IMG/VR virus record: IMGVR_UViG_3300030109_003433
Location: 1 to 56,845 of that record
DNA: 56,845 nt
Strand: one strand, 5' to 3'
Origin: a virus
The notes under the pieces were generated by a model. The model worked only from the letters and a program-made list of their open reading frames with translations. It searched no databases and was not told the DNA's origin. Positions 1 to 56,845 of the stretch are shown piece by piece. The position numbers and the translations under genes are program-made. Position 1 is the stretch's first letter; each line of letters opens with the position of its first letter.

Positions 1-2866
1 CCTTAAACTCAAGCACCCATTTTTTGAATGAGGGCTTTGCACATTATATTGGTAATGATGATGTTGATGGTTATTTTGACGGTCTTATAGCAGAGGTAAA
101 TGTTGTAGATGGTTCTCAGCTTACACCAAGTTCTTTTGGAGAAACCGATACTGCATCAAACGCTTGGATTCCAAAAAAGTATGTTGGAGCTTATGGAACT
201 CAGGGATTTTATTTAAAGTTTGTATCTGGAGCATTAGGGACAGATAGTTCTGGTGAAGGCAATAACTGGACAGCTAACAATGTAGGAAACGGAGATGTTC
301 TTTTGGACACCCCCACCAACAATTTTCCAATAGTAAATATACTAGAGCCTGTCAACACTACAATTTCTACTTTTAGGCAAGGAACTTTAAATATAAAAGC
401 TAGTGCTTATAGTAGTGGTAACTATGGTAATAACTTTGCGTCATTTATATTGCCCACTTCTGGCAAATGGTATGTTGAAATGCTAACAGGTGTACAAGCT
501 GGATCAGGAAACGTAGCACAACTTGGAATTAGTAAACAAGGGCCAGATGGATTAGTTATACCTAATCAATCTCAATTAGTTACTACATTTGGCGGCACTA
601 CAGGTTTAAATATAGACCTATATTCAAACACAGCCGACTTGTATGACGGAGGATCATCGCTTGACCAAGACACAGGTTTAACAGCTACTTCTTATGTTAC
701 TGCTTTAGCCGTTGATATAGATAACGATAAAGTCTGGGTAGGATACGATGGTGGCTCAAGTATTACTTGGTTAAATTCTGGCAATCCTGCTACTGGAGCA
801 AATGGTGCGGCACATACGTTTGATTCGGACAGTGGAATATACATGGCAGTTGCAACAAGCAGTGATAACGCAAATCGCTCATATGTAATTATGAACTTTG
901 GACAAAACGGAACTTTTTCTAATTACAAGACAGCAGGAGGCAATGCAGACGGAGCAGGGATAGGGAATTTCTTCTACTCTCCACCGTCCGGTTTCAAAGC
1001 GTTGTGTCAAAAAAACCTCCCGACTCCGGCAATTAAATTGCCAGGATCGCATTTTAACCCAGTAATTTATACAGGTAGCGACAACGATGCAGTTTCACAA
1101 AGTGTTACTGGAGTTGGTTTTGAACCTGATTTAGTAATAATTAAAAAACGAAATGCAAGCGCAAGTCCAGCTTGGTGGGATCAAGTGCGTGGAGAACATA
1201 AAGGTTTGAATTCGGATGGAACTCAAGCTGAAGTTACGGATACGTATGGACTTGAAACATTTGATTCAGATGGTTTTACTGTTAGAGAAAGCACTTCTGC
1301 ACATGGACAAGTAAATACAGGATCGCTTGTAGCTTGGAACTGGCTGGCTGGAGGAACTGCACCTAGCAAAACGTATACTACGAAAGTGGTGTCAGACAGT
1401 GGCAACAAATATCGTTTTGATGATTATGGCACAAGTGCGGTAACCCTTAACCTGCAAGAGGGCGGCACATACACTTTTGATCAGTCAGACAGTTCTAACT
1501 CTGGACATCCTCTTAGATTCTCTACTACCTCTGACGGCTCTCACGGTGGCGGCTCAGAATATACGACAGGCGTAACAACTAACGGGACACCTGGATCGTC
1601 TGGAGCTTACACAAGAATTACTGTAGCGGCATCTGCCGCAACCCTTTACTACTACTGCACCGCTCACTCAGGAATGGGCGGTCAAGCAAACACAAACAGC
1701 ACTCATGGATCAACCAACTTGAATGGTTCCATTCTTTCCGTTGTGTCTGAAAATACTACATCAGGATTTAGTGTAGTAAGTTACACTGGTACAGGGTCTA
1801 ATGCCACGGTTGGGCATGGGCTGGGTGTAGCACCATTATTAATTATTGTAAAAAATAGAAGTCAGGCAGATAAATGGGTTATTTATTCTACTGTTACTGA
1901 TGAGACAGATTATTTGCAGTTTGATCGAGACACTTCTACGGTAGATGATAATACGATGTGGAATGATACTGCGCCCACTTCATCTGTATTTTCTGTTGGC
2001 ACAGCACATGAAGCGAATGCTAGTTCAGAAAATTATATTGCATATTGTTTTGCAGAAAAAGATGGGTTTAGTAAAATTGGTGCGTACCGTGGAAACGGCT
2101 CTACTAACGGCCCATATATTTATACCAGATTCCAGCCGTCTTTTGTCGTATGGAAACGAACAAATGATGTAGGGCGATGGCAAATATTAGATGTTGCAAG
2201 AGATACTACCAATGTCGTAGGTAATGCAATGACTACTGGCATAAATTGGAATAGTTCTTCTCAAGAATATACAGGTTGGTTGGTAGATTTTTATAGTAAT
2301 GGTTTTAAACCTAAACAAACAGAAGTAGAAACTAATGCTAATGCGTCTACATTTCTCTATATGGCCTTTAGTGAATTTCCAGACAAATATTCAAATGCAA
2401 AGTAGAGGTAGACAATGTACGCAATAGTTAAAGACGCAGCAATTACTGCTACGGGAACAATTAAACAATTATTTCCTAACACTTCTTTTGCAGGGGGTGT
2501 GGCAAATGAAGAGTTTAAAAAAGCAGAAAACGTAGAAGACGTTGTTAATGCTGAACAAAAAGACAGAACATATTATTTTGTCACGCAAGGCAATATTGTT
2601 CTTGTTGATGGCGTTCCCACACAACAATTTACTAACACAGCTAAACAATTAAACGACAGAGATGCCACCGATGAAGATGGTAATAAAGTTAAAGATGCGG
2701 ATGGCAATCAACTAATAGAGTATGGTTTAAAAACGACAATGACTAACCAAGTCAAGACAACTGCAAATAGTTTATTAGCAACAACAGATTGGATGATTAT
2801 AAGAAAGGTAGAGCGTAGCGTAAACGTACCCTCTGCTACAGAAACTTATCGGACTGCTGTGCTTAC
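1..2866. repeat. Left copy of a diverged duplicated fibre cassette (matches 54059-56845)
   Basis: Position 1 aligns with 54059 and position 2866 with the last base, 56845. Near-identical blocks (the first ~250 bp, the cupredoxin-coding segment, and the 3' part of the second gene) alternate with strongly diverged blocks and indels. It is not an exact terminal repeat. Both window ends fall inside near-identical stretches, as expected when an assembly breaks in a repeat. Confidence 0.85.
3..2405 (+). CDS. Tail fibre / adhesin, 5'-truncated (LamG-like, SPRY-like and cupredoxin-like modules)
   Basis: The reading frame is open from the left edge, so the N-terminus is missing; the TTG at 24 is an internal Leu codon, as the homologous gene at 53614-56358 shows. 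The order is: the tail of a LamG/concanavalin-like domain (GYFDGLIAEVNV), a SPRY-like region with W-x-NSGNPA and NFGQNG motifs, a second jelly-roll-like segment, then a cupredoxin-like domain (about 455-560, counted from position 24) with H495, C545, H548 and M551. A variable C-terminal region ends in a YMAFSEFP motif. It probably forms a virion fibre that contacts the host surface. It is followed 9 bp later by a putative fibre-assembly gene. Fibre identity is inferred from domains and position; the copper site is a motif match only. Confidence 0.8.
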   Translation, partial: LNSSTHFLNEGFAHYIGNDDVDGYFDGLIAEVNVVDGSQLTPSSFGETDTASNAWIPKKYVGAYGTQGFYLKFVSGALGTDSSGEGNNWTANNVGNGDVLLDTPTNNFPIVNILEPVNTTISTFRQGTLNIKASAYSSGNYGNNFASFILPTSGKWYVEMLTGVQAGSGNVAQLGISKQGPDGLVIPNQSQLVTTFGGTTGLNIDLYSNTADLYDGGSSLDQDTGLTATSYVTALAVDIDNDKVWVGYDGGSSITWLNSGNPATGANGAAHTFDSDSGIYMAVATSSDNANRSYVIMNFGQNGTFSNYKTAGGNADGAGIGNFFYSPPSGFKALCQKNLPTPAIKLPGSHFNPVIYTGSDNDAVSQSVTGVGFEPDLVIIKKRNASASPAWWDQVRGEHKGLNSDGTQAEVTDTYGLETFDSDGFTVRESTSAHGQVNTGSLVAWNWLAGGTAPSKTYTTKVVSDSGNKYRFDDYGTSAVTLNLQEGGTYTFDQSDSSNSGHPLRFSTTSDGSHGGGSEYTTGVTTNGTPGSSGAYTRITVAASAATLYYYCTAHSGMGGQANTNSTHGSTNLNGSILSVVSENTTSGFSVVSYTGTGSNATVGHGLGVAPLLIIVKNRSQADKWVIYSTVTDETDYLQFDRDTSTVDDNTMWNDTAPTSSVFSVGTAHEANASSENYIAYCFAEKDGFSKIGAYRGNGSTNGPYIYTRFQPSFVVWKRTNDVGRWQILDVARDTTNVVGNAMTTGINWNSSSQEYTGWLVDFYSNGFKPKQTEVETNANASTFLYMAFSEFPDKYSNAK

Positions 2867-2963
2867 AGAGTGTGGAAGATTGGAGTCAGCAATAGCTGGA
2901 GTGTCTGACGTAGACGCTTTGAAAGTAGTAATGGATGGACAAAACTGGCCTAAAGAGGGATAA
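2415..2963 (+). CDS. Putative tail-fibre assembly protein
   Basis: 182 aa, 9 bp after the fibre gene with an AGAGGTAG ribosome site. The C-terminal third contains TDWMIIRKVE, VPSATETYR and a TECGRL segment. These resemble the TDWM...R...YR C-terminal signature of phage tail-fibre assembly / DUF4376-type proteins. The N-terminal half (MYAIVKDAAI..., LFPNTSF) is not something I can place. A diverged copy starts at 56361 behind the second fibre gene, so fibre and this gene travel as a pair, which supports a chaperone or cap role. Function is inferred. Confidence 0.65.
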   Translation: MYAIVKDAAITATGTIKQLFPNTSFAGGVANEEFKKAENVEDVVNAEQKDRTYYFVTQGNIVLVDGVPTQQFTNTAKQLNDRDATDEDGNKVKDADGNQLIEYGLKTTMTNQVKTTANSLLATTDWMIIRKVERSVNVPSATETYRTAVLTECGRLESAIAGVSDVDALKVVMDGQNWPKEG

Positions 2964-2966
2964 ATC

Positions 2967-3749
2967 ATGCGGATTATCGGACTTTTACTGGCGGTACTAA
3001 TAACTGGATGTCAAACAGCAGGGCAAGAATACTACCAAGCTGTTCAACAGATAGCCATAGCGCAGAGTCAGGCACAACAAGCTAAATCTGAGGCGTTATC
3101 CAAGATAGCCGCTAGTGGTGACTCGTCAGCGGCAGGATCTGCTGTAATGGCTTTAGCCTTGATGCAGTCACCACAGACACAGGTAATCCCTCAACAATCT
3201 GCGGCTCTTGAGTGGAGCAAGGCAGTCCTTCCAGTTGTCGGTTCCCTGGGGGCTATGTGGATTTCCAGCGATGCCCAGAAGACTACAGCTAGACACGCTA
3301 TGACCTCTAACTTGGCTAGGATTGAGCAAGAAGGAAATAAGACCACAGCCCTGTATGAGATGTTAGGGTCTAACAACGAGAACATGCTAAATCTTGGATT
3401 AGGCTCGTATGAGGCAATAAATGTTGCTGGTCAGCAGTCAGTTGATCTGGGACTTGGGCTAGGTTTAGCAAGCATCAATGGCGGTTCTGGTGGAGGTGAT
3501 AATTCGGCTGTATTGGATGCGTTAAGCAATCTGAACTGGCCTGATTACAGCACTAACTTCAAAGAAATTATGGATGCTCTCGGTGGAATAACCATACCTG
3601 ATTATTCAACGGAGTTAGACGATATCCTTAGTAGGCTCAATGCCGGTGTAACCACATGGGTGGCTGGTGTGAATTGCGTTGGAAATCAAGGTGGAGGCGT
3701 AATATCGGTAGGCAGTAGCACTTCAACTTTACCTGTGTGTCCAAACTAA
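2967..3749 (+). CDS. Putative phage lipoprotein
   Basis: 260 aa. The N-terminus MRIIGLLLAVLITGC is a short signal sequence ending in a lipobox (LITG-C), so the protein should be lipidated at Cys15. The mature part has a Gln/Ala-rich helical stretch, one hydrophobic segment around residues 85-100 (VLPVVGSLGAMW) and a Gly-rich C-terminal region. It sits 3 bp after the fibre-assembly gene and before the lysis module. It could be an outer-membrane lysis (spanin-like) or superinfection-exclusion lipoprotein; the sequence does not decide. Confidence 0.6.
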   Translation: MRIIGLLLAVLITGCQTAGQEYYQAVQQIAIAQSQAQQAKSEALSKIAASGDSSAAGSAVMALALMQSPQTQVIPQQSAALEWSKAVLPVVGSLGAMWISSDAQKTTARHAMTSNLARIEQEGNKTTALYEMLGSNNENMLNLGLGSYEAINVAGQQSVDLGLGLGLASINGGSGGGDNSAVLDALSNLNWPDYSTNFKEIMDALGGITIPDYSTELDDILSRLNAGVTTWVAGVNCVGNQGGGVISVGSSTSTLPVCPN

Positions 3750-3818
3750 GATTAAAGGCGGTGGATATCAGATCATTTTTTTTCTCAATAGGGTATCCAA
3801 AACGCAGGAGCAAACATT

Positions 3819-4337
3819 GTGGCGGTAGCAGAAATCATGGCGATTATCTCAACCGTCAATGCGGCAAGCGCGGCAATAAGCAAGGTCGCAGGAACGTGCA
3901 ACGATCTTAATACTATTGGTGCGTTTGTAGGGAAGTTAGGTCAAGCCCAAGTAGATATTCAAGCGTATCAAAACAAACACAGAAACAATCTATCTCAGGA
4001 AGAGTTAATCCAGATAACTCTGGCGAAGAAACAATATCAAGACAGAATGAATGAGATTCGTGAGTTATTTATTTATTCTGGCAATGCCCACCTCTGGGAT
4101 GAGATTCAGATGGAAATGGCAAATGCGAGGAAAAGGCGCATTGCTGAGATGAGAGCTAAAGAAGCCGCTAGAAAAAAAGCAATAAGCGTTACAATCTGGG
4201 CTGGTTTTATATTGATTGTTGCTGTAGCGGTATTTTTAGCAATGCTGTATGCGATATCGACTTATGCAGAACCGCTGATTACTGATGCTGACCTGTCAAC
4301 AGTATTGCTTTTGCTTGGAGGTCTGCCACTATGGTAA
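3819..4337 (+). CDS. Membrane-anchored protein of unknown function
   Basis: 172 aa, GTG start preceded by AGGAG. Alanine-rich helices at the N-terminus, a charged coiled-coil-like middle (about 40-125, with KKQYQDRMNEI and RKRRIAEMRAKEAARKK), one clear transmembrane helix at about 129-150 (VTIWAGFILIVAVAVFLAML) and a second hydrophobic C-terminus. It overlaps the next gene by 7 nt. It lies in the lysis region, so a holin/antiholin or inner-membrane spanin-like role is possible, but I do not recognise the family. Confidence 0.6.
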   Translation: MAVAEIMAIISTVNAASAAISKVAGTCNDLNTIGAFVGKLGQAQVDIQAYQNKHRNNLSQEELIQITLAKKQYQDRMNEIRELFIYSGNAHLWDEIQMEMANARKRRIAEMRAKEAARKKAISVTIWAGFILIVAVAVFLAMLYAISTYAEPLITDADLSTVLLLLGGLPLW

Positions 4338-4546
4338 TGGCGTTTCTTCTAATTATGATTGTTGATGGCGAACCTATTGAGTCAAATCAGTTTATTTTTC
4401 GCAACGTGCATAGATGTAATTATTTTGCCAGAGCATTGGAAAGTGGCGAGGTATCCTACAGATATTCTTTTGTTAGGGGACAAACTAAAATAACGGCTTA
4501 CTGTATACCTAAAATGGTATCTGCAAATACAACTTTTCGGGACTAA
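4331..4546 (+). CDS. Small hypothetical protein (71 aa)
   Basis: Starts inside the end of the upstream gene and stops 3 bp before the holin gene, so it is translationally embedded in the lysis cluster. The N-terminus (MVMAFLLIMIVDG) is hydrophobic and could be a signal anchor; the rest has Cys residues in NVHRCNYFA and TAYCIP. A small periplasmic partner of the preceding membrane protein is one guess. No family recognised. Confidence 0.5.
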   Translation: MVMAFLLIMIVDGEPIESNQFIFRNVHRCNYFARALESGEVSYRYSFVRGQTKITAYCIPKMVSANTTFRD

Positions 4547-4549
4547 ACT

Positions 4550-4927
4550 ATGAATATATTCAGTGCAGTTCTTGGGCCAGTAACTAACCTTGCTGGCACA
4601 TGGATGAAGAATAAGCATGAGCAATCTCAGGCTAAACATCAGGCTAAGATGACGGTGATACAGAATGATGCAAACTGGGAAGACAAGATGGCCTCAGCGT
4701 CTGGCACAAGCTGGAAAGACGAGTTCTGGACGATTGTACTCGCTGTCCCTATCTTTATGGTTGGGTACGCTGTGGCTTTTGATGATATTGCTGTCATGGA
4801 TAGGGTTCACGCTGGTTTTGATGCTTTATCTAATCTTCCTGATTGGTATCAATACCTACTCTTTATTGCGGTCTCAGCTAGTTTCGGCATTCGCGGAGCG
4901 GATAAACTGATGAAGTTACGGAAATGA
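4550..4927 (+). CDS. Holin, 3-TM GTA-type family
   Basis: 125 aa. A soluble Lys/Gln-rich N-terminal part is followed by WKDEFWTIVLAVPIFMVGYA, a second hydrophobic region, and YQYLLFIAVSASFGIRG near the C-terminus. This resembles the holin family with three membrane segments known from gene-transfer agents (WKDEF followed by TM, TM, FG(I)RG). Holins permeabilise the inner membrane so the endolysin (here the M15 enzyme at 6138) can reach the wall. It overlaps the next tiny gene by ATGA. Confidence 0.7.
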   Translation: MNIFSAVLGPVTNLAGTWMKNKHEQSQAKHQAKMTVIQNDANWEDKMASASGTSWKDEFWTIVLAVPIFMVGYAVAFDDIAVMDRVHAGFDALSNLPDWYQYLLFIAVSASFGIRGADKLMKLRK

Positions 4928-5091
4928 ATTGTTATAACTGCAACACTGAACTAATCTGGGGTGGTGATCACGATAATGAGCATGATGACGAACACTTAAT
5001 TGAAACTAACTTGTCCTGTCCTAAATGTAAGGCTTTTGTAGTAGTGTGGTGGGGAGAAAAGGAGCAAGAGAATGACACCAGAGGAGTTTGA
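4924..5091 (+). CDS. Small zinc-ribbon protein (55 aa)
   Basis: ATG overlaps the holin stop (ATGA). The protein begins MNCYNCNTELIWGGDH and has a second pair CPKC at 32-35, so C3-x2-C6 ... C32-x2-C35 form a compact zinc ribbon. The acidic linker carries several His and Asp. Its last 20 nt overlap the next gene. I recall very similar small proteins next to lysis genes in marine phages; its function is unknown and could be nucleic-acid or partner binding. Confidence 0.75.
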   Translation: MNCYNCNTELIWGGDHDNEHDDEHLIETNLSCPKCKAFVVVWWGEKEQENDTRGV

Positions 5092-5272
5092 TAAGTGGCG
5101 AGTGTTTCCAAGACTGTTAGTGCTGGTTATGGCAATAGCTACCTGGGACGTAATACATTGGTTCATGAGTATTGAAGACCCGACTTTTGAACAGGCAGGT
5201 CTAGTCTCTGTGGTGACTGGAGCAATGACAGCGGTTTTCGGATTATTCTTAGGGCAAGGAAAGAAAGAGTAA
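5072..5272 (+). CDS. Small two-TM membrane protein, holin-like
   Basis: 66 aa, preceded by AGGAGCAAGAG. Begins MTPEEFDKWRVFPRLLVLVMA; helix 1 about 11-32, helix 2 about 42-60 (AGLVSVVTGAMTAVFGLFLG), short charged C-terminus. The family is common in marine phages near endolysins. It may be a second holin or antiholin working with the 3-TM protein upstream. Stop and next start overlap by one base. Confidence 0.7.
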   Translation: MTPEEFDKWRVFPRLLVLVMAIATWDVIHWFMSIEDPTFEQAGLVSVVTGAMTAVFGLFLGQGKKE

Positions 5273-5478
5273 TGGCAAAGACAAAAGCAAAACCAAAGAA
5301 GAAAGCTAAATCAAAGGTAAACGAGGCAGGTAATTACACCAAGCCTTCCTTGAGGAAAAGGATTTTTAGCAGAATCAAAGCTGGAGGAAAAGGCGGGAAA
5401 CCTGGGCAGTGGTCAGCTAGGAAAGCCCAGATGCTTGCTTCAGCATACAAAAAAGCTGGTGGAGGATATAAAGACTAA
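5272..5478 (+). CDS. Very basic small protein 1 (68 aa)
   Basis: Contains a Lys/Ala N-terminal tail (MAKTKAKPKKKAKSK), then NEAGNYTKPSLRKRIFSRIK and GGKGGKPGQWSARKAQMLA. I recognise the NYTKPxxRKRxF...GKPGQWSARKAQ pattern from marine phage contigs. The charge suggests nucleic-acid binding, perhaps a protein packed with DNA. It is the first of four consecutive basic genes joined by one-base overlaps. No experimental function known to me. Confidence 0.75.
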   Translation: MAKTKAKPKKKAKSKVNEAGNYTKPSLRKRIFSRIKAGGKGGKPGQWSARKAQMLASAYKKAGGGYKD

Positions 5479-5597
5479 TGGCAGAACTAAGTCCAGCGCA
5501 AAAGCGCAAAATGATTTCTCAACTTAAAAACTCAGCTAAGATGCACGCGGCTCAAGCCAAGGCTCTTGAAAAGACGTTGCCTAAGAAGAAAAAGTAA
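5478..5597 (+). CDS. Tiny basic protein 2 (39 aa)
   Basis: ATG overlaps the previous stop by one base and its own stop overlaps the next start by one base, which argues that it is translated as part of the chain. Sequence MAELSPAQKRKMISQLKNS, ending TLPKKKK: one amphipathic helix with a Lys tail. Likely a nucleic-acid-associated peptide. Confidence 0.65.
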   Translation: MAELSPAQKRKMISQLKNSAKMHAAQAKALEKTLPKKKK

Positions 5598-5851
5598 TGG
5601 CTCTCAAGAAGTCGCAAAAGTCCCTTAAAAAGTGGACAAAACAGAAGTGGAGGACAAAGAGTGGTAAACCCTCTACCCAAGGCTCAAAAGCCACTGGAGA
5701 ACGCTACCTGCCCGAAAAAGCCATTAAATCTATGTCTTCTAAAGAGTACGCGGCTACCACCAAAAAGAAAAGAGCAGACACGAAAAAAGGAAAACAGTTT
5801 TCTAAACAGCCTAAAAAGATAGCCAAGAAAACAGCAAGGCATAGGAAGTAG
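5597..5851 (+). CDS. Very basic small protein 3 (84 aa, DUF5872-like)
   Basis: Starts MALKKSQKSLKKWTKQKWRT and contains SGKPSTQG, TGERYLPEKAIKSMSSKEYA and a Lys-rich C-terminus. The LKKWxxQKW...GERYLPxKAI pattern resembles DUF5872-type basic proteins of phages and giant viruses; this is from memory. Roughly a third of residues are Lys or Arg. It may bind DNA in the virion or a host nucleic-acid target. Confidence 0.7.
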   Translation: MALKKSQKSLKKWTKQKWRTKSGKPSTQGSKATGERYLPEKAIKSMSSKEYAATTKKKRADTKKGKQFSKQPKKIAKKTARHRK

Positions 5852-5853
5852 CT

Positions 5854-6141
5854 ATGGCAAGCAAGAAAGATTCAAGACTGGCAAGGGCTGGTGTATCTGG
5901 GTATAACAAGCCGAAGAGAACACCTAACCACCCAAAGAAAAGCCATGTTGTGGTTGCCAAGGAAGGAAACAAAGTTAAGACAATCAGGTTTGGTCAACAG
6001 GGGGTTAAGGGAGCAGGTAAAAACCCAAAAACAAAAAAAGATAAAGCTAGAAAAAAATCTTATTATGCCAGGCACAACGCACAAGATCCTAATCCTTCTA
6101 AGTTATCAGCGAGATATTGGTCTCATAAGGTGAAGTGGTGA
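5854..6141 (+). CDS. Very basic small protein 4 (95 aa, DUF6321-like)
   Basis: Contains SRLARAGVSGYNKPKRTPNH, KSHVVVAK, KTIRFGQQGVKG, YYARHNAQDP and a C-terminal ARYWSHKVKW. I recognise this motif set from many marine and other phages (DUF6321-like, from memory). The conserved ends suggest a small folded domain rather than a disordered tail. It overlaps the endolysin gene by 4 nt, so the two are probably co-translated. Confidence 0.75.
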   Translation: MASKKDSRLARAGVSGYNKPKRTPNHPKKSHVVVAKEGNKVKTIRFGQQGVKGAGKNPKTKKDKARKKSYYARHNAQDPNPSKLSARYWSHKVKW

Positions 6142-6485
6142 GTTTTAAGTTCTTTAAAAGAGATGAGTTTAAGTGTTCTGAAACAGGCAACAATGAGATT
6201 CAGGACGAGTTCATCCATGCTCTGGATAAATTAAGAGAGAGCTGTGGTTTTCCTTTTGCAGTTACATCAGGGTATCGAGATCCTTCTCACAGTGTTGAAG
6301 CCAAGAAAGAAAAGGCGGGTCAGCATACCTTGGGTATTGCGGCAGATATAGCTGTGTCAGGAGGATCGCAAAGATTCATTATTGTGTCCAAGGCTTTGGA
6401 GCTTGGGTTTTCAGGAATCGGAGTGGCTAAGACTTTTGTTCATGTTGACACCAGGACAAGTCAGCCAGTGTTATGGTGCTACTAA
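6138..6485 (+). CDS. Endolysin, peptidase M15-type
   Basis: I place the start at GTG 6138, in a GTGA overlap with the previous stop; GTG 6135 is the alternative. 115 aa. SGYRDPSH at 44-51, then H63 and D70 in GQHTLGIAADIA, and H102-x-D104 in FVHVDTR: the zinc ligands and catalytic acid pattern of M15 D,D-/L,D-carboxypeptidases. It would cleave peptide cross-links of peptidoglycan. No signal sequence, so export depends on the holin genes just upstream. Confidence 0.85.
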   Translation: MSFKFFKRDEFKCSETGNNEIQDEFIHALDKLRESCGFPFAVTSGYRDPSHSVEAKKEKAGQHTLGIAADIAVSGGSQRFIIVSKALELGFSGIGVAKTFVHVDTRTSQPVLWCY

Positions 6486-8345
6486 ATGCCTTTACAGAAA
6501 ATAAACATTAATGCTGGAATCAATAAGGAAAGCACCCAGTACACTAGAGATGGTGGGTGGTTCGATGGCGATAAAGTTAGATTCAGAAAAGGAAAACCTG
6601 AAAAGATAGGTGGCTGGCAGAAGTATATTGGATCTTCTTTTAAAGGGGTTGCCAGATCCTTATTAGACTGGGTTGCTTCAGACGGTACAAAATATCTTGG
6701 TGTTGGGACAAACTTAAAGTTTTATGTTAACGAGGGGACAGTATACAACGATGTTACTCCTTTAAGATCAACCACTAGCGCAGGTGATGTCACGTTTTCG
6801 GCAAGTAATGGTTCGTCTACAGTTACAGTAACTGATACAGGGCATGGAGCGGTAGCTAACGATTTTGTTACATTTTCTGATGCGGCAACTCTTGGTGGCA
6901 ATATAACAGCTACGGTGTTAAATCAAGAATATCAAGTAAATGTTGTTACCAGTGCAAATGCTTACACAATTACAGCCAAAGACACAGATGGGACGGCTGT
7001 AACAGCTAATAGTAGCGATTCTGGAAATGGTGGATCTTCAACAGTTGGAGCATACCAGATAAATACAGGCTTGAACGCTTGGTTAGAAAGCACTGGCTGG
7101 GGAGTGGGAGCATGGGATGTTGGAGCTTGGAGTTCTACCACTGCGCTTTCTTCAACAAACCAGTTGAGACTGTATTCTCAGGATTCTTTTGCAGATGATT
7201 TGTTGTTTAATGTCCGTGCTGGCGGTGTGTATTTCTGGGATGAAAGTAGCGGCACAAGCACAAGGGCAGTTAACCTGACTGCTGTTTCTGGGGCAAGCGA
7301 TGTTCCTACAGCCGCATTGCAGGTTATGGTGTCAGATGTAGATAGACACGTAATCTGTTTCGGAGTTAACCCGATAGGAAGTGCCTCGCTAAATCCTTTG
7401 TTTGTCAGGTGGTCTGACCAAGAAAGTGCAGTGAACTGGACACCTACAGCAACTAACTCTGCTGGGGGGCAAGTATTAAGCTCTGGGTCAGAGATTGTTG
7501 GTGCAGTAAAAACCAGACAGGAAATACTGATCTGGACAGATATTGGCATTCAGTCTATGCGATTTGTGGGCGCACCTTTTATATTTCAGTTTGGATCTGT
7601 GGCAGAGGGCGTTTCAATGATAAGCCCTAAATCAGCGGTTGCTGTTGGAGACTCTGTGTTCTTTATGGATAACAGGGGTTTTTATGTCTACAACGGATCT
7701 GTTAAAAGACTAGAGTGTTCTGTACTTGATTTTGTTTTAAGCAATATAAATACGGAGCAACTTGGAAAGGTGTTTGCGGCATCTAATCCAGACTTTAGTG
7801 AAGTAATGTGGTTTTACCCAGTAGGCACAGGCAATACCGATATTACTAATTATGTGTCTTATAACTATGTAGAAAATTTGTGGATGATTGGAACTATATC
7901 AAGAGCGTCTTGGACGTATGCGCCTACCAGAGACAATCCTATTGCCAGTTCCGCTGATATTGACACACCTCTGGTGCAGTATCTTTACAACCATGAGTTT
8001 GGGCATGATGACGATGGTGCAGAGATGGTGGCTTTTATAGAGTCTGGTGATCTTGAGCTTGGTGATGGCGAACAATTTGTAATGGTAAAAAGGATTATCC
8101 CAGATTTTAGTTTTGGCGGTGGGTCTTCCAGCGATGCCAGTATGACCATTACGCTAAAAGGCAAAGACTTTCCTCTTAACACAGCGACAACATTGACTAC
8201 CTCTACAGTTGTGCCGACAAGTTCTCAGTCGCATGTCAGGGCTAGATCAAGAGATATTATATTGAGGGTAGAAAACACAGGCACAGGCTATAGCTGGAGG
8301 CTGGGAACGCCTCGATTTGACATGAGAACGGATGGTAGACGCTAA
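6486..8345 (+). CDS. Virion structural protein, tail/neck stabilisation type
   Basis: 619 aa, directly after the endolysin. Starts MPLQKININAGINKESTQYT, then WFDGDKVRFRKGKPEKIGGW, a Ser/Thr-rich immunoglobulin-like insert (about 95-190) and a beta-rich C-terminal half. The opening (GINKExT.Y...GGWxDxxxVRFR.GxPEKIGGW) is a signature I associate with phage structural proteins annotated as packaged-DNA stabilisation / tail-tip proteins (P22 gp10-like). Assignment to that exact role is tentative. Confidence 0.65.
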   Translation: MPLQKININAGINKESTQYTRDGGWFDGDKVRFRKGKPEKIGGWQKYIGSSFKGVARSLLDWVASDGTKYLGVGTNLKFYVNEGTVYNDVTPLRSTTSAGDVTFSASNGSSTVTVTDTGHGAVANDFVTFSDAATLGGNITATVLNQEYQVNVVTSANAYTITAKDTDGTAVTANSSDSGNGGSSTVGAYQINTGLNAWLESTGWGVGAWDVGAWSSTTALSSTNQLRLYSQDSFADDLLFNVRAGGVYFWDESSGTSTRAVNLTAVSGASDVPTAALQVMVSDVDRHVICFGVNPIGSASLNPLFVRWSDQESAVNWTPTATNSAGGQVLSSGSEIVGAVKTRQEILIWTDIGIQSMRFVGAPFIFQFGSVAEGVSMISPKSAVAVGDSVFFMDNRGFYVYNGSVKRLECSVLDFVLSNINTEQLGKVFAASNPDFSEVMWFYPVGTGNTDITNYVSYNYVENLWMIGTISRASWTYAPTRDNPIASSADIDTPLVQYLYNHEFGHDDDGAEMVAFIESGDLELGDGEQFVMVKRIIPDFSFGGGSSSDASMTITLKGKDFPLNTATTLTTSTVVPTSSQSHVRARSRDIILRVENTGTGYSWRLGTPRFDMRTDGRR

Positions 8346-8542
8346 TGGCTGAATACAGAAGAGTTGTACTTCCTGTAGCAACGCCAGAATATAATTCTGA
8401 CAATGAACAGGTATCAAGAGCCACAGTAACCCAGACCCTAGAAGAGATGCAAAGTGACATTGCGGCTAACACTAAGAAGACGAGCAAGGAAAGCTCCCTA
8501 GCTTTGAGAAGGTTTCAGTTTTTGTTAATGGGAGCTAGTTGA
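8345..8542 (+). CDS. Small hypothetical virion-region protein (65 aa)
   Basis: Starts on the last base of the preceding stop. Begins MAEYRRVVLPVATPEYNSDN; the middle (SRATVTQTLEEMQSDIAAN) looks like a short coiled coil. Overlaps the next gene by one base (TGATG). Gene order suggests a minor structural or assembly component; family not recognised. Confidence 0.6.
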   Translation: MAEYRRVVLPVATPEYNSDNEQVSRATVTQTLEEMQSDIAANTKKTSKESSLALRRFQFLLMGAS

Positions 8543-8871
8543 TGGCTGATGCAATTAAAGTTCTGGGTCAGCTAGATGTAAGTGCTACAACCATCACAAC
8601 ACTTTATACGGTGCCTGACTTAACCCAGACCACAGTTAGCTCTCTGGTTATCTGTAACAGGCACAGTTCGGGAATTACATTTAGGGTCAGCGTCCATGTC
8701 AATGGGGCTGGGGCAGATGACAAACAGTTTATATTTTATGATGAAGACTTGGCGGCAACTACAACAAGGACGGTGGTTATAGGTATGTGTCTTGGACAAA
8801 AAGACGTAGTAAAAGTTTATTCCAGTGCGGCTAATGTTAGTTTCAACTTATTTGGTGTGGAGACAAGCTAA
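8542..8871 (+). CDS. Small beta-rich virion-region protein
   Basis: I choose ATG 8542 (overlapping TGA) over the in-frame TTG at 8539. The protein (MADAIKVLGQLDVSATTITT...) is beta-rich with LYTVPDLTQTTVSSLVICNR, a pattern common in phage decoration or tail-tip accessory proteins that start with a 'quantity + LYTVP' motif. Between a large structural gene and an internal virion protein gene. Confidence 0.65.
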   Translation: MADAIKVLGQLDVSATTITTLYTVPDLTQTTVSSLVICNRHSSGITFRVSVHVNGAGADDKQFIFYDEDLAATTTRTVVIGMCLGQKDVVKVYSSAANVSFNLFGVETS

Positions 8872-11594
8872 TGAATCAATATCCAATGAAACCCTTGATG
8901 GATCAGATGGCACAGCATGGTCGGTATGGCGACTCAATGTTAGTCCACATGAATCCAGCAGAAGTGCGCGGGATCGCATCTTTAGCTCCGCAAGGGCAAT
9001 TAACAATAAACCCTGTGACAGGACAGCCAGAAGCATTTCTGCCATTCCTGGCTCCACTGCTTGGTTCTGCTTTAGGCACAACCTTTTTAGGTAGCACTCT
9101 TACAGGAGCTTTAGGTTCTACTTTAGGCACCGCAGTTGCTGGAGGAATAGGATCAGGACTTGCTACAGCGGCAGTGACAGGTGATTTGAAAAGAGGGCTA
9201 ATATCTGGATTGATTGGTGCTGGCACAGGTGCGGCATTTAAAGGTGCGGCAGATGCGTTTAAAGGCTCTCAAGCGGCGTTGGCAGATCAAGCTGTGGCAG
9301 ATGTAGCCTTAAAACAAGGGGTTGTAGAAGGTATAGGTAATATCCCTGGTCAAGGTGCAGGTGTTTTAGATGCGGGAGGAGAAATAGTACAAGGAACTGC
9401 TCTGCCCACCGAGCTAGCCGCCGCAAAAAGCGCGGCAGATGCGGCGGTTGCGGAGGCAGGTAGCAGTCCACTGCTAGCAGGAGCAAAGTCTTTTGGCACT
9501 GAAATGCTAGGAGCAAAAGCAATAGTTCCAACAGCTCTGGGTTATGGTCAGCTAGCTCAAATGGATTATGAAGATCAGATGCAAGCGGCTGGAATGCAAG
9601 TAGAAGAAGCAAGACAGGCGGAGCTTGCTGAGTCAGCAGGAAATCTTCAGAGAGCTTATGCCGCCGCACAACCAGGAGCAATGACAGGCCCAAGTCCTTA
9701 CAGAAATTATATGAGTGCTTACACTCCTGATTACAGTTACGCATCATCAGGTGGAATTGTTTCTCTAGCGGGAGGCGGTCAATTAAAAAAGTACCAAGCT
9801 GGCGGTGAGTTTGATCCAAAAGTATATGCTCAAAGTTTGCCAGCAGGTATTCGTGAAATATATTTAAAATCAAATACTGGCGGTTATGAATCTTTAACAG
9901 AAGAAGAAGCCGCCACGTTAAGTAATTACTATTCCTCTGCTGGAGCAGGCTTAATAGGGGGTAAAGGAGGAGCAATAAATGTTCCTCAAACAGGCACTCA
10001 AGGTGGACAAGATACAACTCCCCAAGAACCTCCGCCTCCAGCGTTACCAACATCTGGATACATGAGAGATCCTTATACAGGAGCTATTGTATACCTGGGA
10101 GGTACTAGACCTGGAGCGGGAACTCCTATGGAGCCTAAAGCGCAAGACTTTAGTGGTTACATGGGCGGTAAAGGCGGCATGAATATGATGACTGGAGGAG
10201 CGGGCAATCCTGCCTACGGCGGTATTGACCCTGTTACTATTCAGGCTAATCTTAGAGGTCAGTATGCAGTAACACCACCAAGAGGATATGCGTTAGGATT
10301 TGAGCCAGAGTTTAATTATTTTCAAAATGATCCTTTTGGCGTGGAAGTTCCTTACAGAGGATATTACCCTCAAGCATTCGGCCCTATGCAGAGCGGCCCA
10401 TACTTCCACTCAAGTATTAATATGCCTAACTACTTAAATCAGTTAGGAGATTATTACAGGACACTAGGGGAGCCTTCATTGCCTCCCCCTGTACAACCTC
10501 CTGTAGAACCTCTTGTGCAACCTCCTGTGGTTGATCCGGTACAACCTCCTGTTGTAGACACAACGCCACAAGGAGGTATTGACGATATTGTGGTAGGAAA
10601 TTATGAGGGCGGTGAAAGGCAGACTCCGCAAACTTTAACAGGAGATGATTTATATGAAACGTATATTACAAGAAGAGAGCTTGATAGACCAGGAAACATA
10701 TTTTACTACGATAACAAAGGAGATCTTGTTAGCGGCAGACCGCCTATAATTGGAAGAGCAAAAGATTCTAAGCCTGTTTACTATACAGTTGACCTTGCCC
10801 ACGAAGATGCAGAAGCATCATTTGCTAGCAAAAAACAGGCAATGGATTATATAAGAAATTTTTATGGTCATAAACGTAAAAAAGAAGAAACTGGAAGATC
10901 TGGCAGGTCTGCTAAACCCAAGGCATCTGCTGACAAACCTGTGCAAGAGGAACGTACAATTCCAGAACATATAAGAAGGGCGGCAGAAAGACAAGCCCAG
11001 CAAACAAACAGACCAACAGGAAGAGGACTATCCGTAACTGGTGCTTCTGGAAAGACTACATACTTTCAAGAAGGCGGAGATGTAACTTTAGAAACATCTC
11101 TTGGTGAAGTATCAACTCCTGCTGGTGGCATTGCTAATGTGGAGACAGAGTTTGTTAAACAGCAGGCACCAGAGTTAACAGAAACAGATAGGGATGTAAT
11201 TGTTCTTTCAGACGCAATACTTGGACGTATTGAAAATGCAGATATGGTTGTGGATATGTTTGTAAGAAAGTACGGAGTTGACGCTTTCTTACAGGTAAGA
11301 GATGCAGTTCTTTCGTCTGTAGTTCCAAACCCTCAAACGGAAGGTATGATTGAAGGAGAAGGAGGCGGCATGGACGATCAGGTCATGGGTATGATCGGAG
11401 ATCAACAGCCTGTCGCAGTATCGCCTGGAGAATATATTGTTCCAGCAGATGTTGTTTCTGGTTTAGGCGATGGAAGTTCTGATGCTGGTGCTGAAGAGCT
11501 GGATCAAATGCTAGATGACGTAAGAAGATCCAGGCAAAATGGAGACATTAGACAGCCTAAGCCTATTCAATCCCAGGAGGTGATGCCATCATGA
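8871..11594 (+). CDS. Large internal virion / ejection-type protein 1
   Basis: 907 aa. The N-terminal region has a long Gly/Ala-rich hydrophobic stretch (about 55-145, LLGSALGTTFLGSTLTGALG and similar) that could insert in membranes. The middle is Gly/Pro-rich with PPV repeats (PPVQPPVEP, about 540-565). The C-terminal part contains PVAVSPGEYIVPADVVSGLG, then a Leu/Asp helix ending in PKPI. That C-terminal block recurs in large podovirus virion proteins, from memory. Candidate for DNA ejection with the next four genes. Confidence 0.65.
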   Translation: MNQYPMKPLMDQMAQHGRYGDSMLVHMNPAEVRGIASLAPQGQLTINPVTGQPEAFLPFLAPLLGSALGTTFLGSTLTGALGSTLGTAVAGGIGSGLATAAVTGDLKRGLISGLIGAGTGAAFKGAADAFKGSQAALADQAVADVALKQGVVEGIGNIPGQGAGVLDAGGEIVQGTALPTELAAAKSAADAAVAEAGSSPLLAGAKSFGTEMLGAKAIVPTALGYGQLAQMDYEDQMQAAGMQVEEARQAELAESAGNLQRAYAAAQPGAMTGPSPYRNYMSAYTPDYSYASSGGIVSLAGGGQLKKYQAGGEFDPKVYAQSLPAGIREIYLKSNTGGYESLTEEEAATLSNYYSSAGAGLIGGKGGAINVPQTGTQGGQDTTPQEPPPPALPTSGYMRDPYTGAIVYLGGTRPGAGTPMEPKAQDFSGYMGGKGGMNMMTGGAGNPAYGGIDPVTIQANLRGQYAVTPPRGYALGFEPEFNYFQNDPFGVEVPYRGYYPQAFGPMQSGPYFHSSINMPNYLNQLGDYYRTLGEPSLPPPVQPPVEPLVQPPVVDPVQPPVVDTTPQGGIDDIVVGNYEGGERQTPQTLTGDDLYETYITRRELDRPGNIFYYDNKGDLVSGRPPIIGRAKDSKPVYYTVDLAHEDAEASFASKKQAMDYIRNFYGHKRKKEETGRSGRSAKPKASADKPVQEERTIPEHIRRAAERQAQQTNRPTGRGLSVTGASGKTTYFQEGGDVTLETSLGEVSTPAGGIANVETEFVKQQAPELTETDRDVIVLSDAILGRIENADMVVDMFVRKYGVDAFLQVRDAVLSSVVPNPQTEGMIEGEGGGMDDQVMGMIGDQQPVAVSPGEYIVPADVVSGLGDGSSDAGAEELDQMLDDVRRSRQNGDIRQPKPIQSQEVMPS

Positions 11595-12064
11595 ACTCAG
11601 CAACAGTCCATGAAATAACAGAAACAAAAGATTCCGTTAAGCACACGATAAGCCTTGTTCCTATGGATCATTGTTCAACAATATGGAATCAAGTTAGGGT
11701 TCATTTTGTTGAGGCGATAGAAAGATCAAATGGAAGGTGGTCTTTGGAACACTTGTTAGCATCGTTTGTGTCTGGGCAATATCAGCTTTGGATAGCTTAT
11801 AATGAGGACAAAACCATCAACGGTGCTTTGGCAACTCAGATTGTTGGTTATCCTTGCAAAGCTAACCTAGCCATGCACTTCATAGGCGGTACAGGGTTTG
11901 ATGATTGGTATCCAGACCTATTAAAAGAAATAAGTATATTTGCTAAGGAATCTGGATGCAGTGGTTTAGAGGGTGTTGCAAGAAAAGGATTTTGGAAATG
12001 GTTAAAAGATGACGGGTTTACTAAAGAAGTTCCGTTTTATGAAAAGGAGCTAAGCGATGTCTAA
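11591..12064 (+). CDS. GNAT-like internal virion protein (T7 gp13-like position)
   Basis: 157 aa, ATGA overlap with the gene upstream. Contains WSLEHLLASFVSGQYQLWIA, a strand pair (TINGALATQIVGYP), then GCSGLEGVARKGFWKWLKDD and GFTK. The GLEGVARKGFxKxLKxxGF...YEKxL tail resembles GNAT-fold proteins in podovirus cores, in the place where T7 encodes gp13. It could be an active acetyltransferase or just the fold reused structurally. Confidence 0.6.
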   Translation: MNSATVHEITETKDSVKHTISLVPMDHCSTIWNQVRVHFVEAIERSNGRWSLEHLLASFVSGQYQLWIAYNEDKTINGALATQIVGYPCKANLAMHFIGGTGFDDWYPDLLKEISIFAKESGCSGLEGVARKGFWKWLKDDGFTKEVPFYEKELSDV

Positions 12065-13040
12065 AGGTGGAAGCGCACCAGCACACACAACATCAACCGT
12101 AACACAAAGCACTCTCCCAGAGTACGCGGCACCTTATTTCAAAGACCTGCTGGTAAGAACAGGTTATGAAAGTGCGGTTCCTTACACTCCGTACCCTGGT
12201 CAGAGGCTGGCTTACTTGGGGCCGCAAGAGCAAGAGGCAATGAATAGGCTAACATCATTAGGAGTTAGCGGCACATTACCGGAAGTTGAGGCGGCTACCG
12301 CAATAGCGGGGCAGGTAGGGGCAGAGAGTCCTTATGTTCCTAATATGTTAAGAGCCACTCAGATTTCACAGGGAATGCCTGGTTTAGCCACTCCTGGTTT
12401 GATGGGTATGTATATGAACCCATATCAACAATATGTAACTGACATAGCTACGAGAGAGGCTAGAAGGCAGTCAGATATTCAAGGTGCAAAACTAGGCTTG
12501 GATGCGGCTAAATCTGGGAGTTTAGGTGGATATCGTGAAGGTATAATGCAAGCCGAAAGAGAAAGAAACCTAGCTCAACAGCTAGGCGACATTCAGATGA
12601 GAGGATCATCTCAGGCTTTTGATGATGCAAGAAAGGCTTACGAGGCAGACAGGGCGGCGGCTAATAGAGCCGCACAGTTAGCCCAGTCCACTTATGGACA
12701 GTTGCTTTCTGGAGACAGGCAAAGGTTGGAAGCGGCTCAGTCATTAAGAGAAGCGGCGGCACAAAAACAGAAGATGGAGCTAGAAAGACTAAGACAGTTG
12801 CAGGCATCAGGACAGGTGGAGCGAGAACTGTATCAGCGCGGTCTTGATATGGGTTATGCGGATTTCCTTAGACAGCAGGCGTATCCAAAAGAACAGCTAG
12901 CTTTTTACAGTTCAATGTTAAAAGGACTAGATATAAGACCAGGCGAGATACAGACATCTTACGGTGTTGGCCCTAGCACCACACAGCAACTATTAGGATC
13001 AGGCATTGCTGGTGTTGGTTTATATAAGGCTTTGGTATAA
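12057..13040 (+). CDS. Internal virion protein 2
   Basis: 327 aa, 8-nt overlap with the GNAT-like gene. Starts MSKGGSAPAHTTSTVTQSTL, then PEYAAPYFKDLL and YPGQRLAYL. The long central part is helical, with Ala, Arg, Gln and Glu repeats typical of a rod or coiled coil (about 130-285). I recognise the PEYAxPYFxDLL...YPGQRxA start from podovirus structural proteins. Probable ejection-complex component. Confidence 0.65.
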   Translation: MSKGGSAPAHTTSTVTQSTLPEYAAPYFKDLLVRTGYESAVPYTPYPGQRLAYLGPQEQEAMNRLTSLGVSGTLPEVEAATAIAGQVGAESPYVPNMLRATQISQGMPGLATPGLMGMYMNPYQQYVTDIATREARRQSDIQGAKLGLDAAKSGSLGGYREGIMQAERERNLAQQLGDIQMRGSSQAFDDARKAYEADRAAANRAAQLAQSTYGQLLSGDRQRLEAAQSLREAAAQKQKMELERLRQLQASGQVERELYQRGLDMGYADFLRQQAYPKEQLAFYSSMLKGLDIRPGEIQTSYGVGPSTTQQLLGSGIAGVGLYKALV

Positions 13041-13062
13041 AGATTATTAGTGGAGGCAAGGC

Positions 13063-15543
13063 ATGATTGGTAAACCCAATTTATTAGAGGCAGAGGATAT
13101 AGTAAAAAGTTTGCCTGATATGCAGTTGATGCAGGTGGTTCAGAATCCTAGCGGAGATATACCTCAGTTTTTAGCTGTTTCTGAGATACAACGCAGAACA
13201 AAAATGCGTAAAGATTACGAGGCTCAAATGGCAGATGTGCCGCAGGCTACAGTTTCAGAACAAGTAGTTCAAGAAGGTATTGCTGGTCTGATGCCGCCTG
13301 CTATGCCTACTCAAATGCAAATGACCCCTCAGATGCCTCCACAAATGCCTCAGCAGGCAATGCCTGTTGAGATGCCTACAATGCAACCAGAGATGAGAAT
13401 GGCTCAGGGTGGCGTTGTAAGAATGCAGAACATGGGTCAGGTTCCCACGCTTAGGGAGCTTCGGTCATTATATCCAAACCTAACCAGAGAAGAGCTTTAT
13501 GAGCTTGCAAGGTCGCAAGGTATTGATGTTCCTTTTGCTTTGTCTGATGCTATCAGAAATATAAATCTACCTGATGTTAGCCTTCCTGATTACACGGAGT
13601 TTTATGATCTGCGGGACAGGAGTGAGGGATTAGATCAGCGTGAGGTTTACGAAAGAGCTAGAGAGCTAGGCATTGACAGCCCTCAGCCAGCTTACACCCA
13701 GGTAAGAGACCTGGCTTCTGACATTGGTTCGGCGGTTAGTGGAGGTGTCGAGTCTGTAAGAGAGCTACCAGGAGACATTGGATCGGGTATCGCATCGCTT
13801 ACTTCAAGAGGAAAGGATTACCTGTCAGATAAATTATCTGAAGTAAGTATGCCAGATTTTTCAAACCCCCTATCTAATGTAAGAATACCAGAATTTCCTA
13901 ACGTAAGAATTCCTGATGCCCCCACATTCCGCATCCCTGATGCCCCTACGTTTGATATTCCCAGTCCTGGTGATATATATGATCGCACAAAGGATGCTAT
14001 GCCAGATTTTTCAAATCCCCTGTCTAACGTCAGGTTGCCATCCATGCCAGATGTGTCTATTTCAGATATAAGGCGTTTAATTCCTGACTCCATAGCTGAT
14101 ACAGAATTTGAAAATCCTTTTGCCAGAATAACTTCAGACACTTCGTATGCAGATTATCTTCGTAATGCGGTGAAAAATCTTAGGCAAGGACTTCCTGAAA
14201 TTCCAAGTGAGGGGGTCACTCTGCCAGATATTATTCAGGCTGGTGCAATGATTCCCGCCTCTATGGAAGGACTTGGAAGAGTGGGAGAATCTGTGGCATC
14301 AACAGCCAAAGATGTGGGTGGTAGTATTTATGACTCTGTAGCTGGCGGAGTTAGATCAGCGGTTGATCCGTTGTCGGAGTATTTGGGTGAAAAAGGCAGG
14401 ACTATTTCACGCGATTTTGAAAAAGGTACAGCCAGAGGTATTGGGTCTCTTATCGGTGAGGTAGTTCAAACTCCGTTTGAAGGACTAGGAGCTTATGGAA
14501 GGATGGCATTGCGTGAATCACGCGAAGGAATAGGGCGTAGGCAGGATTTCCTAAAAGGCTTGTTAGGATTGGGATCTGATGATGACATCCCTGGTGATGC
14601 CCGTGTTCAGGCATTGAAGAGCGTGGAAAAGCAAGCAAGACCTAAAGCAGAAACTATTATTGACGACATAATTCAAGCTCCTGGTGATATGGCAGGATTG
14701 CCTAGAGTTCAAGCAGACAAATCCATAATTCCTTTACGGGTTCCTACTCCTCCTATGCCAACCACGCCAGGAGAAATCTTGAGTCCTGATGCTGTTGCGG
14801 CTAGACAAGCTAAGCTGATAGAAATGGAAGCCAAGAGAAAAACTTTAGAGGGAGAAGGAAAGAAAGAGTCTGCTACTCCTGAAGTAAAAACGACTGGCAA
14901 GACTTCTGGAGATGTTGCGAGAGGATCGTATGAGGCTAAGTTACTAGAGCTACTCGGCAAACAAACAGAAGTTCCATCATACGATGACATCATTAAAGAA
15001 ACTAAGGATGAAGCACTGAGCAGTGCGTTGATAGCCTTGGGTTCGGGTATTGCTAGTGGTGACATAGGCGGAGGAATCAGAACCGCAGGAGAAGCCGCAC
15101 TAGCCCAGAAGCAGAAAGCAAGAGAGCTAGCAAGGGAGCAAGAGATAGCCCAGGCAGAAGCAAGACGAGGTGATATTTCCAGGCAGATTGAAGGCGTGTC
15201 GGCGTTGGCACAGTTGCAGTCCAAGAAGGATTTAGCTAGGGAAGAGCTGGCTCAACAAAATGTGTTAAAGAGGCTTGGGTTTGACGTTGAAAAAGAGCTG
15301 GCAGAAGAAAGAAGGAATTTAGACAAAGAACTTGAGCAGAATAAGGATATCAGAAGTCAAAGAAATTTTGTGGCAGATCAATTAGCTTTAGTTACTAACC
15401 GGATGGATAGCCTGCTAGCTACTGGGAGGGAGAATGAGCCTGAGTACGCGAGACTAGGAATTAGACTGAAAACTCTTCAAGAACGAGCAGATATTTTAAA
15501 TGTCGATTACTCCAATTATAGCGTTAATCCGAAACAAAATTAA
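13063..15543 (+). CDS. Internal virion protein 3, repeat-rich
   Basis: 826 aa; ribosome site TGGAGGCAAGGC. The N-terminus (LPDMQLMQ, PSGDIPQFLAVSEIQRRTKMR) is a recurring start in podovirus virion proteins. A Met/Pro/Gln-rich linker (about 85-120) follows. Next come short degenerate repeats near 260-330: MPDFSNPLSNVR appears twice, and NVRIP/IPDAPTF units recur. The C-terminal half is helical and charged (about 590-820). Likely part of the internal core or ejection machinery. Confidence 0.65.
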   Translation: MIGKPNLLEAEDIVKSLPDMQLMQVVQNPSGDIPQFLAVSEIQRRTKMRKDYEAQMADVPQATVSEQVVQEGIAGLMPPAMPTQMQMTPQMPPQMPQQAMPVEMPTMQPEMRMAQGGVVRMQNMGQVPTLRELRSLYPNLTREELYELARSQGIDVPFALSDAIRNINLPDVSLPDYTEFYDLRDRSEGLDQREVYERARELGIDSPQPAYTQVRDLASDIGSAVSGGVESVRELPGDIGSGIASLTSRGKDYLSDKLSEVSMPDFSNPLSNVRIPEFPNVRIPDAPTFRIPDAPTFDIPSPGDIYDRTKDAMPDFSNPLSNVRLPSMPDVSISDIRRLIPDSIADTEFENPFARITSDTSYADYLRNAVKNLRQGLPEIPSEGVTLPDIIQAGAMIPASMEGLGRVGESVASTAKDVGGSIYDSVAGGVRSAVDPLSEYLGEKGRTISRDFEKGTARGIGSLIGEVVQTPFEGLGAYGRMALRESREGIGRRQDFLKGLLGLGSDDDIPGDARVQALKSVEKQARPKAETIIDDIIQAPGDMAGLPRVQADKSIIPLRVPTPPMPTTPGEILSPDAVAARQAKLIEMEAKRKTLEGEGKKESATPEVKTTGKTSGDVARGSYEAKLLELLGKQTEVPSYDDIIKETKDEALSSALIALGSGIASGDIGGGIRTAGEAALAQKQKARELAREQEIAQAEARRGDISRQIEGVSALAQLQSKKDLAREELAQQNVLKRLGFDVEKELAEERRNLDKELEQNKDIRSQRNFVADQLALVTNRMDSLLATGRENEPEYARLGIRLKTLQERADILNVDYSNYSVNPKQN

Positions 15544-15558
15544 TAGCAGGACATATTA

Positions 15559-18500
15559 ATGCCGACAACAACAGTCACTCGTCCTGATGGTTCTACCCTG
15601 GATATAACACATCCAGAAGGTGCTTCTGAGCAAAATATACTCAGGTTTGCCGCGTATCAAGACAGCCTGGCTATGGCTGAGGAAGATCCATATCCTTTGG
15701 TAGAGGAAGAGGAGGAGGAAGAGGAGGAAACCAGCACCTTTGGTGCTATAGGAGAAGGTCTCAAGCGAGTACCAGGCGAGGCATTTTCCACTATTACTCG
15801 TATTGGCACAGGAGCGGGACAATATTTTTCAGAGCTTCTGGATGACGATGAGGAAGAAAGGCTAGAAGATACGTTGCTTGAAACTCAGCGGGGCTTGGAT
15901 GAAAAGAAGAAGAGCTTCCTGGGATACGATGAAGATTATGATGATAGCACAATCACTCAGGTTCTTGGAGCTGTAGGTTCTACGGTACCATTTATAGGTG
16001 CTGGCATTGTCGGTGCCACTGTGGGATTGCCAGTTGCGGCAACCACAGCGGTTGTCGCTGGACTGGGAGCATTAACCTATGGTGCCATAGGAGCGGAGGA
16101 TAGAGCAGAGACCGAAGCCAGAACTGGAGTAAAGTTAACGGATGCCCAGGAAAATCAGGCTAAGTTTGCTAATGCGGCTATTGGATCGCTAGAAGGTTTA
16201 GGCGCACCTTTCAGGATTTTACGAAGAATACCTTCCAAAGTGTTTAAAGGCCCAGGCGGAAAAGAGATTGAGAGCAGGTTCAAGGAAGCGATTGATAGTG
16301 GTATTGCGGAGGGTAGTCAGGAAGCGGCGGCTAGTCTCGTAAGTGATCTTGCGGCTAAAGGAATATATGACCCAGACAGGGATATATTTACCGTTGGTAA
16401 GGCAGGAGATTATTTTGAAGAAGGAATTATTGGAGGTGGAGCAGGTTTTATATCTGATGTATTCCTTGGCGGCATAGGCAGAAGAAAGGCTTTATCAGAC
16501 TCTGAAAAGATTCAAGAGTTTGAAGATAGTAAATTAGATGCAGAGGAAGTTGAAGCTGGAAATGCTAATGCGATGCTGGCAGGACAGGCAGAAGAGCCAA
16601 CTATAGATCCAGCTCAAGGCACAATGCCTTATATAGATGCCGATCCTGTTGAGATAGATGATAGTGCAGACGGCACAGCAATAAGGTTTCCCTTTAACGA
16701 TCCTTTAAAGGCAAGAGCTTCAGGGATTGCCAGAAAAATGGGAGAGTCATTTCCCGTTGATGAAGAATTTACGGTTGTCTCTGGTGCTTCGGAGGGAGAA
16801 AGAGCAGGTCGGAGACAACGCCTCACTGAAGAGGGAGATTCTTTCCTTGTTGAAAAGTATACGCAAGAGCTAGATACCGATGCGGTTGACACGGCAACTC
16901 TTGAAAAAGCCCGTGAGACTTACGAGGGTGATGAGCAGAAAGCTAGAGATGCCTATGTAAGTGAAAAAGTTCAACAAGAAAAAGATTCTTTGCTCGATGA
17001 CACTCAGCAAAAATACAATATAACATCTCAGGAATATGTGGTCGTAGACTCAAAAGGTACACGATACGGCCCTAAGCTCAATGATATAAACGATGCCATT
17101 AATTTAGCAGGCAGTCTCAAAGAGTCGGGTATTAGTGAAGCCGCCCAGAGAGATGCTAAAGAAATGATTGACCTGTCCATGAAAGAAACAGGCATTCAGT
17201 ATGACGGAAATCAAATACAAAATCTTCTTAGCATAGCAAGAAGAATATTCTCTCCTTATCAGAAAACCTACAATTCAGAACAAGTGGATTACGCGGCAGA
17301 TACAGTTGCGGCTACTGGGTATATTCATCAGGGTCTGACAGCCAAGCAAGCACAAGAAAAAAATATCAAACCAAAAGACATGACCGCCTCTCAGAAAATA
17401 AATAGAGACCGCCTTAAAAGAGGACTGCCTGAGACTAATACGTTTACCTTGAAAGAGATAAGAAAGGCGTTAGGTCAGGATGTTGGAGACCTCTACCTGG
17501 TAGAAAGCGGAGCAGGAGAAAGACTTACCTATGAAGCTATTCAATATAAGAAGACGGAGAAGAGCAAGCCTCGAATAGCCATAGTTGGAAAAAATAAATA
17601 CGGGGAAATAAAAACAGAGCCTATTCTTGATCGTCCCTTAAACAATGAAGAAGAGCGTCAGCGAGTTGCTGGGTCTGGTAAGAACATAAAGTATAATGTC
17701 AAAACCAGAAAAAGAATACCTTTTATAAATCTATCTGATGCCACAAAACTAGCATCAGAGATGAACCAAAAAAGAGGGTTGCACTTCCCTGCGATGATGA
17801 GAGGGAAGCAACCCAAGGCAACAGAAAAACGCTTTAATGATTTGTTGCAGAGCAAAAACATTGAGGACAATATAAACTCTCCAGCTATTAGAAGCATGGT
17901 GTCTAGGTTTATAGGTAGAACGCTAAGGCGAGATCAGACTAATACGTTTAACAATCTTACTGAAAGCGAGAAAAAATTATTATTTGTTAAGCTCAATCAA
18001 CTACCAGAATTTGATGTACCAACGAAACTTCCCGTCTTTAGTTTAAAGCCTGTAGAAAAAGCAAAACAGCAAAGGTCAACAGAAACAGATACGCTTGGGT
18101 TGCCTGACCCTGTGCAGTTTGAAAGCAGAGATGATGTTGCTGTCTTAGATAAACAAAGACAAAGCGACATTAAGAAAGAAGTTAACAAGGTTGTTGAAAC
18201 AGTAGAGGCTAAGAAGGTTGATGAGATAGGGCAGGCTACAGTTGCGGCTGGCCCTTTAGCGAATATAAACAGGTCTGACTATGTTGACAACGTAGAGGAA
18301 ATAAGTTCGTTTGAGACACCTTCTACTACGGTACCAGGAAGGATAGGCAAAAACTTTATATTCCAGGTGGCAGACAAGCTAGTAGGACTGAAAGACATTG
18401 TTGCATCAATCAACAAGTCAAGGGCGGCTAAAGGCATTGACCCTATAAAAGATACTGAAGACCCATATATTGGGGAAGAGTTGCTTGCAGGTAAAATGGG

Positions 18501-21291
18501 TGTGGCTCAAAGACAGTTTCAGGAGCAAGAGCTTCAGCCTTTGATTGATGAAATGGTCAGGTTAGAAATAAACCCTGATAAGTTTGATGAGTTTCTTGTA
18601 TTGCGTCATGCCCTCGAAAGAAACAAAAGAATTAGAAATATTAATAAACAACTAGATCCTCAAGCCCAGCCAGGCGCAGGCTTCATTTTTGATGACGCAG
18701 GCAACAAAGTCCCTCTTAATGATGAATATGTTAAGACCAAGATGAAAAATGATTACGGTCTTACCTGGAATGATTCGACAGAAACCTGGGAGGGCGGGAA
18801 CCAAAGAGGCGACAAGATGAATGCCCTTGCATCAAGGGTTGATAGCATTCTTAAAAACACCAGAGACTTTGGTAGGCAGACTGGATTGCTATCTCAAGAT
18901 GCCTTCGATGCTCTTAACAACACGTTCAAGTATTACGTCCCCTTAAAAGAATCAGAAAGACATTCTGATCAAAGTCCGATTGATAAATACAGTGAGACTG
19001 ATAGTGAGATTTTAACTTTCCTAACAGGTGCAACGGCTAGAACCACAGGCACTTCTGGATCAGGAGGCTCCTTGTCTATAAAAGGGGCAGAAGGTAAACG
19101 CCTAAAGGGAGGGCTGAACCTAGCCTTTTCTCCTTTGGGGAACGTGGTTGCAGGTCGAGAAAGGATGATCGGAAGGGGGTTAAAGAACAAGGAGTTTGGA
19201 GAGAGGCTGGTAAACCTTATAAAAGAAAATCCTAATAGCGAAGTTTGGAACGTAATCTCTCCAGACAATCCCCGTTTTACTAGCGTGTTTGAATCTTCAT
19301 ACACTTATGTTGGAGATGACCCATCTCTACAGGGAAAAAAGACAGGCGACATTTCGGATCAGCCAGATAAGAAGAACTGGGTAAAACAAGTTGTTACCAG
19401 GACGGGCAACCCATTCATGGAAAATGATGTTATGGGTGTCAAGATAGATGGTGTGCCTCACTATGTAGAGGTGAAAGATCCCAGTCTCCGCATAGCGTTA
19501 AATAATTTAGATGCTCATACAGCAAATACAATAGTGGAGTATTTGAATACTGCCACTAGGTTCATGTCATTTGTAAACACCAGTCTTAACCCTGAGTTTG
19601 TCATGGGTAACTTCCCTAGAGATTTGCAGACAGCGATATTCAATATCGTTGGTGAGCAGACAATGCCAGGTGGTAAAGCAAAAGATGCTCAAAAGATTGT
19701 TGGGAAAGTTGTAAAAAATACAGTGCCATCTATCGGCGTGTTCTATAAAGGATTTAGAAACCCAGATAAGCTAAGCCCAGAGGACAAAAGAAACTTTGAG
19801 GAGTTCATGGAATCAGGAGCAAAGACTGATTGGTTTCATTCCCTCCCTCCAGAGCAAGCCAAAGCAAATATTGATCGAATGATTGACATGGCTCAAGGCA
19901 CGTTCACAGGCACAGCTCGTCAAGGATACGATACAGTTATTGATTTTGTAGAGAACAGTAATGCCGCTGTTGAAAACGGAGTAAGGTTAGCATCATTCAT
20001 TGCCGCCAGAGATGCGATGATTGAAAAGGGAATAGACAGAAACGAAGCAGTTACCAGGGCGGCATCACTAGCTAAAAATCTTACAGTTAACTTCAACAGA
20101 AAAGGTAATTCAGGAAACCTTCTCAACGGTTTGTATCTATTTTTCAATGCCAGTGTACAAGGTACCGTCAATATGGTGCGAGGCTTGAATCCTATGAACC
20201 CAAATTCATCAAGGATGAAGCAGGGAATCATGGGTGGTTTGATTTCTATGGGTGCAACCTCTGCCATGCTAGCTGATATGTTGATGGATGATGATGAGCT
20301 TGAGGATATTCCTGATTATGTAAGAGACAGAAACCTGGTGATACCAGACGCATTCTTGTTTCAGGATACAGAGAAGGGATACACCACAATACCTCTGCCG
20401 TATGGGTACAATGTATTTCATGTGATGGGTGAGCTTGCCTATCAGGTCACAGCGGGTAAGCTAAGCCCAGAGAAAGCTGGCATAAGGCTAGCAAATGTAA
20501 TGATGGGTTCCTTCAACCCGATTGGCACCTCAATGAGCGACACCTTTAGCGGTGGCGTTTTAAAGACCGCAGTTCCAACGGTAGCCAAACCTGTGGTGGA
20601 GCTTGCGCTAAACGAGAATTACTTTGGATCGCCAATCTATTCAGCAGAAAGCCCATTCCCTGGTGTTATAGATCCTGTGCAAAGCAACAGGAAACTGGGA
20701 GGAACAGCAGAGGCATGGCGCACAGTTACCAGTGCGTTGAATGCACTTACAACTCCAGAGGGAAGGGAAGGAGAGTATGAAGCAGGATTTATAAATCTAT
20801 CCCCAGATAAATTGAGTTATATTATGGGGTATTATCTTGGTGGTGCAGGACAGTTTGCAGAAAGAACATTTTTAAAAGCCCCACAAAAGTTGGCAACAGG
20901 AGAGGAGTTTGAGACCAGGGAGATTCCTTTTATCAGGAGGATACGTGGAGAAATAAGTAATGCTCCTGATACGAATCAGTTTTATGAAAGAATAGATGAG
21001 ATAGATAGAAAGAAGGCGCAGGCAGAGAGTCAGAAAATGTCTCCTGCTGAAAGGAAAAAATATAGAGATAGCAATAGAAAATACATCCAAATGATCGGGA
21101 TAAGGAAGGGGGTTCAAAAAACATTGACATCTTTGTATAGGGAGAGAAGAAGATATAAAGAGTTGAGGGAGAAGTTTCCAGAAAGAAGATTAGAATATGC
21201 GGAAAAAGAACAGTTGATTCAAGATAAAATTGATGCGGCAATCAACCGCTTTAATGATTTGTATGATAAAAGAGTGGGTGAGGATAAATGA
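15559..21291 (+). CDS. Giant internal virion / ejection protein with polyvalent-protein-like region
   Basis: 1910 aa, the largest gene. The N-terminus (TRPDGSTLDITHPEGASEQN) matches a motif often opening phage ejection proteins. A Glu run and a Gly/Ala/Val-rich hydrophobic segment (about 140-180) follow, then long helical regions. Around 1330-1365 (NTATRFMSFVNTSLNPEFVM, NFPRDLQTAIFN) and 1515-1540 (GLYLFFNASVQGTVNMVRG) it resembles a large-polyvalent-protein-associated domain (LPD38-like, from memory). No lytic transglycosylase motif was seen. A T7 gp16-like DNA-translocation role is inferred from size and order. Confidence 0.65.
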   Translation: MPTTTVTRPDGSTLDITHPEGASEQNILRFAAYQDSLAMAEEDPYPLVEEEEEEEEETSTFGAIGEGLKRVPGEAFSTITRIGTGAGQYFSELLDDDEEERLEDTLLETQRGLDEKKKSFLGYDEDYDDSTITQVLGAVGSTVPFIGAGIVGATVGLPVAATTAVVAGLGALTYGAIGAEDRAETEARTGVKLTDAQENQAKFANAAIGSLEGLGAPFRILRRIPSKVFKGPGGKEIESRFKEAIDSGIAEGSQEAAASLVSDLAAKGIYDPDRDIFTVGKAGDYFEEGIIGGGAGFISDVFLGGIGRRKALSDSEKIQEFEDSKLDAEEVEAGNANAMLAGQAEEPTIDPAQGTMPYIDADPVEIDDSADGTAIRFPFNDPLKARASGIARKMGESFPVDEEFTVVSGASEGERAGRRQRLTEEGDSFLVEKYTQELDTDAVDTATLEKARETYEGDEQKARDAYVSEKVQQEKDSLLDDTQQKYNITSQEYVVVDSKGTRYGPKLNDINDAINLAGSLKESGISEAAQRDAKEMIDLSMKETGIQYDGNQIQNLLSIARRIFSPYQKTYNSEQVDYAADTVAATGYIHQGLTAKQAQEKNIKPKDMTASQKINRDRLKRGLPETNTFTLKEIRKALGQDVGDLYLVESGAGERLTYEAIQYKKTEKSKPRIAIVGKNKYGEIKTEPILDRPLNNEEERQRVAGSGKNIKYNVKTRKRIPFINLSDATKLASEMNQKRGLHFPAMMRGKQPKATEKRFNDLLQSKNIEDNINSPAIRSMVSRFIGRTLRRDQTNTFNNLTESEKKLLFVKLNQLPEFDVPTKLPVFSLKPVEKAKQQRSTETDTLGLPDPVQFESRDDVAVLDKQRQSDIKKEVNKVVETVEAKKVDEIGQATVAAGPLANINRSDYVDNVEEISSFETPSTTVPGRIGKNFIFQVADKLVGLKDIVASINKSRAAKGIDPIKDTEDPYIGEELLAGKMGVAQRQFQEQELQPLIDEMVRLEINPDKFDEFLVLRHALERNKRIRNINKQLDPQAQPGAGFIFDDAGNKVPLNDEYVKTKMKNDYGLTWNDSTETWEGGNQRGDKMNALASRVDSILKNTRDFGRQTGLLSQDAFDALNNTFKYYVPLKESERHSDQSPIDKYSETDSEILTFLTGATARTTGTSGSGGSLSIKGAEGKRLKGGLNLAFSPLGNVVAGRERMIGRGLKNKEFGERLVNLIKENPNSEVWNVISPDNPRFTSVFESSYTYVGDDPSLQGKKTGDISDQPDKKNWVKQVVTRTGNPFMENDVMGVKIDGVPHYVEVKDPSLRIALNNLDAHTANTIVEYLNTATRFMSFVNTSLNPEFVMGNFPRDLQTAIFNIVGEQTMPGGKAKDAQKIVGKVVKNTVPSIGVFYKGFRNPDKLSPEDKRNFEEFMESGAKTDWFHSLPPEQAKANIDRMIDMAQGTFTGTARQGYDTVIDFVENSNAAVENGVRLASFIAARDAMIEKGIDRNEAVTRAASLAKNLTVNFNRKGNSGNLLNGLYLFFNASVQGTVNMVRGLNPMNPNSSRMKQGIMGGLISMGATSAMLADMLMDDDELEDIPDYVRDRNLVIPDAFLFQDTEKGYTTIPLPYGYNVFHVMGELAYQVTAGKLSPEKAGIRLANVMMGSFNPIGTSMSDTFSGGVLKTAVPTVAKPVVELALNENYFGSPIYSAESPFPGVIDPVQSNRKLGGTAEAWRTVTSALNALTTPEGREGEYEAGFINLSPDKLSYIMGYYLGGAGQFAERTFLKAPQKLATGEEFETREIPFIRRIRGEISNAPDTNQFYERIDEIDRKKAQAESQKMSPAERKKYRDSNRKYIQMIGIRKGVQKTLTSLYRERRRYKELREKFPERRLEYAEKEQLIQDKIDAAINRFNDLYDKRVGEDK

Positions 21292-21668
21292 TTCAGCCAT
21301 ATTTTTATAAATGCAAGACAGTAAGGATCATAGATGGTGATACTGTTGATGCAGATATTCAGTTAGGGTTCAATGTAACTTTAAGTAAGACCAGGATTAG
21401 ACTTTATAATATCGACACTCCTGAAAGTCGCACAAGAAACCTGGAAGAAAAAGCACTAGGCTTGAAAGCCAAAGAAAGATTGATAGAGTTGTTAGGAGAG
21501 AAGTTTTATATTGAATCCCTGGGAGAAGGAAAGTCAAAGGGAAAATATGGTAGGGTACTGGCAACACCATTCACCCTGGACACACATCAGAATGTTTGTG
21601 AAATTCTAGTGTCAGAGGGTCATGCCGCATATTATGATGGCGGAAAGAAAACAAAGGTGTGGGCTTAG
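21288..21668 (+). CDS. Thermonuclease-like (SNase) nuclease
   Basis: 126 aa with ATGA overlap to the giant gene. VRIIDGDTVDADI supplies D16/D18, RIRLYNIDTPE supplies R38, D43 and E46, and KYGRVLA supplies R89. These match the staphylococcal nuclease Ca-binding and catalytic set (D21, R35, D40, E43, R87). It would hydrolyse DNA or RNA phosphodiesters. No signal peptide. As last enzyme of the rightward block it may degrade host DNA or be packed with the internal proteins. Confidence 0.85.
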   Translation: MIQPYFYKCKTVRIIDGDTVDADIQLGFNVTLSKTRIRLYNIDTPESRTRNLEEKALGLKAKERLIELLGEKFYIESLGEGKSKGKYGRVLATPFTLDTHQNVCEILVSEGHAAYYDGGKKTKVWA

Positions 21669-21675
21669 TAGTTCT

Positions 21676-21960
21676 ATGAGTATGTCAGCGATTGAGTGGT
21701 GCGCTGAACGTCAATGCAAGTGGGAGGTGATAGCTGTCATCAAATCCCCTCATGATGAAACCTTTGTTGCTTGCAGAAGGAGATACTTTCCATACGAGGG
21801 AAGAGATTGTCTAACCAGTTTTTTTAAAGATGGGATGTTCTCTAACACCCACTACGACATGACAGAACAAACCGCAATCGAAGATTTAGTTAGACGTTCA
21901 CATCTCTCGTTAGAAAAAGATTTAAGCTCAGTCAGTCACCAACGATTGACAGAGGTGTAG
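21676..21960 (+). CDS. Small hypothetical protein (94 aa)
   Basis: I prefer ATG 21676 (MSMSAIEWCAERQCKWEV), 8 bp after the nuclease stop; the longer frame from 21622 would overlap it. Contains CRRRYFPYEGRD and a helical C-terminus. Its 3' end runs 29 nt into the oppositely oriented excisionase-like gene. Moderate coding confidence, no family recognised. Confidence 0.5.
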   Translation: MSMSAIEWCAERQCKWEVIAVIKSPHDETFVACRRRYFPYEGRDCLTSFFKDGMFSNTHYDMTEQTAIEDLVRRSHLSLEKDLSSVSHQRLTEV

Positions 21961-22141
21961 GTTCAGGTTTTACCTGGTTGTTGCATGTGTTTAACCAGGA
22001 GAAAAATGTTTTCCTGGGGATGATCCAAGCATTACCAATACGCATAGCGGGTATCTCTTTCCGGTTGAGAGCGGCGTAAGTTTGATTGAGTCCCATTGAC
22101 AATATGTTTGCAACTTCTTTGACCTGCAATACGTGTTTCAT
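21932..22141 (-). CDS. Excisionase/MerR-type helix-turn-helix protein
   Basis: 69 aa. LQVKEVANILSMGLNQTYAALNRKEIPAMRIGNAWIIPRKTFFSWL is the layout of the small excisionase-like HTH_17 domain: helix-turn-helix, then a 'wing' with RIG..W.IP and a closing helix. It would bind DNA. It is the last gene of the leftward block and converges with the rightward late block. With no integrase visible, I read it as a transcriptional regulator rather than proof of lysogeny. Confidence 0.75.
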   Translation of the reverse strand: MKHVLQVKEVANILSMGLNQTYAALNRKEIPAMRIGNAWIIPRKTFFSWLNTCNNQVKPEPTPLSIVGD

Positions 22142-22237
22142 AATTGTTTTCCTTAGCCAGTGGTTGATAGTACCTGGTATTGTGTTCTATTCGTTTCGTT
22201 AAAGAAACAAAATAACCGTGGACAAAAGAAAAAAAAT

Positions 22238-22345
22238 TTAACCAGTTTGTTTTTTCTCAAACTCTTTCTCCAGTTGCTTAAAGTACGCCCTTCTTTTTTT
22301 CCACAAATCAAATTCTCTTTTCACTGCTTTCCATAATTTTTTCAT
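22238..22345 (-). CDS. Tiny basic helical protein (35 aa)
   Basis: MKKLWKAVKREFDLWKKRRA... is a single amphipathic, Lys/Arg-rich helix ending KKQTG. ATG 22345 has a strong site (AAAGGAGAG) 7-8 bp upstream, just inside the end of the preceding gene. Coding is supported by the ribosome site and spacing only; function unknown. Confidence 0.5.
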   Translation of the reverse strand: MKKLWKAVKREFDLWKKRRAYFKQLEKEFEKKQTG

Positions 22346-22349
22346 TGAT

Positions 22350-22628
22350 TCATCTCTCCTTTTCATTTTCTGGAACTAACTTAATGTGATGTAGCTTCGA
22401 TATAAAGAAATCGTACTCCCCCTCTCCAAAGTAAAAGTGATTCATAAAATCTCCAACCATTTCAATGTTAGCGAACTCACCATAAGAAGCTACCGTATTG
22501 TCTGCCTTTGATACCACGGTAACAATCAATGCCTGGAAGAATCCGCTTTCATTACAATCGCTAACAAGATAGTGAAAGGACTCATCTTTTTCAGTACCAG
22601 GAAATGGTATTATATTGTCATCGCTCAT
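22350..22628 (-). CDS. Hypothetical protein, paralogue of 31581-31781
   Basis: 92 aa. The core (FANIEMVGDFMNHFYFGEGE, then YDFF) aligns with FTSLEMTEHFINNFFDEDER, then DYFDF, in the product at 31581-31781; both have a Val/Ser-Lys strand before it. The two genes sit in different leftward operons, so this is a within-genome duplication or repeated acquisition. Acidic small protein; function unknown. Confidence 0.6.
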   Translation of the reverse strand: MSDDNIIPFPGTEKDESFHYLVSDCNESGFFQALIVTVVSKADNTVASYGEFANIEMVGDFMNHFYFGEGEYDFFISKLHHIKLVPENEKER

Positions 22629-22649
22629 AGGCTCCTCAGCTTAAAATTC

Positions 22650-22868
22650 TTACCACAAGTTGTGGAGATCGCCAGGTAAAAAGGTATCCCCATCTTCATG
22701 ATTTAAAGAGAACGATCCGTCACAATGTTCTACCAGGTCTATAGTTAGTCTATGCTCTTCCATTCCGGCAGATAATGTTTCAATGGTTGATTTGCCAGGA
22801 GGTAGAGGAGAGGGTCTCCTTTGAAGCAAACTTGCTATTCCCAAATGTTTAAGTTGTTCTAACCTCAT
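22650..22868 (-). CDS. Hypothetical protein (72 aa)
   Basis: Starts MRLEQLKHLGIASLLQRRPS, with a Pro-rich turn and an acidic C-terminal half (HEDGDTFLPGDLHNLW). Two bases separate it from the upstream gene's stop at 22871, so it is coupled. No family recognised. Confidence 0.5.
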   Translation of the reverse strand: MRLEQLKHLGIASLLQRRPSPLPPGKSTIETLSAGMEEHRLTIDLVEHCDGSFSLNHEDGDTFLPGDLHNLW

Positions 22869-22870
22869 GA

Positions 22871-23158
22871 TTAGATTTTATCTTCATATATTGAATCGTG
22901 CAGTTCCTGTCGATAATTATCTAATTGTAAAATCCAATCTTGAATAATATCTAGAATCATCACATCAGCCGTAGCATCAAGTAAATCATAGTTGATTTCT
23001 ACCTTTCCACAACTTCCAAGCGGCTCGTAATGTAACTTGCCATATTGCACTAGAAGCATAGGTGAATGAAATGATGTTCTTGTTTCTTTGCTGTGGCTCC
23101 TCTGCCTGTCCTGCCATCCATGTAATGATGGTCTTTTTTTTTCACTGTTGTCGCTCAT
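22871..23158 (-). CDS. Hypothetical protein (95 aa)
   Basis: Basic, polar N-terminus (SEKKRPSLHGWQDRQRSHSK) followed by VQYGKLHYEPLGSCGKVEI and an acidic helical C-terminus (LDATADVMILDIIQDWILQL). The upstream spacer holds a GAGGG-type ribosome site. Unknown function. Confidence 0.5.
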   Translation of the reverse strand: MSDNSEKKRPSLHGWQDRQRSHSKETRTSFHSPMLLVQYGKLHYEPLGSCGKVEINYDLLDATADVMILDIIQDWILQLDNYRQELHDSIYEDKI

Positions 23159-23184
23159 ATTTATTACCCTCTATAATATTAATT

Positions 23185-23430
23185 TTACTTAACTAAAATT
23201 CGTTTAAACATTTTTTTCTCAATCATCTGTTTTTGATTTCGAGAATAGGTGTTGTTGGTATAGACAATTCCCTTCCTGTACTTAGAGGGACGTAACTGTA
23301 CATTAGCACCCGCATTATCATCACTGGTGCATACTTCAATCTTTCCTCCAGAGTTGAGAAAGTCGATAATATCTTTCTGTAATTGCTCTCGAAACTTTTG
23401 CTTCTCCGTTTTGTTGAATGAGTTGCTCAT
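23185..23430 (-). CDS. Hypothetical basic protein (81 aa)
   Basis: I use ATG 23430, which overlaps the upstream stop (ATGA) behind GCGAGG, rather than the GTG at 23460. MSNSFNKTEKQKFREQLQKD, then an FLNSGGKIEVCTSD strand and a Lys-rich tail (MIEKKMFKRILVK). Possibly nucleic-acid binding; family not recognised. Confidence 0.55.
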   Translation of the reverse strand: MSNSFNKTEKQKFREQLQKDIIDFLNSGGKIEVCTSDDNAGANVQLRPSKYRKGIVYTNNTYSRNQKQMIEKKMFKRILVK

Positions 23431-23951
23431 TTGAACCTCGCTGTTACTATATGCTCCCACAATTTAGACATGCCCAATAGATGCGTTTGATCCAGGGTGT
23501 AACATTTGCCATGCCCTAAGTCTTCGTGGACACATTTTTCTCTAAAATGTTTTTGTGAAACCCATCCCATAACTAGCATCACATCATCTTGTGTGGTGTC
23601 AGCCGTTACCAGGATGGCAAGTTCTGAAAGAAAAGAATCTAGTGATTTGAATAAAAGTTTACCCTGGGGATAGAAGCTAGCTTTGACCTGGATAGAAACC
23701 TCCTTGTTGCCGACATCAATATACATGTCATCACCAGAGTCTATCCCCATAGCTGATGCTTTGAAATCAAGACCAAACAGTTTTGCCACTGCTTTTTCTG
23801 CCTTGATCCCAAGCTCATCAATATCATTATCAGTTCTGCCCTGATCTCGCCTGTCGTTTTTGACATGAGATAACCTAGCCATTTGCCAACGGAGAGAGGC
23901 AAATTGTCTGCATTCGGATAGCTCAGATTTCTTCAGTCGTACCGGAATCAT
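23427..23951 (-). CDS. PD-(D/E)XK-type nuclease
   Basis: 174 aa. The helix LGIKAEKAVAKLFGLD (E52), then GIDSGDDMYID and VSIQVKAS (Q88-x-K90), follows the E...D...(E/Q)xK order of restriction-like nucleases; LLFKSLDSFLSELAILVTAD continues the core. C-terminal DLGHGKCYTLDQTHL resembles phage relatives I remember. It may cleave DNA during recombination, packaging or host degradation. Transcribed with the recombination genes. Confidence 0.65.
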   Translation of the reverse strand: MIPVRLKKSELSECRQFASLRWQMARLSHVKNDRRDQGRTDNDIDELGIKAEKAVAKLFGLDFKASAMGIDSGDDMYIDVGNKEVSIQVKASFYPQGKLLFKSLDSFLSELAILVTADTTQDDVMLVMGWVSQKHFREKCVHEDLGHGKCYTLDQTHLLGMSKLWEHIVTARFK

Positions 23952-24057
23952 TTGTTTGATCTTTAGCTATTTGTTTTAATAGTTTAATCAACGTAATTAA
24001 TGACTCAGATATTTCTTCATAATCATCATCGTCAATTTCGACAAGCATTATTTTCAT
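23923..24057 (-). CDS. Small acidic hypothetical protein (44 aa)
   Basis: ATG 24057 overlaps the preceding stop as ATGA; the 3' end overlaps the nuclease start by 29 nt. MKIMLVEIDDDDYEEISESL then an amphipathic helix (ITLIKLLKQIAK). The acidic start could mimic DNA or bind a basic partner; this is speculation. Confidence 0.5.
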   Translation of the reverse strand: MKIMLVEIDDDDYEEISESLITLIKLLKQIAKDQTNDSGTTEEI

Positions 24058-24290
24058 AGCCGATCAACATTCTCCTCTGATCCAAAAAATTCACCAAACT
24101 TTACGCAACACTTGTGCTGTAGCTGAGCAAGTGCCTTGCCAGAATCCTCTGGATCTAACGTAGATATTTCATCTAAATCTAAAAGTATATCAACCCAGGA
24201 TAGCTTAATTTCTTTTAGTGTGTTTTGTGCCTCAAGTATCTCTGTGGAAAAACTTTTCATAATACTTGGAAGATGTGTTGATTCATTCAT
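24054..24290 (-). CDS. Hypothetical acidic helical protein (78 aa)
   Basis: Predicted mostly helical (FSTEILEAQNTLKEIKLSWV), with acidic stretch LLDLDEISTLDPED and CCVKFGEFFGSE near the end. The 17 bp upstream contain GAGGGTAAT, a usable ribosome site. No family recognised. Confidence 0.5.
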   Translation of the reverse strand: MNESTHLPSIMKSFSTEILEAQNTLKEIKLSWVDILLDLDEISTLDPEDSGKALAQLQHKCCVKFGEFFGSEENVDRL

Positions 24291-24307
24291 AATATTACCC
24301 TCTTTAT

Positions 24308-24724
24308 TTATTTAGGTGGCGGCACATCAAATCCCATATCAGCCGCAGTCCGTACCAAACAATCTATCAACTCGCTGTATGTAATTTTATTTGTGCCGTT
24401 GCTTCTTTTTCTAGGTCTTCGTACCTCTCCAAACCTTGTCTCTACTACATCATAGCCATAGCATAGACAAAGCAATTCATTATGTATCTCGCCCTCTGTC
24501 ATACCGCACCACTGACCAAACTGGCGAGACCATTTTCTATAGTACCCTTCTTGTTGGCGACTCCTTTCCCACACCAGGGGTTTGATATTTACATCAATCC
24601 CTTCCTTGCATTGGTCTAACAGTTTATGGAAAAGCTCTCGCTTCTCTGGGTATTCCTGCATCAAAGCCATAACAACAGATGTAAATCTTTGCGAATCATC
24701 CGTTGATATTCTGAGGTCAATCAT
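24308..24724 (-). CDS. NinB/Orf-like recombination protein (tentative)
   Basis: 138 aa. The segment WERSRQQEGYYRKWSRQFGQ followed by an 'ITYSELIDCLVRTA' helix resembles the layout of lambda NinB/Orf, a recombination mediator that helps load annealing proteins on ssDNA. The neighbours (HNH-like, SSB-like, ERF, nuclease) fit that role. Similarity is weak by eye, so the call rests partly on context. Confidence 0.45.
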   Translation of the reverse strand: MIDLRISTDDSQRFTSVVMALMQEYPEKRELFHKLLDQCKEGIDVNIKPLVWERSRQQEGYYRKWSRQFGQWCGMTEGEIHNELLCLCYGYDVVETRFGEVRRPRKRSNGTNKITYSELIDCLVRTAADMGFDVPPPK

Positions 24725-25082
24725 CTGTTTTGTGTCCGTCTAACTTAATGACTCCCTGGTCAATCCTTCTTATCAAGGTCATAAGAATATTAAAAAGAAA
24801 TTGTTCAGACAGATCAATCTTTCTGAGATAAGGATCACCTGCATTTGATAGATTTCCTTGTAGCGGATTAGCAATGCTATTATCAAATTCATAATGGCAC
24901 TTAGCGCAGAGGTCAGCCACACACAAATCATGTGGCTTTATCCCTTTGCCCTTACCAAATATCTGGCTCCTCAGTCCTTGATAATGTGCGGCAACTATCG
25001 TGTCATCACGAACACCGCAATGAACACAGGCTTGCCCCTCTGCCGCTGAGAGTATTTTTTTAGACCTGATTAACTTTCCCAC
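24717..25082 (-). CDS. HNH/DUF1364-like zinc protein, lambda nin-region type
   Basis: 121 aa. GQACVHCGVRDDTIVAAHY and LCVADLCAKCHYEFDNSI give C-x2-C ... AAH ... C-x2-CH, the arrangement of the DUF1364 phage family, which I relate to HNH-type endonucleases. It probably binds zinc and DNA and may act on recombination intermediates. Overlaps both neighbours (8 and 13 nt). Confidence 0.7.
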   Translation of the reverse strand: MGKLIRSKKILSAAEGQACVHCGVRDDTIVAAHYQGLRSQIFGKGKGIKPHDLCVADLCAKCHYEFDNSIANPLQGNLSNAGDPYLRKIDLSEQFLFNILMTLIRRIDQGVIKLDGHKTDD

Positions 25083-25408
25083 GGATAACTTCCCGTATCC
25101 TGTGGAGGAGGACTCTGCACTGGAGTTGGTTGGTGTGTTTGTCCATGGTTTTGTGGGTGACTGAAACCATCATCCTCTTTTTCTACTGCCTCGATAGACA
25201 GGTAAAGATAAGATGCCCCTGTGTTTTTTGCATTGCGCTTCCATCCCGCCATCTTCAGGGTTGGTTTCTCACCTGACTTTCTCTGCTTTAAGATGGTTGA
25301 AAGTTGTTCATCTGTAAGCTCTATGGTGCCTTGCAAGTCGGGGTGAGTCTCTGATTTCTTGTAACCGTTTTCAAACAAAGCACTTTCACTTTTGTGGTAA
25401 TTAGGCAT
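25070..25408 (-). CDS. Putative single-stranded DNA-binding protein
   Basis: 112 aa. The N-terminal region (SALFENGYKKSETHPDLQGT, then an LKMAGWKRNAKN strand and YLYLSIEAV) resembles compact SSB-like phage proteins (ALFxN...PDxxGxIxL...AWxK). It is followed by a Pro/Gln/His-rich flexible tail ending SYPWES, comparable to an SSB protein-interaction tail. It lies immediately after the ERF gene with an 8-nt overlap. Family assignment is inference. Confidence 0.55.
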   Translation of the reverse strand: MPNYHKSESALFENGYKKSETHPDLQGTIELTDEQLSTILKQRKSGEKPTLKMAGWKRNAKNTGASYLYLSIEAVEKEDDGFSHPQNHGQTHQPTPVQSPPPQDTGSYPWES

Positions 25409-26138
25409 TTTCTTTCTCCTTAAATGTATTAAAAATTTCGCTCATAAAACCCATGATTTTCTTATAAGCCTCTGGGTATTTTTCTATCTGTGAGAATACC
25501 TCGATGTTTGTGTCGTAGTAGTCTCTTGCATGGTCAATTGATTCAAACTTAAATGTTCCCATGATTTTCATCATGTCATCTACCTGGTGCATTGCCGCCT
25601 CTGCATTAGGAATCTTATGCTCTCTAGGCTCTGGGGCTTTTACCTTTTGCTCTGTCTTGGGTTGTTCTTTTGGAACGACCTTTGAAGGCTCAGGCTTTGC
25701 GGATGCCTTGACCTGGGGCTTGGTTGGTTTGGATTTGCTATTATTGTCATGAGACATAGCACTTTCAGCGTCATCATCAGCCGATGGAATGCCTGCAACA
25801 GACTGTAAAGCATACCTCCTCGCGTAGGTGATCGCAGATCCCGCCGCCTGTGGATCATGCTTTACCATTGGTAAAGTGTAAGTCTGCTGTAGCCACTGCC
25901 CTGATGTGTGCATAAGCCGTGTAGTGACTCCTATGCCTCTCTCAGAGTTGAAAGGGAACTGGACATAGGATAGCCCATTGTCACAGAAAGGCTCCTTAAT
26001 CGCCTTTACAACGCTTCCCAGGTCAGCATACTTGCTTTTGAAATAAGGGTTACTGCTATCCTTCACAGCCCCCGCCATCTGTCCCTGGGCTTTTACCAAA
26101 GCCTGGGCTAGCTCATCTATTGATTCACTTGTTTCCAT
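25401..26138 (-). CDS. erf: ERF-family single-strand annealing recombinase
   Basis: 245 aa. LAQALVKAQGQMAGAVKDSS, NPYFKSKYADLGSVV, VTTRLMHTSGQWLQ and AAGSAITYARRYALQSVAGI followed by ADDDAE are the hallmark blocks of the P22 Erf family (about residues 8-130). A Lys/Pro/Gln linker (130-170) leads to a C-terminal helical domain. Erf anneals complementary ssDNA and promotes circularisation and recombination. Partner exonuclease and SSB-like genes flank it. Confidence 0.88.
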   Translation of the reverse strand: METSESIDELAQALVKAQGQMAGAVKDSSNPYFKSKYADLGSVVKAIKEPFCDNGLSYVQFPFNSERGIGVTTRLMHTSGQWLQQTYTLPMVKHDPQAAGSAITYARRYALQSVAGIPSADDDAESAMSHDNNSKSKPTKPQVKASAKPEPSKVVPKEQPKTEQKVKAPEPREHKIPNAEAAMHQVDDMMKIMGTFKFESIDHARDYYDTNIEVFSQIEKYPEAYKKIMGFMSEIFNTFKEKENA

Positions 26139-26147
26139 AATACCCTC

Positions 26148-26369
26148 TTAGTATTGTTGTTTAAGATCCTTGTCAACGTCCTCACCGATAAATTCAAGTA
26201 TGTCGTTAACATCTTTTTTCAAAAACAAATCCATTGGCATTTTTATTTTTAGTTCTTCGTTGACGAATATCAACACAACGTCGCCATCAACTGACATGTT
26301 TAACGTGCCATTACGAACCTGTTGAACCAAGCCAATAAACTTGTCTTTAAATTCTTGATTAACCTTCAT
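26148..26369 (-). CDS. Hypothetical protein (73 aa)
   Basis: MKVNQEFKDKFIGLVQQVRN, then a small beta region (MSVDGDVVLIFVNEELKIKM) and an acidic helix. Starts 11 nt inside the nuclease gene and precedes ERF by 9 bp. It may be a small accessory of the recombination pair. Family not recognised. Confidence 0.55.
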   Translation of the reverse strand: MKVNQEFKDKFIGLVQQVRNGTLNMSVDGDVVLIFVNEELKIKMPMDLFLKKDVNDILEFIGEDVDKDLKQQY

Positions 26370-27231
26370 TCTCTAACCACTCCTTCTGTTGCGTACACCA
26401 GGGACTTGCATCGCAATACTTGTTGCATCTGATAGGTTCAGACACACGTTCCTCTATCACTAAGTTTGAAGACGATAATGGGTTTGCAATGTAATCCTCT
26501 GCTTCTTGTTGCGTATCGAAAACCCTGTCAGCTCTTTTGTTCTTGGGTTTTTTCACTGCAAATTTTTTTGGTTTCAGCCATCTTTCCTGATCGGTACACA
26601 GGGGAAGTTCCTCGCCTGTCAGGTGATCGAACTCTGCTTTCTGGTGTAGTGAAATTCGCTCAGCCATGTATTGTTCTCTAATGTTTTTATCCCAAAGAGG
26701 GATGTCAACTAGAACGATAGGGGATTCTGGATAATCACCCTGGCGAGTTTCCGCCTCTCGATTCTTCCAGTCTCGTAGCACAGCTACGATTGTGAGCTTA
26801 TTAATCTTTACACCTTTGGCGTGTTCTACTAGCCAGGCATAAGCATTAAGTTGGTTGTGCCACTCTGGTTTGTCGTAGATTACAGACCACACTGAGGTCA
26901 CTTTATAATCCATGATATGTGAACCTTTTTGCAGATCAATGGCTCCAGATATACGCCAACCATCGACATCAAAAAATAATCTTTCCTCTGCAATGTGTTC
27001 TATATCTCCGTAATCCTCAAAGATATTATGCACAGCGGTACCAAACACAGACCACAAACGATCAGTACAATCCTCTTCTATTTCATCCTGATGGAATCTG
27101 CACAGGATTTGTTTGCGTGGGCTGTCGATCAACTGGGTCACTGACCTGTCGCTCTCCCCTCTGCTGTAGCTGTCCTGTGTCAGTGCTTTCATCACTGGCT
27201 CTGGTAGATTGAACTTGTTGGTTATCCTCAA
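26359..27231 (-). CDS. RecB/Cas4-like PD-(D/E)XK exonuclease, possible Fe-S cluster
   Basis: I choose TTG 27231, 9 nt after TGGAGG, because the conserved N-terminus begins there (NKFNLPEPVMKAL). 290 aa. SVTQLIDSPRKQ, H68 (FGTAVHNIF), D99 (GAIDL), D108-x-K110 (MDYK) and Q127...Y131 follow the RecB-nuclease order. C44 with C269, C273 and C279 could hold a 4Fe-4S cluster as in AddB/Cas4, though the spacing is C-x3-C-x5-C. Probable 5'-3' exonuclease making ssDNA for ERF. Confidence 0.75.
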   Translation of the reverse strand: MRITNKFNLPEPVMKALTQDSYSRGESDRSVTQLIDSPRKQILCRFHQDEIEEDCTDRLWSVFGTAVHNIFEDYGDIEHIAEERLFFDVDGWRISGAIDLQKGSHIMDYKVTSVWSVIYDKPEWHNQLNAYAWLVEHAKGVKINKLTIVAVLRDWKNREAETRQGDYPESPIVLVDIPLWDKNIREQYMAERISLHQKAEFDHLTGEELPLCTDQERWLKPKKFAVKKPKNKRADRVFDTQQEAEDYIANPLSSSNLVIEERVSEPIRCNKYCDASPWCTQQKEWLENEG

Positions 27232-27481
27232 CTTCAGAATCCTCCAATCGAAAAATCCGCACACCCTCCTGGGGGTACGTCTTCATTGAGAATTGTTTCG
27301 GTTGATTGTTCCGATTGAACCGACTGATGTAACTCGCCAACGAAAGATATTCCTTTTGATTTCTCTGGATTGGCACTAATACACTGTCGTTTATTTCCAT
27401 GTCCGACAAGGGAATGTCCTTCCACTGGCTGTTCAATCTGCCAGGGTACTTTACATTCTTCTCTATCTTGAACGTCATCAT
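27083..27481 (-). CDS. Hypothetical phage protein, long 3' overlap with nuclease gene
   Basis: 132 aa; ATGATG start with GGAG 6 nt upstream. The first ~85 residues (FKIEKNVKYPGR, DIPLSDMEINDSVLVPIQ, FSMKTY, GVRIFRLEDS) look like a small phage family with a 'P...M..GDS..V' core and an 'RV.R.' end. The last ~50 residues are polar and Gln-rich and overlap the nuclease start by 149 nt in another frame. The N-terminal part is convincing; the tail may be an accidental extension. Confidence 0.6.
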   Translation of the reverse strand: MMTFKIEKNVKYPGRLNSQWKDIPLSDMEINDSVLVPIQRNQKEYLSLASYISRFNRNNQPKQFSMKTYPQEGVRIFRLEDSEVEDNQQVQSTRASDESTDTGQLQQRGERQVSDPVDRQPTQTNPVQIPSG

Positions 27482-27554
27482 TATCTCCTATTGGTTCCCA
27501 GGGAACCTTACCTTGTTCTTGCAACTGCAAAAAATATTGACCCATCTTTGACAT
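27234..27554 (-). CDS. Possible small leader gene overlapping in another frame
   Basis: ATG 27554 has GGAG 9 nt upstream and is the first start after the leftward promoter. Its first ~25 codons (MSKMGQYFLQLQEQGKVPWE) lie in otherwise empty sequence and look coding. The remaining ~80 codons overlap the 27083-27481 gene in a different frame. Either true overprinting or, more likely, an ancestral short gene whose stop was lost. Confidence 0.35.
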   Translation of the reverse strand: MSKMGQYFLQLQEQGKVPWEPIGDNDDVQDREECKVPWQIEQPVEGHSLVGHGNKRQCISANPEKSKGISFVGELHQSVQSEQSTETILNEDVPPGGCADFSIGGF

Positions 27555-27576
27555 TACATAACACTCCATTTATGCT
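27548..27576 (+). promoter_or_regulatory. Rightward sigma70-type promoter for RusA/primase block
   Basis: TTGACA (27548-27553), exactly 17 bp, TATGCT (27571-27576); predicted start about 27583, 26 bp before the RusA ATG. The -10 hexamer is identical to that of the promoter before TerL (36780-36785). It overlaps the leftward promoter, so both are unlikely to be occupied together. Confidence 0.65.
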
Positions 27577-27586
27577 TGCAGTTCGG

Positions 27587-27615
27587 AATTTACAGATGAT
27601 TTTAAAAAATGTCAA
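27587..27615 (-). promoter_or_regulatory. Leftward sigma70-type promoter for the recombination block
   Basis: Minus strand: TTGACA (27615-27610), 17-bp spacer, TAAATT (27592-27587). Predicted start near 27580, just before the first leftward open frames. The -35 box overlaps the RusA start codon. Its footprint overlaps that of the rightward promoter at 27548-27576. Confidence 0.65.
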
Positions 27616-27992
27616 ACATTGTTGAGATGGAAATATTGGGTGAGCCTGCATCAAAAGCAAACTCCCGTAAGATTGTGATGTTTGGGAAGCGACCTGCAAT
27701 TATCAAAAGTCAAAAGGCACGAGACTATGTAAAGTCATTCGCAGAACAGGCATCCCAGGTACAGATAGATGAGTTACTTGAGGGTGACTTGTGGGTTGAG
27801 CTTACTATTTACTATGCTTCGAGAAGACCAGACCTGGATGAGTCTGTGGTTCTGGACTGTCTCCAAGGCATTGCGTACACTAATGATCGTCAGATAAAGG
27901 AAAAGCATGTATACCACGACCTTGACAAAACAAATCCCAGAACAAAAATTAAGATTGGAAAACTTGATCGCTCAAAAAATAGTGACTCGTAG
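27609..27992 (+). CDS. rusA: RusA-type Holliday junction resolvase
   Basis: 127 aa. GEPASKANSRKIVMFGKRPA then KSQKARDYVK; D75 and D77 in RRPDLDES and D93 in TNDRQI match the catalytic D70, D72 and D91 of RusA. RusA dimers cut four-way junctions produced by recombination, complementing the ERF/exonuclease genes across the promoter region. ATG 27609 lacks a good ribosome site; ATG 27627 (MEILGEPASK) is an alternative start. Confidence 0.87.
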   Translation: MSNIVEMEILGEPASKANSRKIVMFGKRPAIIKSQKARDYVKSFAEQASQVQIDELLEGDLWVELTIYYASRRPDLDESVVLDCLQGIAYTNDRQIKEKHVYHDLDKTNPRTKIKIGKLDRSKNSDS

Positions 27993-28200
27993 TTTGCGTG
28001 ATCTTGTCAGTAAGAATCAAAAATTTGTAGAAAAATCAGAGGCTTATGTGCAGACAGAAACCTTTGAGAATGATGTTGGATTGTCTCACTTTCCTGATGA
28101 GATAGTTACCGTTGTTCGTGAAGCCGTTGAACTTTCTCCGGTACAAAAGAAGCATGTCATTAAAGAAGTTTTGGAGTGGATTAAAAACCCCCTCGATTGA
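27907..28200 (+). CDS. Hypothetical protein, start uncertain
   Basis: The open frame allows up to 97 aa from ATG 27907, but this overlaps RusA by 86 nt; a TTG near 27952 would shorten the overlap. The C-terminal half (HFPDEIVTVVREAVELSPVQ, then KKHVIKEVLEWI) looks like a real helical domain. The stop codon lies in the loop of a hairpin. Function unknown. Confidence 0.45.
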   Translation: MYTTTLTKQIPEQKLRLENLIAQKIVTRSLRDLVSKNQKFVEKSEAYVQTETFENDVGLSHFPDEIVTVVREAVELSPVQKKHVIKEVLEWIKNPLD

Positions 28201-28207
28201 GGGGGTT
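28186..28207 (-). terminator. Hairpin terminator, U-tract on the leftward strand
   Basis: A perfect 9-bp stem (AACCCCCTC / GAGGGGGTT) with GATT loop. On the minus strand the stem is followed by TTTTT; on the plus strand only by TTATAAC. It should stop leftward transcripts entering the RusA/promoter region better than rightward ones. Confidence 0.65.
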
Positions 28208-28329
28208 ATAACACTAGCAATATAGGAGTGATCCAGGTCAAGCTGTGTTAAGACTCGACCATTCCTTAATAGTTTCATAAAAAATGAACATTAGCAATAT
28301 GTAAAACAAGAACTAATTAGGGGGTAATC

Positions 28330-30066
28330 ATGGCAACAGAGTTGCAATCAATCGTGTCTATGGTATTTCAAACAAGCCGTATACGGTGTCCAGTATGTAG
28401 TCCTGATAGAAAAAAACAGCATGAGAAAACGATGGTGGTTACGGTTGAGGGAAATAAAAAAGTATATATGTGCCATCATTGTGGAATCTCTGGCAAGTTT
28501 GAGGAAGAACCTTTCTATGATAAGCACCTTGACCAGGTGGTGCCGATTCCTACCAAACTTAAAACCAATCTTGATTTAATTGGTAGGTTCTTTTCTGCAA
28601 GAGGTATCGACATTTCTAATATTAGTTCTCTTCCAGAGATGACCACAGGTGAAAAGTATTTTAATGGCATTGGCAAGGTGGATTGTGTTGGTTTTGTTTA
28701 CCAGGATGAGGCTATCAAGTGGAGGGCGATAGATCATAAAGCATTCACCCAGGACGGTGCGGCAAGAAACTTTTATAACCTGGAAAAGATAGCAGATGAT
28801 ATGCCAGAGACAGTGATTATAACGGAGGGCGAAGCCGATACCGTTGCCCTGGCATCCATAGGATTACACAGCATTTCTGTCCCCAATGGTGCGCCAGTCA
28901 AGGTAAGTAATAGAAAAGTATCTCCAGAGGATGACAACAAGTTCGGATATATTTGGGAAGCCAGGGACATACTTGATAAAGCAAAACAAGTTATCATCTG
29001 TGCAGATAGAGATCAGCCAGGTGAGGCTTTGTCAGAAGAGATAGCCAGGCGTGTTGGCAGAGCAAAGTGTTGGCGTGTTCTGATTCCTGAGTCATGTAAA
29101 GACATCACTGATGTAATAGATAAATTGGGTGCAGAGCAAGCCAGTGAGCTAATTGAAAACCCCGCTCCGTTTCCCCTCTCTGGTGTTTACTCTGCATCAG
29201 AATATCGCAGTGAGATCATGGAAATATTTGAGAATGGAGTGGGGTCTGGTACAAGCACAGGTTTAGATAGTGTTGATGAGTTGTTCACTATAGCTCCTGG
29301 TCAGTTAAGTATTGTGACTGGCATACCTTCCTCTGGCAAGTCTGAGTTTGTAGATCAGATCATGATGAATCTTGCCATGAAACATTCGTGGAAGTTTGCC
29401 ATTGCTAGCTTTGAAAATCCCCCTAAATTTCACGTAGCCAAGATGTTAGAGAAGTATGCAGAGATGCCGTTTTTTGAGGGCAGTAGAACACGTATGTCTC
29501 GTAAAGATTTAGAGGAGGGAATGGAGTTTATCAATCAACATTTTGTATTCCTTGAAAGTCGTGACGGATCAATGCCGACAGTACAGGATCTTATAGACAG
29601 AGCAAAGCAAGCGGTTATGAGATTAGGTATTCGCGGGTTAGTGATTGATCCATATAATATGATTGATATGAACACGGAACAAGAGCATGTTTCTATATCG
29701 AGAATGCTGTCAGAAATTACCTCCTTCTGTAAGGCCCATGATATACACGTATGGTTCGTTGCACACCCATCTAAGATGCGTCAAAAAGAGGACGGCACCT
29801 ACCCCATACCTAAAGGGCAGAATGTCTCTAGCTCCTCTGCCTGGCACTCTAAGGCAGACATAGGGGTAACGGTTCATCGAGGTGATGGAGGAGTTGAAAT
29901 ACATTGCTGGAAGTGTCGGTTCAAATGGATAGGACAACAAGGTATGTGTTACCTGGATTATGATGTGCCAACAGGCAGATACTTTGATCGTTCACCTGAA
30001 AACAAAATAGAGAAAACCTTCAAAAACACTAGCATAAAATCACATTGGATGGATGATTGGAAATGA
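28330..30066 (+). CDS. DNA primase-helicase, T7 gp4-like
   Basis: 578 aa, AGGGGG ribosome site. Zinc-binding domain with C20-x2-C23 and C48-x2-C51, TOPRIM-type primase (E167 in ITEGEAD; D226/D228 in CADRDQPG), then a RecA-type helicase with Walker A GIPSSGKSE (331-339) and Walker B LVIDP (D440). It would prime and unwind at the replication fork. No DNA polymerase gene is present in the window, so it presumably works with the host polymerase. Ends in an ATGA overlap. Confidence 0.92.
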   Translation: MATELQSIVSMVFQTSRIRCPVCSPDRKKQHEKTMVVTVEGNKKVYMCHHCGISGKFEEEPFYDKHLDQVVPIPTKLKTNLDLIGRFFSARGIDISNISSLPEMTTGEKYFNGIGKVDCVGFVYQDEAIKWRAIDHKAFTQDGAARNFYNLEKIADDMPETVIITEGEADTVALASIGLHSISVPNGAPVKVSNRKVSPEDDNKFGYIWEARDILDKAKQVIICADRDQPGEALSEEIARRVGRAKCWRVLIPESCKDITDVIDKLGAEQASELIENPAPFPLSGVYSASEYRSEIMEIFENGVGSGTSTGLDSVDELFTIAPGQLSIVTGIPSSGKSEFVDQIMMNLAMKHSWKFAIASFENPPKFHVAKMLEKYAEMPFFEGSRTRMSRKDLEEGMEFINQHFVFLESRDGSMPTVQDLIDRAKQAVMRLGIRGLVIDPYNMIDMNTEQEHVSISRMLSEITSFCKAHDIHVWFVAHPSKMRQKEDGTYPIPKGQNVSSSSAWHSKADIGVTVHRGDGGVEIHCWKCRFKWIGQQGMCYLDYDVPTGRYFDRSPENKIEKTFKNTSIKSHWMDDWK

Positions 30067-30542
30067 AAAGCAATACTGAGTTAGGTACACCAGAAATCCA
30101 TCAGCGTCACTCAGTTATGATAGAGGGTGGCACTGTACCCAGGGCGAAAGTTATGGATGGGACGGTGGTTGATCGTTATCTTATGGATGGTTTAATCAAT
30201 CTCCAACAGCATATGGCTTGCGAATATCTCCTTGAGAGAGCAGTAAAAGCTGGCGTTTACACTCGCGGCATAGACAATACAATGCCGTCTTGTTTCTCGG
30301 CTCATACCTCCAGGGTGCCAACAGGGATTGAGCCTTATCGCAAACTAATAAGAGCTTTGATTAAAAAATTCGGGGAATCCCAGGCTAAACTTGTTGATCG
30401 TGTGGTGTTAGAAAATTGGGATGTGTCTGGATGCCAGGACAAAATGACATTGCTGACAAGCGCATTAGATTTTATTGTTGATTCAAGAATGGGAGGGAGC
30501 CGGAACCCCCTCAGACATAGGAAAAGATACACTAAAGACTAA
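30063..30542 (+). CDS. Hypothetical protein downstream of primase
   Basis: I use ATG 30063, overlapping the primase stop; TTG 30057 is in frame. 159 aa. Blocks: HSVMIEGGTVPRAKVMDG, VVDRYLMDGLINLQQHMACE, GIEPYRKLIRALIKKFG, LTSALDFIVD and a basic end (RNPLRHRKRYTKD). Predicted all-helical; the basic tail suggests nucleic-acid contact. Coupled to replication, so a replication accessory or regulator is plausible. Family not identified. Confidence 0.55.
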   Translation: MKSNTELGTPEIHQRHSVMIEGGTVPRAKVMDGTVVDRYLMDGLINLQQHMACEYLLERAVKAGVYTRGIDNTMPSCFSAHTSRVPTGIEPYRKLIRALIKKFGESQAKLVDRVVLENWDVSGCQDKMTLLTSALDFIVDSRMGGSRNPLRHRKRYTKD

Positions 30543-30615
30543 AGAAAATACTGAGAGTTCCTATCACTAGAATTGCTCCAGCGATAGCAACTAGATTCTC
30601 ACTCGAATCTCTCAT
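30532..30615 (-). CDS. Tiny single-TM protein (27 aa)
   Basis: MRDSSENLVAIAGAILVIGT ending LSIFFSL is one transmembrane helix after a short polar start. GAGAGG lies about 6-8 nt upstream, and the ATG is inside the end of the preceding gene. It closes the leftward block and overlaps the end of the rightward gene by 11 nt. Such short 'E(N)L(V/I)A(I/M)AG' membrane peptides occur in other phages from memory. Possible holin-like or membrane-signalling peptide. Confidence 0.55.
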   Translation of the reverse strand: MRDSSENLVAIAGAILVIGTLSIFFSL

Positions 30616-30829
30616 TAAGATACCTCTCAAGATAATATTCCTGGGCTAGAGCATAGTCAGAAAATTCAACTTCGTAACCCTGGAAAGTTACATACAATTC
30701 AACGTCGTATTTGATCTCTGTTTTTGGTACGCCCCAGAACTCAGTTGTTTCTCTGTCGGGTTGAACTGTACATCCAGACCAATCGAGATCCTCCTCCTTG
30801 ACGTTGATTAATATAGCAAGTTCAGCCAT
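30599..30829 (-). CDS. Hypothetical protein (76 aa)
   Basis: ATG 30829 chosen with GGAGG 8 nt upstream (GTG 30832 is in frame). Acidic and beta-rich: LAILINVKEEDLDWSGCTVQ, VELYVTFQGYEVEFSDYALA. Next-to-last gene of the ArdC-led operon. Unknown function. Confidence 0.55.
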   Translation of the reverse strand: MAELAILINVKEEDLDWSGCTVQPDRETTEFWGVPKTEIKYDVELYVTFQGYEVEFSDYALAQEYYLERYLNERFE

Positions 30830-30847
30830 CACTTATCCTCCTTCCAT

Positions 30848-31213
30848 TCATTTTATTTTGTATACCGGAGGTACAACAGGTTTATCCCACTCCTCTCGTG
30901 GAATATCCCACTCCTCCTGTGGAATATCCTTCCATTTTTCCAAGTGCGGTGACGCTTCTCTTTTATCATTTATCAATTCCAAAACGTCTTCATCCACATC
31001 AGGCTTATTCCAACGAGAATCAAAAGGATTCAAAATCCCGACAGGAACAGTTGCATACGTCCATCCCATATCTTCCACCTGATCTTGAAAAATCCACTCT
31101 TCATCCTCTATGTGCGTGAGTGTATAAAAATGACAATCACTACAAAAACTTGTTTCGTCTTCAGAATCTACAGTTACTCTACACAAGCGACATGTTAAAT
31201 CATTAGCTGTCAT
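30848..31213 (-). CDS. Zinc-ribbon protein with EEWD repeats
   Basis: 121 aa from ATG 31213 (AGGAG 8 nt upstream). N-terminal C-x2-C (CRLC) and C-x2-C (CSDC) form a likely zinc ribbon (about 9-28). The C-terminal part carries a tandem IP(Q/R)EEWD repeat, visible in DNA as repeated GGAATATCCCACTCCTC. Acidic overall; may bind a host partner. One-base overlap with the preceding gene. Confidence 0.6.
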   Translation of the reverse strand: MTANDLTCRLCRVTVDSEDETSFCSDCHFYTLTHIEDEEWIFQDQVEDMGWTYATVPVGILNPFDSRWNKPDVDEDVLELINDKREASPHLEKWKDIPQEEWDIPREEWDKPVVPPVYKIK

Positions 31214-31584
31214 CACTTATCTCCTATATTTGAATCATAATGCCTATGCTGAAATTTATCTGGATCTCCATAGCACCCCTCTAGCAATTCATCCAGGTAA
31301 CCTAACTCCCATTGTGTTCGCGTATGCCATTTGTGTTTGAAGATTCCGCAATCCCGCATAGCTGTACAAGATTTATAAAATGAATCATAAAAAGGTTGCC
31401 AGCTTGTAAGGTCATATCTTTTGATTTCAAAATCCAGGGTGAGTGCCAGATTTAACTCAAGTTGATTTCTTAGAAAGTCTTTTACTATATCGTAATGTTC
31501 ATGTTCTATCTGAATCACATCACTTTTTTCGCTCATGGCTCCCGCATGGCAGTCGCCGGAAACAGCATAGATAATTATTTTCAT
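31213..31584 (-). CDS. Hypothetical protein (123 aa)
   Basis: MKIIIYAVSGDCHAGAMSEK, then VIQIEHEHYDIVKDFLRNQL, LTSWQPFYDSFYKSCTAMRD and an acidic end. The regular strand/helix alternation suggests a small alpha/beta fold. ATGA overlap upstream. Family not recognised. Confidence 0.55.
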   Translation of the reverse strand: MKIIIYAVSGDCHAGAMSEKSDVIQIEHEHYDIVKDFLRNQLELNLALTLDFEIKRYDLTSWQPFYDSFYKSCTAMRDCGIFKHKWHTRTQWELGYLDELLEGCYGDPDKFQHRHYDSNIGDK

Positions 31585-31781
31585 TGTGTTTTCTCCGTGA
31601 TATCTAACATGTTGAAAGGTAACGTTTCAAAATCAAAATAATCTCGCTCATCTTCATCAAAAAAATTATTAATGAAATGTTCTGTCATTTCTAGGCTCGT
31701 AAATAAACCCCAGGAGGTTGTACCTGTGCCAGTTTTGAGTCTGCTGATGACAATGAATTGACGGCACTCGTAATCACTCAT
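31581..31781 (-). CDS. Hypothetical protein, paralogue of 22350-22628
   Basis: 66 aa. FTSLEMTEHFINNFFDEDER and DYFDF match FANIEMVGDFMNHFYFGEGE and YDFF in the product of 22350-22628, with a shared strand before them (QFIVISRLK / ALIVTVVSK). This copy lacks the ~30-residue N-terminal extension. ATGA overlaps at both ends. Function unknown. Confidence 0.6.
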   Translation of the reverse strand: MSDYECRQFIVISRLKTGTGTTSWGLFTSLEMTEHFINNFFDEDERDYFDFETLPFNMLDITEKTQ

Positions 31782-31972
31782 TGTCTTGATCTCCTCTTTT
31801 TAGATTTGAGACTTAATCGAGCCATTTTAAAACCCATCTCCAAGTGATCAGGGTTGAACTGCTGTCCTGTCTCACGGCACATAACACGGAATACCTCAGA
31901 CAATTCAATTAATGATGTGTCAGGATATGCGTAGCAGTGTTTTGCAAAATCAATTATCAATCTGTTGTTCAT
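31778..31972 (-). CDS. Hypothetical protein (64 aa) behind structured leader A
   Basis: MNNRLIIDFAKHCYAYPDTS, then ELSEVFRVMCRE and a basic C-terminus (LSLKSKKRRSRQ). Its AGGAGTG ribosome site lies 10 nt after the third hairpin of the RNA element at 31996-32053, making it the immediate candidate for regulation by that structure. Confidence 0.6.
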   Translation of the reverse strand: MNNRLIIDFAKHCYAYPDTSLIELSEVFRVMCRETGQQFNPDHLEMGFKMARLSLKSKKRRSRQ

Positions 31973-31995
31973 GTTTCATCACTCCTATTTGTGAC

Positions 31996-32053
31996 TGTGG
32001 TGGATTCCACATAGCTCCCAGTCAAGGGAGCTTTCATTAAGTATCCAACTTAA
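31996..32053 (-). promoter_or_regulatory. Structured RNA leader, copy A (three hairpins)
   Basis: Read on the minus strand: hairpin 1 UUAAGU-UGGAU-ACUUAA (32053-32037); 4 nt; hairpin 2 AGCUCCC-UUGACU-GGGAGCU (32032-32013); 2 nt; hairpin 3 GUGG-AAUCCA-CCAC (32010-31997, plus one closing A-U pair). A 10-nt spacer then leads to AGGAGUG and the ATG at 31972. Copy B at 33724-33777 has the same layout with different stem bases that still pair. The loops UGGAU and AUCCA are complementary. Confidence 0.7.
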
Positions 32054-32067
32054 ATCATCAGTGTGGA

Positions 32068-32430
32068 CTAGCACTCCTCAGCATAGTTGATAACGATACG
32101 AATACTGCCTTTTGATTCCTTGATGTGAGCCTCCCTTGTCGGGCATTCTCTCAGCCATTCTAAAACCTGATGTTTCGTAGGTTTAGCCCAGACCAACCTG
32201 TCTCTAGGCTCACTTTTAAAATGCTTAAAAAGATCATCTGTGGTTGTGGCTAAGCCAATTACACAGAGTCCAGAGATACTCATACCACTTACGACAAACA
32301 TATAGTGGCCCATTATTCCTTCTGGATGATCGCCAGAGATAAGCTCAGACAAACCAATCATGAAAAGAGATAGACCCAGTAATGTGCCTAGCGCATAAAC
32401 CAATCCGATAAATACATATTTCATTTTCAA
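32068..32430 (-). CDS. Two-TM membrane protein
   Basis: 120 aa. Helix 1 about 5-32 (YVFIGLVYALGTLLGLSLFM), helix 2 about 42-65 (HYMFVVSGMSISGLCVIGLA), then a soluble C-terminal half (HQVLEWLRECPTREAHIKES). Preceded by AGGAGG. It could alter the host membrane or block superinfection; no family recognised. Confidence 0.6.
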   Translation of the reverse strand: MKMKYVFIGLVYALGTLLGLSLFMIGLSELISGDHPEGIMGHYMFVVSGMSISGLCVIGLATTTDDLFKHFKSEPRDRLVWAKPTKHQVLEWLRECPTREAHIKESKGSIRIVINYAEEC

Positions 32431-32831
32431 ACCTCCTTTATTAGCTGTGCTAAATCATCCAGAGTGTGTTCACGTGACCACGTTTTGTTTCGTTGCTTTT
32501 CCAGTTTGTTGATCCTTAGAGTTTTATCAATGGACTCAAGAAACATTTGACAAAAAGTATCATCGAAATATTTACGTTGATGGGTAATAGAATCAAACTC
32601 ATCCCAACAATCTCCCGCCAGATACATAAATAACTTCATGAATTTTTCGGGTTGGGCTTTCTTTATAGGATGCCCTGATATGGAAGGTTTCACTCCCTCC
32701 AGATCCTCCACGTTCTTTATCTCAGGGTAGTCTTTTCTATTGTTAGTGTAGATTTCCCACAAAATCATCGCGGCATACGTCACAATAGTTTTCTGATCTA
32801 AAACTCCAGTATTGCCAAATTTCTTAGCCAT
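32427..32831 (-). CDS. Hypothetical helical protein (134 aa)
   Basis: MAKKFGNTGVLDQKTIVTYA, then AAMILWEIYTNNRKDYPEIK, FMKLFMYLAGDCWDEFDSIT and a basic helical C-terminus. The 'I(L)WEIYTNN...P' block faintly resembles the LWEAFLEAPERFP block of the product at 33793-34047, possibly a distant relative. AGAGGAGGTG precedes the ATG. Function unknown. Confidence 0.55.
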   Translation of the reverse strand: MAKKFGNTGVLDQKTIVTYAAMILWEIYTNNRKDYPEIKNVEDLEGVKPSISGHPIKKAQPEKFMKLFMYLAGDCWDEFDSITHQRKYFDDTFCQMFLESIDKTLRINKLEKQRNKTWSREHTLDDLAQLIKEV

Positions 32832-33259
32832 TAGCTCACCTCCTCTAGTGAATTACTAATTTTATCTGATTCAGATTTCAACAGTTTTTTAAGCTCTTTA
32901 ATTGCTGTGATGTGGTCTTTATGGGATTCACTAACAGCTATAAAATCTTCTACTTTGGCGAATCCAATCTCTTTCCAGTCAGAACCAATCACTCTTTCTG
33001 ACACATAGATAATTGCCGTCCATCCACAGAATGTTTCACTAATGTTATAGCGGTATTCCGTATCGCCGTGAAGCTCGTGACTTTCGGTAATCTCTGCTCG
33101 TTCATTTCCACGTATGAAAGATTCAGCAGTTAACCTTTTACCTCCCTCGATAGCGTTAGCAAATAAAATGGCCGCACCTGATAGGTACCCGTCGCAATGA
33201 TGGTATATAGTCACATCAGATAGATCCCCTTTAAACTGATAAGTTGCTCTTGTTGACAT
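32831..33259 (-). CDS. Conserved hypothetical (MSTRATYQF family)
   Basis: I use ATG 33259; the GTG at 33268 is part of the ribosome-site leader AGGAGTG. 142 aa starting MSTRATYQF, with TIYHHCDGYLSGAAILFANA and WTAIIYVSER. I recall 'MSTRATY.F...(Y/I)HH.DGYP.GAA' proteins near ArdC-type genes on phages and plasmids. Probable single alpha/beta domain; role unknown, context suggests host take-over or anti-defence. Confidence 0.6.
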   Translation of the reverse strand: MSTRATYQFKGDLSDVTIYHHCDGYLSGAAILFANAIEGGKRLTAESFIRGNERAEITESHELHGDTEYRYNISETFCGWTAIIYVSERVIGSDWKEIGFAKVEDFIAVSESHKDHITAIKELKKLLKSESDKISNSLEEVS

Positions 33260-33270
33260 TTCAAACACTC

Positions 33271-33702
33271 CTATTGGTTATAGATTTCATTCAGGTAAAA
33301 AGAGAAAGTAGAATTAGCTTTGTATTTGACCGGAAATTTTCCAGAATCCCAACTGTCAAAAGCAAAGCTTTCCTGATGTGCAATTTCAACATCAAAGACA
33401 ATGCTGTCATCTGTCAGACTTACTTCTATTAATGTTGCTCTAGCTAAATCGTAGTCACATAATCTGTTGCAGAATGTCACTGTGTTATCAATCTGATTAA
33501 GATTTGATCTAGCCTCCTTAGTGGTAGAAAAATCAAAATCTTCTGTAAAATATTCTCTGTAATGATCACTCGAATCATGAGTAATCATTAAATGATTTTG
33601 TTCAGAAATTCTCTGAAAACTTTTTAGTGTAGCTAACAGTTCTTTAAGATTTGTAAAACAGTTAGATACGATTGGCTTCCTATTAACTTTTCCTAATGAC
33701 AT
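33271..33702 (-). CDS. Hypothetical protein behind structured leader B
   Basis: ATG 33702 (MSLGKVNRKPIVSNC) has AGGAG upstream; the longer frame to 33738 would run through the RNA element. 143 aa, with FTNLKELLATLKSFQRISEQ, an acidic middle and a beta-rich end (FSFYLNEIYNQ). The leader GGAGTGTTTGAAATGTC is shared exactly with the next gene at 33259. Function unknown. Confidence 0.55.
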   Translation of the reverse strand: MSLGKVNRKPIVSNCFTNLKELLATLKSFQRISEQNHLMITHDSSDHYREYFTEDFDFSTTKEARSNLNQIDNTVTFCNRLCDYDLARATLIEVSLTDDSIVFDVEIAHQESFAFDSWDSGKFPVKYKANSTFSFYLNEIYNQ

Positions 33703-33723
33703 TTCAAACACTCCTAATATTTG

Positions 33724-33777
33724 TGGGTGGATTCCCATGAGGCCCTATTAGGGCCTTTCGGCAAGTGTCCAACTTGC
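33724..33777 (-). promoter_or_regulatory. Structured RNA leader, copy B (three hairpins)
   Basis: Minus strand: hairpin 1 GCAAGU-UGGAC-ACUUGC (33777-33761); 4 nt (CGAA, versus UGAA in copy A); hairpin 2 AGGCCCU-AAU-AGGGCCU (33756-33740); 2 nt; hairpin 3 UGGG-AAUCCA-CCCA (33737-33724). Eight nt later comes AGGAGUG and ATG 33702. All stems differ from copy A by paired changes; loops UGGAY and AAUCCA are kept. Confidence 0.7.
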
Positions 33778-33792
33778 TCTCATCAGATGGGC

Positions 33793-34047
33793 TTAAATGT
33801 TTTTGTCCTCCTCCGCTAGCCAATCGGGACAAAAATCCCAGTCAAAAGTGCCACAACCATCTCTAATTTCTTCTCGTGCATTGTTCCAATCTCTCTCACA
33901 TTTACGAGCCATACCAGATACAAATACTCGACAAAAGGAAGTGCCATCCGTTGCCCGTAATTTGTCTAGGTTGGGGAATCTCTCCGGTGCTTCTAGGAAT
34001 GCTTCCCATAGACACATTGCTGTTATTAACTCTAGTTCATTATTCAT
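33793..34047 (-). CDS. Hypothetical acidic protein (84 aa)
   Basis: ATG 34047 with AGGAGTGATAGAG upstream. MNNELELITAMCLWEAFLEA, FCRVFVSGMARKCERDWNNA, and an acidic Cys/Trp-rich end (DGCGTFDWDFCPDWLAEED). Family not recognised; one of several small genes sharing the same leader sequence. Confidence 0.55.
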   Translation of the reverse strand: MNNELELITAMCLWEAFLEAPERFPNLDKLRATDGTSFCRVFVSGMARKCERDWNNAREEIRDGCGTFDWDFCPDWLAEEDKNI

Positions 34048-34059
34048 CTCTATCACTCC

Positions 34060-34344
34060 TTATATGATTTCGTTTTTAGTTAAAGACCATTTTTCTATGA
34101 GAGGTTGTCCGTTCTCCCACTCATCAATGACTATGTAAGCAACAGTTTTTTTGATGTTTGCCATACGCCACCCACAAGCCCCATTGGTGCCAATCCATAT
34201 CCTGTGAGGATAATCTTCGACAGGTAGCCAACTATCCTCTGGATCATTTAGAGAGTAATAGAACTCGTTGCCAAATTCTTTTTCTCTAATTAGTCCAATT
34301 GGGTTTTTGAACTCTGGATGCTCTGTTAATATAACGTAATTCAT
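34060..34344 (-). CDS. Hypothetical protein (94 aa)
   Basis: ATG 34344 after AAAGGAGTGATAGAG, the same leader as the next gene. MNYVILTEHPEFKNPIGLIR, FYYSLNDPEDSWLPVEDYPH, RIWIGTNGACGWRMANIKKT. Beta-rich and Trp/Tyr-rich, possibly a small protein-binding domain. Function unknown. Confidence 0.55.
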   Translation of the reverse strand: MNYVILTEHPEFKNPIGLIREKEFGNEFYYSLNDPEDSWLPVEDYPHRIWIGTNGACGWRMANIKKTVAYIVIDEWENGQPLIEKWSLTKNEII

Positions 34345-34375
34345 CTCTATCACTCCTTTAGATTAAGTTTTTGTA

Positions 34376-34753
34376 TTATTTGCGAGTCCAATAGCTGTTG
34401 ACTGGTCTATATCGACAGTCCCACGTATCAATTACAGTCCCGCCGTCAACCGCCGTAAGGTGACCGCTGTTGCGTACAACAGCCGTTCCTTTGAAGTCCC
34501 AATTCCGCAATTTAATGTACTTGCCTTGTGCGTTTCGTGGTGGCTTGTTCTTTATCCACCCATGATCATCTAGGTATTTCATCCATACCTTGTCATGGTT
34601 CGGATACGCTCCCATCTCAAGACCAAGTGCCATCAAGTCCTCAAAGACTTCTTTATAGTTCTTACGCATCGCAATTGAAATTGAGCGAACAACGCAATCG
34701 TCCTTGAACGTTTTGCAAAGTCTACCGCCGTCAGTTTCATAAAAATCCATCAT
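34376..34753 (-). CDS. Papain-like cysteine-peptidase-fold phage protein (tentative)
   Basis: I use ATG 34753 (AGGAG 8 nt upstream), giving 125 aa. FKDDCVVRSISIAMRKNYKE supplies C20 at the start of a helix, RNSGHLTAVDGG supplies H98, and VIDTWDCR supplies D109. The order Cys-helix, His-strand, Asp fits papain-like/C39-like folds and a known phage family 'DCVVRA...Y...SGH..A..DG...D'. It may cut or bind a host protein. Catalysis is not shown. Confidence 0.55.
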   Translation of the reverse strand: MMDFYETDGGRLCKTFKDDCVVRSISIAMRKNYKEVFEDLMALGLEMGAYPNHDKVWMKYLDDHGWIKNKPPRNAQGKYIKLRNWDFKGTAVVRNSGHLTAVDGGTVIDTWDCRYRPVNSYWTRK

Positions 34754-34779
34754 TTCTATCACTCCTAAGTTATGGCCGC

Positions 34780-35817
34780 TCACGCGGCCTCCTCTATGAT
34801 TTGTGGTTGCATATCAAACAAGAATGTAACTGCTTGTGTTGATTCTCTCGCGGCATCAATCACGCCCCGCTTGTCGTTGCCTAAATGCTGTATCCAGTTA
34901 TTAATATATATTGCGTGGTCTTCTCGTGGCTCCATGCTAACTCCCAGAATGTGCGAGAGTTGCGCGGATCCCATCTCTGCAATTAACTCCTCGTAAGCAT
35001 ACAAAGGATCGCCCCATCTATTAGACTTGAGTCTATCGAGTCTGGATTTATGCCCAGTCCAGTGTGTTAGCTCATGGAGTAAAACGGCGTAGTAAGCTTC
35101 AGGACTATCAAATAGTTCCTTATCAGGCATTCCAATATAATCTTTTTGCGGGTTAAAGAAGGCACCCTTTTGACCGTGTTTGATAATCGCGTTGGTGTTC
35201 TTTATGAATTGCTCTACTCGTTCGATTTTTTCGAAAATTGTTTCTGGTTCTTTTTCTTGTACTGGGTTGAGTTCGGCGTAAGTTTTTGCATTGTCTTTGA
35301 TGACGCTAACAAATGGCTTTTTTAACTTGGTGATTTCTTTTCCGTTCTCTTTAACTGTTACAGTTTCGAATACGGCCTCTTTCACCATCTCGGCATTAAA
35401 TACAGTTAAATTAGTATTGCGGAAATAATCGGGCTTCTCTTTTTGATCTCCGGTTTTTCCGTTCTCGTCGGGATCTTTGTTATAGCATGGGAACGTACAA
35501 AATATTTTAGCGTCATGAGATTTACCTACAACCTGAAAACCCATCTCTGCCCATCCGTTGTAGGTGTTCCAATATGGGCTTTTAAATTCTTGTTCTTGGG
35601 CTACACTGTTTAGAATTAATTGATTTAGAAATGATCCGTACACTCTTCCGGTCTTCGCATTGCGTGGAACGATTGCTGTACCATCGCGCCAACTCTTAGA
35701 CCAATCCGCACCTTGAGACTGCATCATATCTATCACTTTATCTGTCACCCATTGGCAAGCCTTTTCATTTGAACTGTGCTTGCTAGCAGATTTCTTTTTA
35801 TAAGTTTTCTTAGCCAT
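34780..35817 (-). CDS. ardC: ArdC-like antirestriction protein with zincin domain
   Basis: 345 aa. The N-terminal part (about 15-140) matches the ArdC ssDNA-binding domain (WRDGTAIVPRNAKTGRVYGS, then NQLIL, WNTYNGWAEMG and FRNTNLTVFNAEM). The C-terminal part has the metallopeptidase motif H248-E-L-T-H252-W-T-G-H256 and a downstream YAYEELIAEMGSA supplying the third ligand. ArdC-type proteins protect incoming DNA from restriction. First gene of the leftward operon, as expected for an early protein. A GGCCGC/GCGGCC hairpin overlaps its stop (34774-34789). Confidence 0.85.
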   Translation of the reverse strand: MAKKTYKKKSASKHSSNEKACQWVTDKVIDMMQSQGADWSKSWRDGTAIVPRNAKTGRVYGSFLNQLILNSVAQEQEFKSPYWNTYNGWAEMGFQVVGKSHDAKIFCTFPCYNKDPDENGKTGDQKEKPDYFRNTNLTVFNAEMVKEAVFETVTVKENGKEITKLKKPFVSVIKDNAKTYAELNPVQEKEPETIFEKIERVEQFIKNTNAIIKHGQKGAFFNPQKDYIGMPDKELFDSPEAYYAVLLHELTHWTGHKSRLDRLKSNRWGDPLYAYEELIAEMGSAQLSHILGVSMEPREDHAIYINNWIQHLGNDKRGVIDAARESTQAVTFLFDMQPQIIEEAA

Positions 35818-35880
35818 GTTTACTCACTCCGTTGTTAGTTGATGTTACACGTTGTTATGCGTTGAGACAATGAAAACATT

Positions 35881-35908
35881 ATTATAAATACTGTGTCAAT
35901 AGGTGCAA
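35881..35908 (-). promoter_or_regulatory. Leftward promoter of the ArdC operon
   Basis: Minus strand: TTGCAC (35908-35903), 16-bp spacer, perfect TATAAT (35886-35881). An overlapping TTGACA lies inside the spacer but at the wrong distance. About 60 bp upstream of the ArdC ATG. The perfect -10 suggests early, host sigma70-driven expression. Confidence 0.65.
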
Positions 35909-35997
35909 ACAAGAAAAAACAATAAAATGTGTAAAATTACCAAAATAGCGTTATTGGTGTATTGATATATGAGAAAGTGCGCTTTAGGTTTTCTAGT

Positions 35998-36462
35998 ATG
36001 GATAAAAAGAAACTGACACCAAAACAAGCGGCATTTGCTAGGGAAGTGGCGCGAGGTGAATCTTTAAGTAATGCCTATAGAAGTACTCACAATGTAAAAG
36101 AGTCAACAACTGCTAAAAGCATTAATACACTTGCTTCTAGACTGGCGAGCAAAGTTGAGATTAGGTTGAGAGTCGAAGAGCTACAAGCCAAAAGAGAACG
36201 TGCGGTGATCAATTCTGCTGTATCTGATAGAGATCAGGTTTTAAAACATTTGCGCTTATGGATCACTGGTGAGCAGGACGCAACAGCCGCACAATTAAGA
36301 TCAGCCGATTTACTAGGTAGAACTGTCACCGGATTATTTAGCGATAAAGTTGAGATTGTTTCAGAAACAAGAGATTCACAAGAGATTGCCGATGACATAC
36401 GCAAACGTCTGCAAATATTAACTGGCTCAAATGATAGTGACGACAAAAAAGAACTCCACTAA
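35998..36462 (+). CDS. terS: Terminase small subunit
   Basis: 154 aa from ATG 35998 (a longer frame to 35962 has a poor context). KLTPKQAAFAREVARGESLS and NAYRSTHN form the helix-turn-helix start of Terminase_2-type small subunits; long helices follow (VEIRLRVEELQAKRERAVIN), then a C-terminal 'DLLGRTVTGLFSDKVEI' segment. It recognises the packaging site and regulates TerL. It is separated from TerL by a 518-bp non-coding region, which is unusual. Confidence 0.8.
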   Translation: MDKKKLTPKQAAFAREVARGESLSNAYRSTHNVKESTTAKSINTLASRLASKVEIRLRVEELQAKRERAVINSAVSDRDQVLKHLRLWITGEQDATAAQLRSADLLGRTVTGLFSDKVEIVSETRDSQEIADDIRKRLQILTGSNDSDDKKELH

Positions 36463-36980
36463 TTGACGCAGTAAAAAGATCACGCGAAAAACTTTTTTTT
36501 CTGCATATGCCAGGATCAATTACCAGGATACCCGTACCCCCCTAGACAAGCAGACGTACCTCGAAATATATATATAGTAATTCACTCAAACAATTTGCAA
36601 AATCTCATATTTTCTGATGACACTCATTTGCACTGATTACCCTTTTTTTACAAGAAAACGCCCAGGAGTCCCAGCCCCAAAAAAATTTTCTGCAAAAAAT
36701 TAAAGATAGGTGCCACCCCAGCCAGCGAAAACATAATATTTTTTGTAAAAAAGGTGTTGATATTTGTCAATACCCTCTATATGCTAAACTCCTGCGGTAA
36801 GTTCTTACAGGTAATTACCTGATCAGTTAATTACATAAGTCTGGAATTTACTGACTGTGTAATTACTTAAATTTTTTTTTGATAAAAAATTTTAAATTTC
36901 CTGGGTTTCTATTATTTGCAATAACAGTGTTAGGATCAAATCAGTTAATTACCTGATCTGATCTGATCAGGAATAGAACT
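36463..36980 (+). other. AT-rich intergenic region with palindromes and TAATTAC repeats
   Basis: No convincing gene. It holds two CCAGGAT direct repeats (about 36510-36531), homopolymer A/T tracts, a promoter at 36757-36785, a 14-bp perfect palindrome CAGGTAATTACCTG (36808-36821), repeated TCAGTTAATTAC (about 36823-36834 and 36941-36952), another TAATTAC near 36860, an A/T-only stretch (about 36867-36898) and CTGAT repeats ending in CTGATCAG just before TerL. Candidate packaging site, origin or operator; the sequence does not decide. Confidence 0.6.
36757..36785 (+). promoter_or_regulatory. Promoter upstream of TerL / late block
   Basis: TTGATA (36757-36762), 17-bp spacer, TATGCT (36780-36785); predicted start about 36792. 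The 14-bp palindrome at 36808 lies just downstream of the start, a typical operator position. About 190 nt of leader precede the TerL ATG. Confidence 0.6.
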
Positions 36981-38483
36981 ATGTCTATAGTACCTGAAGA
37001 AGTTTCAGAGAATATTGATCTTTTGCCAGCAGAAGAGCAACGCCAGGTTTTAAAATTACTTGAAGCATATGAAGGTGCTTTAAAAAGGGAAGAGGCTCAA
37101 TCTTCTTATCTTGGCTTTGTCAAACACATGTGGCCTGCATTCATTCAGGGACGGCACCACAAAGTCATGGCTGAGGCTTTTGAAAGAATTTCCAGGGGTG
37201 AATTGAAGCGGCTTATTATTAATATGCCTCCCAGACACACCAAGTCTGAGTTTGCTTCTTATTTGTTACCTGCATGGTTTCTGGGTCAGTACCCAGATAA
37301 AAAGATTATACAGACGGCACACACCGCTGAGTTGTCAGTTGGGTTCGGCAGGAAAGTTCGGAACCTGGTTGATAGTGAAGATTTCAAAAATGTTTTCCCA
37401 AAGCTGGCTCTGAGGGCTGATTCCAAAGCCGCTGGCAGATGGAGTACCAACGCAGGAGGAGAATACTTCGCTATTGGCGTTGGGGGTGCAGTGACGGGTA
37501 AAGGCGCGGATCTCCTGATAATTGACGATCCCCATAGTGAGCAGGAAGGACAAAGCGCAGATCCGTCAGTGTTCGATAGAACCTATGACTGGTACACATC
37601 CGGCCCTCGCCAGCGACTCCAGCCAGGAGGAGCCATCGTTATTGTGATGACCCGCTGGCACATGAGAGATTTAACAGGAAAAATTATAAAGGCTTCCGCT
37701 CAGAGACAAGGTTCTGATGAGTGGGAAGTGATAGAGTTTCCGGCAATCATGCCATCAGGTAACGCCCTGTGGCCTGAGTTCTGGAGTATCGAGGAGTTGA
37801 ACTCCTTGCAAAGTGAACTACCCGCTCCTAAATGGAACGCACAGTACCAGCAAAACCCAACCGCCGAAGAAGGCGCACTAGTAAAACGCGAATGGTGGAA
37901 GCGATGGGAACAAGATCGTCCTCCCCAATGCGAGTTTGTAATACAATCATGGGACACGGCATTCCTCAAAACCCAACGGGCAGATTACTCTGCTTGCACA
38001 ACATGGGGTGTATTTTACACTCCGAATGACGAGGGTGTGACGGTACCCAACATTATCCTTCTCGATGCCTATAAAGCCAGGATGGAGTTCCCTGAACTCA
38101 AGAAGACGGCTTTTGAGATGTGGCAGGAGATGCAACCAGATGCTTTCATTGTTGAAGGCAAGGCGGCAGGTATGCCGTTGATATTTGAGTTACGGGCAAT
38201 GGGGATTCCGGTATCGGAATATACCCCGTCCCGTGGCAACGATAAAATAGCAAGGGTTAATGCCGTTGCTGATTTATTCGCATCCGGTACCGTATGGTGT
38301 CCAGAAACTCGATTTGCTGAGGAGGTGATAGAAGAGTTTGCTTCTTTCCCAGCAGGTGAGCATGATGACCTGGTAGACTCATCTACCCAGGCTCTTCTAA
38401 GGTTTAGACAGGGAGGATTCCTGAAACTACATACTGATGAAGAGGACGAGCCTATCTATAGAAAGTCGGTGAGCTATTATTGA
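36981..38483 (+). CDS. terL: Terminase large subunit
   Basis: 500 aa. ATPase: Walker A-like PPRHTKSE (83-90), Walker B LLIIDDP (178-184) and motif VMTRWHMRD (222-230). RNase H-like nuclease: D325 (QSWDTAF), E392 (VEGKAAG) and D462/D463/D466 (GEHDDLVDS). These are the elements of a phage packaging motor. It starts the main late block. Confidence 0.95.
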   Translation: MSIVPEEVSENIDLLPAEEQRQVLKLLEAYEGALKREEAQSSYLGFVKHMWPAFIQGRHHKVMAEAFERISRGELKRLIINMPPRHTKSEFASYLLPAWFLGQYPDKKIIQTAHTAELSVGFGRKVRNLVDSEDFKNVFPKLALRADSKAAGRWSTNAGGEYFAIGVGGAVTGKGADLLIIDDPHSEQEGQSADPSVFDRTYDWYTSGPRQRLQPGGAIVIVMTRWHMRDLTGKIIKASAQRQGSDEWEVIEFPAIMPSGNALWPEFWSIEELNSLQSELPAPKWNAQYQQNPTAEEGALVKREWWKRWEQDRPPQCEFVIQSWDTAFLKTQRADYSACTTWGVFYTPNDEGVTVPNIILLDAYKARMEFPELKKTAFEMWQEMQPDAFIVEGKAAGMPLIFELRAMGIPVSEYTPSRGNDKIARVNAVADLFASGTVWCPETRFAEEVIEEFASFPAGEHDDLVDSSTQALLRFRQGGFLKLHTDEEDEPIYRKSVSYY

Positions 38484-39211
38484 TGGACTATTCTTTAGTT
38501 AATACATGGTTTATTGAAAATGCTTTACGCCCTGTATTTAGAAGGAAGTGTCTTTTAGGAAAGAAAACATTTTATCCAAAGAAATGGTTTAGACCAACCA
38601 AAGAGCTTGAGGATTCCTATAATGAAATCCTTGAAGAGCTGAACAAGATGATGAAGCGGGTTGATGATTTCCCTGTTTTTCAACATATCAGCCCTGACCA
38701 GCTTTATATATCAGATGATGATAAATGGAAAATGTTTTTTCTCAAGGCAGGCAATATAAAGTTTAAAAAGAATTGTGAACAGTTCCCTGTCACGATGAGC
38801 ATATTAGATAAATACCCTGAAATCGTTTCGGCGTATTTCTCAGTGCTAGGGGCAAACAAAGCATTGATGCCGCACTGTGGGCCTTGGTCTGGTGTTCTCA
38901 GGATGCACATGGGAATGCACATTCCTCAAGAAGGCAAGGGATGTCTTCTGGTATGTAACAAGGAAGAGTATTACTGGAGTGAAGGCAAGGTGGTGGTATT
39001 TGATGATACCTATGAACACTTTGCAGTTAACTATACAGAAAAGAATCGAGTGATATTATTCTTGGACATTATGCGTCCATTGCCTTGGTTCTGGGACAGA
39101 TTGAACAGATTTATTGTTTGGTGTGCTAGGTTTCTTCCTTACTTTAGGATTCCTCTGAAACGCCACAAGGAGTGGGAAAAGGTGTTCTACGATGGCGGTG
39201 ATGGACGTTAA
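38483..39211 (+). CDS. Aspartyl/asparaginyl beta-hydroxylase-like 2OG oxygenase
   Basis: 242 aa from ATG 38483 (overlaps the TerL TGA). MPHCGPWSGVLRMHMGMHIP gives H131-x-G133 and R140; VVFDDTYEHFAVNYTEKNRV gives H179 and R189. This is the AspH family pattern: a two-His iron site without the usual Asp, and an Arg for 2-oxoglutarate. AspH enzymes hydroxylate Asp/Asn in target proteins. A hydrophobic C-terminal stretch (about 201-222) may attach it to the membrane. Target unknown; location among packaging genes hints at a virion substrate. Confidence 0.8.
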   Translation: MDYSLVNTWFIENALRPVFRRKCLLGKKTFYPKKWFRPTKELEDSYNEILEELNKMMKRVDDFPVFQHISPDQLYISDDDKWKMFFLKAGNIKFKKNCEQFPVTMSILDKYPEIVSAYFSVLGANKALMPHCGPWSGVLRMHMGMHIPQEGKGCLLVCNKEEYYWSEGKVVVFDDTYEHFAVNYTEKNRVILFLDIMRPLPWFWDRLNRFIVWCARFLPYFRIPLKRHKEWEKVFYDGGDGR

Positions 39212-39383
39212 AGACGTAGCGGCAGAACTGAGCGCACACGAAAGAGAATGTGCTTTACGGTATGAGCATATTCAGGAAAGGCTTGAGGCTGGTGAAAAAA
39301 GATTCGCCAGGCTGGAAGCCATGATATGGGGTCTATACGTTATATTAATTGGTTCCTCCATAATACCGCAACTTATTAACTAA
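39192..39383 (+). CDS. Coiled coil + single-TM protein (XhlA-like)
   Basis: 63 aa. VKDVAAELSAHERECALRYE and HIQERLEAGEKRFARLEAMI form a coiled coil, and the end (WGLYVILIGSSIIPQLI) is one membrane helix. This layout resembles haemolysin XhlA-type phage proteins linked to lysis. Starts 20 nt inside the oxygenase gene. Role uncertain. Confidence 0.6.
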   Translation: MAVMDVKDVAAELSAHERECALRYEHIQERLEAGEKRFARLEAMIWGLYVILIGSSIIPQLIN

Positions 39384-39392
39384 GGAGGCTTC

Positions 39393-40085
39393 ATGCCTTT
39401 TTTGCAGAGCAACATCCCGCACTTCAAGTGCTGGGTGCGTAGGGAATATACCCACAATCATAACAAGTATCATGGAGAGTTTATCCATGCAATGGCAATA
39501 GCCGTTACTACAATACCCTGTCGATGTCTGAGCTTTCAGGTAATCTTTACTGGAGCAGAGACTTACGACAACGATGAACCCAATGTTCATGGCGGGGCTA
39601 TGTGGGCAAGAATGCCAATTACAGCACTGGTAGGTGATACCCCTTTTGAGGAGTGGCCCGAACCAATGCCTGTATGGGCGGCACAACCCTGGGACTGTTC
39701 ATCTAGGACACATGCAGTATATGTTCTCGATAGATGCACACCATGTCCCTGGTTGGCAAAGATTGATGGCGAGTTTTATCCCGCCAAGTATTATTTTACC
39801 GTGGATTACACCGATTCCGAGATTGGTGATGATCCTGCACAACACAAACAATCCCATGTTCTGGAACTGCTTGATGCAGGCGAATGGACAGGGAACATTA
39901 TTGCGTTACCGAATAATCGTGTCAGGGTGACTCATCCAGCTTGGTTTGAGTCTGGAGATGGCGCACCTGACTTTAGACCGTCCCAGCATGTCCATTATAG
40001 TAAGTCTGATCTGGATTACACGCTGGATGTGAACAGAGTATTTGATAATTTATATTCAGGGGTTAAAGATGAAAAAGAAATCTAA
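39393..40085 (+). CDS. Conserved marine-phage protein of unknown function
   Basis: 230 aa, AAGGAGG ribosome site. MPFLQSNIPHFKCWVRREYT opens a sequence I recognise from many marine phage contigs, followed by GEFIHAMAIAVTTIPCR, LSFQVIFTG, MWARMPITAL and CTPCPWLAKIDGEF. Cys- and His-rich for a phage structural protein. Always near terminase/portal genes in my recollection, so a head or packaging role is likely. Confidence 0.65.
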   Translation: MPFLQSNIPHFKCWVRREYTHNHNKYHGEFIHAMAIAVTTIPCRCLSFQVIFTGAETYDNDEPNVHGGAMWARMPITALVGDTPFEEWPEPMPVWAAQPWDCSSRTHAVYVLDRCTPCPWLAKIDGEFYPAKYYFTVDYTDSEIGDDPAQHKQSHVLELLDAGEWTGNIIALPNNRVRVTHPAWFESGDGAPDFRPSQHVHYSKSDLDYTLDVNRVFDNLYSGVKDEKEI

Positions 40086-40416
40086 AGGCTATGCCAGAGG
40101 CGGAAAGACAATGAAGCCAAAAGGTATGAATGCTGGCGGTAAAATGCCTATGGTTGAGAAAGACGGCAAGATGGTTCCAGCGTTTGCCGCTGATGGCAAA
40201 GGCAAGATGATGGGTGGCGGAATGGTGATGATGTCTCCAGAAGAGAAACGCATGATGCGTATGGGGGGAATGCCAAGGATGTCCACCAAAATGATGGCAG
40301 GCGGTGGCTTAACAGGTGCCTTAAAAGCTGATATGAAGAAGGCGAATAAGGGCGGCATGATGAAGTCTAAGATGGGTACAAAGGGCGGAGTCAAAGGCGG
40401 AAGAGGAAAAGGTTGA
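40069..40416 (+). CDS. Met/Gly/Lys-rich low-complexity protein
   Basis: 115 aa from ATG 40069 (17-nt overlap with the previous gene). About 22 of 115 residues are Met, with GGK and KMMGGGM-type units throughout, e.g. GGKTMKPKGMNAGGKM and MMSPEEKRMMRMGG. Basic and probably disordered. Such 'GGKM' proteins occur in marine phages near the portal. Possible DNA- or shell-associated role; metal binding by Met clusters is conceivable but untested. Confidence 0.65.
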   Translation: MKKKSKGYARGGKTMKPKGMNAGGKMPMVEKDGKMVPAFAADGKGKMMGGGMVMMSPEEKRMMRMGGMPRMSTKMMAGGGLTGALKADMKKANKGGMMKSKMGTKGGVKGGRGKG

Positions 40417-40419
40417 GAT

Positions 40420-40584
40420 ATGAAAAAAGTTAAACAAGAGAAGGTATCGGCAGGCACTCCCTACACTCCAGAGAAAAGTGAAACGTTAGGAAACTTTGTA
40501 TCCTCTGGTGCGCCAATTATTAAACCTACAGTTGCAAGAGGTTCAGGTGCCGCAAGACCCCAAATGTTTAGAAAAAACGGCTAA
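40420..40584 (+). CDS. Small basic protein (54 aa)
   Basis: ATG 40420, one base after the preceding stop. MKKVKQEKVSAGTPYTPEKS, then ETLGNFVSSGAPIIKPTVAR and a C-terminal RPQMFRKNG. No hydrophobic core; could be a scaffold- or portal-associated peptide. Plausible by spacing and composition. Confidence 0.55.
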   Translation: MKKVKQEKVSAGTPYTPEKSETLGNFVSSGAPIIKPTVARGSGAARPQMFRKNG

Positions 40585-40771
40585 GGCAAAAAACATTAAA
40601 GCTCTTATAAAGCGTGGTGCGGCTGTGTTAAAAAAAGCCATGACAATCAGAGACAACGCTGTGGTTTATATTTCTCCAGAAGATGGAAAAAAGAAAATGC
40701 GTAAACGCAAAATTTCTTTAGAAGCCGCATTTCAGAAAGAAAAAAAATCCACAGGTAAAAGGAAAAGATAA
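40496..40771 (+). CDS. Small basic protein, start uncertain
   Basis: The open frame starts at 40496, but its first ~30 codons overlap the previous gene and look non-coding. The convincing part starts near 40590: KNIKALIKRGAAVLKKAMTI, then NAVVYISPEDGKKKMRKRKI and a Lys-rich end. No clear ATG/GTG with a ribosome site precedes it, so initiation may be atypical or coupled. It overlaps the portal start by one base. Confidence 0.5.
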   Translation: MYPLVRQLLNLQLQEVQVPQDPKCLEKTAKAKNIKALIKRGAAVLKKAMTIRDNAVVYISPEDGKKKMRKRKISLEAAFQKEKKSTGKRKR

Positions 40772-43233
40772 TGGCGATAGATAAAGCACAAAATCCTTTT
40801 CTGCCTGAGCTTGTGGGACAAGCCGAAGAAGAAAGCATAGATATAGAGATTGTTAATCCTGAAGCTGTATCTATTGAAACAGAAGACGGCGGTGTATTAA
40901 TAGACTTTGATCCAGATAATCCCTTGACTGGAGGAATGAGTCACGAATCTAACTTAGCCTTGTTCATGGAAGAGCGTGACCTGTATGAGCTATCATCAGA
41001 TTTGTTAGGTGCTTACGCGGCAGACAAGGATAGCAGGGCAGATTGGGAAGACTCTTACATGAAGGGTCTTGATCTTTTAGGACTAAAGTTTGAGGATAGG
41101 TCTGTACCTTGGGATGGTGCTTGTGGTGTTTTTCACCCGATGTTATCAGAGGCCGTTGTCAGATTTCAGGCACAAACCATACAGGAAATATATCCAGCTT
41201 CCGGCCCCGTAAAGACTCGTATAGTTGGAAAGTTGTCTGATGAAAAGACAAGCCAGGCACATCGAGTACAGAATTACCTAAACTATCTCATTACAGAAAG
41301 AATGACGGAGTATAGAACAGAGACAGAAAAACTTTTGTTCTCTTTGCCAATAGCAGGCTCCGCCTTTAGAAAAGTTTACTACGATCCAAATATGGCAAGA
41401 CCATGTGCTATGTTTGTTCCAGCAGAAGATTTTGTGGTTAGCTACGGCGCATCTGATCTAACAACATGCGAAAGAGCAACGCATGTTATGAAAAAAACTT
41501 CCAATGAAATCAGGAAGTTACAGGTATCTGGTTTTTATTTGGATGTTGACCTAACTGCTCCAACGCCAGATATAAGCAACATACAGGAAAAGTATAACAG
41601 GCTAACGGGTGACTCAGATAACTACGAGTATGATAATCGTCATACGTTACTTGAGATGCACGTTGATGTTGATCTTAAAGGATTTGAAGATACAGAAAGA
41701 GGAGAGCCTACAGGGATAGGACTTCCTTATGTTATCACTATAGATAAGTCATCGAGTCAGGTATTAGCAATTAGACGCAACTGGCACGAAGATGATCCGA
41801 AGCGATTGCCTAGACAGCATTTTGTTCATTACCAATATTTGCCTGGATTTGGATTTTATGGTTTTGGATTAGTCCACATGATTGGTGGATTATCTAAGTC
41901 TGCTACATCGTTATTAAGACAACTGGTTGATGCAGGCACGTTAGCTAATTTACCAGGTGGACTCAAGGCAAGAGGTCTTAGGATCAAGGGAGATGATACT
42001 CCTATAATGCCAGGCGAGTTCAGGGATGTGGATGTGCCTGGTGGAACAATCAGGGATAACATTACGTTTCTTCCCTACAAAGAACCAAGCAATGTGCTTT
42101 ATTCTTTATTAGCAGACATAGTGACAGAGGGAAGAAGATTTGCTTCAGCCGCAGATGTGAAAGCCTCAGACATCAATGGCGAGGCACCTGTTGGCACTAC
42201 GCTGGCAATACTGGAAAGAGAAATGAAGGTGATGAGCGCAGTGCAAGCGCGGGTTCATGCTTCAGTAGGCAAAGAGTTAAAAATACTTTCTAACATAGTA
42301 AGAGATAACGGGCCAGAGTCTTATCCTTATGAGCTTTCTGATGACCCTCTGGTGTCTGAAGATTTCGATGATAGAGTAGATATTATTCCGGTTTCTGATC
42401 CTAATGCAGGCACGATGGCACAAAGAATAATGCAGTACCAGGCGGCATTGCAGTTAGCGACCACGGCACCTCAGATGTATGATATGCCGTTGCTTCATAG
42501 GCAGATGCTTGAGGTGCTTGGCATTCAGGATGCAGACAAGATTGTTCCTTTAGAGGACGACATGAAGCCTGTTGATCCTATTTCTGAAAATATGAACATT
42601 ATTATGGGTGAGCCTGTGAAGGCATTTATTTATCAGGATCATGAGGCACATATCCAGATACACATGTCGGCAACAGAAAATCCACAAATACTTGAATTGA
42701 TGCAAAAGGCTCCAAACGCCAAAGCGGTAGAAGCGGAGTTGTCAGCTCACATCCAAGAACATTTGGCATTTGCCTATAGGCAGAAGATAGAGGAGGAGCT
42801 TGGTGTAGCGTTGCCTCCGCCAAATGAAGCATTGCCAGAAGACATTGAATTACGCATATCAAGATTGGTTGCTCCAGCCGCCGCACAGGTTACAGGAAAA
42901 GCGCAACAAATGGTTCAGGCAGAAGAGAATGCGAAGCGTATGCAAGATCCTGTGGTGCAGATGCAACAGCGTGAGCTTGCTATAGAAGAAGGCAAGGCAA
43001 TGGCTAAAGCTCAGGCAGACATGGCTAGAATACAGCTTGACCTTCAAAAAGCTCAAGAGAAAGCAACGCTTGATAGAGAAAAGATAGACAGTCAAGAAAG
43101 AATAGAATCTGCCAAGATCGGGGCTAAGGTTGCCTCAGATGCGATTCGGCAAGAAGAGATTGATTCCAGGGAAGCCATAGAGGGGGCTAAGATGGGAATG
43201 GATTTAGTAAAAGATTTGATAGAAGATGAGTGA
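40771..43233 (+). CDS. Portal protein
   Basis: 820 aa, a typical size for podovirus portals. DRSVPWDGACGVFHPMLSEA, FQAQTIQEIYPASGPVKT, YLITERMTEYRTETEKLLFS and LPIAGSAFRKVYYDP are recurrent portal blocks (about 110-215). Later GAPVGTTLAILEREMKVMSA-like sequence (EAPVGTTLAILERE) and a long C-terminal coiled coil (about 700-815) that could form the barrel. It forms the dodecameric channel at the packaging vertex. Confidence 0.85.
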   Translation: MAIDKAQNPFLPELVGQAEEESIDIEIVNPEAVSIETEDGGVLIDFDPDNPLTGGMSHESNLALFMEERDLYELSSDLLGAYAADKDSRADWEDSYMKGLDLLGLKFEDRSVPWDGACGVFHPMLSEAVVRFQAQTIQEIYPASGPVKTRIVGKLSDEKTSQAHRVQNYLNYLITERMTEYRTETEKLLFSLPIAGSAFRKVYYDPNMARPCAMFVPAEDFVVSYGASDLTTCERATHVMKKTSNEIRKLQVSGFYLDVDLTAPTPDISNIQEKYNRLTGDSDNYEYDNRHTLLEMHVDVDLKGFEDTERGEPTGIGLPYVITIDKSSSQVLAIRRNWHEDDPKRLPRQHFVHYQYLPGFGFYGFGLVHMIGGLSKSATSLLRQLVDAGTLANLPGGLKARGLRIKGDDTPIMPGEFRDVDVPGGTIRDNITFLPYKEPSNVLYSLLADIVTEGRRFASAADVKASDINGEAPVGTTLAILEREMKVMSAVQARVHASVGKELKILSNIVRDNGPESYPYELSDDPLVSEDFDDRVDIIPVSDPNAGTMAQRIMQYQAALQLATTAPQMYDMPLLHRQMLEVLGIQDADKIVPLEDDMKPVDPISENMNIIMGEPVKAFIYQDHEAHIQIHMSATENPQILELMQKAPNAKAVEAELSAHIQEHLAFAYRQKIEEELGVALPPPNEALPEDIELRISRLVAPAAAQVTGKAQQMVQAEENAKRMQDPVVQMQQRELAIEEGKAMAKAQADMARIQLDLQKAQEKATLDREKIDSQERIESAKIGAKVASDAIRQEEIDSREAIEGAKMGMDLVKDLIEDE

Positions 43234-43426
43234 TCGTCTTTCTGTAAATGCACTAGAGACTCTAAGAGAAGAAATCCGCAAGCAAATGAATGATATGTCG
43301 GATCATATTTCTGGTGGGGGCTGTAGTGATTTCGGTGAATATCAACATTGCACAGGCATTATTAAAGGCTTGGCAGTGGCAGAACGAGAGCTTCTTGATT
43401 TAAATGCAAGAATCGAAGAAGTATAG
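43226..43426 (+). CDS. Small hypothetical protein (66 aa)
   Basis: MSDRLSVNALETLREEIRKQ, then a Cys-containing turn (GGGCSDFGEYQHCTGII) and a helix AVAERELLDLNARIEE. Two helices joined by a loop. The pattern 'C.DF..Y...C(T)GII.G(L)A.AERE(L)L' recurs behind marine phage portals in my memory. Possible portal or packaging cofactor. Confidence 0.6.
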   Translation: MSDRLSVNALETLREEIRKQMNDMSDHISGGGCSDFGEYQHCTGIIKGLAVAERELLDLNARIEEV

Positions 43427-43490
43427 TTTCTCCGCATAGGGCGGTGCAAGGTGGCTCTGGACACCATTTTCCAGTGCAAGAGTAGGTAAC

Positions 43491-43865
43491 ATGGAAGCAG
43501 TAAAAGATATTGATGAGATGGAGCCTGAAAAGGCTCACCAACTACCAAAACCTCAAGGTTATAAGATTCTTATAGCTTTACCTGAACCAGATGAAAAAAC
43601 GGAAGGCGGAATAATAAAGGCAAAACAAACGATATACTTGGAGGAGATCGGGTCTATTGTTGGCTTTGTCATGGCTTTAGGGCCGGACGCTTATGCAGAT
43701 AAAAAACGATTCCCAAGTGGGGCGTACTGTAAAGAAGGCGATTTTATTATCATGCGTTCTTATTCTGGAACGAGAATTAAAATTCATGGTAAAGAGTTTA
43801 GGTTAATCAATGATGACAGCGTTGAGGCTGTGGTCGATGATCCTAGAGGAGTATATAAAGCATGA
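43491..43865 (+). CDS. Phage GroES-like co-chaperonin
   Basis: 124 aa. After an acidic ~20-residue start, GYKILIALPEPDEKTEGGII matches the Cpn10 first strand, GSIVGFVMALGPDAYADKKR resembles the 'G.V.A.G.G' region, and YCKEGDFIIMRSYSGTRIKI plus EFRLINDDSVEAV match the C-terminal strands. The mobile loop would be KAKQTIYLEEIG. Such proteins can replace host GroES for capsid folding, as T4 gp31 does. Its place before the scaffold and capsid genes fits. Confidence 0.75.
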   Translation: MEAVKDIDEMEPEKAHQLPKPQGYKILIALPEPDEKTEGGIIKAKQTIYLEEIGSIVGFVMALGPDAYADKKRFPSGAYCKEGDFIIMRSYSGTRIKIHGKEFRLINDDSVEAVVDDPRGVYKA

Positions 43866-44914
43866 GTGAAGAGCAGGCAGTTGAGCAGACGGAAGCAAGA
43901 ACTTCTTTTGAGGATAAATTTCTGGGAGTTCGGCACAAAATAAATACGAAGCAGGATGAGGTCGTAGAAGAGCCTAATCCTGAATTTGACCTTGAGGTGG
44001 TGGATGACAGACCACCAGAGGATCGCAGACCTCCCAAGAAAGAAGAGGCATCTTCCCAAGAAGATGAAGAAGAGCTTGAAGGGTACAGCGAGAAAGTAAA
44101 GAAGCGCATTAATAAGCTAAAGTACGAGCAACACGAAGAGCGTAGACAGCGTGAAGCGGCTGAGAAAATGCGTGAAGAAGCAGTTCGGGTGGCACAACAA
44201 TATGCCAACCAAAACCAACAGTATCAGCACATTATCCAGAATGGGGAGGCTATGTTAGTCACCCAGATCAAAGATCGTGCGGCTTTAGCTGTTGAGCAGG
44301 CAAAGGCTCAGTATAAAGAAGCCTATGAGTCGGGGGAGACTGATAAGGTAGTGGAAGCTCAAGATGCGTTGTTAAACGCTAATTCTGAGCTTAGGGAAGC
44401 CAATAATTACGAAACTCAGTTTAACCAAAGAAAGCAACAATACGACCAGTATGTGCAGTCTATGGGGCAACAGCCTCAGCAACCAGCACAGCAACCAATG
44501 CAAGAGCCTCAGCAAATGGCTCCTAAGCCGACTGAGAAAGCAACGCAGTGGGCGAAAAACAATCCCTGGTTTGGGGATGAAGAGCATAAAGACATGACTG
44601 CCTTAGCTTACGGAGTTCATGAAAAACTGGTTAAGAATCATGGGTTTGACCCAGATTCTGAAGAATATTTTCAAGAAATAGATCGCACTATGCGGTCTAA
44701 ATTTCCTGAATATTTTGGGGAGGAAGATGGTCAACAAGTGCAGACCCCTTCACCTTCCCGAAGAAGTTCGACGGTAGTAGCACCAGCGTCAAGAAACAAT
44801 GGTGCAAAGCCGCGCAAAGTGAAGTTAACGCAGACCCAGGTGAATCTCGCTAAACGCCTTGGGTTAACCAATGAACAATATGCCAAACAACTCATACAAG
44901 AGGAACTAAGATAA
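43862..44914 (+). CDS. Capsid scaffolding protein
   Basis: 350 aa, highly charged, helical, Gln-rich. EDEEELEGYSEKVKKRINKL followed by EERRQREAAEKMREEAVRVA is the opening of many phage scaffolds; a Gln/Pro linker (about 200-225) precedes WAKNNPWFGDEEHKDMTALA and a basic C-terminal helix (VKLTQTQVNLAKRLGLTNEQ), which usually binds the capsid protein. Position between GroES-like and capsid genes supports the call. Confidence 0.85.
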   Translation: MSEEQAVEQTEARTSFEDKFLGVRHKINTKQDEVVEEPNPEFDLEVVDDRPPEDRRPPKKEEASSQEDEEELEGYSEKVKKRINKLKYEQHEERRQREAAEKMREEAVRVAQQYANQNQQYQHIIQNGEAMLVTQIKDRAALAVEQAKAQYKEAYESGETDKVVEAQDALLNANSELREANNYETQFNQRKQQYDQYVQSMGQQPQQPAQQPMQEPQQMAPKPTEKATQWAKNNPWFGDEEHKDMTALAYGVHEKLVKNHGFDPDSEEYFQEIDRTMRSKFPEYFGEEDGQQVQTPSPSRRSSTVVAPASRNNGAKPRKVKLTQTQVNLAKRLGLTNEQYAKQLIQEELR

Positions 44915-45366
44915 TGGCTGAACAGCGCACCCCAAGGTCTGAGGATGACCGTAAAGTAGAAGAGAGAAGCAGTGATTCATGGGTTCCACCATCCGTTCTC
45001 CCAACCCCTGCCCCGCAGGATGGGTGGGTTTTCAGATGGGTTAGAACCAGCACACTGGGAAATTCAGACAACACCAATGTTTCACAGAAGTTTCGTGAAG
45101 GTTGGCAACCTGTAAGGTCAGAAGATCATCCTGAGCTTCAGGTAATGTCTGATATTGAATCTCGTTTTGAAGGAAACATTGAAATAGGTGGTTTATTGCT
45201 TTGCAAAGCTCCAGAAGAAAAAATGGCGCAAAGGCAAAAGCATTATCAAGATGTTGCCTCACAGCAGATGCAGTCTGTTGACAACAGCTTTATGAAAGAA
45301 AATGATCCGCGTATGCCTCTCCTCAAACCTGATCGAACTACGCGCACCACTTTTGGTCGAGGATAA
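44914..45366 (+). CDS. Conserved head-region protein (150 aa)
   Basis: Acidic/basic mixed N-terminus (RTPRSEDDRKVEERSSDSWV), WVFRWVRTSTLGNSDNTNVS, FREGWQPVRSEDHPEL, IEIGGLLLCKAPEEKMAQRQ, DRTTRTTFGRG end. I recognise the 'W(R)WVRT...D..N...K..EGW.PV...DHPE' family from marine podoviruses; it may be a minor head protein. A weak terminator sits at its stop. Confidence 0.65.
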   Translation: MAEQRTPRSEDDRKVEERSSDSWVPPSVLPTPAPQDGWVFRWVRTSTLGNSDNTNVSQKFREGWQPVRSEDHPELQVMSDIESRFEGNIEIGGLLLCKAPEEKMAQRQKHYQDVASQQMQSVDNSFMKENDPRMPLLKPDRTTRTTFGRG

Positions 45367-45377
45367 ATCCTCTTTTT
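45359..45377 (+). terminator. Weak intrinsic terminator before the capsid module
   Basis: GAGGA-TAAA-TCCTC followed by TTTTT (45373-45377). The 5-bp stem overlaps the stop codon of the upstream gene. It may attenuate rather than stop transcription, as no clear promoter is seen in the 29 bp that follow. Confidence 0.5.
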
Positions 45378-45406
45378 AATAATTTCACATCTTTAGGAGA
45401 TGAGTT

Positions 45407-45985
45407 ATGGCAACTTCAGCCGCCCCTACTGGGGCTGAACCTGTAGGCACGTTAAGTGCTAGCGGTTCTTTTACTGGCAAAGTTCGCCACATTAAAATTG
45501 CAAGTGGTTATAGCACGGCAATTTTTTATGGCGATTTTGTAAAATTAGTTAGCTCTGGAACTGTGGAGAAAGACACAGGAACAACTTCTTTGACACCTGT
45601 TGGTGTCTTTATGGGTTGTTCTTACACAGATCCTAGTACCAGCCAGCTAACATTTAACCAGACCTTTCCCGCAAGCACAGCGGCTTCTGACATCATGGCG
45701 TATGTTCTTGATGATCCGAATGTTCTGATGCGTATGCAAGGAGATGCTACTTTGGCTCAGACTACACTTGGAAACAATGTAGCTGTAGTTCAAACGGCTG
45801 GTTCAACCTCAATTGGTCGCAGTAAGAATGCAGTTGATTCTAGCACTGTGGCTACAACTAACACACTGCCGTTAAGGATCATTGACTTTGTTGATGGCCC
45901 TACTAGCACAGTGGGTGATGCGTTTACAGATGTCATCGTTAAGTTTAACGTAGGACATATATACGTTAACACCACTGGCATATAA
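45407..45985 (+). CDS. Putative head decoration protein
   Basis: 192 aa, TTAGGAG ribosome site. Beta-rich and Thr/Ser/Gly-rich: GSFTGKVRHIKIASGYSTAI, FYGDFVKLVSSGTVEKDTGT, LTPVGVFMGCSYTDP. Small beta proteins directly before the capsid gene are often decoration or stabilising proteins; this assignment is from order and composition. Confidence 0.6.
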   Translation: MATSAAPTGAEPVGTLSASGSFTGKVRHIKIASGYSTAIFYGDFVKLVSSGTVEKDTGTTSLTPVGVFMGCSYTDPSTSQLTFNQTFPASTAASDIMAYVLDDPNVLMRMQGDATLAQTTLGNNVAVVQTAGSTSIGRSKNAVDSSTVATTNTLPLRIIDFVDGPTSTVGDAFTDVIVKFNVGHIYVNTTGI

Positions 45986-45997
45986 GGAGACTGACTA

Positions 45998-46936
45998 ATG
46001 GCTATTTCAAGAGCGCAGATGCTCAAAGAGCTGTTGCCAGGTCTTAATGCCCTGTTCGGCTTAGAGTATGAGAAGTATGAAGATGAGCATACGATGATTT
46101 ATGAAAGTGAATCATCAGATCGTTCATTTGAAGAGGAAGTAAAACTTTCGGGTTTTGCGGCGGCACCTGTTAAAGCTGAGGGAGCGGCAATTAGCTACGA
46201 CTCAGCGCAGGAGTCTTTTACTGCTAGATACAACCACGAAACCATTGCAATGGGATTTTCGATCACTGAAGAAGCTATGGAGGATAACCTCTATGATTCT
46301 TTATCTGCTCGTTACACCAAGGCATTGGCTCGTGGTATGGCGTATACCAAGCAAGTAAAAGCGGCTTTTCCTCTAAACAACGGTTTCACCAACTCATTCC
46401 AGTCTGGTGACGGGGTTAACCTGTTTACTGCATCTGGCGATGGTGTAACTGGTGGTGATGGACACCCGCTTGTAAGCGGCGGCAAGAACAGCAACCGTCC
46501 TGCGACAGCGGCTGATCTTAACGAAACTTCATTAGAAGATGCAGTGATTAACATTGCGGCGTTTACTGATGAGCGTGGACTTTTGATTGCGGCTCGTCCT
46601 AGACGATTAGTTGTTCCGCCTGCGTTGCAATTCGTTGCAACTCGTCTGCTAGATTCGGATTTGCGTACTGCAACAGCAGATAACGACATCAACGCAATCC
46701 GTAATAACGGAGCGATACCAGAAGGCTATTCAGTCAATCATTACTTGACTGACACAAACGCTTTCTTTGTTATCACTGACGTTCCAAATGGAATGAAGCA
46801 CTTTGAGCGTACTTCGCTTGAAACTTCTATGGACGGCGACTTTGACACAGGTAATGTTCGTTATAAAGCTAGAGAGCGGTATAGTTTTGGTGTATCTGAC
46901 CCTCTGGGAATCTATGGTTCTCCAGGTACATCGTAA
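45998..46936 (+). CDS. Major capsid protein
   Basis: 312 aa, strong AAGGAG site. MAISRAQMLKELLPGLNALF followed by FGLEYEKYEDEHTMIYE and the phrase EEVKLSGFAAAPVKAEGAAI are features I associate with HK97-fold capsid proteins of marine podoviruses. Further blocks: IAMGFSITEEAMEDNLYDSL, LIAARPRRLVVPPALQFVAT and RYKARERYSFGVSDPLGIYG. Gene order (scaffold, decoration, capsid) and the strong terminator after it fit high expression. Confidence 0.88.
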   Translation: MAISRAQMLKELLPGLNALFGLEYEKYEDEHTMIYESESSDRSFEEEVKLSGFAAAPVKAEGAAISYDSAQESFTARYNHETIAMGFSITEEAMEDNLYDSLSARYTKALARGMAYTKQVKAAFPLNNGFTNSFQSGDGVNLFTASGDGVTGGDGHPLVSGGKNSNRPATAADLNETSLEDAVINIAAFTDERGLLIAARPRRLVVPPALQFVATRLLDSDLRTATADNDINAIRNNGAIPEGYSVNHYLTDTNAFFVITDVPNGMKHFERTSLETSMDGDFDTGNVRYKARERYSFGVSDPLGIYGSPGTS

Positions 46937-46942
46937 CCCTGC

Positions 46943-46968
46943 GGGGGGCTTTGTCCCCCCATTTTTTT
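46943..46968 (+). terminator. Strong intrinsic terminator after the capsid gene
   Basis: GGGGGG-CTTTGT-CCCCCC with A then T7 (46962-46968), 7 bp after the capsid stop. Immediately downstream an interrupted palindrome GTTCCATGTGGAAC (46969-46982) and a CTGC-GTAA-GCAG hairpin occupy the 100-bp gap; neither has a clear function. Confidence 0.85.
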
Positions 46969-47035
46969 GTTCCATGTGGAACATTTTAATTTCCCTGACT
47001 GCGTAAGCAGACACTAGCCAAGACAGGAGAATATA

Positions 47036-47563
47036 ATGGCTAATACAACTTTTAATGGCCCAGTCCGTTCAGAGAATGGATTTACGGTTATATCCAAAAA
47101 CAGTACAACAGGTACTGTTACAACTGAGTTCACCCTTGACGGAAACGGCTTGCAGGTCACTCCAGTTGCCTTAGCAGATACAACAGCTATTTCGCTAACA
47201 GCAACGGCTCATGGAGGAAGAACCTCTGTAGTTCCTGCTCTTTCAGCTAATTGCACTTTGACTTTGCCTAGTCCCTCTGCTGGTGTTTTCTTTAAGCTGG
47301 TTTACGGTGGTGCGGCAGAAGAGGCAGAAAATCTGATTATTGATACAGGATCAGACACAAACTTCTATCTTGGCGGCATCGTTCATCTTGACTCAAACGC
47401 AGATAATGTTTCTGTATATGCAGATGGAAACTCAAACTCAATCCTGACGTTAACGGATTTTGGTTTGTTTGAGATTAATGTACTGGCAAAAGATTCAACC
47501 AATTGGTATATCTGGGGCTATCAAGAAGGTGCGGATGTTCCTGCCTTCACTGACCAGTCATAA
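47036..47563 (+). CDS. Beta-rich structural protein, fibre/spike-like
   Basis: 175 aa. TTFNGPVRSENGFTVISKNS, then a Thr/Ala-rich beta region and LPSPSAGVFFKLVYGG, FYLGGIVHLDSNADN, LFEINVLAKDSTNWYIWGY. The FNGPV(R)S.NGF start is known to me from cyanophage and marine phage capsid-accessory proteins. Bracketed by two terminators, so perhaps expressed as its own unit. Exact role unknown. Confidence 0.6.
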   Translation: MANTTFNGPVRSENGFTVISKNSTTGTVTTEFTLDGNGLQVTPVALADTTAISLTATAHGGRTSVVPALSANCTLTLPSPSAGVFFKLVYGGAAEEAENLIIDTGSDTNFYLGGIVHLDSNADNVSVYADGNSNSILTLTDFGLFEINVLAKDSTNWYIWGYQEGADVPAFTDQS

Positions 47564-47569
47564 TGACAC

Positions 47570-47593
47570 GGGGGCGAAAGCCCCCCTTTATTT
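47570..47593 (+). terminator. Intrinsic terminator, GAAA tetraloop
   Basis: GGGGGC-GAAA-GCCCCC, then C and TTTATTTT. A 6-bp GC stem with a GNRA loop, 6 bp after the stop of the gene at 47036. Confidence 0.8.
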
Positions 47594-47605
47594 TGGAGAT
47601 ATACA

Positions 47606-48013
47606 ATGGCTGATGCAGTAACCTCTCAGACAATCCAAGATGGCGCACGAAACCTGATTATGAAGTTCACTAATGTTAGTGACGGTTCAGGCGAGTCTGC
47701 TGTTGCAAAAGTAGATGTATCTGCTTTGTCTGCTGATCCAATGACAGGTGCTACATGTACCCGCGTTGCGATTAGCAAAATACAGTTTTCTACAGTCGGC
47801 ATGAGCGTTAAAATAGAATTTGATGCTTCCACTAACGTGTTGGCGGCACACCTGCCAGCAGATTACGCTGACGAATTAGACTTTACCTCTTTTACTGGCA
47901 TACCTAATAATGCTGGTTCTGGTGTCACTGGAGACATCGACTTCACAACAGTCGGTCATAGTAGTGGTGATGCCTACACAGTGGTTTTAACAATGGTGAA
48001 ATCCTATGGCTAA
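47606..48013 (+). CDS. Virion structural protein (135 aa)
   Basis: TTGGAGATATACA site. ADAVTSQTIQDGARNLIMKF, GESAVAKVDVSALSADP, CTRVAISKIQFSTVGMSVKI and DIDFTTVGHSSGDAYTVVLT. All-beta, with the 'D(G)...LIMKFTN.SDG(S)GE..V.KVD(V)S' motif of marine phage virion proteins. Overlaps the next gene by 8 nt. Confidence 0.65.
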   Translation: MADAVTSQTIQDGARNLIMKFTNVSDGSGESAVAKVDVSALSADPMTGATCTRVAISKIQFSTVGMSVKIEFDASTNVLAAHLPADYADELDFTSFTGIPNNAGSGVTGDIDFTTVGHSSGDAYTVVLTMVKSYG

Positions 48014-48398
48014 AAAGCTGGAAATCTTTCAAAATGGGGTGCTACATGCAACTCAGCAACCTGTGTATCAGGTGGGTTTTAAAAACTCAGACGGTACTTA
48101 CACTCCGGTAATATTTGATCTGTTGACCGAAGCTCAGGCAAAAGCCAAGCTGAAAGAAATGGAGAAAGAATACCAGGTGGTTAGAGCGAGGAATGAAAAT
48201 GGTCATTACAGAGCTGATGACCCTGGTACACCTCAAGATGAATCAAGAACTGTCAAAAAGAAAAAAGCCCCAGCAAAGAAATCTCCAGCAAAGAAAGCCC
48301 CAACAAAGAAATCACCAGCAAAGAAAGCACCAGCAAAAAAGACAGCAACAAAGAAAGCTCCTGTTAAAAAGAAAGTTTCTGCAAAGAAAAGGAAATAG
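48006..48398 (+). CDS. Protein with histone H1-like (A/P)KK repeat tail
   Basis: 130 aa. A folded N-terminal part (1-78: FQNGVLHATQQPVYQVGFKN, AKAKLKEMEKEYQVVRARNE) is followed by a C-terminal tail made of KKAPAKK/KKSPAKK/KKAPTKK units (about 82-130, DNA 48258-48386), like bacterial histone H1-like tails. The tail should bind DNA or another polyanion. It sits among head/adaptor genes, suggesting a packaged DNA-binding protein. Confidence 0.65.
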   Translation: MAKKLEIFQNGVLHATQQPVYQVGFKNSDGTYTPVIFDLLTEAQAKAKLKEMEKEYQVVRARNENGHYRADDPGTPQDESRTVKKKKAPAKKSPAKKAPTKKSPAKKAPAKKTATKKAPVKKKVSAKKRK

Positions 48399-48401
48399 AC
48401 T

Positions 48402-49076
48402 ATGGGTATGGGTGGCGCATTACAGCAAGGTTATAATCCGCAAGGAATGTATGATGTGGTTTACAATCCTGAAACAGAAAGTTTTGAGAATATAGGATTT
48501 ACACCTTCTGACAGACCTGCTATTCAATCCACCCCAGCAGGAGGCCCATCGAAAGGTGCGCCACAGCAAGGATACAATCCTTATGGAATGTATGGCAATC
48601 AAGGCGGATTTACTCCATCTGGTCAGCCTAGCGGTTTTGGTCGCTCTCCTTATTCTGTGCAAAATATAATACAAAGAGATAGAATGATGGGAGGTTATAA
48701 CCCTTATTCTATGGGCATGGTTCCTAACTATACCACAACCAGCTATATGAATCCGTATAGCAGTCCTTATTCAAGGTCATACTTTCCTCAGACAACAGGT
48801 TCTTTTTTTAGAAGCAACGCCCCAGCGTATGGGCTTTATGGTCAGCCAGAAACATTTGGAATGCCAGGCCCAGGATACCCAGATCCTTTTAATGTCAACC
48901 CTTATAGTGTTTATAATGTAATGGGAGGCCCAGCAAAAGGTTCGCCACAGCAAGGATATGGCGGCATTGGCATGTACAACCCTTCTTTGAGACCGCCGCC
49001 ACCACAAATGGGTGGAAAAGGCGGAGGACAGATACAACAAGGTTACAATCCGTATGCAATGTATGATCCAACATAA
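48402..49076 (+). CDS. Tyr/Gly/Pro-rich repeat protein
   Basis: 224 aa of low complexity. About five copies of a QQGYNP(Y/Q)(G/A)MY-like unit are visible: LQQGYNPQGMYD, PQQGYNPYGMYG, GGYNPYSMG, PQQGYGGIGMYN and QQGYNPYAMYD at the very end. No charged core or membrane helix. The composition is prion-like/adhesive and may self-associate. Located between the H1-like protein and the adaptor gene; function unknown. Confidence 0.6.
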   Translation: MGMGGALQQGYNPQGMYDVVYNPETESFENIGFTPSDRPAIQSTPAGGPSKGAPQQGYNPYGMYGNQGGFTPSGQPSGFGRSPYSVQNIIQRDRMMGGYNPYSMGMVPNYTTTSYMNPYSSPYSRSYFPQTTGSFFRSNAPAYGLYGQPETFGMPGPGYPDPFNVNPYSVYNVMGGPAKGSPQQGYGGIGMYNPSLRPPPPQMGGKGGGQIQQGYNPYAMYDPT

Positions 49077-49104
49077 GAACCGCCCAGGCTTAAAGGAAAA
49101 ATAA

Positions 49105-49800
49105 ATGGCTACTAGCGGAACATTTAACTTTACCCTTGATCTTAGTGATATTATTGAAGAAGCGTATGAAAGGGCTGGTCTTGAACTGCGAAGCGGTTAC
49201 GACTACAAAACCGCAAGAAGAAGCCTTGATTTGCTTATGTTGGAGTGGCAAAACCGTGGGCTTAACCTATGGACAGTAAAGAACGCATCTCAAACTCTTA
49301 CCGCTGGCACATCGTCTTATGATTTAACAGCAGAAAAAATAGAAATTATAGAAGCATCTCTAAGAACGGATGCCGGAGATTCCAGCAATCAGTCAGATTT
49401 AACAATGGAAAGAATTTCTGTTGTTCAGTATTCTCATCTTACTAACAAGTTAACAGAAGGAAGACCATTACAATATTTTGTTGGCAGATCGCCAGATAAC
49501 ATAACAATTAACTTGTGGCCTGTTCCTGATTCTCAAGAAACATATGTATTTAATTATTACTATTTAGAAAGAATTGAAGATTCTGGAAAACCAGCGTCTA
49601 ATAATATAGATGTGCCTGACCGATATCTTCCCTGTCTTGTTTCAGGTTTGGCGTATAATATTGCATTAAAACGACCCGAATCAGCACAATACGTTCCTGC
49701 TTTAAAAGAAATATATGAAGAGCAATGGAATTTGGTTTCGGATGCCTTTAGAGAAAAGGCGGCTCTTTATGTTACGCCTGGAGGATACAACATATTATGA
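49105..49800 (+). CDS. Head-tail adaptor protein
   Basis: 231 aa. FTLDLSDIIEEAYERAGLEL, YDYKTARRSLDLLMLEWQNR, GLNLWTV and a VPDRYLPCLVSGLAYNIALK helix form the recognisable pattern of podovirus/P22-type adaptors (helical bundle plus beta insertion). It would dock on the portal. Overlaps the next gene by 4 nt. Confidence 0.7.
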   Translation: MATSGTFNFTLDLSDIIEEAYERAGLELRSGYDYKTARRSLDLLMLEWQNRGLNLWTVKNASQTLTAGTSSYDLTAEKIEIIEASLRTDAGDSSNQSDLTMERISVVQYSHLTNKLTEGRPLQYFVGRSPDNITINLWPVPDSQETYVFNYYYLERIEDSGKPASNNIDVPDRYLPCLVSGLAYNIALKRPESAQYVPALKEIYEEQWNLVSDAFREKAALYVTPGGYNIL

Positions 49801-50141
49801 GCGTTTTTGCAGAGGGGAAAAGGGCATTTGGGTTTTGCGATAGAACAGGTTTTCGATACCCTTTGAGAGACCTGGTGCCGCAAATAATTAATGGAAGAGA
49901 TAGCGGTTTGCGTGTAGGCAGAGATGTGGTTGATGAAGATCAGCCACAGTACAAGTTGGGTCAAATTAGAGTTGGTGATGCACAGGCGTTAAGAAATCCT
50001 CGTCCAGATAAAAATTTTGCAGAGAGCAGAGCATTATCTGCATTCGACCCAGTAGGCGGAGGATTAACAGCATACGGAACAGAAACCCTGGGTCTTGATA
50101 TCAAGGGGGAGGTGGGCAAAGTGACGGTGAGTACCAGCTAA
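49797..50141 (+). CDS. Small neck-region protein (114 aa)
   Basis: MSVFAEGKRAFGFCDRTGFR, then YPLRDLVPQIINGRDSGLRV, GRDVVDEDQPQY and RNPRPDKN. The 'AFG(F/L)CDR(T)G(F)RYP...L' start, with a Cys, recurs between adaptor genes in marine podoviruses from memory. Overlaps both neighbours by 4 and 1 nt. Probable connector component. Confidence 0.65.
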   Translation: MSVFAEGKRAFGFCDRTGFRYPLRDLVPQIINGRDSGLRVGRDVVDEDQPQYKLGQIRVGDAQALRNPRPDKNFAESRALSAFDPVGGGLTAYGTETLGLDIKGEVGKVTVSTS

Positions 50142-50797
50142 TGGCGTGGACATTTACAACTTTAAAGAATGCCTTGCAGGACTATCTGGAGACAACGGAA
50201 ACCACATTTGTTAATAATCTCCCTACTATTATCCTGCAAGCAGAGGACAGAATACTTAAATCGGTTCAGTTGCCTGATTTTAGAAAAAACGCCACAGGTA
50301 ATACATCTCAAGGAAACCAGTACCTTTCCATGCCATCTGATTTCTTGGCTCCGTATTCTTTGTCTGTGGATAACACTGGATATGAGTTTCTTATATTTAA
50401 AGATGTAAACTTTATACGACAAGCATATCCTGCTTCTTCGACGACTGGAACGCCAAAGTATTACGCAATATTTGATGAATCGAACTTTCTTTTAGCACCG
50501 ACACCTAACTACCTGACTGGCACAACAAACTACACGGTAGAGCTTCACTACTTTTATAAGCCAGAATCAATCACCACGGCATCAAGTGGAACAAGCTGGC
50601 TAGGCACAAATGCAGAGTCAACCTTGTTCTATGGGTGCTTAGTAGAAGCATACACCTTCCTAAAAGGTGATGCAGACGTTATGCAGATGTATATAGGAAG
50701 GTATGAAGATGCGTTAGGCAAGCTAAAGAATCTGGGCGAAAATTACGACACGACAGACAGCTATCGTTCTGGGGCGGTTAGGAACAAAAGAGCGTGA
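50141..50797 (+). CDS. Second head-tail adaptor / tail-tubular-A-like protein
   Basis: 218 aa. WTFTTLKNALQDYLE, FVNNLPTIILQAEDRILKSV, QLPDFRKN and LFYGCLVEAYTFLKGDADVM, then a YIGRYEDALGKLKNLGE helix. This is the common podovirus adaptor/tail-tube A pattern (long N-terminal helix, beta middle, C-terminal helical bundle). It likely forms the ring below the portal. Confidence 0.7.
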   Translation: MAWTFTTLKNALQDYLETTETTFVNNLPTIILQAEDRILKSVQLPDFRKNATGNTSQGNQYLSMPSDFLAPYSLSVDNTGYEFLIFKDVNFIRQAYPASSTTGTPKYYAIFDESNFLLAPTPNYLTGTTNYTVELHYFYKPESITTASSGTSWLGTNAESTLFYGCLVEAYTFLKGDADVMQMYIGRYEDALGKLKNLGENYDTTDSYRSGAVRNKRA

Positions 50798-51084
50798 TTA
50801 GTTCGTTAAGCGAAGCAGAGATAGGTTCTGTTGGAGTTCATACTACACATCAAAGAGGTATATCCCCAGAGGAAGTGGCGTCTAGGTGTGCAGACAAGAT
50901 TGTTTCTGTATCAGAAAGTGCTAATCCCCTGATAAGGGAGCAAGCTAATGCGTTTAAGCAGAACATACAGAAAGTAATTGAGTTTTATGTCAGGCAAGGA
51001 ATTAACGGATACAAAACCGATTTATACAATGAAGCGTTAAAGGCTGGAGATGACGGCCTAGCAAATATAATCAGGAGGCTATAA
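50794..51084 (+). CDS. Small helical virion-region protein (96 aa)
   Basis: GTG start in a GTGA overlap. GVHTTHQRGISPEEVASRCA, then KIVSVSESANPLIREQANAF and a helix IQKVIEFYVRQ. The 'H(T)T..RG.(S)PEE.A..C..KI..VS..A.P.IR.QA.AF' block is familiar from marine phages. Role unknown; the next gene starts on its last base. Confidence 0.65.
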   Translation: MISSLSEAEIGSVGVHTTHQRGISPEEVASRCADKIVSVSESANPLIREQANAFKQNIQKVIEFYVRQGINGYKTDLYNEALKAGDDGLANIIRRL

Positions 51085-51518
51085 TGGCGTTTAGCGGAAA
51101 TTTCATGTGTACCAGCTTCAAGAAAGAATTAATGGAAGCTGTGCATAACTTTAAAAACTCTGGTGGCAACACCTTTAATATTGCTCTGTATACCAATAGT
51201 GCCAGCTTTAATGCGGCTACCACTGCGTATACCACCAGTAATGAGGTAAGTGGCACAGGTTATACTGCAAAAGGTGCTTCTCTTACTAGAGTAGATCCCA
51301 CGACAAGTAGCACTACGGCTTTTACAGATTTTGCTGACGTAACTTTTAGCTCATCATCTATTACGGCTAGAGGTGCTTTGATATTTAACGACAGTGCCAG
51401 TGGAGATCCAACTGTTTGCGTTTTGGATTTTGGTGCTGACAAGTCATCAACAAGTGGAGATTTTACAATCCAGTTCCCAACTGCTGACGCGAGTAACGCC
51501 ATTATCAGGATTGCCTGA
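51084..51518 (+). CDS. Beta-rich structural protein (144 aa)
   Basis: FSGNFMCTSFKKELMEAVHN, then FNIALYTNSASFNAATTAY, EVSGTGYTAKGASLTRVDPT and RGALIFNDSASGDP. This order (CTSFK.EL..G.HNF....FK.ALYT..A......T.Y....EV.GTGY.AGG) is a family I know from many tailed phages, usually a tail-tip or spike accessory. Single-base overlaps with both neighbours. Confidence 0.65.
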   Translation: MAFSGNFMCTSFKKELMEAVHNFKNSGGNTFNIALYTNSASFNAATTAYTTSNEVSGTGYTAKGASLTRVDPTTSSTTAFTDFADVTFSSSSITARGALIFNDSASGDPTVCVLDFGADKSSTSGDFTIQFPTADASNAIIRIA

Positions 51519-51988
51519 TGGCAGATGCTTTAGCCACCTATATTGGCTGGAATAGTTCTGGTCAAAGTTGGAACGGTGGTTCTTGGAACGTAGACCAAGC
51601 TATTGCTGGTGCTACAGCCTCGATAGGTAGCGTTAGCTTTGAAGGCGATGTAGTTGTAAGTCTTACAGGGGTTGCTGGCACAGGTGGCGTAGGAAGCGTT
51701 ACAGCAACTGGATCTGCGGTTACCGCTGTTACAGGAATTGCAGGAACAGGAGGAGTTGGCAGTGTCACCATAGAAGGTGATTCGTCTGTTTCAGTTACAG
51801 GCATTGCTGGAACTGGTGCTGTTGGTTCTGTCACGGTAGTTCCACAAACAATAGTTTCAGTTACAGGTATTTCGGCTACTGGAGAAGTAGGCACAAGTGT
51901 AGTCTGGGTGCAGATTAGTCCAAATGTAGGAACAAGCTGGTCAATAATTAGCCCATCGCAAAGTCCAAATTGGGAAGATGTTGCGTAA
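51518..51988 (+). CDS. Gly/Val/Thr repeat structural protein
   Basis: 156 aa. Four imperfect ~24-residue repeats of the form V(T)GIAGTGGVGSVT(xxGxxx)VSV occupy about 45-125, then a C-terminal NVGTSWSIISPSQSPNW segment. A regular beta-solenoid-like stretch with a conserved tip; typical fibre accessory. Twelve bases before the next fibre gene. Confidence 0.65.
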   Translation: MADALATYIGWNSSGQSWNGGSWNVDQAIAGATASIGSVSFEGDVVVSLTGVAGTGGVGSVTATGSAVTAVTGIAGTGGVGSVTIEGDSSVSVTGIAGTGAVGSVTVVPQTIVSVTGISATGEVGTSVVWVQISPNVGTSWSIISPSQSPNWEDVA

Positions 51989-52000
51989 GAGGATATAAAC

Positions 52001-53614
52001 ATGTCAAGTACATACACAAATTTTTTAGGTATCGAGAAGATAGGATCTGGTGAACAGTCAGGTACCTGGGGTGATACCACAAACACTAACTGGGATCTAA
52101 CGGATGAAGCGATTACTGGTATTGTCTCTGTTACATTATCTAGTGCTGGTTCTTCTGGCTCTCCCACTGCCCTCCCGATTACTGATGGCGCAAGCTCGAA
52201 TGGAAGAAATAAATTTATCGAGTTCGTTGACGGAGGTGATCTTGGTGGAACGGCATACGTCCAGTTAACTCCAAATAATGCAGAGAAGATATGTTATCTG
52301 CGTAACAGTCTTTCTAGCAGTCGTTCAGTCATTATATTCCAAGGAAACTACAGTGCCTCAAATGATTTTGAGATTGCTAACGGCAAAGATGTTGTATTGA
52401 AGTTTAACGGTAATGGCACAGGTGCTACAGTTACGCAGGTATTTACAAACCTTTCTATTGATGCCCTGACATCAGGAGCCGCAACATTCAGCGGTGATGT
52501 AACTATTACAGGTACAACCCCCACCCTTACAATAGGTGACGCAGGGGCAGAAGACACAAGCCTAGTTTTTGACGGCAACGCCAAGGACTTCTATGTAGGT
52601 CTTGATGACTCAGCGGATAAGCTGGTAGTTGGTGTCGGATCTACCGTTGGAACCAACTCAATACTTACCATTGATGATGATGCCGTAACAGTGGGTGATG
52701 GAGCGGCAGTCGATACTAAAGTAGTTTTTGACGGGAACGCTCAAGATTACTATATAGGTCTTGATGATTCTGCTGATGATCTAGTCATTGGTCTTGGATC
52801 GACAGTTGGCACAACCCCTGCCATAGAAATTGATGAAAACCAAGACATCAAGTTTGCCCAGAGCATCGGGGTAGGACAGGCGGCATCTAGCACCACAGGC
52901 GATATAGTTGCCCAGACAATGGCATTGAAGGGTACAACACCTACCTTGACCATTGGCGATGCTGGTGCGGAAGATACCAAGATAGTTTTTGACGGGAATG
53001 CCAAGGATTTTTATATCGGCCTCGATGATTCCGCAGATAAACTGGTTATTGGAGAAGGCTCTACTGTAGGCACAAATAGTATCCTGACCATTACAGATGA
53101 CTCTGTGACAATCGGTGATGCCGCCGCTGTAGACAGCAAGCTGGTTTTTGACGGGAACGCTCAAGATTTTTACGTAGCACTTGATGACTCAGCAGATGAC
53201 CTGTTGATTGGTGTAGGTTCTACGGTAGGTACGACCCCTGCAATCCACATTGATGAGAATCAGGTAGTCAAGTTTGACGCAGGTATTCAAGAAGAAAGCA
53301 CAGCGGTTAGCTCCAGCAGTAATGCCGCAACCATCAACTTGAATCTGGGAACAGTGTTTACTCACACGCTCAGTGAGAACGTAACCTATACGTTCAGCAA
53401 CCCTGCGGTAAGTGGTTACGCCAGTACCTTTATTTTGAAGGTCACTCAGGACTCTTCAGCAAGAACCATAACATGGCCTGGATCAGTGGATTGGGCGGCA
53501 GGAACAGCCCCTACGATCAGCACAGGTAGTGGTGATGTAGATGTATTTGTGTTTCACACAGTTGATGGAGGCACAATATATTATGGCTTCACAGCAGGAC
53601 AGGATCTAACGTAA
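52001..53614 (+). CDS. Tail fibre protein with internal repeats
   Basis: 537 aa. STYTNFLGIEKIGSGEQSGT, then WGDTTNTNWDL is the N-terminal attachment motif of many marine phage fibres. The middle (about 170-430) is a tandem array of TLTIGDAGAEDT...VFDGNA(K/Q)D(F/Y)Y...LDDSAD units. The C-terminal end (NVTYTFSNPAVSGYASTFIL, TWPGSVDWA and a VFHTVDGG motif) is a conserved fibre cap. Probably trimeric. Confidence 0.8.
   Translation: MSSTYTNFLGIEKIGSGEQSGTWGDTTNTNWDLTDEAITGIVSVTLSSAGSSGSPTALPITDGASSNGRNKFIEFVDGGDLGGTAYVQLTPNNAEKICYLRNSLSSSRSVIIFQGNYSASNDFEIANGKDVVLKFNGNGTGATVTQVFTNLSIDALTSGAATFSGDVTITGTTPTLTIGDAGAEDTSLVFDGNAKDFYVGLDDSADKLVVGVGSTVGTNSILTIDDDAVTVGDGAAVDTKVVFDGNAQDYYIGLDDSADDLVIGLGSTVGTTPAIEIDENQDIKFAQSIGVGQAASSTTGDIVAQTMALKGTTPTLTIGDAGAEDTKIVFDGNAKDFYIGLDDSADKLVIGEGSTVGTNSILTITDDSVTIGDAAAVDSKLVFDGNAQDFYVALDDSADDLLIGVGSTVGTTPAIHIDENQVVKFDAGIQEESTAVSSSSNAATINLNLGTVFTHTLSENVTYTFSNPAVSGYASTFILKVTQDSSARTITWPGSVDWAAGTAPTISTGSGDVDVFVFHTVDGGTIYYGFTAGQDLT
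52507..53275 (+). repeat. Tandem coding repeats in the tail fibre
   Basis: A large unit beginning ACAACCCCCACCCTTAC (52512) recurs at 52936 (ACAACACCTACC), about 425 bp later. Each large unit contains two copies of the DGNA-DFYV-LDDSAD coding block, so four short units in total (near 52568, 52730, 52990 and 53150). DNA identity between units is high, suggesting recent unequal recombination. Confidence 0.7.
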
Positions 53615-56358
53615 TGAGTTTTGGAGCTACAAAACTATTAGCCGCATCAGGTGGTAAAGCCTATGAGATAGATCAGTCGCTACTATTTGACTCAGGGGAT
53701 ACTGCTGACCTTACCAAGACTATGGGAGCAGGAGGAAACCGTAAAACTTATACTATTAGTATGTGGTTAAAAAGAACAAAGTTAGGGGTTAGACAAGCAT
53801 TTATTTACGGTGGTAGTGATAATGAAAACTATACAACCTATGCAGATTTTAGTGCTAATGACGAACTTGATTTTGTATTCTATTCAACTGGAACTGGTGT
53901 CATTGGAAGGCTTAAAACAAATAGAGTATTTCGTGATATAGCTAGTTGGTATCATGTTGTCTTAGCTATGGATACAACGGAATCTACTGCTGGTGATCGT
54001 ATGCGTATGTACATTAATGGCGCAGAACAAACAAGTTTTTCTGTAGACACAAATCCTTCCTTAAACTCAAGCACCCATTTTTTGAATGAGGGCTTTGCAC
54101 ATTATATTGGTAATGATGATGTTGATGGTTATTTTAACGGCTATATAGCAGAGGTAAATGTTATAGATGGTTCTCAGCTTACACCAAGTTCTTTTGGAAA
54201 AACCGATGCTGTAACAAACGCTTGGATTCCAAAAAAGTATGGTGGAGCTTATGGAACTCAGGGATTTTATTTAAAGTTTGTATCAGGAGCATTAGGGACA
54301 GATAGTTCTGGTGAAGGTAATAATTGGACAGCAAATAATTTAGCAAATGCAGATGTCCTGCTTGATACCCCCACTAATAATTTTTGTACCTTCAATTCTC
54401 TCGATAACGGCAGTACAGTATTAAGTCAAGGTAATTTAAAGTTTGTAAACTCTAGTGGAGGTTCAGATACAGGTAATACATTTGCCATACCATATACGGG
54501 TAAATGGTATTTTGAACATAGATTGACTGTTGTAGACGCTTATTATGCGGGTTTTCTTTCAAAAGGCTATACAGGGACGGCTGGATCATATAGTGGTTTT
54601 ACAGCTTTGCAAATTAGATATGACGGACAATGGTATAATGGAAGTGCTTTTGAGAGTTATGCAAGTTCATTTAGTAATGGAGATATTTTAGGATGGGCGA
54701 TTGATTGTGATAATGGAAAAGTATATGTCAGCGTAAATGGAACATTTGCTAATAGTGGCAATCCTGTAAATGGTACAAATCCAGCCGATACTTTTACTGC
54801 AACTGCTGATTGGAAATTTATAACCTACGGTAACTCAGGTTCACAATTTGATGCAAACTTCGGACAAAACGGAACATTTAATGGATTGGTAACTGCTCAA
54901 GGAAATGCAGATGGCGGAGGAATAGGAAATTTCTACTATGCACCACCGTCTGGATTCAAAGCTTTTTCATCTAAAAACCTACCTACATCAACCATTAAAA
55001 AATCTACAGCGTTTTTTGATAATCTTTTGTATACAGGCGATGCTTCAGCAAAAACAATTTCTGGGTTAAGTTTTCGTCCAGACTATATTTGGATAAAAAA
55101 CAGGTCAGATGGCTACCATCATGCAAATGTAGATTCTACAAGAGGTGCTACCCAAATAATTTCAAGCTCACAAAACATAGTGGAATTAACATCAACTGAG
55201 CAAGTAAAAACAATAACTTCAGATGGATTTACTCTTGGTGATAATAGCGATGGCAACAACTATGTAAATCTAAGTTCTGACAATTATGTAGCGTGGTGCT
55301 GGAGAGCAGGAGGTGCTTCTCCTAGCAAAACTTATGCTGTAAAGGTAGTGTCCGATAGTGGCAACAAGTATCGTTTTGATGATTATGGAACAAGTGCGGT
55401 AACGCTTAATTTGCAAGAGGGAGGCACATACACTTTCGATCAGTCAGACAGTTCTAACGCCACCCATCCTCTTAGATTTTCTACAACGTCTGATGGCGGT
55501 CATGGTGGCGGCTCAGAATATACGACAGGTGTAACAACTAACGGAACACCGGGATCTTCTGGAGCCTACACAAGAATTACAGTGGCTGCTAGTGCGCCAA
55601 CCCTTTATTACTACTGCACCGCTCACTCAGGAATGGGCGGTCAAGTAAACACAAACAGCACATTTGGAGCAACCAATTTAGATGGTTCTAGTCTTTCGAT
55701 TGTGTCTGAAAACACCACATCAGGATTTAGCATAGTAAAATACGTTGGGACAGGATCTAATGCCACGGTTGGACATGAGCTTGGTGTAGCTCCGTCAGTA
55801 ATAATACTAAAAAATAGAGACACGGATGACAACTGGAGAGTTTTTTCCAGAGGGGATAATACAGACTATTTAACTTTAAATTATACAAATGGTTCTACCG
55901 ATGACAATACAACGTGGAATGACACTTCTCCAACAAGTTCTGTTTTTACAATAGGAACAGATACTAACACCAATAGAAGTGGCGATGATTTTGTAGCCTA
56001 TTGCTTTGCAGAAGTTGAAGGTTTTAGTAAGTTTGGCACGTATGAAGCAAACAATTCAACAAACGGGCCGTTTATATACACAGGTTTTACCCCGTCTTGG
56101 ATCGTTTTTAAGTATATTGATGGGGCTGGTGAATGGTGGTGGATGTTAGACTCTACAAGAGATCCTACTAATTTAACGACTGAAATTCTTTACGTAAATG
56201 CTACTGCTGCTGAAAGCACAATAAGTGGTAGTGCTGGTGTAGATTTCTTATCGAATGGTTTTAAAATTAGAGCAACAAATGGTGGCATTAATTCAGCTAA
56301 CACTTATTTTTATATGGCTTTTGCGGAATTTCCGTTTAAGTCTGCAAATGCGAGGTGA
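53614..56358 (+). CDS. Tail fibre / adhesin, complete copy (LamG, SPRY-like, cupredoxin-like)
   Basis: 914 aa. MSFGATKLLAASGGKAYEID, then a full LamG-like domain (about 20-215: YTISMWLKRTK, WYHVVLAMDTT, RMYINGAEQTSF, GYIAEVNVIDGSQLTPSSF), a SPRY-like domain (about 250-450: GWAIDCDNGKVYVSVNGTF, NFGQNGTF), a jelly-roll-like segment, a cupredoxin-like domain (about 575-685) with H618, C668, H671 and M674, and a variable C-terminus. Its 5' half supplies the part missing from the left-edge gene. Probably a host-recognition fibre. Confidence 0.82.
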   Translation: MSFGATKLLAASGGKAYEIDQSLLFDSGDTADLTKTMGAGGNRKTYTISMWLKRTKLGVRQAFIYGGSDNENYTTYADFSANDELDFVFYSTGTGVIGRLKTNRVFRDIASWYHVVLAMDTTESTAGDRMRMYINGAEQTSFSVDTNPSLNSSTHFLNEGFAHYIGNDDVDGYFNGYIAEVNVIDGSQLTPSSFGKTDAVTNAWIPKKYGGAYGTQGFYLKFVSGALGTDSSGEGNNWTANNLANADVLLDTPTNNFCTFNSLDNGSTVLSQGNLKFVNSSGGSDTGNTFAIPYTGKWYFEHRLTVVDAYYAGFLSKGYTGTAGSYSGFTALQIRYDGQWYNGSAFESYASSFSNGDILGWAIDCDNGKVYVSVNGTFANSGNPVNGTNPADTFTATADWKFITYGNSGSQFDANFGQNGTFNGLVTAQGNADGGGIGNFYYAPPSGFKAFSSKNLPTSTIKKSTAFFDNLLYTGDASAKTISGLSFRPDYIWIKNRSDGYHHANVDSTRGATQIISSSQNIVELTSTEQVKTITSDGFTLGDNSDGNNYVNLSSDNYVAWCWRAGGASPSKTYAVKVVSDSGNKYRFDDYGTSAVTLNLQEGGTYTFDQSDSSNATHPLRFSTTSDGGHGGGSEYTTGVTTNGTPGSSGAYTRITVAASAPTLYYYCTAHSGMGGQVNTNSTFGATNLDGSSLSIVSENTTSGFSIVKYVGTGSNATVGHELGVAPSVIILKNRDTDDNWRVFSRGDNTDYLTLNYTNGSTDDNTTWNDTSPTSSVFTIGTDTNTNRSGDDFVAYCFAEVEGFSKFGTYEANNSTNGPFIYTGFTPSWIVFKYIDGAGEWWWMLDSTRDPTNLTTEILYVNATAAESTISGSAGVDFLSNGFKIRATNGGINSANTYFYMAFAEFPFKSANAR

Positions 56359-56845
56359 CAATGTACGCAATCGTTAAAGATGCAGCAATTACTGCTACAG
56401 GAACACTAAAACAATTATTTCCAAACACTTCGTTTGCAGGTGGCGTAGCTAATTCAGAGTTTAAAACTGCTGAAAACGTAGAAGACGTTATTAATGCCGA
56501 ACAAAAAGACAGAACGTATTATTATGTTACGCAAGGCGATATTGTCCTTCTTGATGGTGTTCCCACACAACAATATACCAACACGGCTAAACGCCTAAAT
56601 GATGAAGATGCTAAAGATGAAGACGGCAATCAGCTTTATGTGCAAGTCTGGGATGCAGATCAAAACAAAATGGTCGATAGCAGTGAAAAAATAATTAACC
56701 AAGGTCTTAAAACAGTAATGACAGAAAAGGTTAAAGGGATTACTAATGGGTTTTTGTCAAAAACAGATTGGATGATTATAAGGAAGGTAGAGCGTAGCGT
56801 AAACGTACCTTCTGCTACAGAAACTTATCGGACTGCTGTGCTTGC
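54059..56845. repeat. Right copy of the diverged fibre cassette (matches 1-2866)
   Basis: Aligned end to end with 1-2866 but 79 bp shorter overall, with indels. Conserved blocks: LamG end, cupredoxin-coding segment (about 55340-55640) and the 3' part of the assembly gene. Diverged blocks: SPRY-like region, the segment before the cupredoxin domain and the C-terminal fibre tip. Confidence 0.85.
56361..56845 (+). CDS. Putative tail-fibre assembly protein, 3'-truncated
   Basis: Runs off the right edge; 161 codons visible. The first ~90 and last ~30 residues closely match the product of 2415-2963 (MYAIVKDAAITATGTLKQLF; TDWMIIRKVERSVNVPS), but the middle has an insertion (DGNQLYVQVWDADQNKMVDS region) absent from the left copy. 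Starts 2 bp after the fibre stop behind CGAGGTGACA. Paired with its fibre as at the left edge. Confidence 0.65.
   Translation, partial: MYAIVKDAAITATGTLKQLFPNTSFAGGVANSEFKTAENVEDVINAEQKDRTYYYVTQGDIVLLDGVPTQQYTNTAKRLNDEDAKDEDGNQLYVQVWDADQNKMVDSSEKIINQGLKTVMTEKVKGITNGFLSKTDWMIIRKVERSVNVPSATETYRTAVL

Follow-up and report, generated by a model that had tools for sequence, protein, structure and literature searches.

Predicted pseudoknotted type I hammerhead ribozymes with a competing 3′ hairpin between the genes of a tailed phage

Introduction

Two intergenic regions on the minus strand of the virus record IMGVR_UViG_3300030109_003433 carry RNA elements of the same layout ahead of genes whose protein products do not align with each other. 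What does a structured RNA do when it is placed twice in one run of unrelated genes? The window, by which we mean the entire stretch of 56,845 nucleotides analyzed here, belongs to a tailed phage and carries primase/helicase, terminase, and portal genes. An initial annotation made from the letters alone described each element as three hairpins with paired sequence differences between the copies, and proposed a cis-acting translational regulator, stability element, or ligand-binding leader.

According to the text of PMC3088659, bacteria and prophages have hammerhead ribozymes of each of the three types, with pseudoknots in ∼40% and clusters that flank genes, and tandem phage hammerheads cleave in vitro and in Escherichia coli. 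Since hammerheads with pseudoknots between phage genes are already known from that text, neither the identity that we assign to the present elements nor their setting is new. A 2017 review (PMC6155905) regarded what hammerheads do in prokaryotes and phages as an open question.

Results

Both Elements Have the Organization of Type I Hammerheads

The two elements lie where the initial annotation had placed them, and their hairpins and loops, as well as the AGGAGUG that follows each, are as it described. However, it began each element ∼14 nt too late, so that 13 to 14 upstream bases were left out and the 5′ strand of stem I and the CUGAUGA core were overlooked. With these bases included, copy A occupies positions 33723-33791 (−) and copy B positions 31996-32066 (−). 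On the basis of sequence and covariation, we identify both as pseudoknotted type I hammerhead ribozymes of a phage subclass with a competing 3′ hairpin. In each copy, three helices surround the core, with stem I at the open end.

Copy A reads CCCAU-CUGAUGA-[stem II, UGGAC]-GAA-[AGGCCC UAAUA GGGCCU]-C^AUGGG-AAUCCA-CCCA, where the caret marks the predicted cut. The 5′ strand of stem I, CCCAU (33787-33791), pairs with 33734-33738 and is followed by the core strand CUGAUGA (33780-33786), stem II (33760-33779; GCAAGU/ACUUGC with the loop UGGAC), the core strand GAA (33757-33759), and stem III (33740-33756; AGGCCC..GGGCCU, closed by an A-U pair). The cut is predicted, from the H17 position relative to the core, after C33739 and before A33738. 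Next come AAUCCA (33728-33733), which can pair with loop II to form the pseudoknot, and a repeat of the stem I strand, CCCA (33724-33727), which we call the echo and which is complementary to UGGG at 33734-33737. Copy B has the same order, CCACA-CUGAUGA-[stem II, UGGAU]-GAA-[AGCUCCC UUGAC UGGGAGCU]-A^UGUGG-AAUCCA-CCACA. Its stem I strand CCACA (32062-32066) pairs with UGUGG (32007-32011), and the core strand CUGAUGA (32055-32061), stem II (32036-32054; UUAAGU/ACUUAA with the loop UGGAU), stem III (32013-32032; AGCUCCC..GGGAGCU), a predicted cut after A32012 and before U32011 (again from the H17 position), AAUCCA (32001-32006) opposite loop II, and the echo CCACA (31996-32000), opposite UGUGG, follow in turn. 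The helices of copy A were assigned from sequence and covariation and its core from sequence and invariance among homologues; stems and core of copy B were read from the sequence, and its pseudoknot from sequence and covariation. Both echoes rest on permutation and covariation, that of copy A also on counts of product hairpins.

The core strands of both copies, CUGAUGA and GAAA, fit the type I requirement CUGANGA/GAAA, and neither has G at the cut site, where copy A has C and copy B has A. At the base of stem II (10.1-11.1), copy A has a G-C pair with a bulged A and copy B a U•U, and these features may make the two ribozymes slower. Between the copies, stem I differs by three compensatory pairs (CCCAU/AUGGG versus CCACA/UGUGG). 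The paired differences noted initially are likewise real: two in hairpin 1 (G-C to U-A and C-G to U-A), three in hairpin 2, and two in hairpin 3. Hairpins 1 and 2 of that layout correspond to stems II and III, whereas hairpin 3 can form only in place of stem I. The spacer YGAA of the layout is better read as the end of stem II plus the core GAA.

A hammerhead descriptor, which itself required an A15.1-U16.1 pair and a cut-site base other than G, matched exactly two places in the window, copies A and B, compared to 0.03 per mononucleotide-shuffled window. A covariance model built from homologues only, with the window copies left out, scored copy A at 71.4 bits (E 1e-16) and copy B at 60.1 bits (E 1e-13); the next match in the window reached 10.8 bits. 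Folding energy alone is weaker evidence, with z values of −2.9 and −1.6 for the two elements. For copy B alone, three hairpins are predicted, as expected of a noncatalytic three-hairpin regulator or ligand-binding leader, but such a leader, lacking stem I, explains neither the invariant hammerhead core nor a stem I that covaries over three pairs. We consider it very improbable. Thus, the initial annotation was right that this is a structured, covarying, cis-acting RNA; its ligand-binding leader or simple translational regulator gives way to a type I hammerhead. A riboswitch was also rejected: the conserved core is the hammerhead core, the neighboring genes have no Pfam match, and the downstream proteins are unrelated.

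The Elements Fall Below Rfam Thresholds

Neither element gave an above-threshold hammerhead in Rfam searches, whether these were run at the gathering threshold or with E values up to 10. Related phage contigs served as a control, and there the same scan did return hammerhead matches, of type I, type III, and HH9. Hammerhead_1 (RF00163) shares the type I architecture of the window elements but did not match them; its best match in this genome, 12.9 bits against a cut-off of 34, lies elsewhere, and in a related contig (L382) it finds another phage hammerhead with 36.1 bits. The RAGATH-1 hammerhead (RF03152) gave the best subthreshold alignment to copy A, covering the core and stems I and III, with 17.7 bits over model positions 26 to 77 and the 5′ part (1 to 25) unmatched (cut-off 56.3), and gave no match to copy B. 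The initial annotation had been unable to name a family, which is understandable since Rfam falls short of threshold too. That Rfam 15 misses the subclass means that current annotation overlooks it.

Homologues Preserve the Pairing, Including the Pseudoknot

The initial annotation had named further homologues with preserved pairing as what its proposal stood or fell by, and we found these (64 in the class, 44 aligned). Our earliest loose pattern, run on viral and genome contigs, was discarded since the matches listed were mostly chance. The first productive scan of IMG/VR combined the core with GGAYAC and GGAATCC, demanding neither stems nor echo, and returned 37 stretches. BLAST from one of these found close variants in cultured phages, namely Faecalibacterium phage FP_Brigit, Flavonifractor phage Castelnaud, and Salisaeta icosahedral phage 1. 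Two further scans raised the collection from phage contigs to ∼250 distinct hammerheads of type I, among them a pseudoknot class of 64 nonredundant elements, mostly from IMG/VR contigs, with one to six copies per record (E up to 0.01).

Across 44 aligned homologues, stems I to III and the pseudoknot show standard pairs in 93.8% of cells and changes on both sides in 17 of 21 pairs (stem I 3, stem II 6, stem III 4, and all four pairs of the pseudoknot). The covariation score is 0.531, compared to 0.13 for shuffled alignments and at most 0.054 for slid structures; these covariation figures are partly selected because the finder demanded pairing in stems I, II, and III, but not in the pseudoknot or echo. 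The core is unchanged in all 44 except at the N of CUGANGA, and the A-U closing pair (A15.1-U16.1, columns 53-73), which the descriptor also demanded, is present in 44 of 44. The tertiary contact between the stem I side and loop II is the pseudoknot GGAY/AUCC. Here the initial annotation had noted that the loop UGGAY is complementary to AUCCA and had suggested a kissing interaction or pseudoknot, which the homologues bear out: GGAU/AUCC is replaced by GAAU/AUUC, UGGC/GCCA, or CGC/GCG.

Searches with the surroundings of the elements returned less. The complete 1.8-kb region had no BLASTN match among phages, and no homologues of the gene after copy A were found. The search with the ArdC gene described below gave one 98% relative, whose contig ends short of the ribozyme region and has no hammerhead. 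In sampled bacterial genomes, 3 of 291, 2 of 274, and 0 of 295 matched under strict filters; as the few matches were weaker variants, these counts say little about prophages.

A Covarying Echo Can Compete with Stem I

The echo, directly after AAUCCA, repeats four bases from the start of the stem I 5′ strand, in the forms CCCG, CCGC, CCAC, CCGU, or CCCA. It is complementary to the strand 3′ of the cut, and the resulting helix is the hairpin 3 of the initial annotation. Four Watson-Crick echo pairs are possible in 49 of the 64 nonredundant elements versus 10.9 after permutation (maximum 24 in 20,000 permutations), although kinship among contigs inflates such counts; in the scan without an echo requirement, the figures are 25 of 34 versus 6.9. 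The two variable echo positions match stem I in 49 of 55 elements, in five combinations (15, 10, 8, 8, and 8). An alignment of the echo helix gives a covariation score of 0.616 versus at most 0.107 for slid structures, but the permutation count is the fairer measure because the rows of that alignment were picked by hand. Even so, a single phage record often has several stem I types, and every type is followed by the echo that matches it (as in L248, L255, L259, and L405). Variants from Salisaeta icosahedral phage 1 and FP_Brigit keep the echo while their pseudoknot bases differ, and in elements with AAUCCAUCUCGU a shifted six-pair hairpin (ACGGGA/UCUCGU in L251) replaces the exact echo. A hairpin at the 5′ end of the cut product is predicted for 56 of the 64 elements of the pseudoknot class versus 35.7 with swapped tails.

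The echo is not essential, as one phage (L269) has four hammerheads in which the pseudoknot is retained and the echo is missing. Nor do the other phage type I hammerheads have a clear excess of such hairpins (40 of 184 versus 27.9 with swapped and 37.7 with shuffled tails). Both observations fit simple mRNA chopping, in which hammerheads do nothing but divide messages and sequence conservation brings the echo along, and processing into operon- or gene-length mRNAs is the role proposed in the text of PMC3088659. Plain conservation, however, cannot make variable echo positions follow stem I in five combinations, and some elements without an exact echo form the shifted hairpin instead. We therefore regard chopping alone as improbable.

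We also considered the echo as a general feature of phage type I hammerheads, which was unsupported outside the pseudoknot class, where scattered members have one. Other type I classes, whose loops are short (AUA, AUAA, or UAAA-like), include elements in which the strand past the cut is also followed by its own complement (L386 at 3171 and 4135; L322 at 8931 and 10570; L344 at 8165; L356 at 3101; L428, L430, and L431). This suggests that the echo arose more than once, although the excess over all nonpseudoknot elements was not significant.

The Elements Sit Between a Stop Codon and a Start Region

Copy A begins one nucleotide after the UAA of its upstream gene (33793-33795, −) and copy B one nucleotide after a UAG (32068-32070, −). 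The genes downstream, 33271-33702 (−) for copy A and 31778-31972 (−) for copy B, have no Pfam match, and their start codons lie 36 and 39 nt past the respective predicted cuts. This arrangement is typical of the pseudoknot class: a stop codon precedes stem I by 0 to 3 nt in 48 of 64 elements, and a Shine-Dalgarno-like site with a start codon follows in 56 of 64, the median distance from cut to start being 37 nt. Among all type I elements found, a stop codon lies near stem I in 131 of 246 (19% at random positions) and a Shine-Dalgarno-like site with a start codon follows in 175 of 246 (23% at random positions).

An ArdC-type antirestriction gene (ArdcN plus MPTase-PolyVal; 34780-35817, −) lies just upstream in the same leftward gene run. 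In L039, another contig, a gene that by eye looks similar to ArdC comes directly after a hammerhead (2434-2501). Separately, an identical leader, AGGAGUGUUUGAAAUG, stands ahead of two unrelated neighboring genes of the window (33274-33259 and 33715-33700, −), only one of which is preceded by a ribozyme. A Mu-gpT-DE RNA scores above the Rfam threshold (51 bits) at 46993-47038 (+), just past a predicted major head protein; the Mu-like origin that this match suggested was unsupported by the primase/helicase, terminase, portal, and ArdC genes scanned.

Near-Equal Folds Are Compatible with a Product Trap

When the pseudoknot is disregarded, the hammerhead and echo folds of the uncut RNA differ by a median of 0.1 kcal/mol. 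The median energy of the 3′ product hairpin alone is −5.4 kcal/mol. Near-equal folds and a stable product hairpin are the energetics that a product trap requires. By these nearest-neighbor energies, the pseudoknot could keep the RNA catalytically folded before the cut, and the product hairpin should win afterward, when stem I is no longer intramolecular. As only one nucleotide separates pseudoknot and echo, the echo could compete before cutting too.

This last point bears on whether the echo is mainly part of a regulated switch, its hairpin being the OFF state of the uncut RNA. In such a switch, a terminating ribosome or other factor would mask the 5′ strand of stem I, the echo would pair, cutting would be blocked, and the operon would stay joined. 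The near-equal energies, the stop codons so close to stem I in both copies and across the class, and the transcription of the echo directly past the pseudoknot strand all agree with it. However, every part needed for cutting is transcribed ahead of the echo, the pseudoknot favors the ribozyme fold, and no ligand or factor site was seen in the elements. We judge the switch, the main rival reading, unlikely.

Discussion

The explanation that we consider highly probable as a whole is a pseudoknotted, self-cutting hammerhead between genes whose echo acts as a product trap and 5′ hairpin. As transcription of the polycistronic RNA proceeds, the three stems form and loop II pairs with the AUCC just past stem I, as the covariation shows. 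The RNA would then cut itself after C33739 and A32012, leaving a 2′,3′-cyclic phosphate on the upstream message and a 5′-OH on the downstream message, and the two cuts would excise a four-gene segment of ∼1.73 kb. Most likely, the strand 3′ of the cut would leave stem I and pair with the echo, forming a hairpin 0 to 1 base from the new 5′ end. Such refolding would free the upstream half and make cutting irreversible, and the 5′-OH mRNA would gain a structured end beside its ribosome-binding site and should resist decay that depends on the 5′ end. A reason for protecting a cut mRNA exists: the 5′-OH left by glmS cleavage exposes that mRNA to RNase J1 (PMC3328962). The glmS ribozyme resembles the window elements as a self-cutting 5′ leader that yields a 5′-OH mRNA, but it has an unrelated fold, is ligand dependent, and has its product destroyed by RNase J1 (PMC3328962).

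We are evenly divided on the broader proposal that the elements represent a phage hammerhead subclass that is distinct and widespread and has a product trap built in. In it, a single strand would serve first the catalytic helix and then, after cleavage, a covarying hairpin, and would provide both irreversible release and protection of the 5′-OH end. The type I hammerheads described in the text of Perreault et al. 2011 (PMC3088659) share the core, the three helices, the open stem I, the stem I-stem II pseudoknot, and the occurrence of several gene-flanking copies in prophages. The window class differs in its covarying downstream echo and in that nearly all members lie between a stop codon and a start region. 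Our comparison covers passages of the text of PMC3088659, and these describe no echo. Within a literature that includes few subscription journals, a conserved competing hairpin tentatively appears to be undescribed. The crystallized pseudoknot hammerhead (PMC11300833) likewise combines a hammerhead core with a pseudoknot, but there the pseudoknot replaces helix II, whereas in the window class helix II remains an ordinary hairpin, and its loop pairs on the 3′ side of stem I. The halovirus HF1/HF2 variant is comparable in position, since its hammerhead precedes a start codon by 13 nt and the mapped mRNA 5′ end lies at most 3 nt from the cut; it differs in being a core variant from archaeal viruses, with no echo in its description in the text of PMC3088659.

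A covarying post-cleavage hairpin connects the ribozyme with what becomes of the mRNA downstream. If true, the product trap would be a specific, testable answer to why phages keep ribozymes between genes, and it may offer a design for irreversible self-cutting mRNAs with 5′-hairpin protection.

Other phage hammerheads were encountered along the way. Five phage contigs (L384, L382, L292, L293, and L316) carry four to nine type I hammerheads each, many directly ahead of start codons. Subthreshold matches of other types occur among them, namely type III and HH9 in L382, RAGATH-1 in L384, and twister-P1 amid the hammerheads of L316, and it is possible that mixed ribozyme types cut one operon. The hammerhead of phage Castelnaud (L279) is antisense to an annotated gene. 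Three gut-phage hammerheads (L279 at 1216-1285, L377 at 7999-8173, and L383 at 2146-2195) are followed by a common block, CCCGTCGGCAC..GGGG..CCGCCGCCCC(T)n, with no obvious start codon, and are possibly part of a noncoding RNA.
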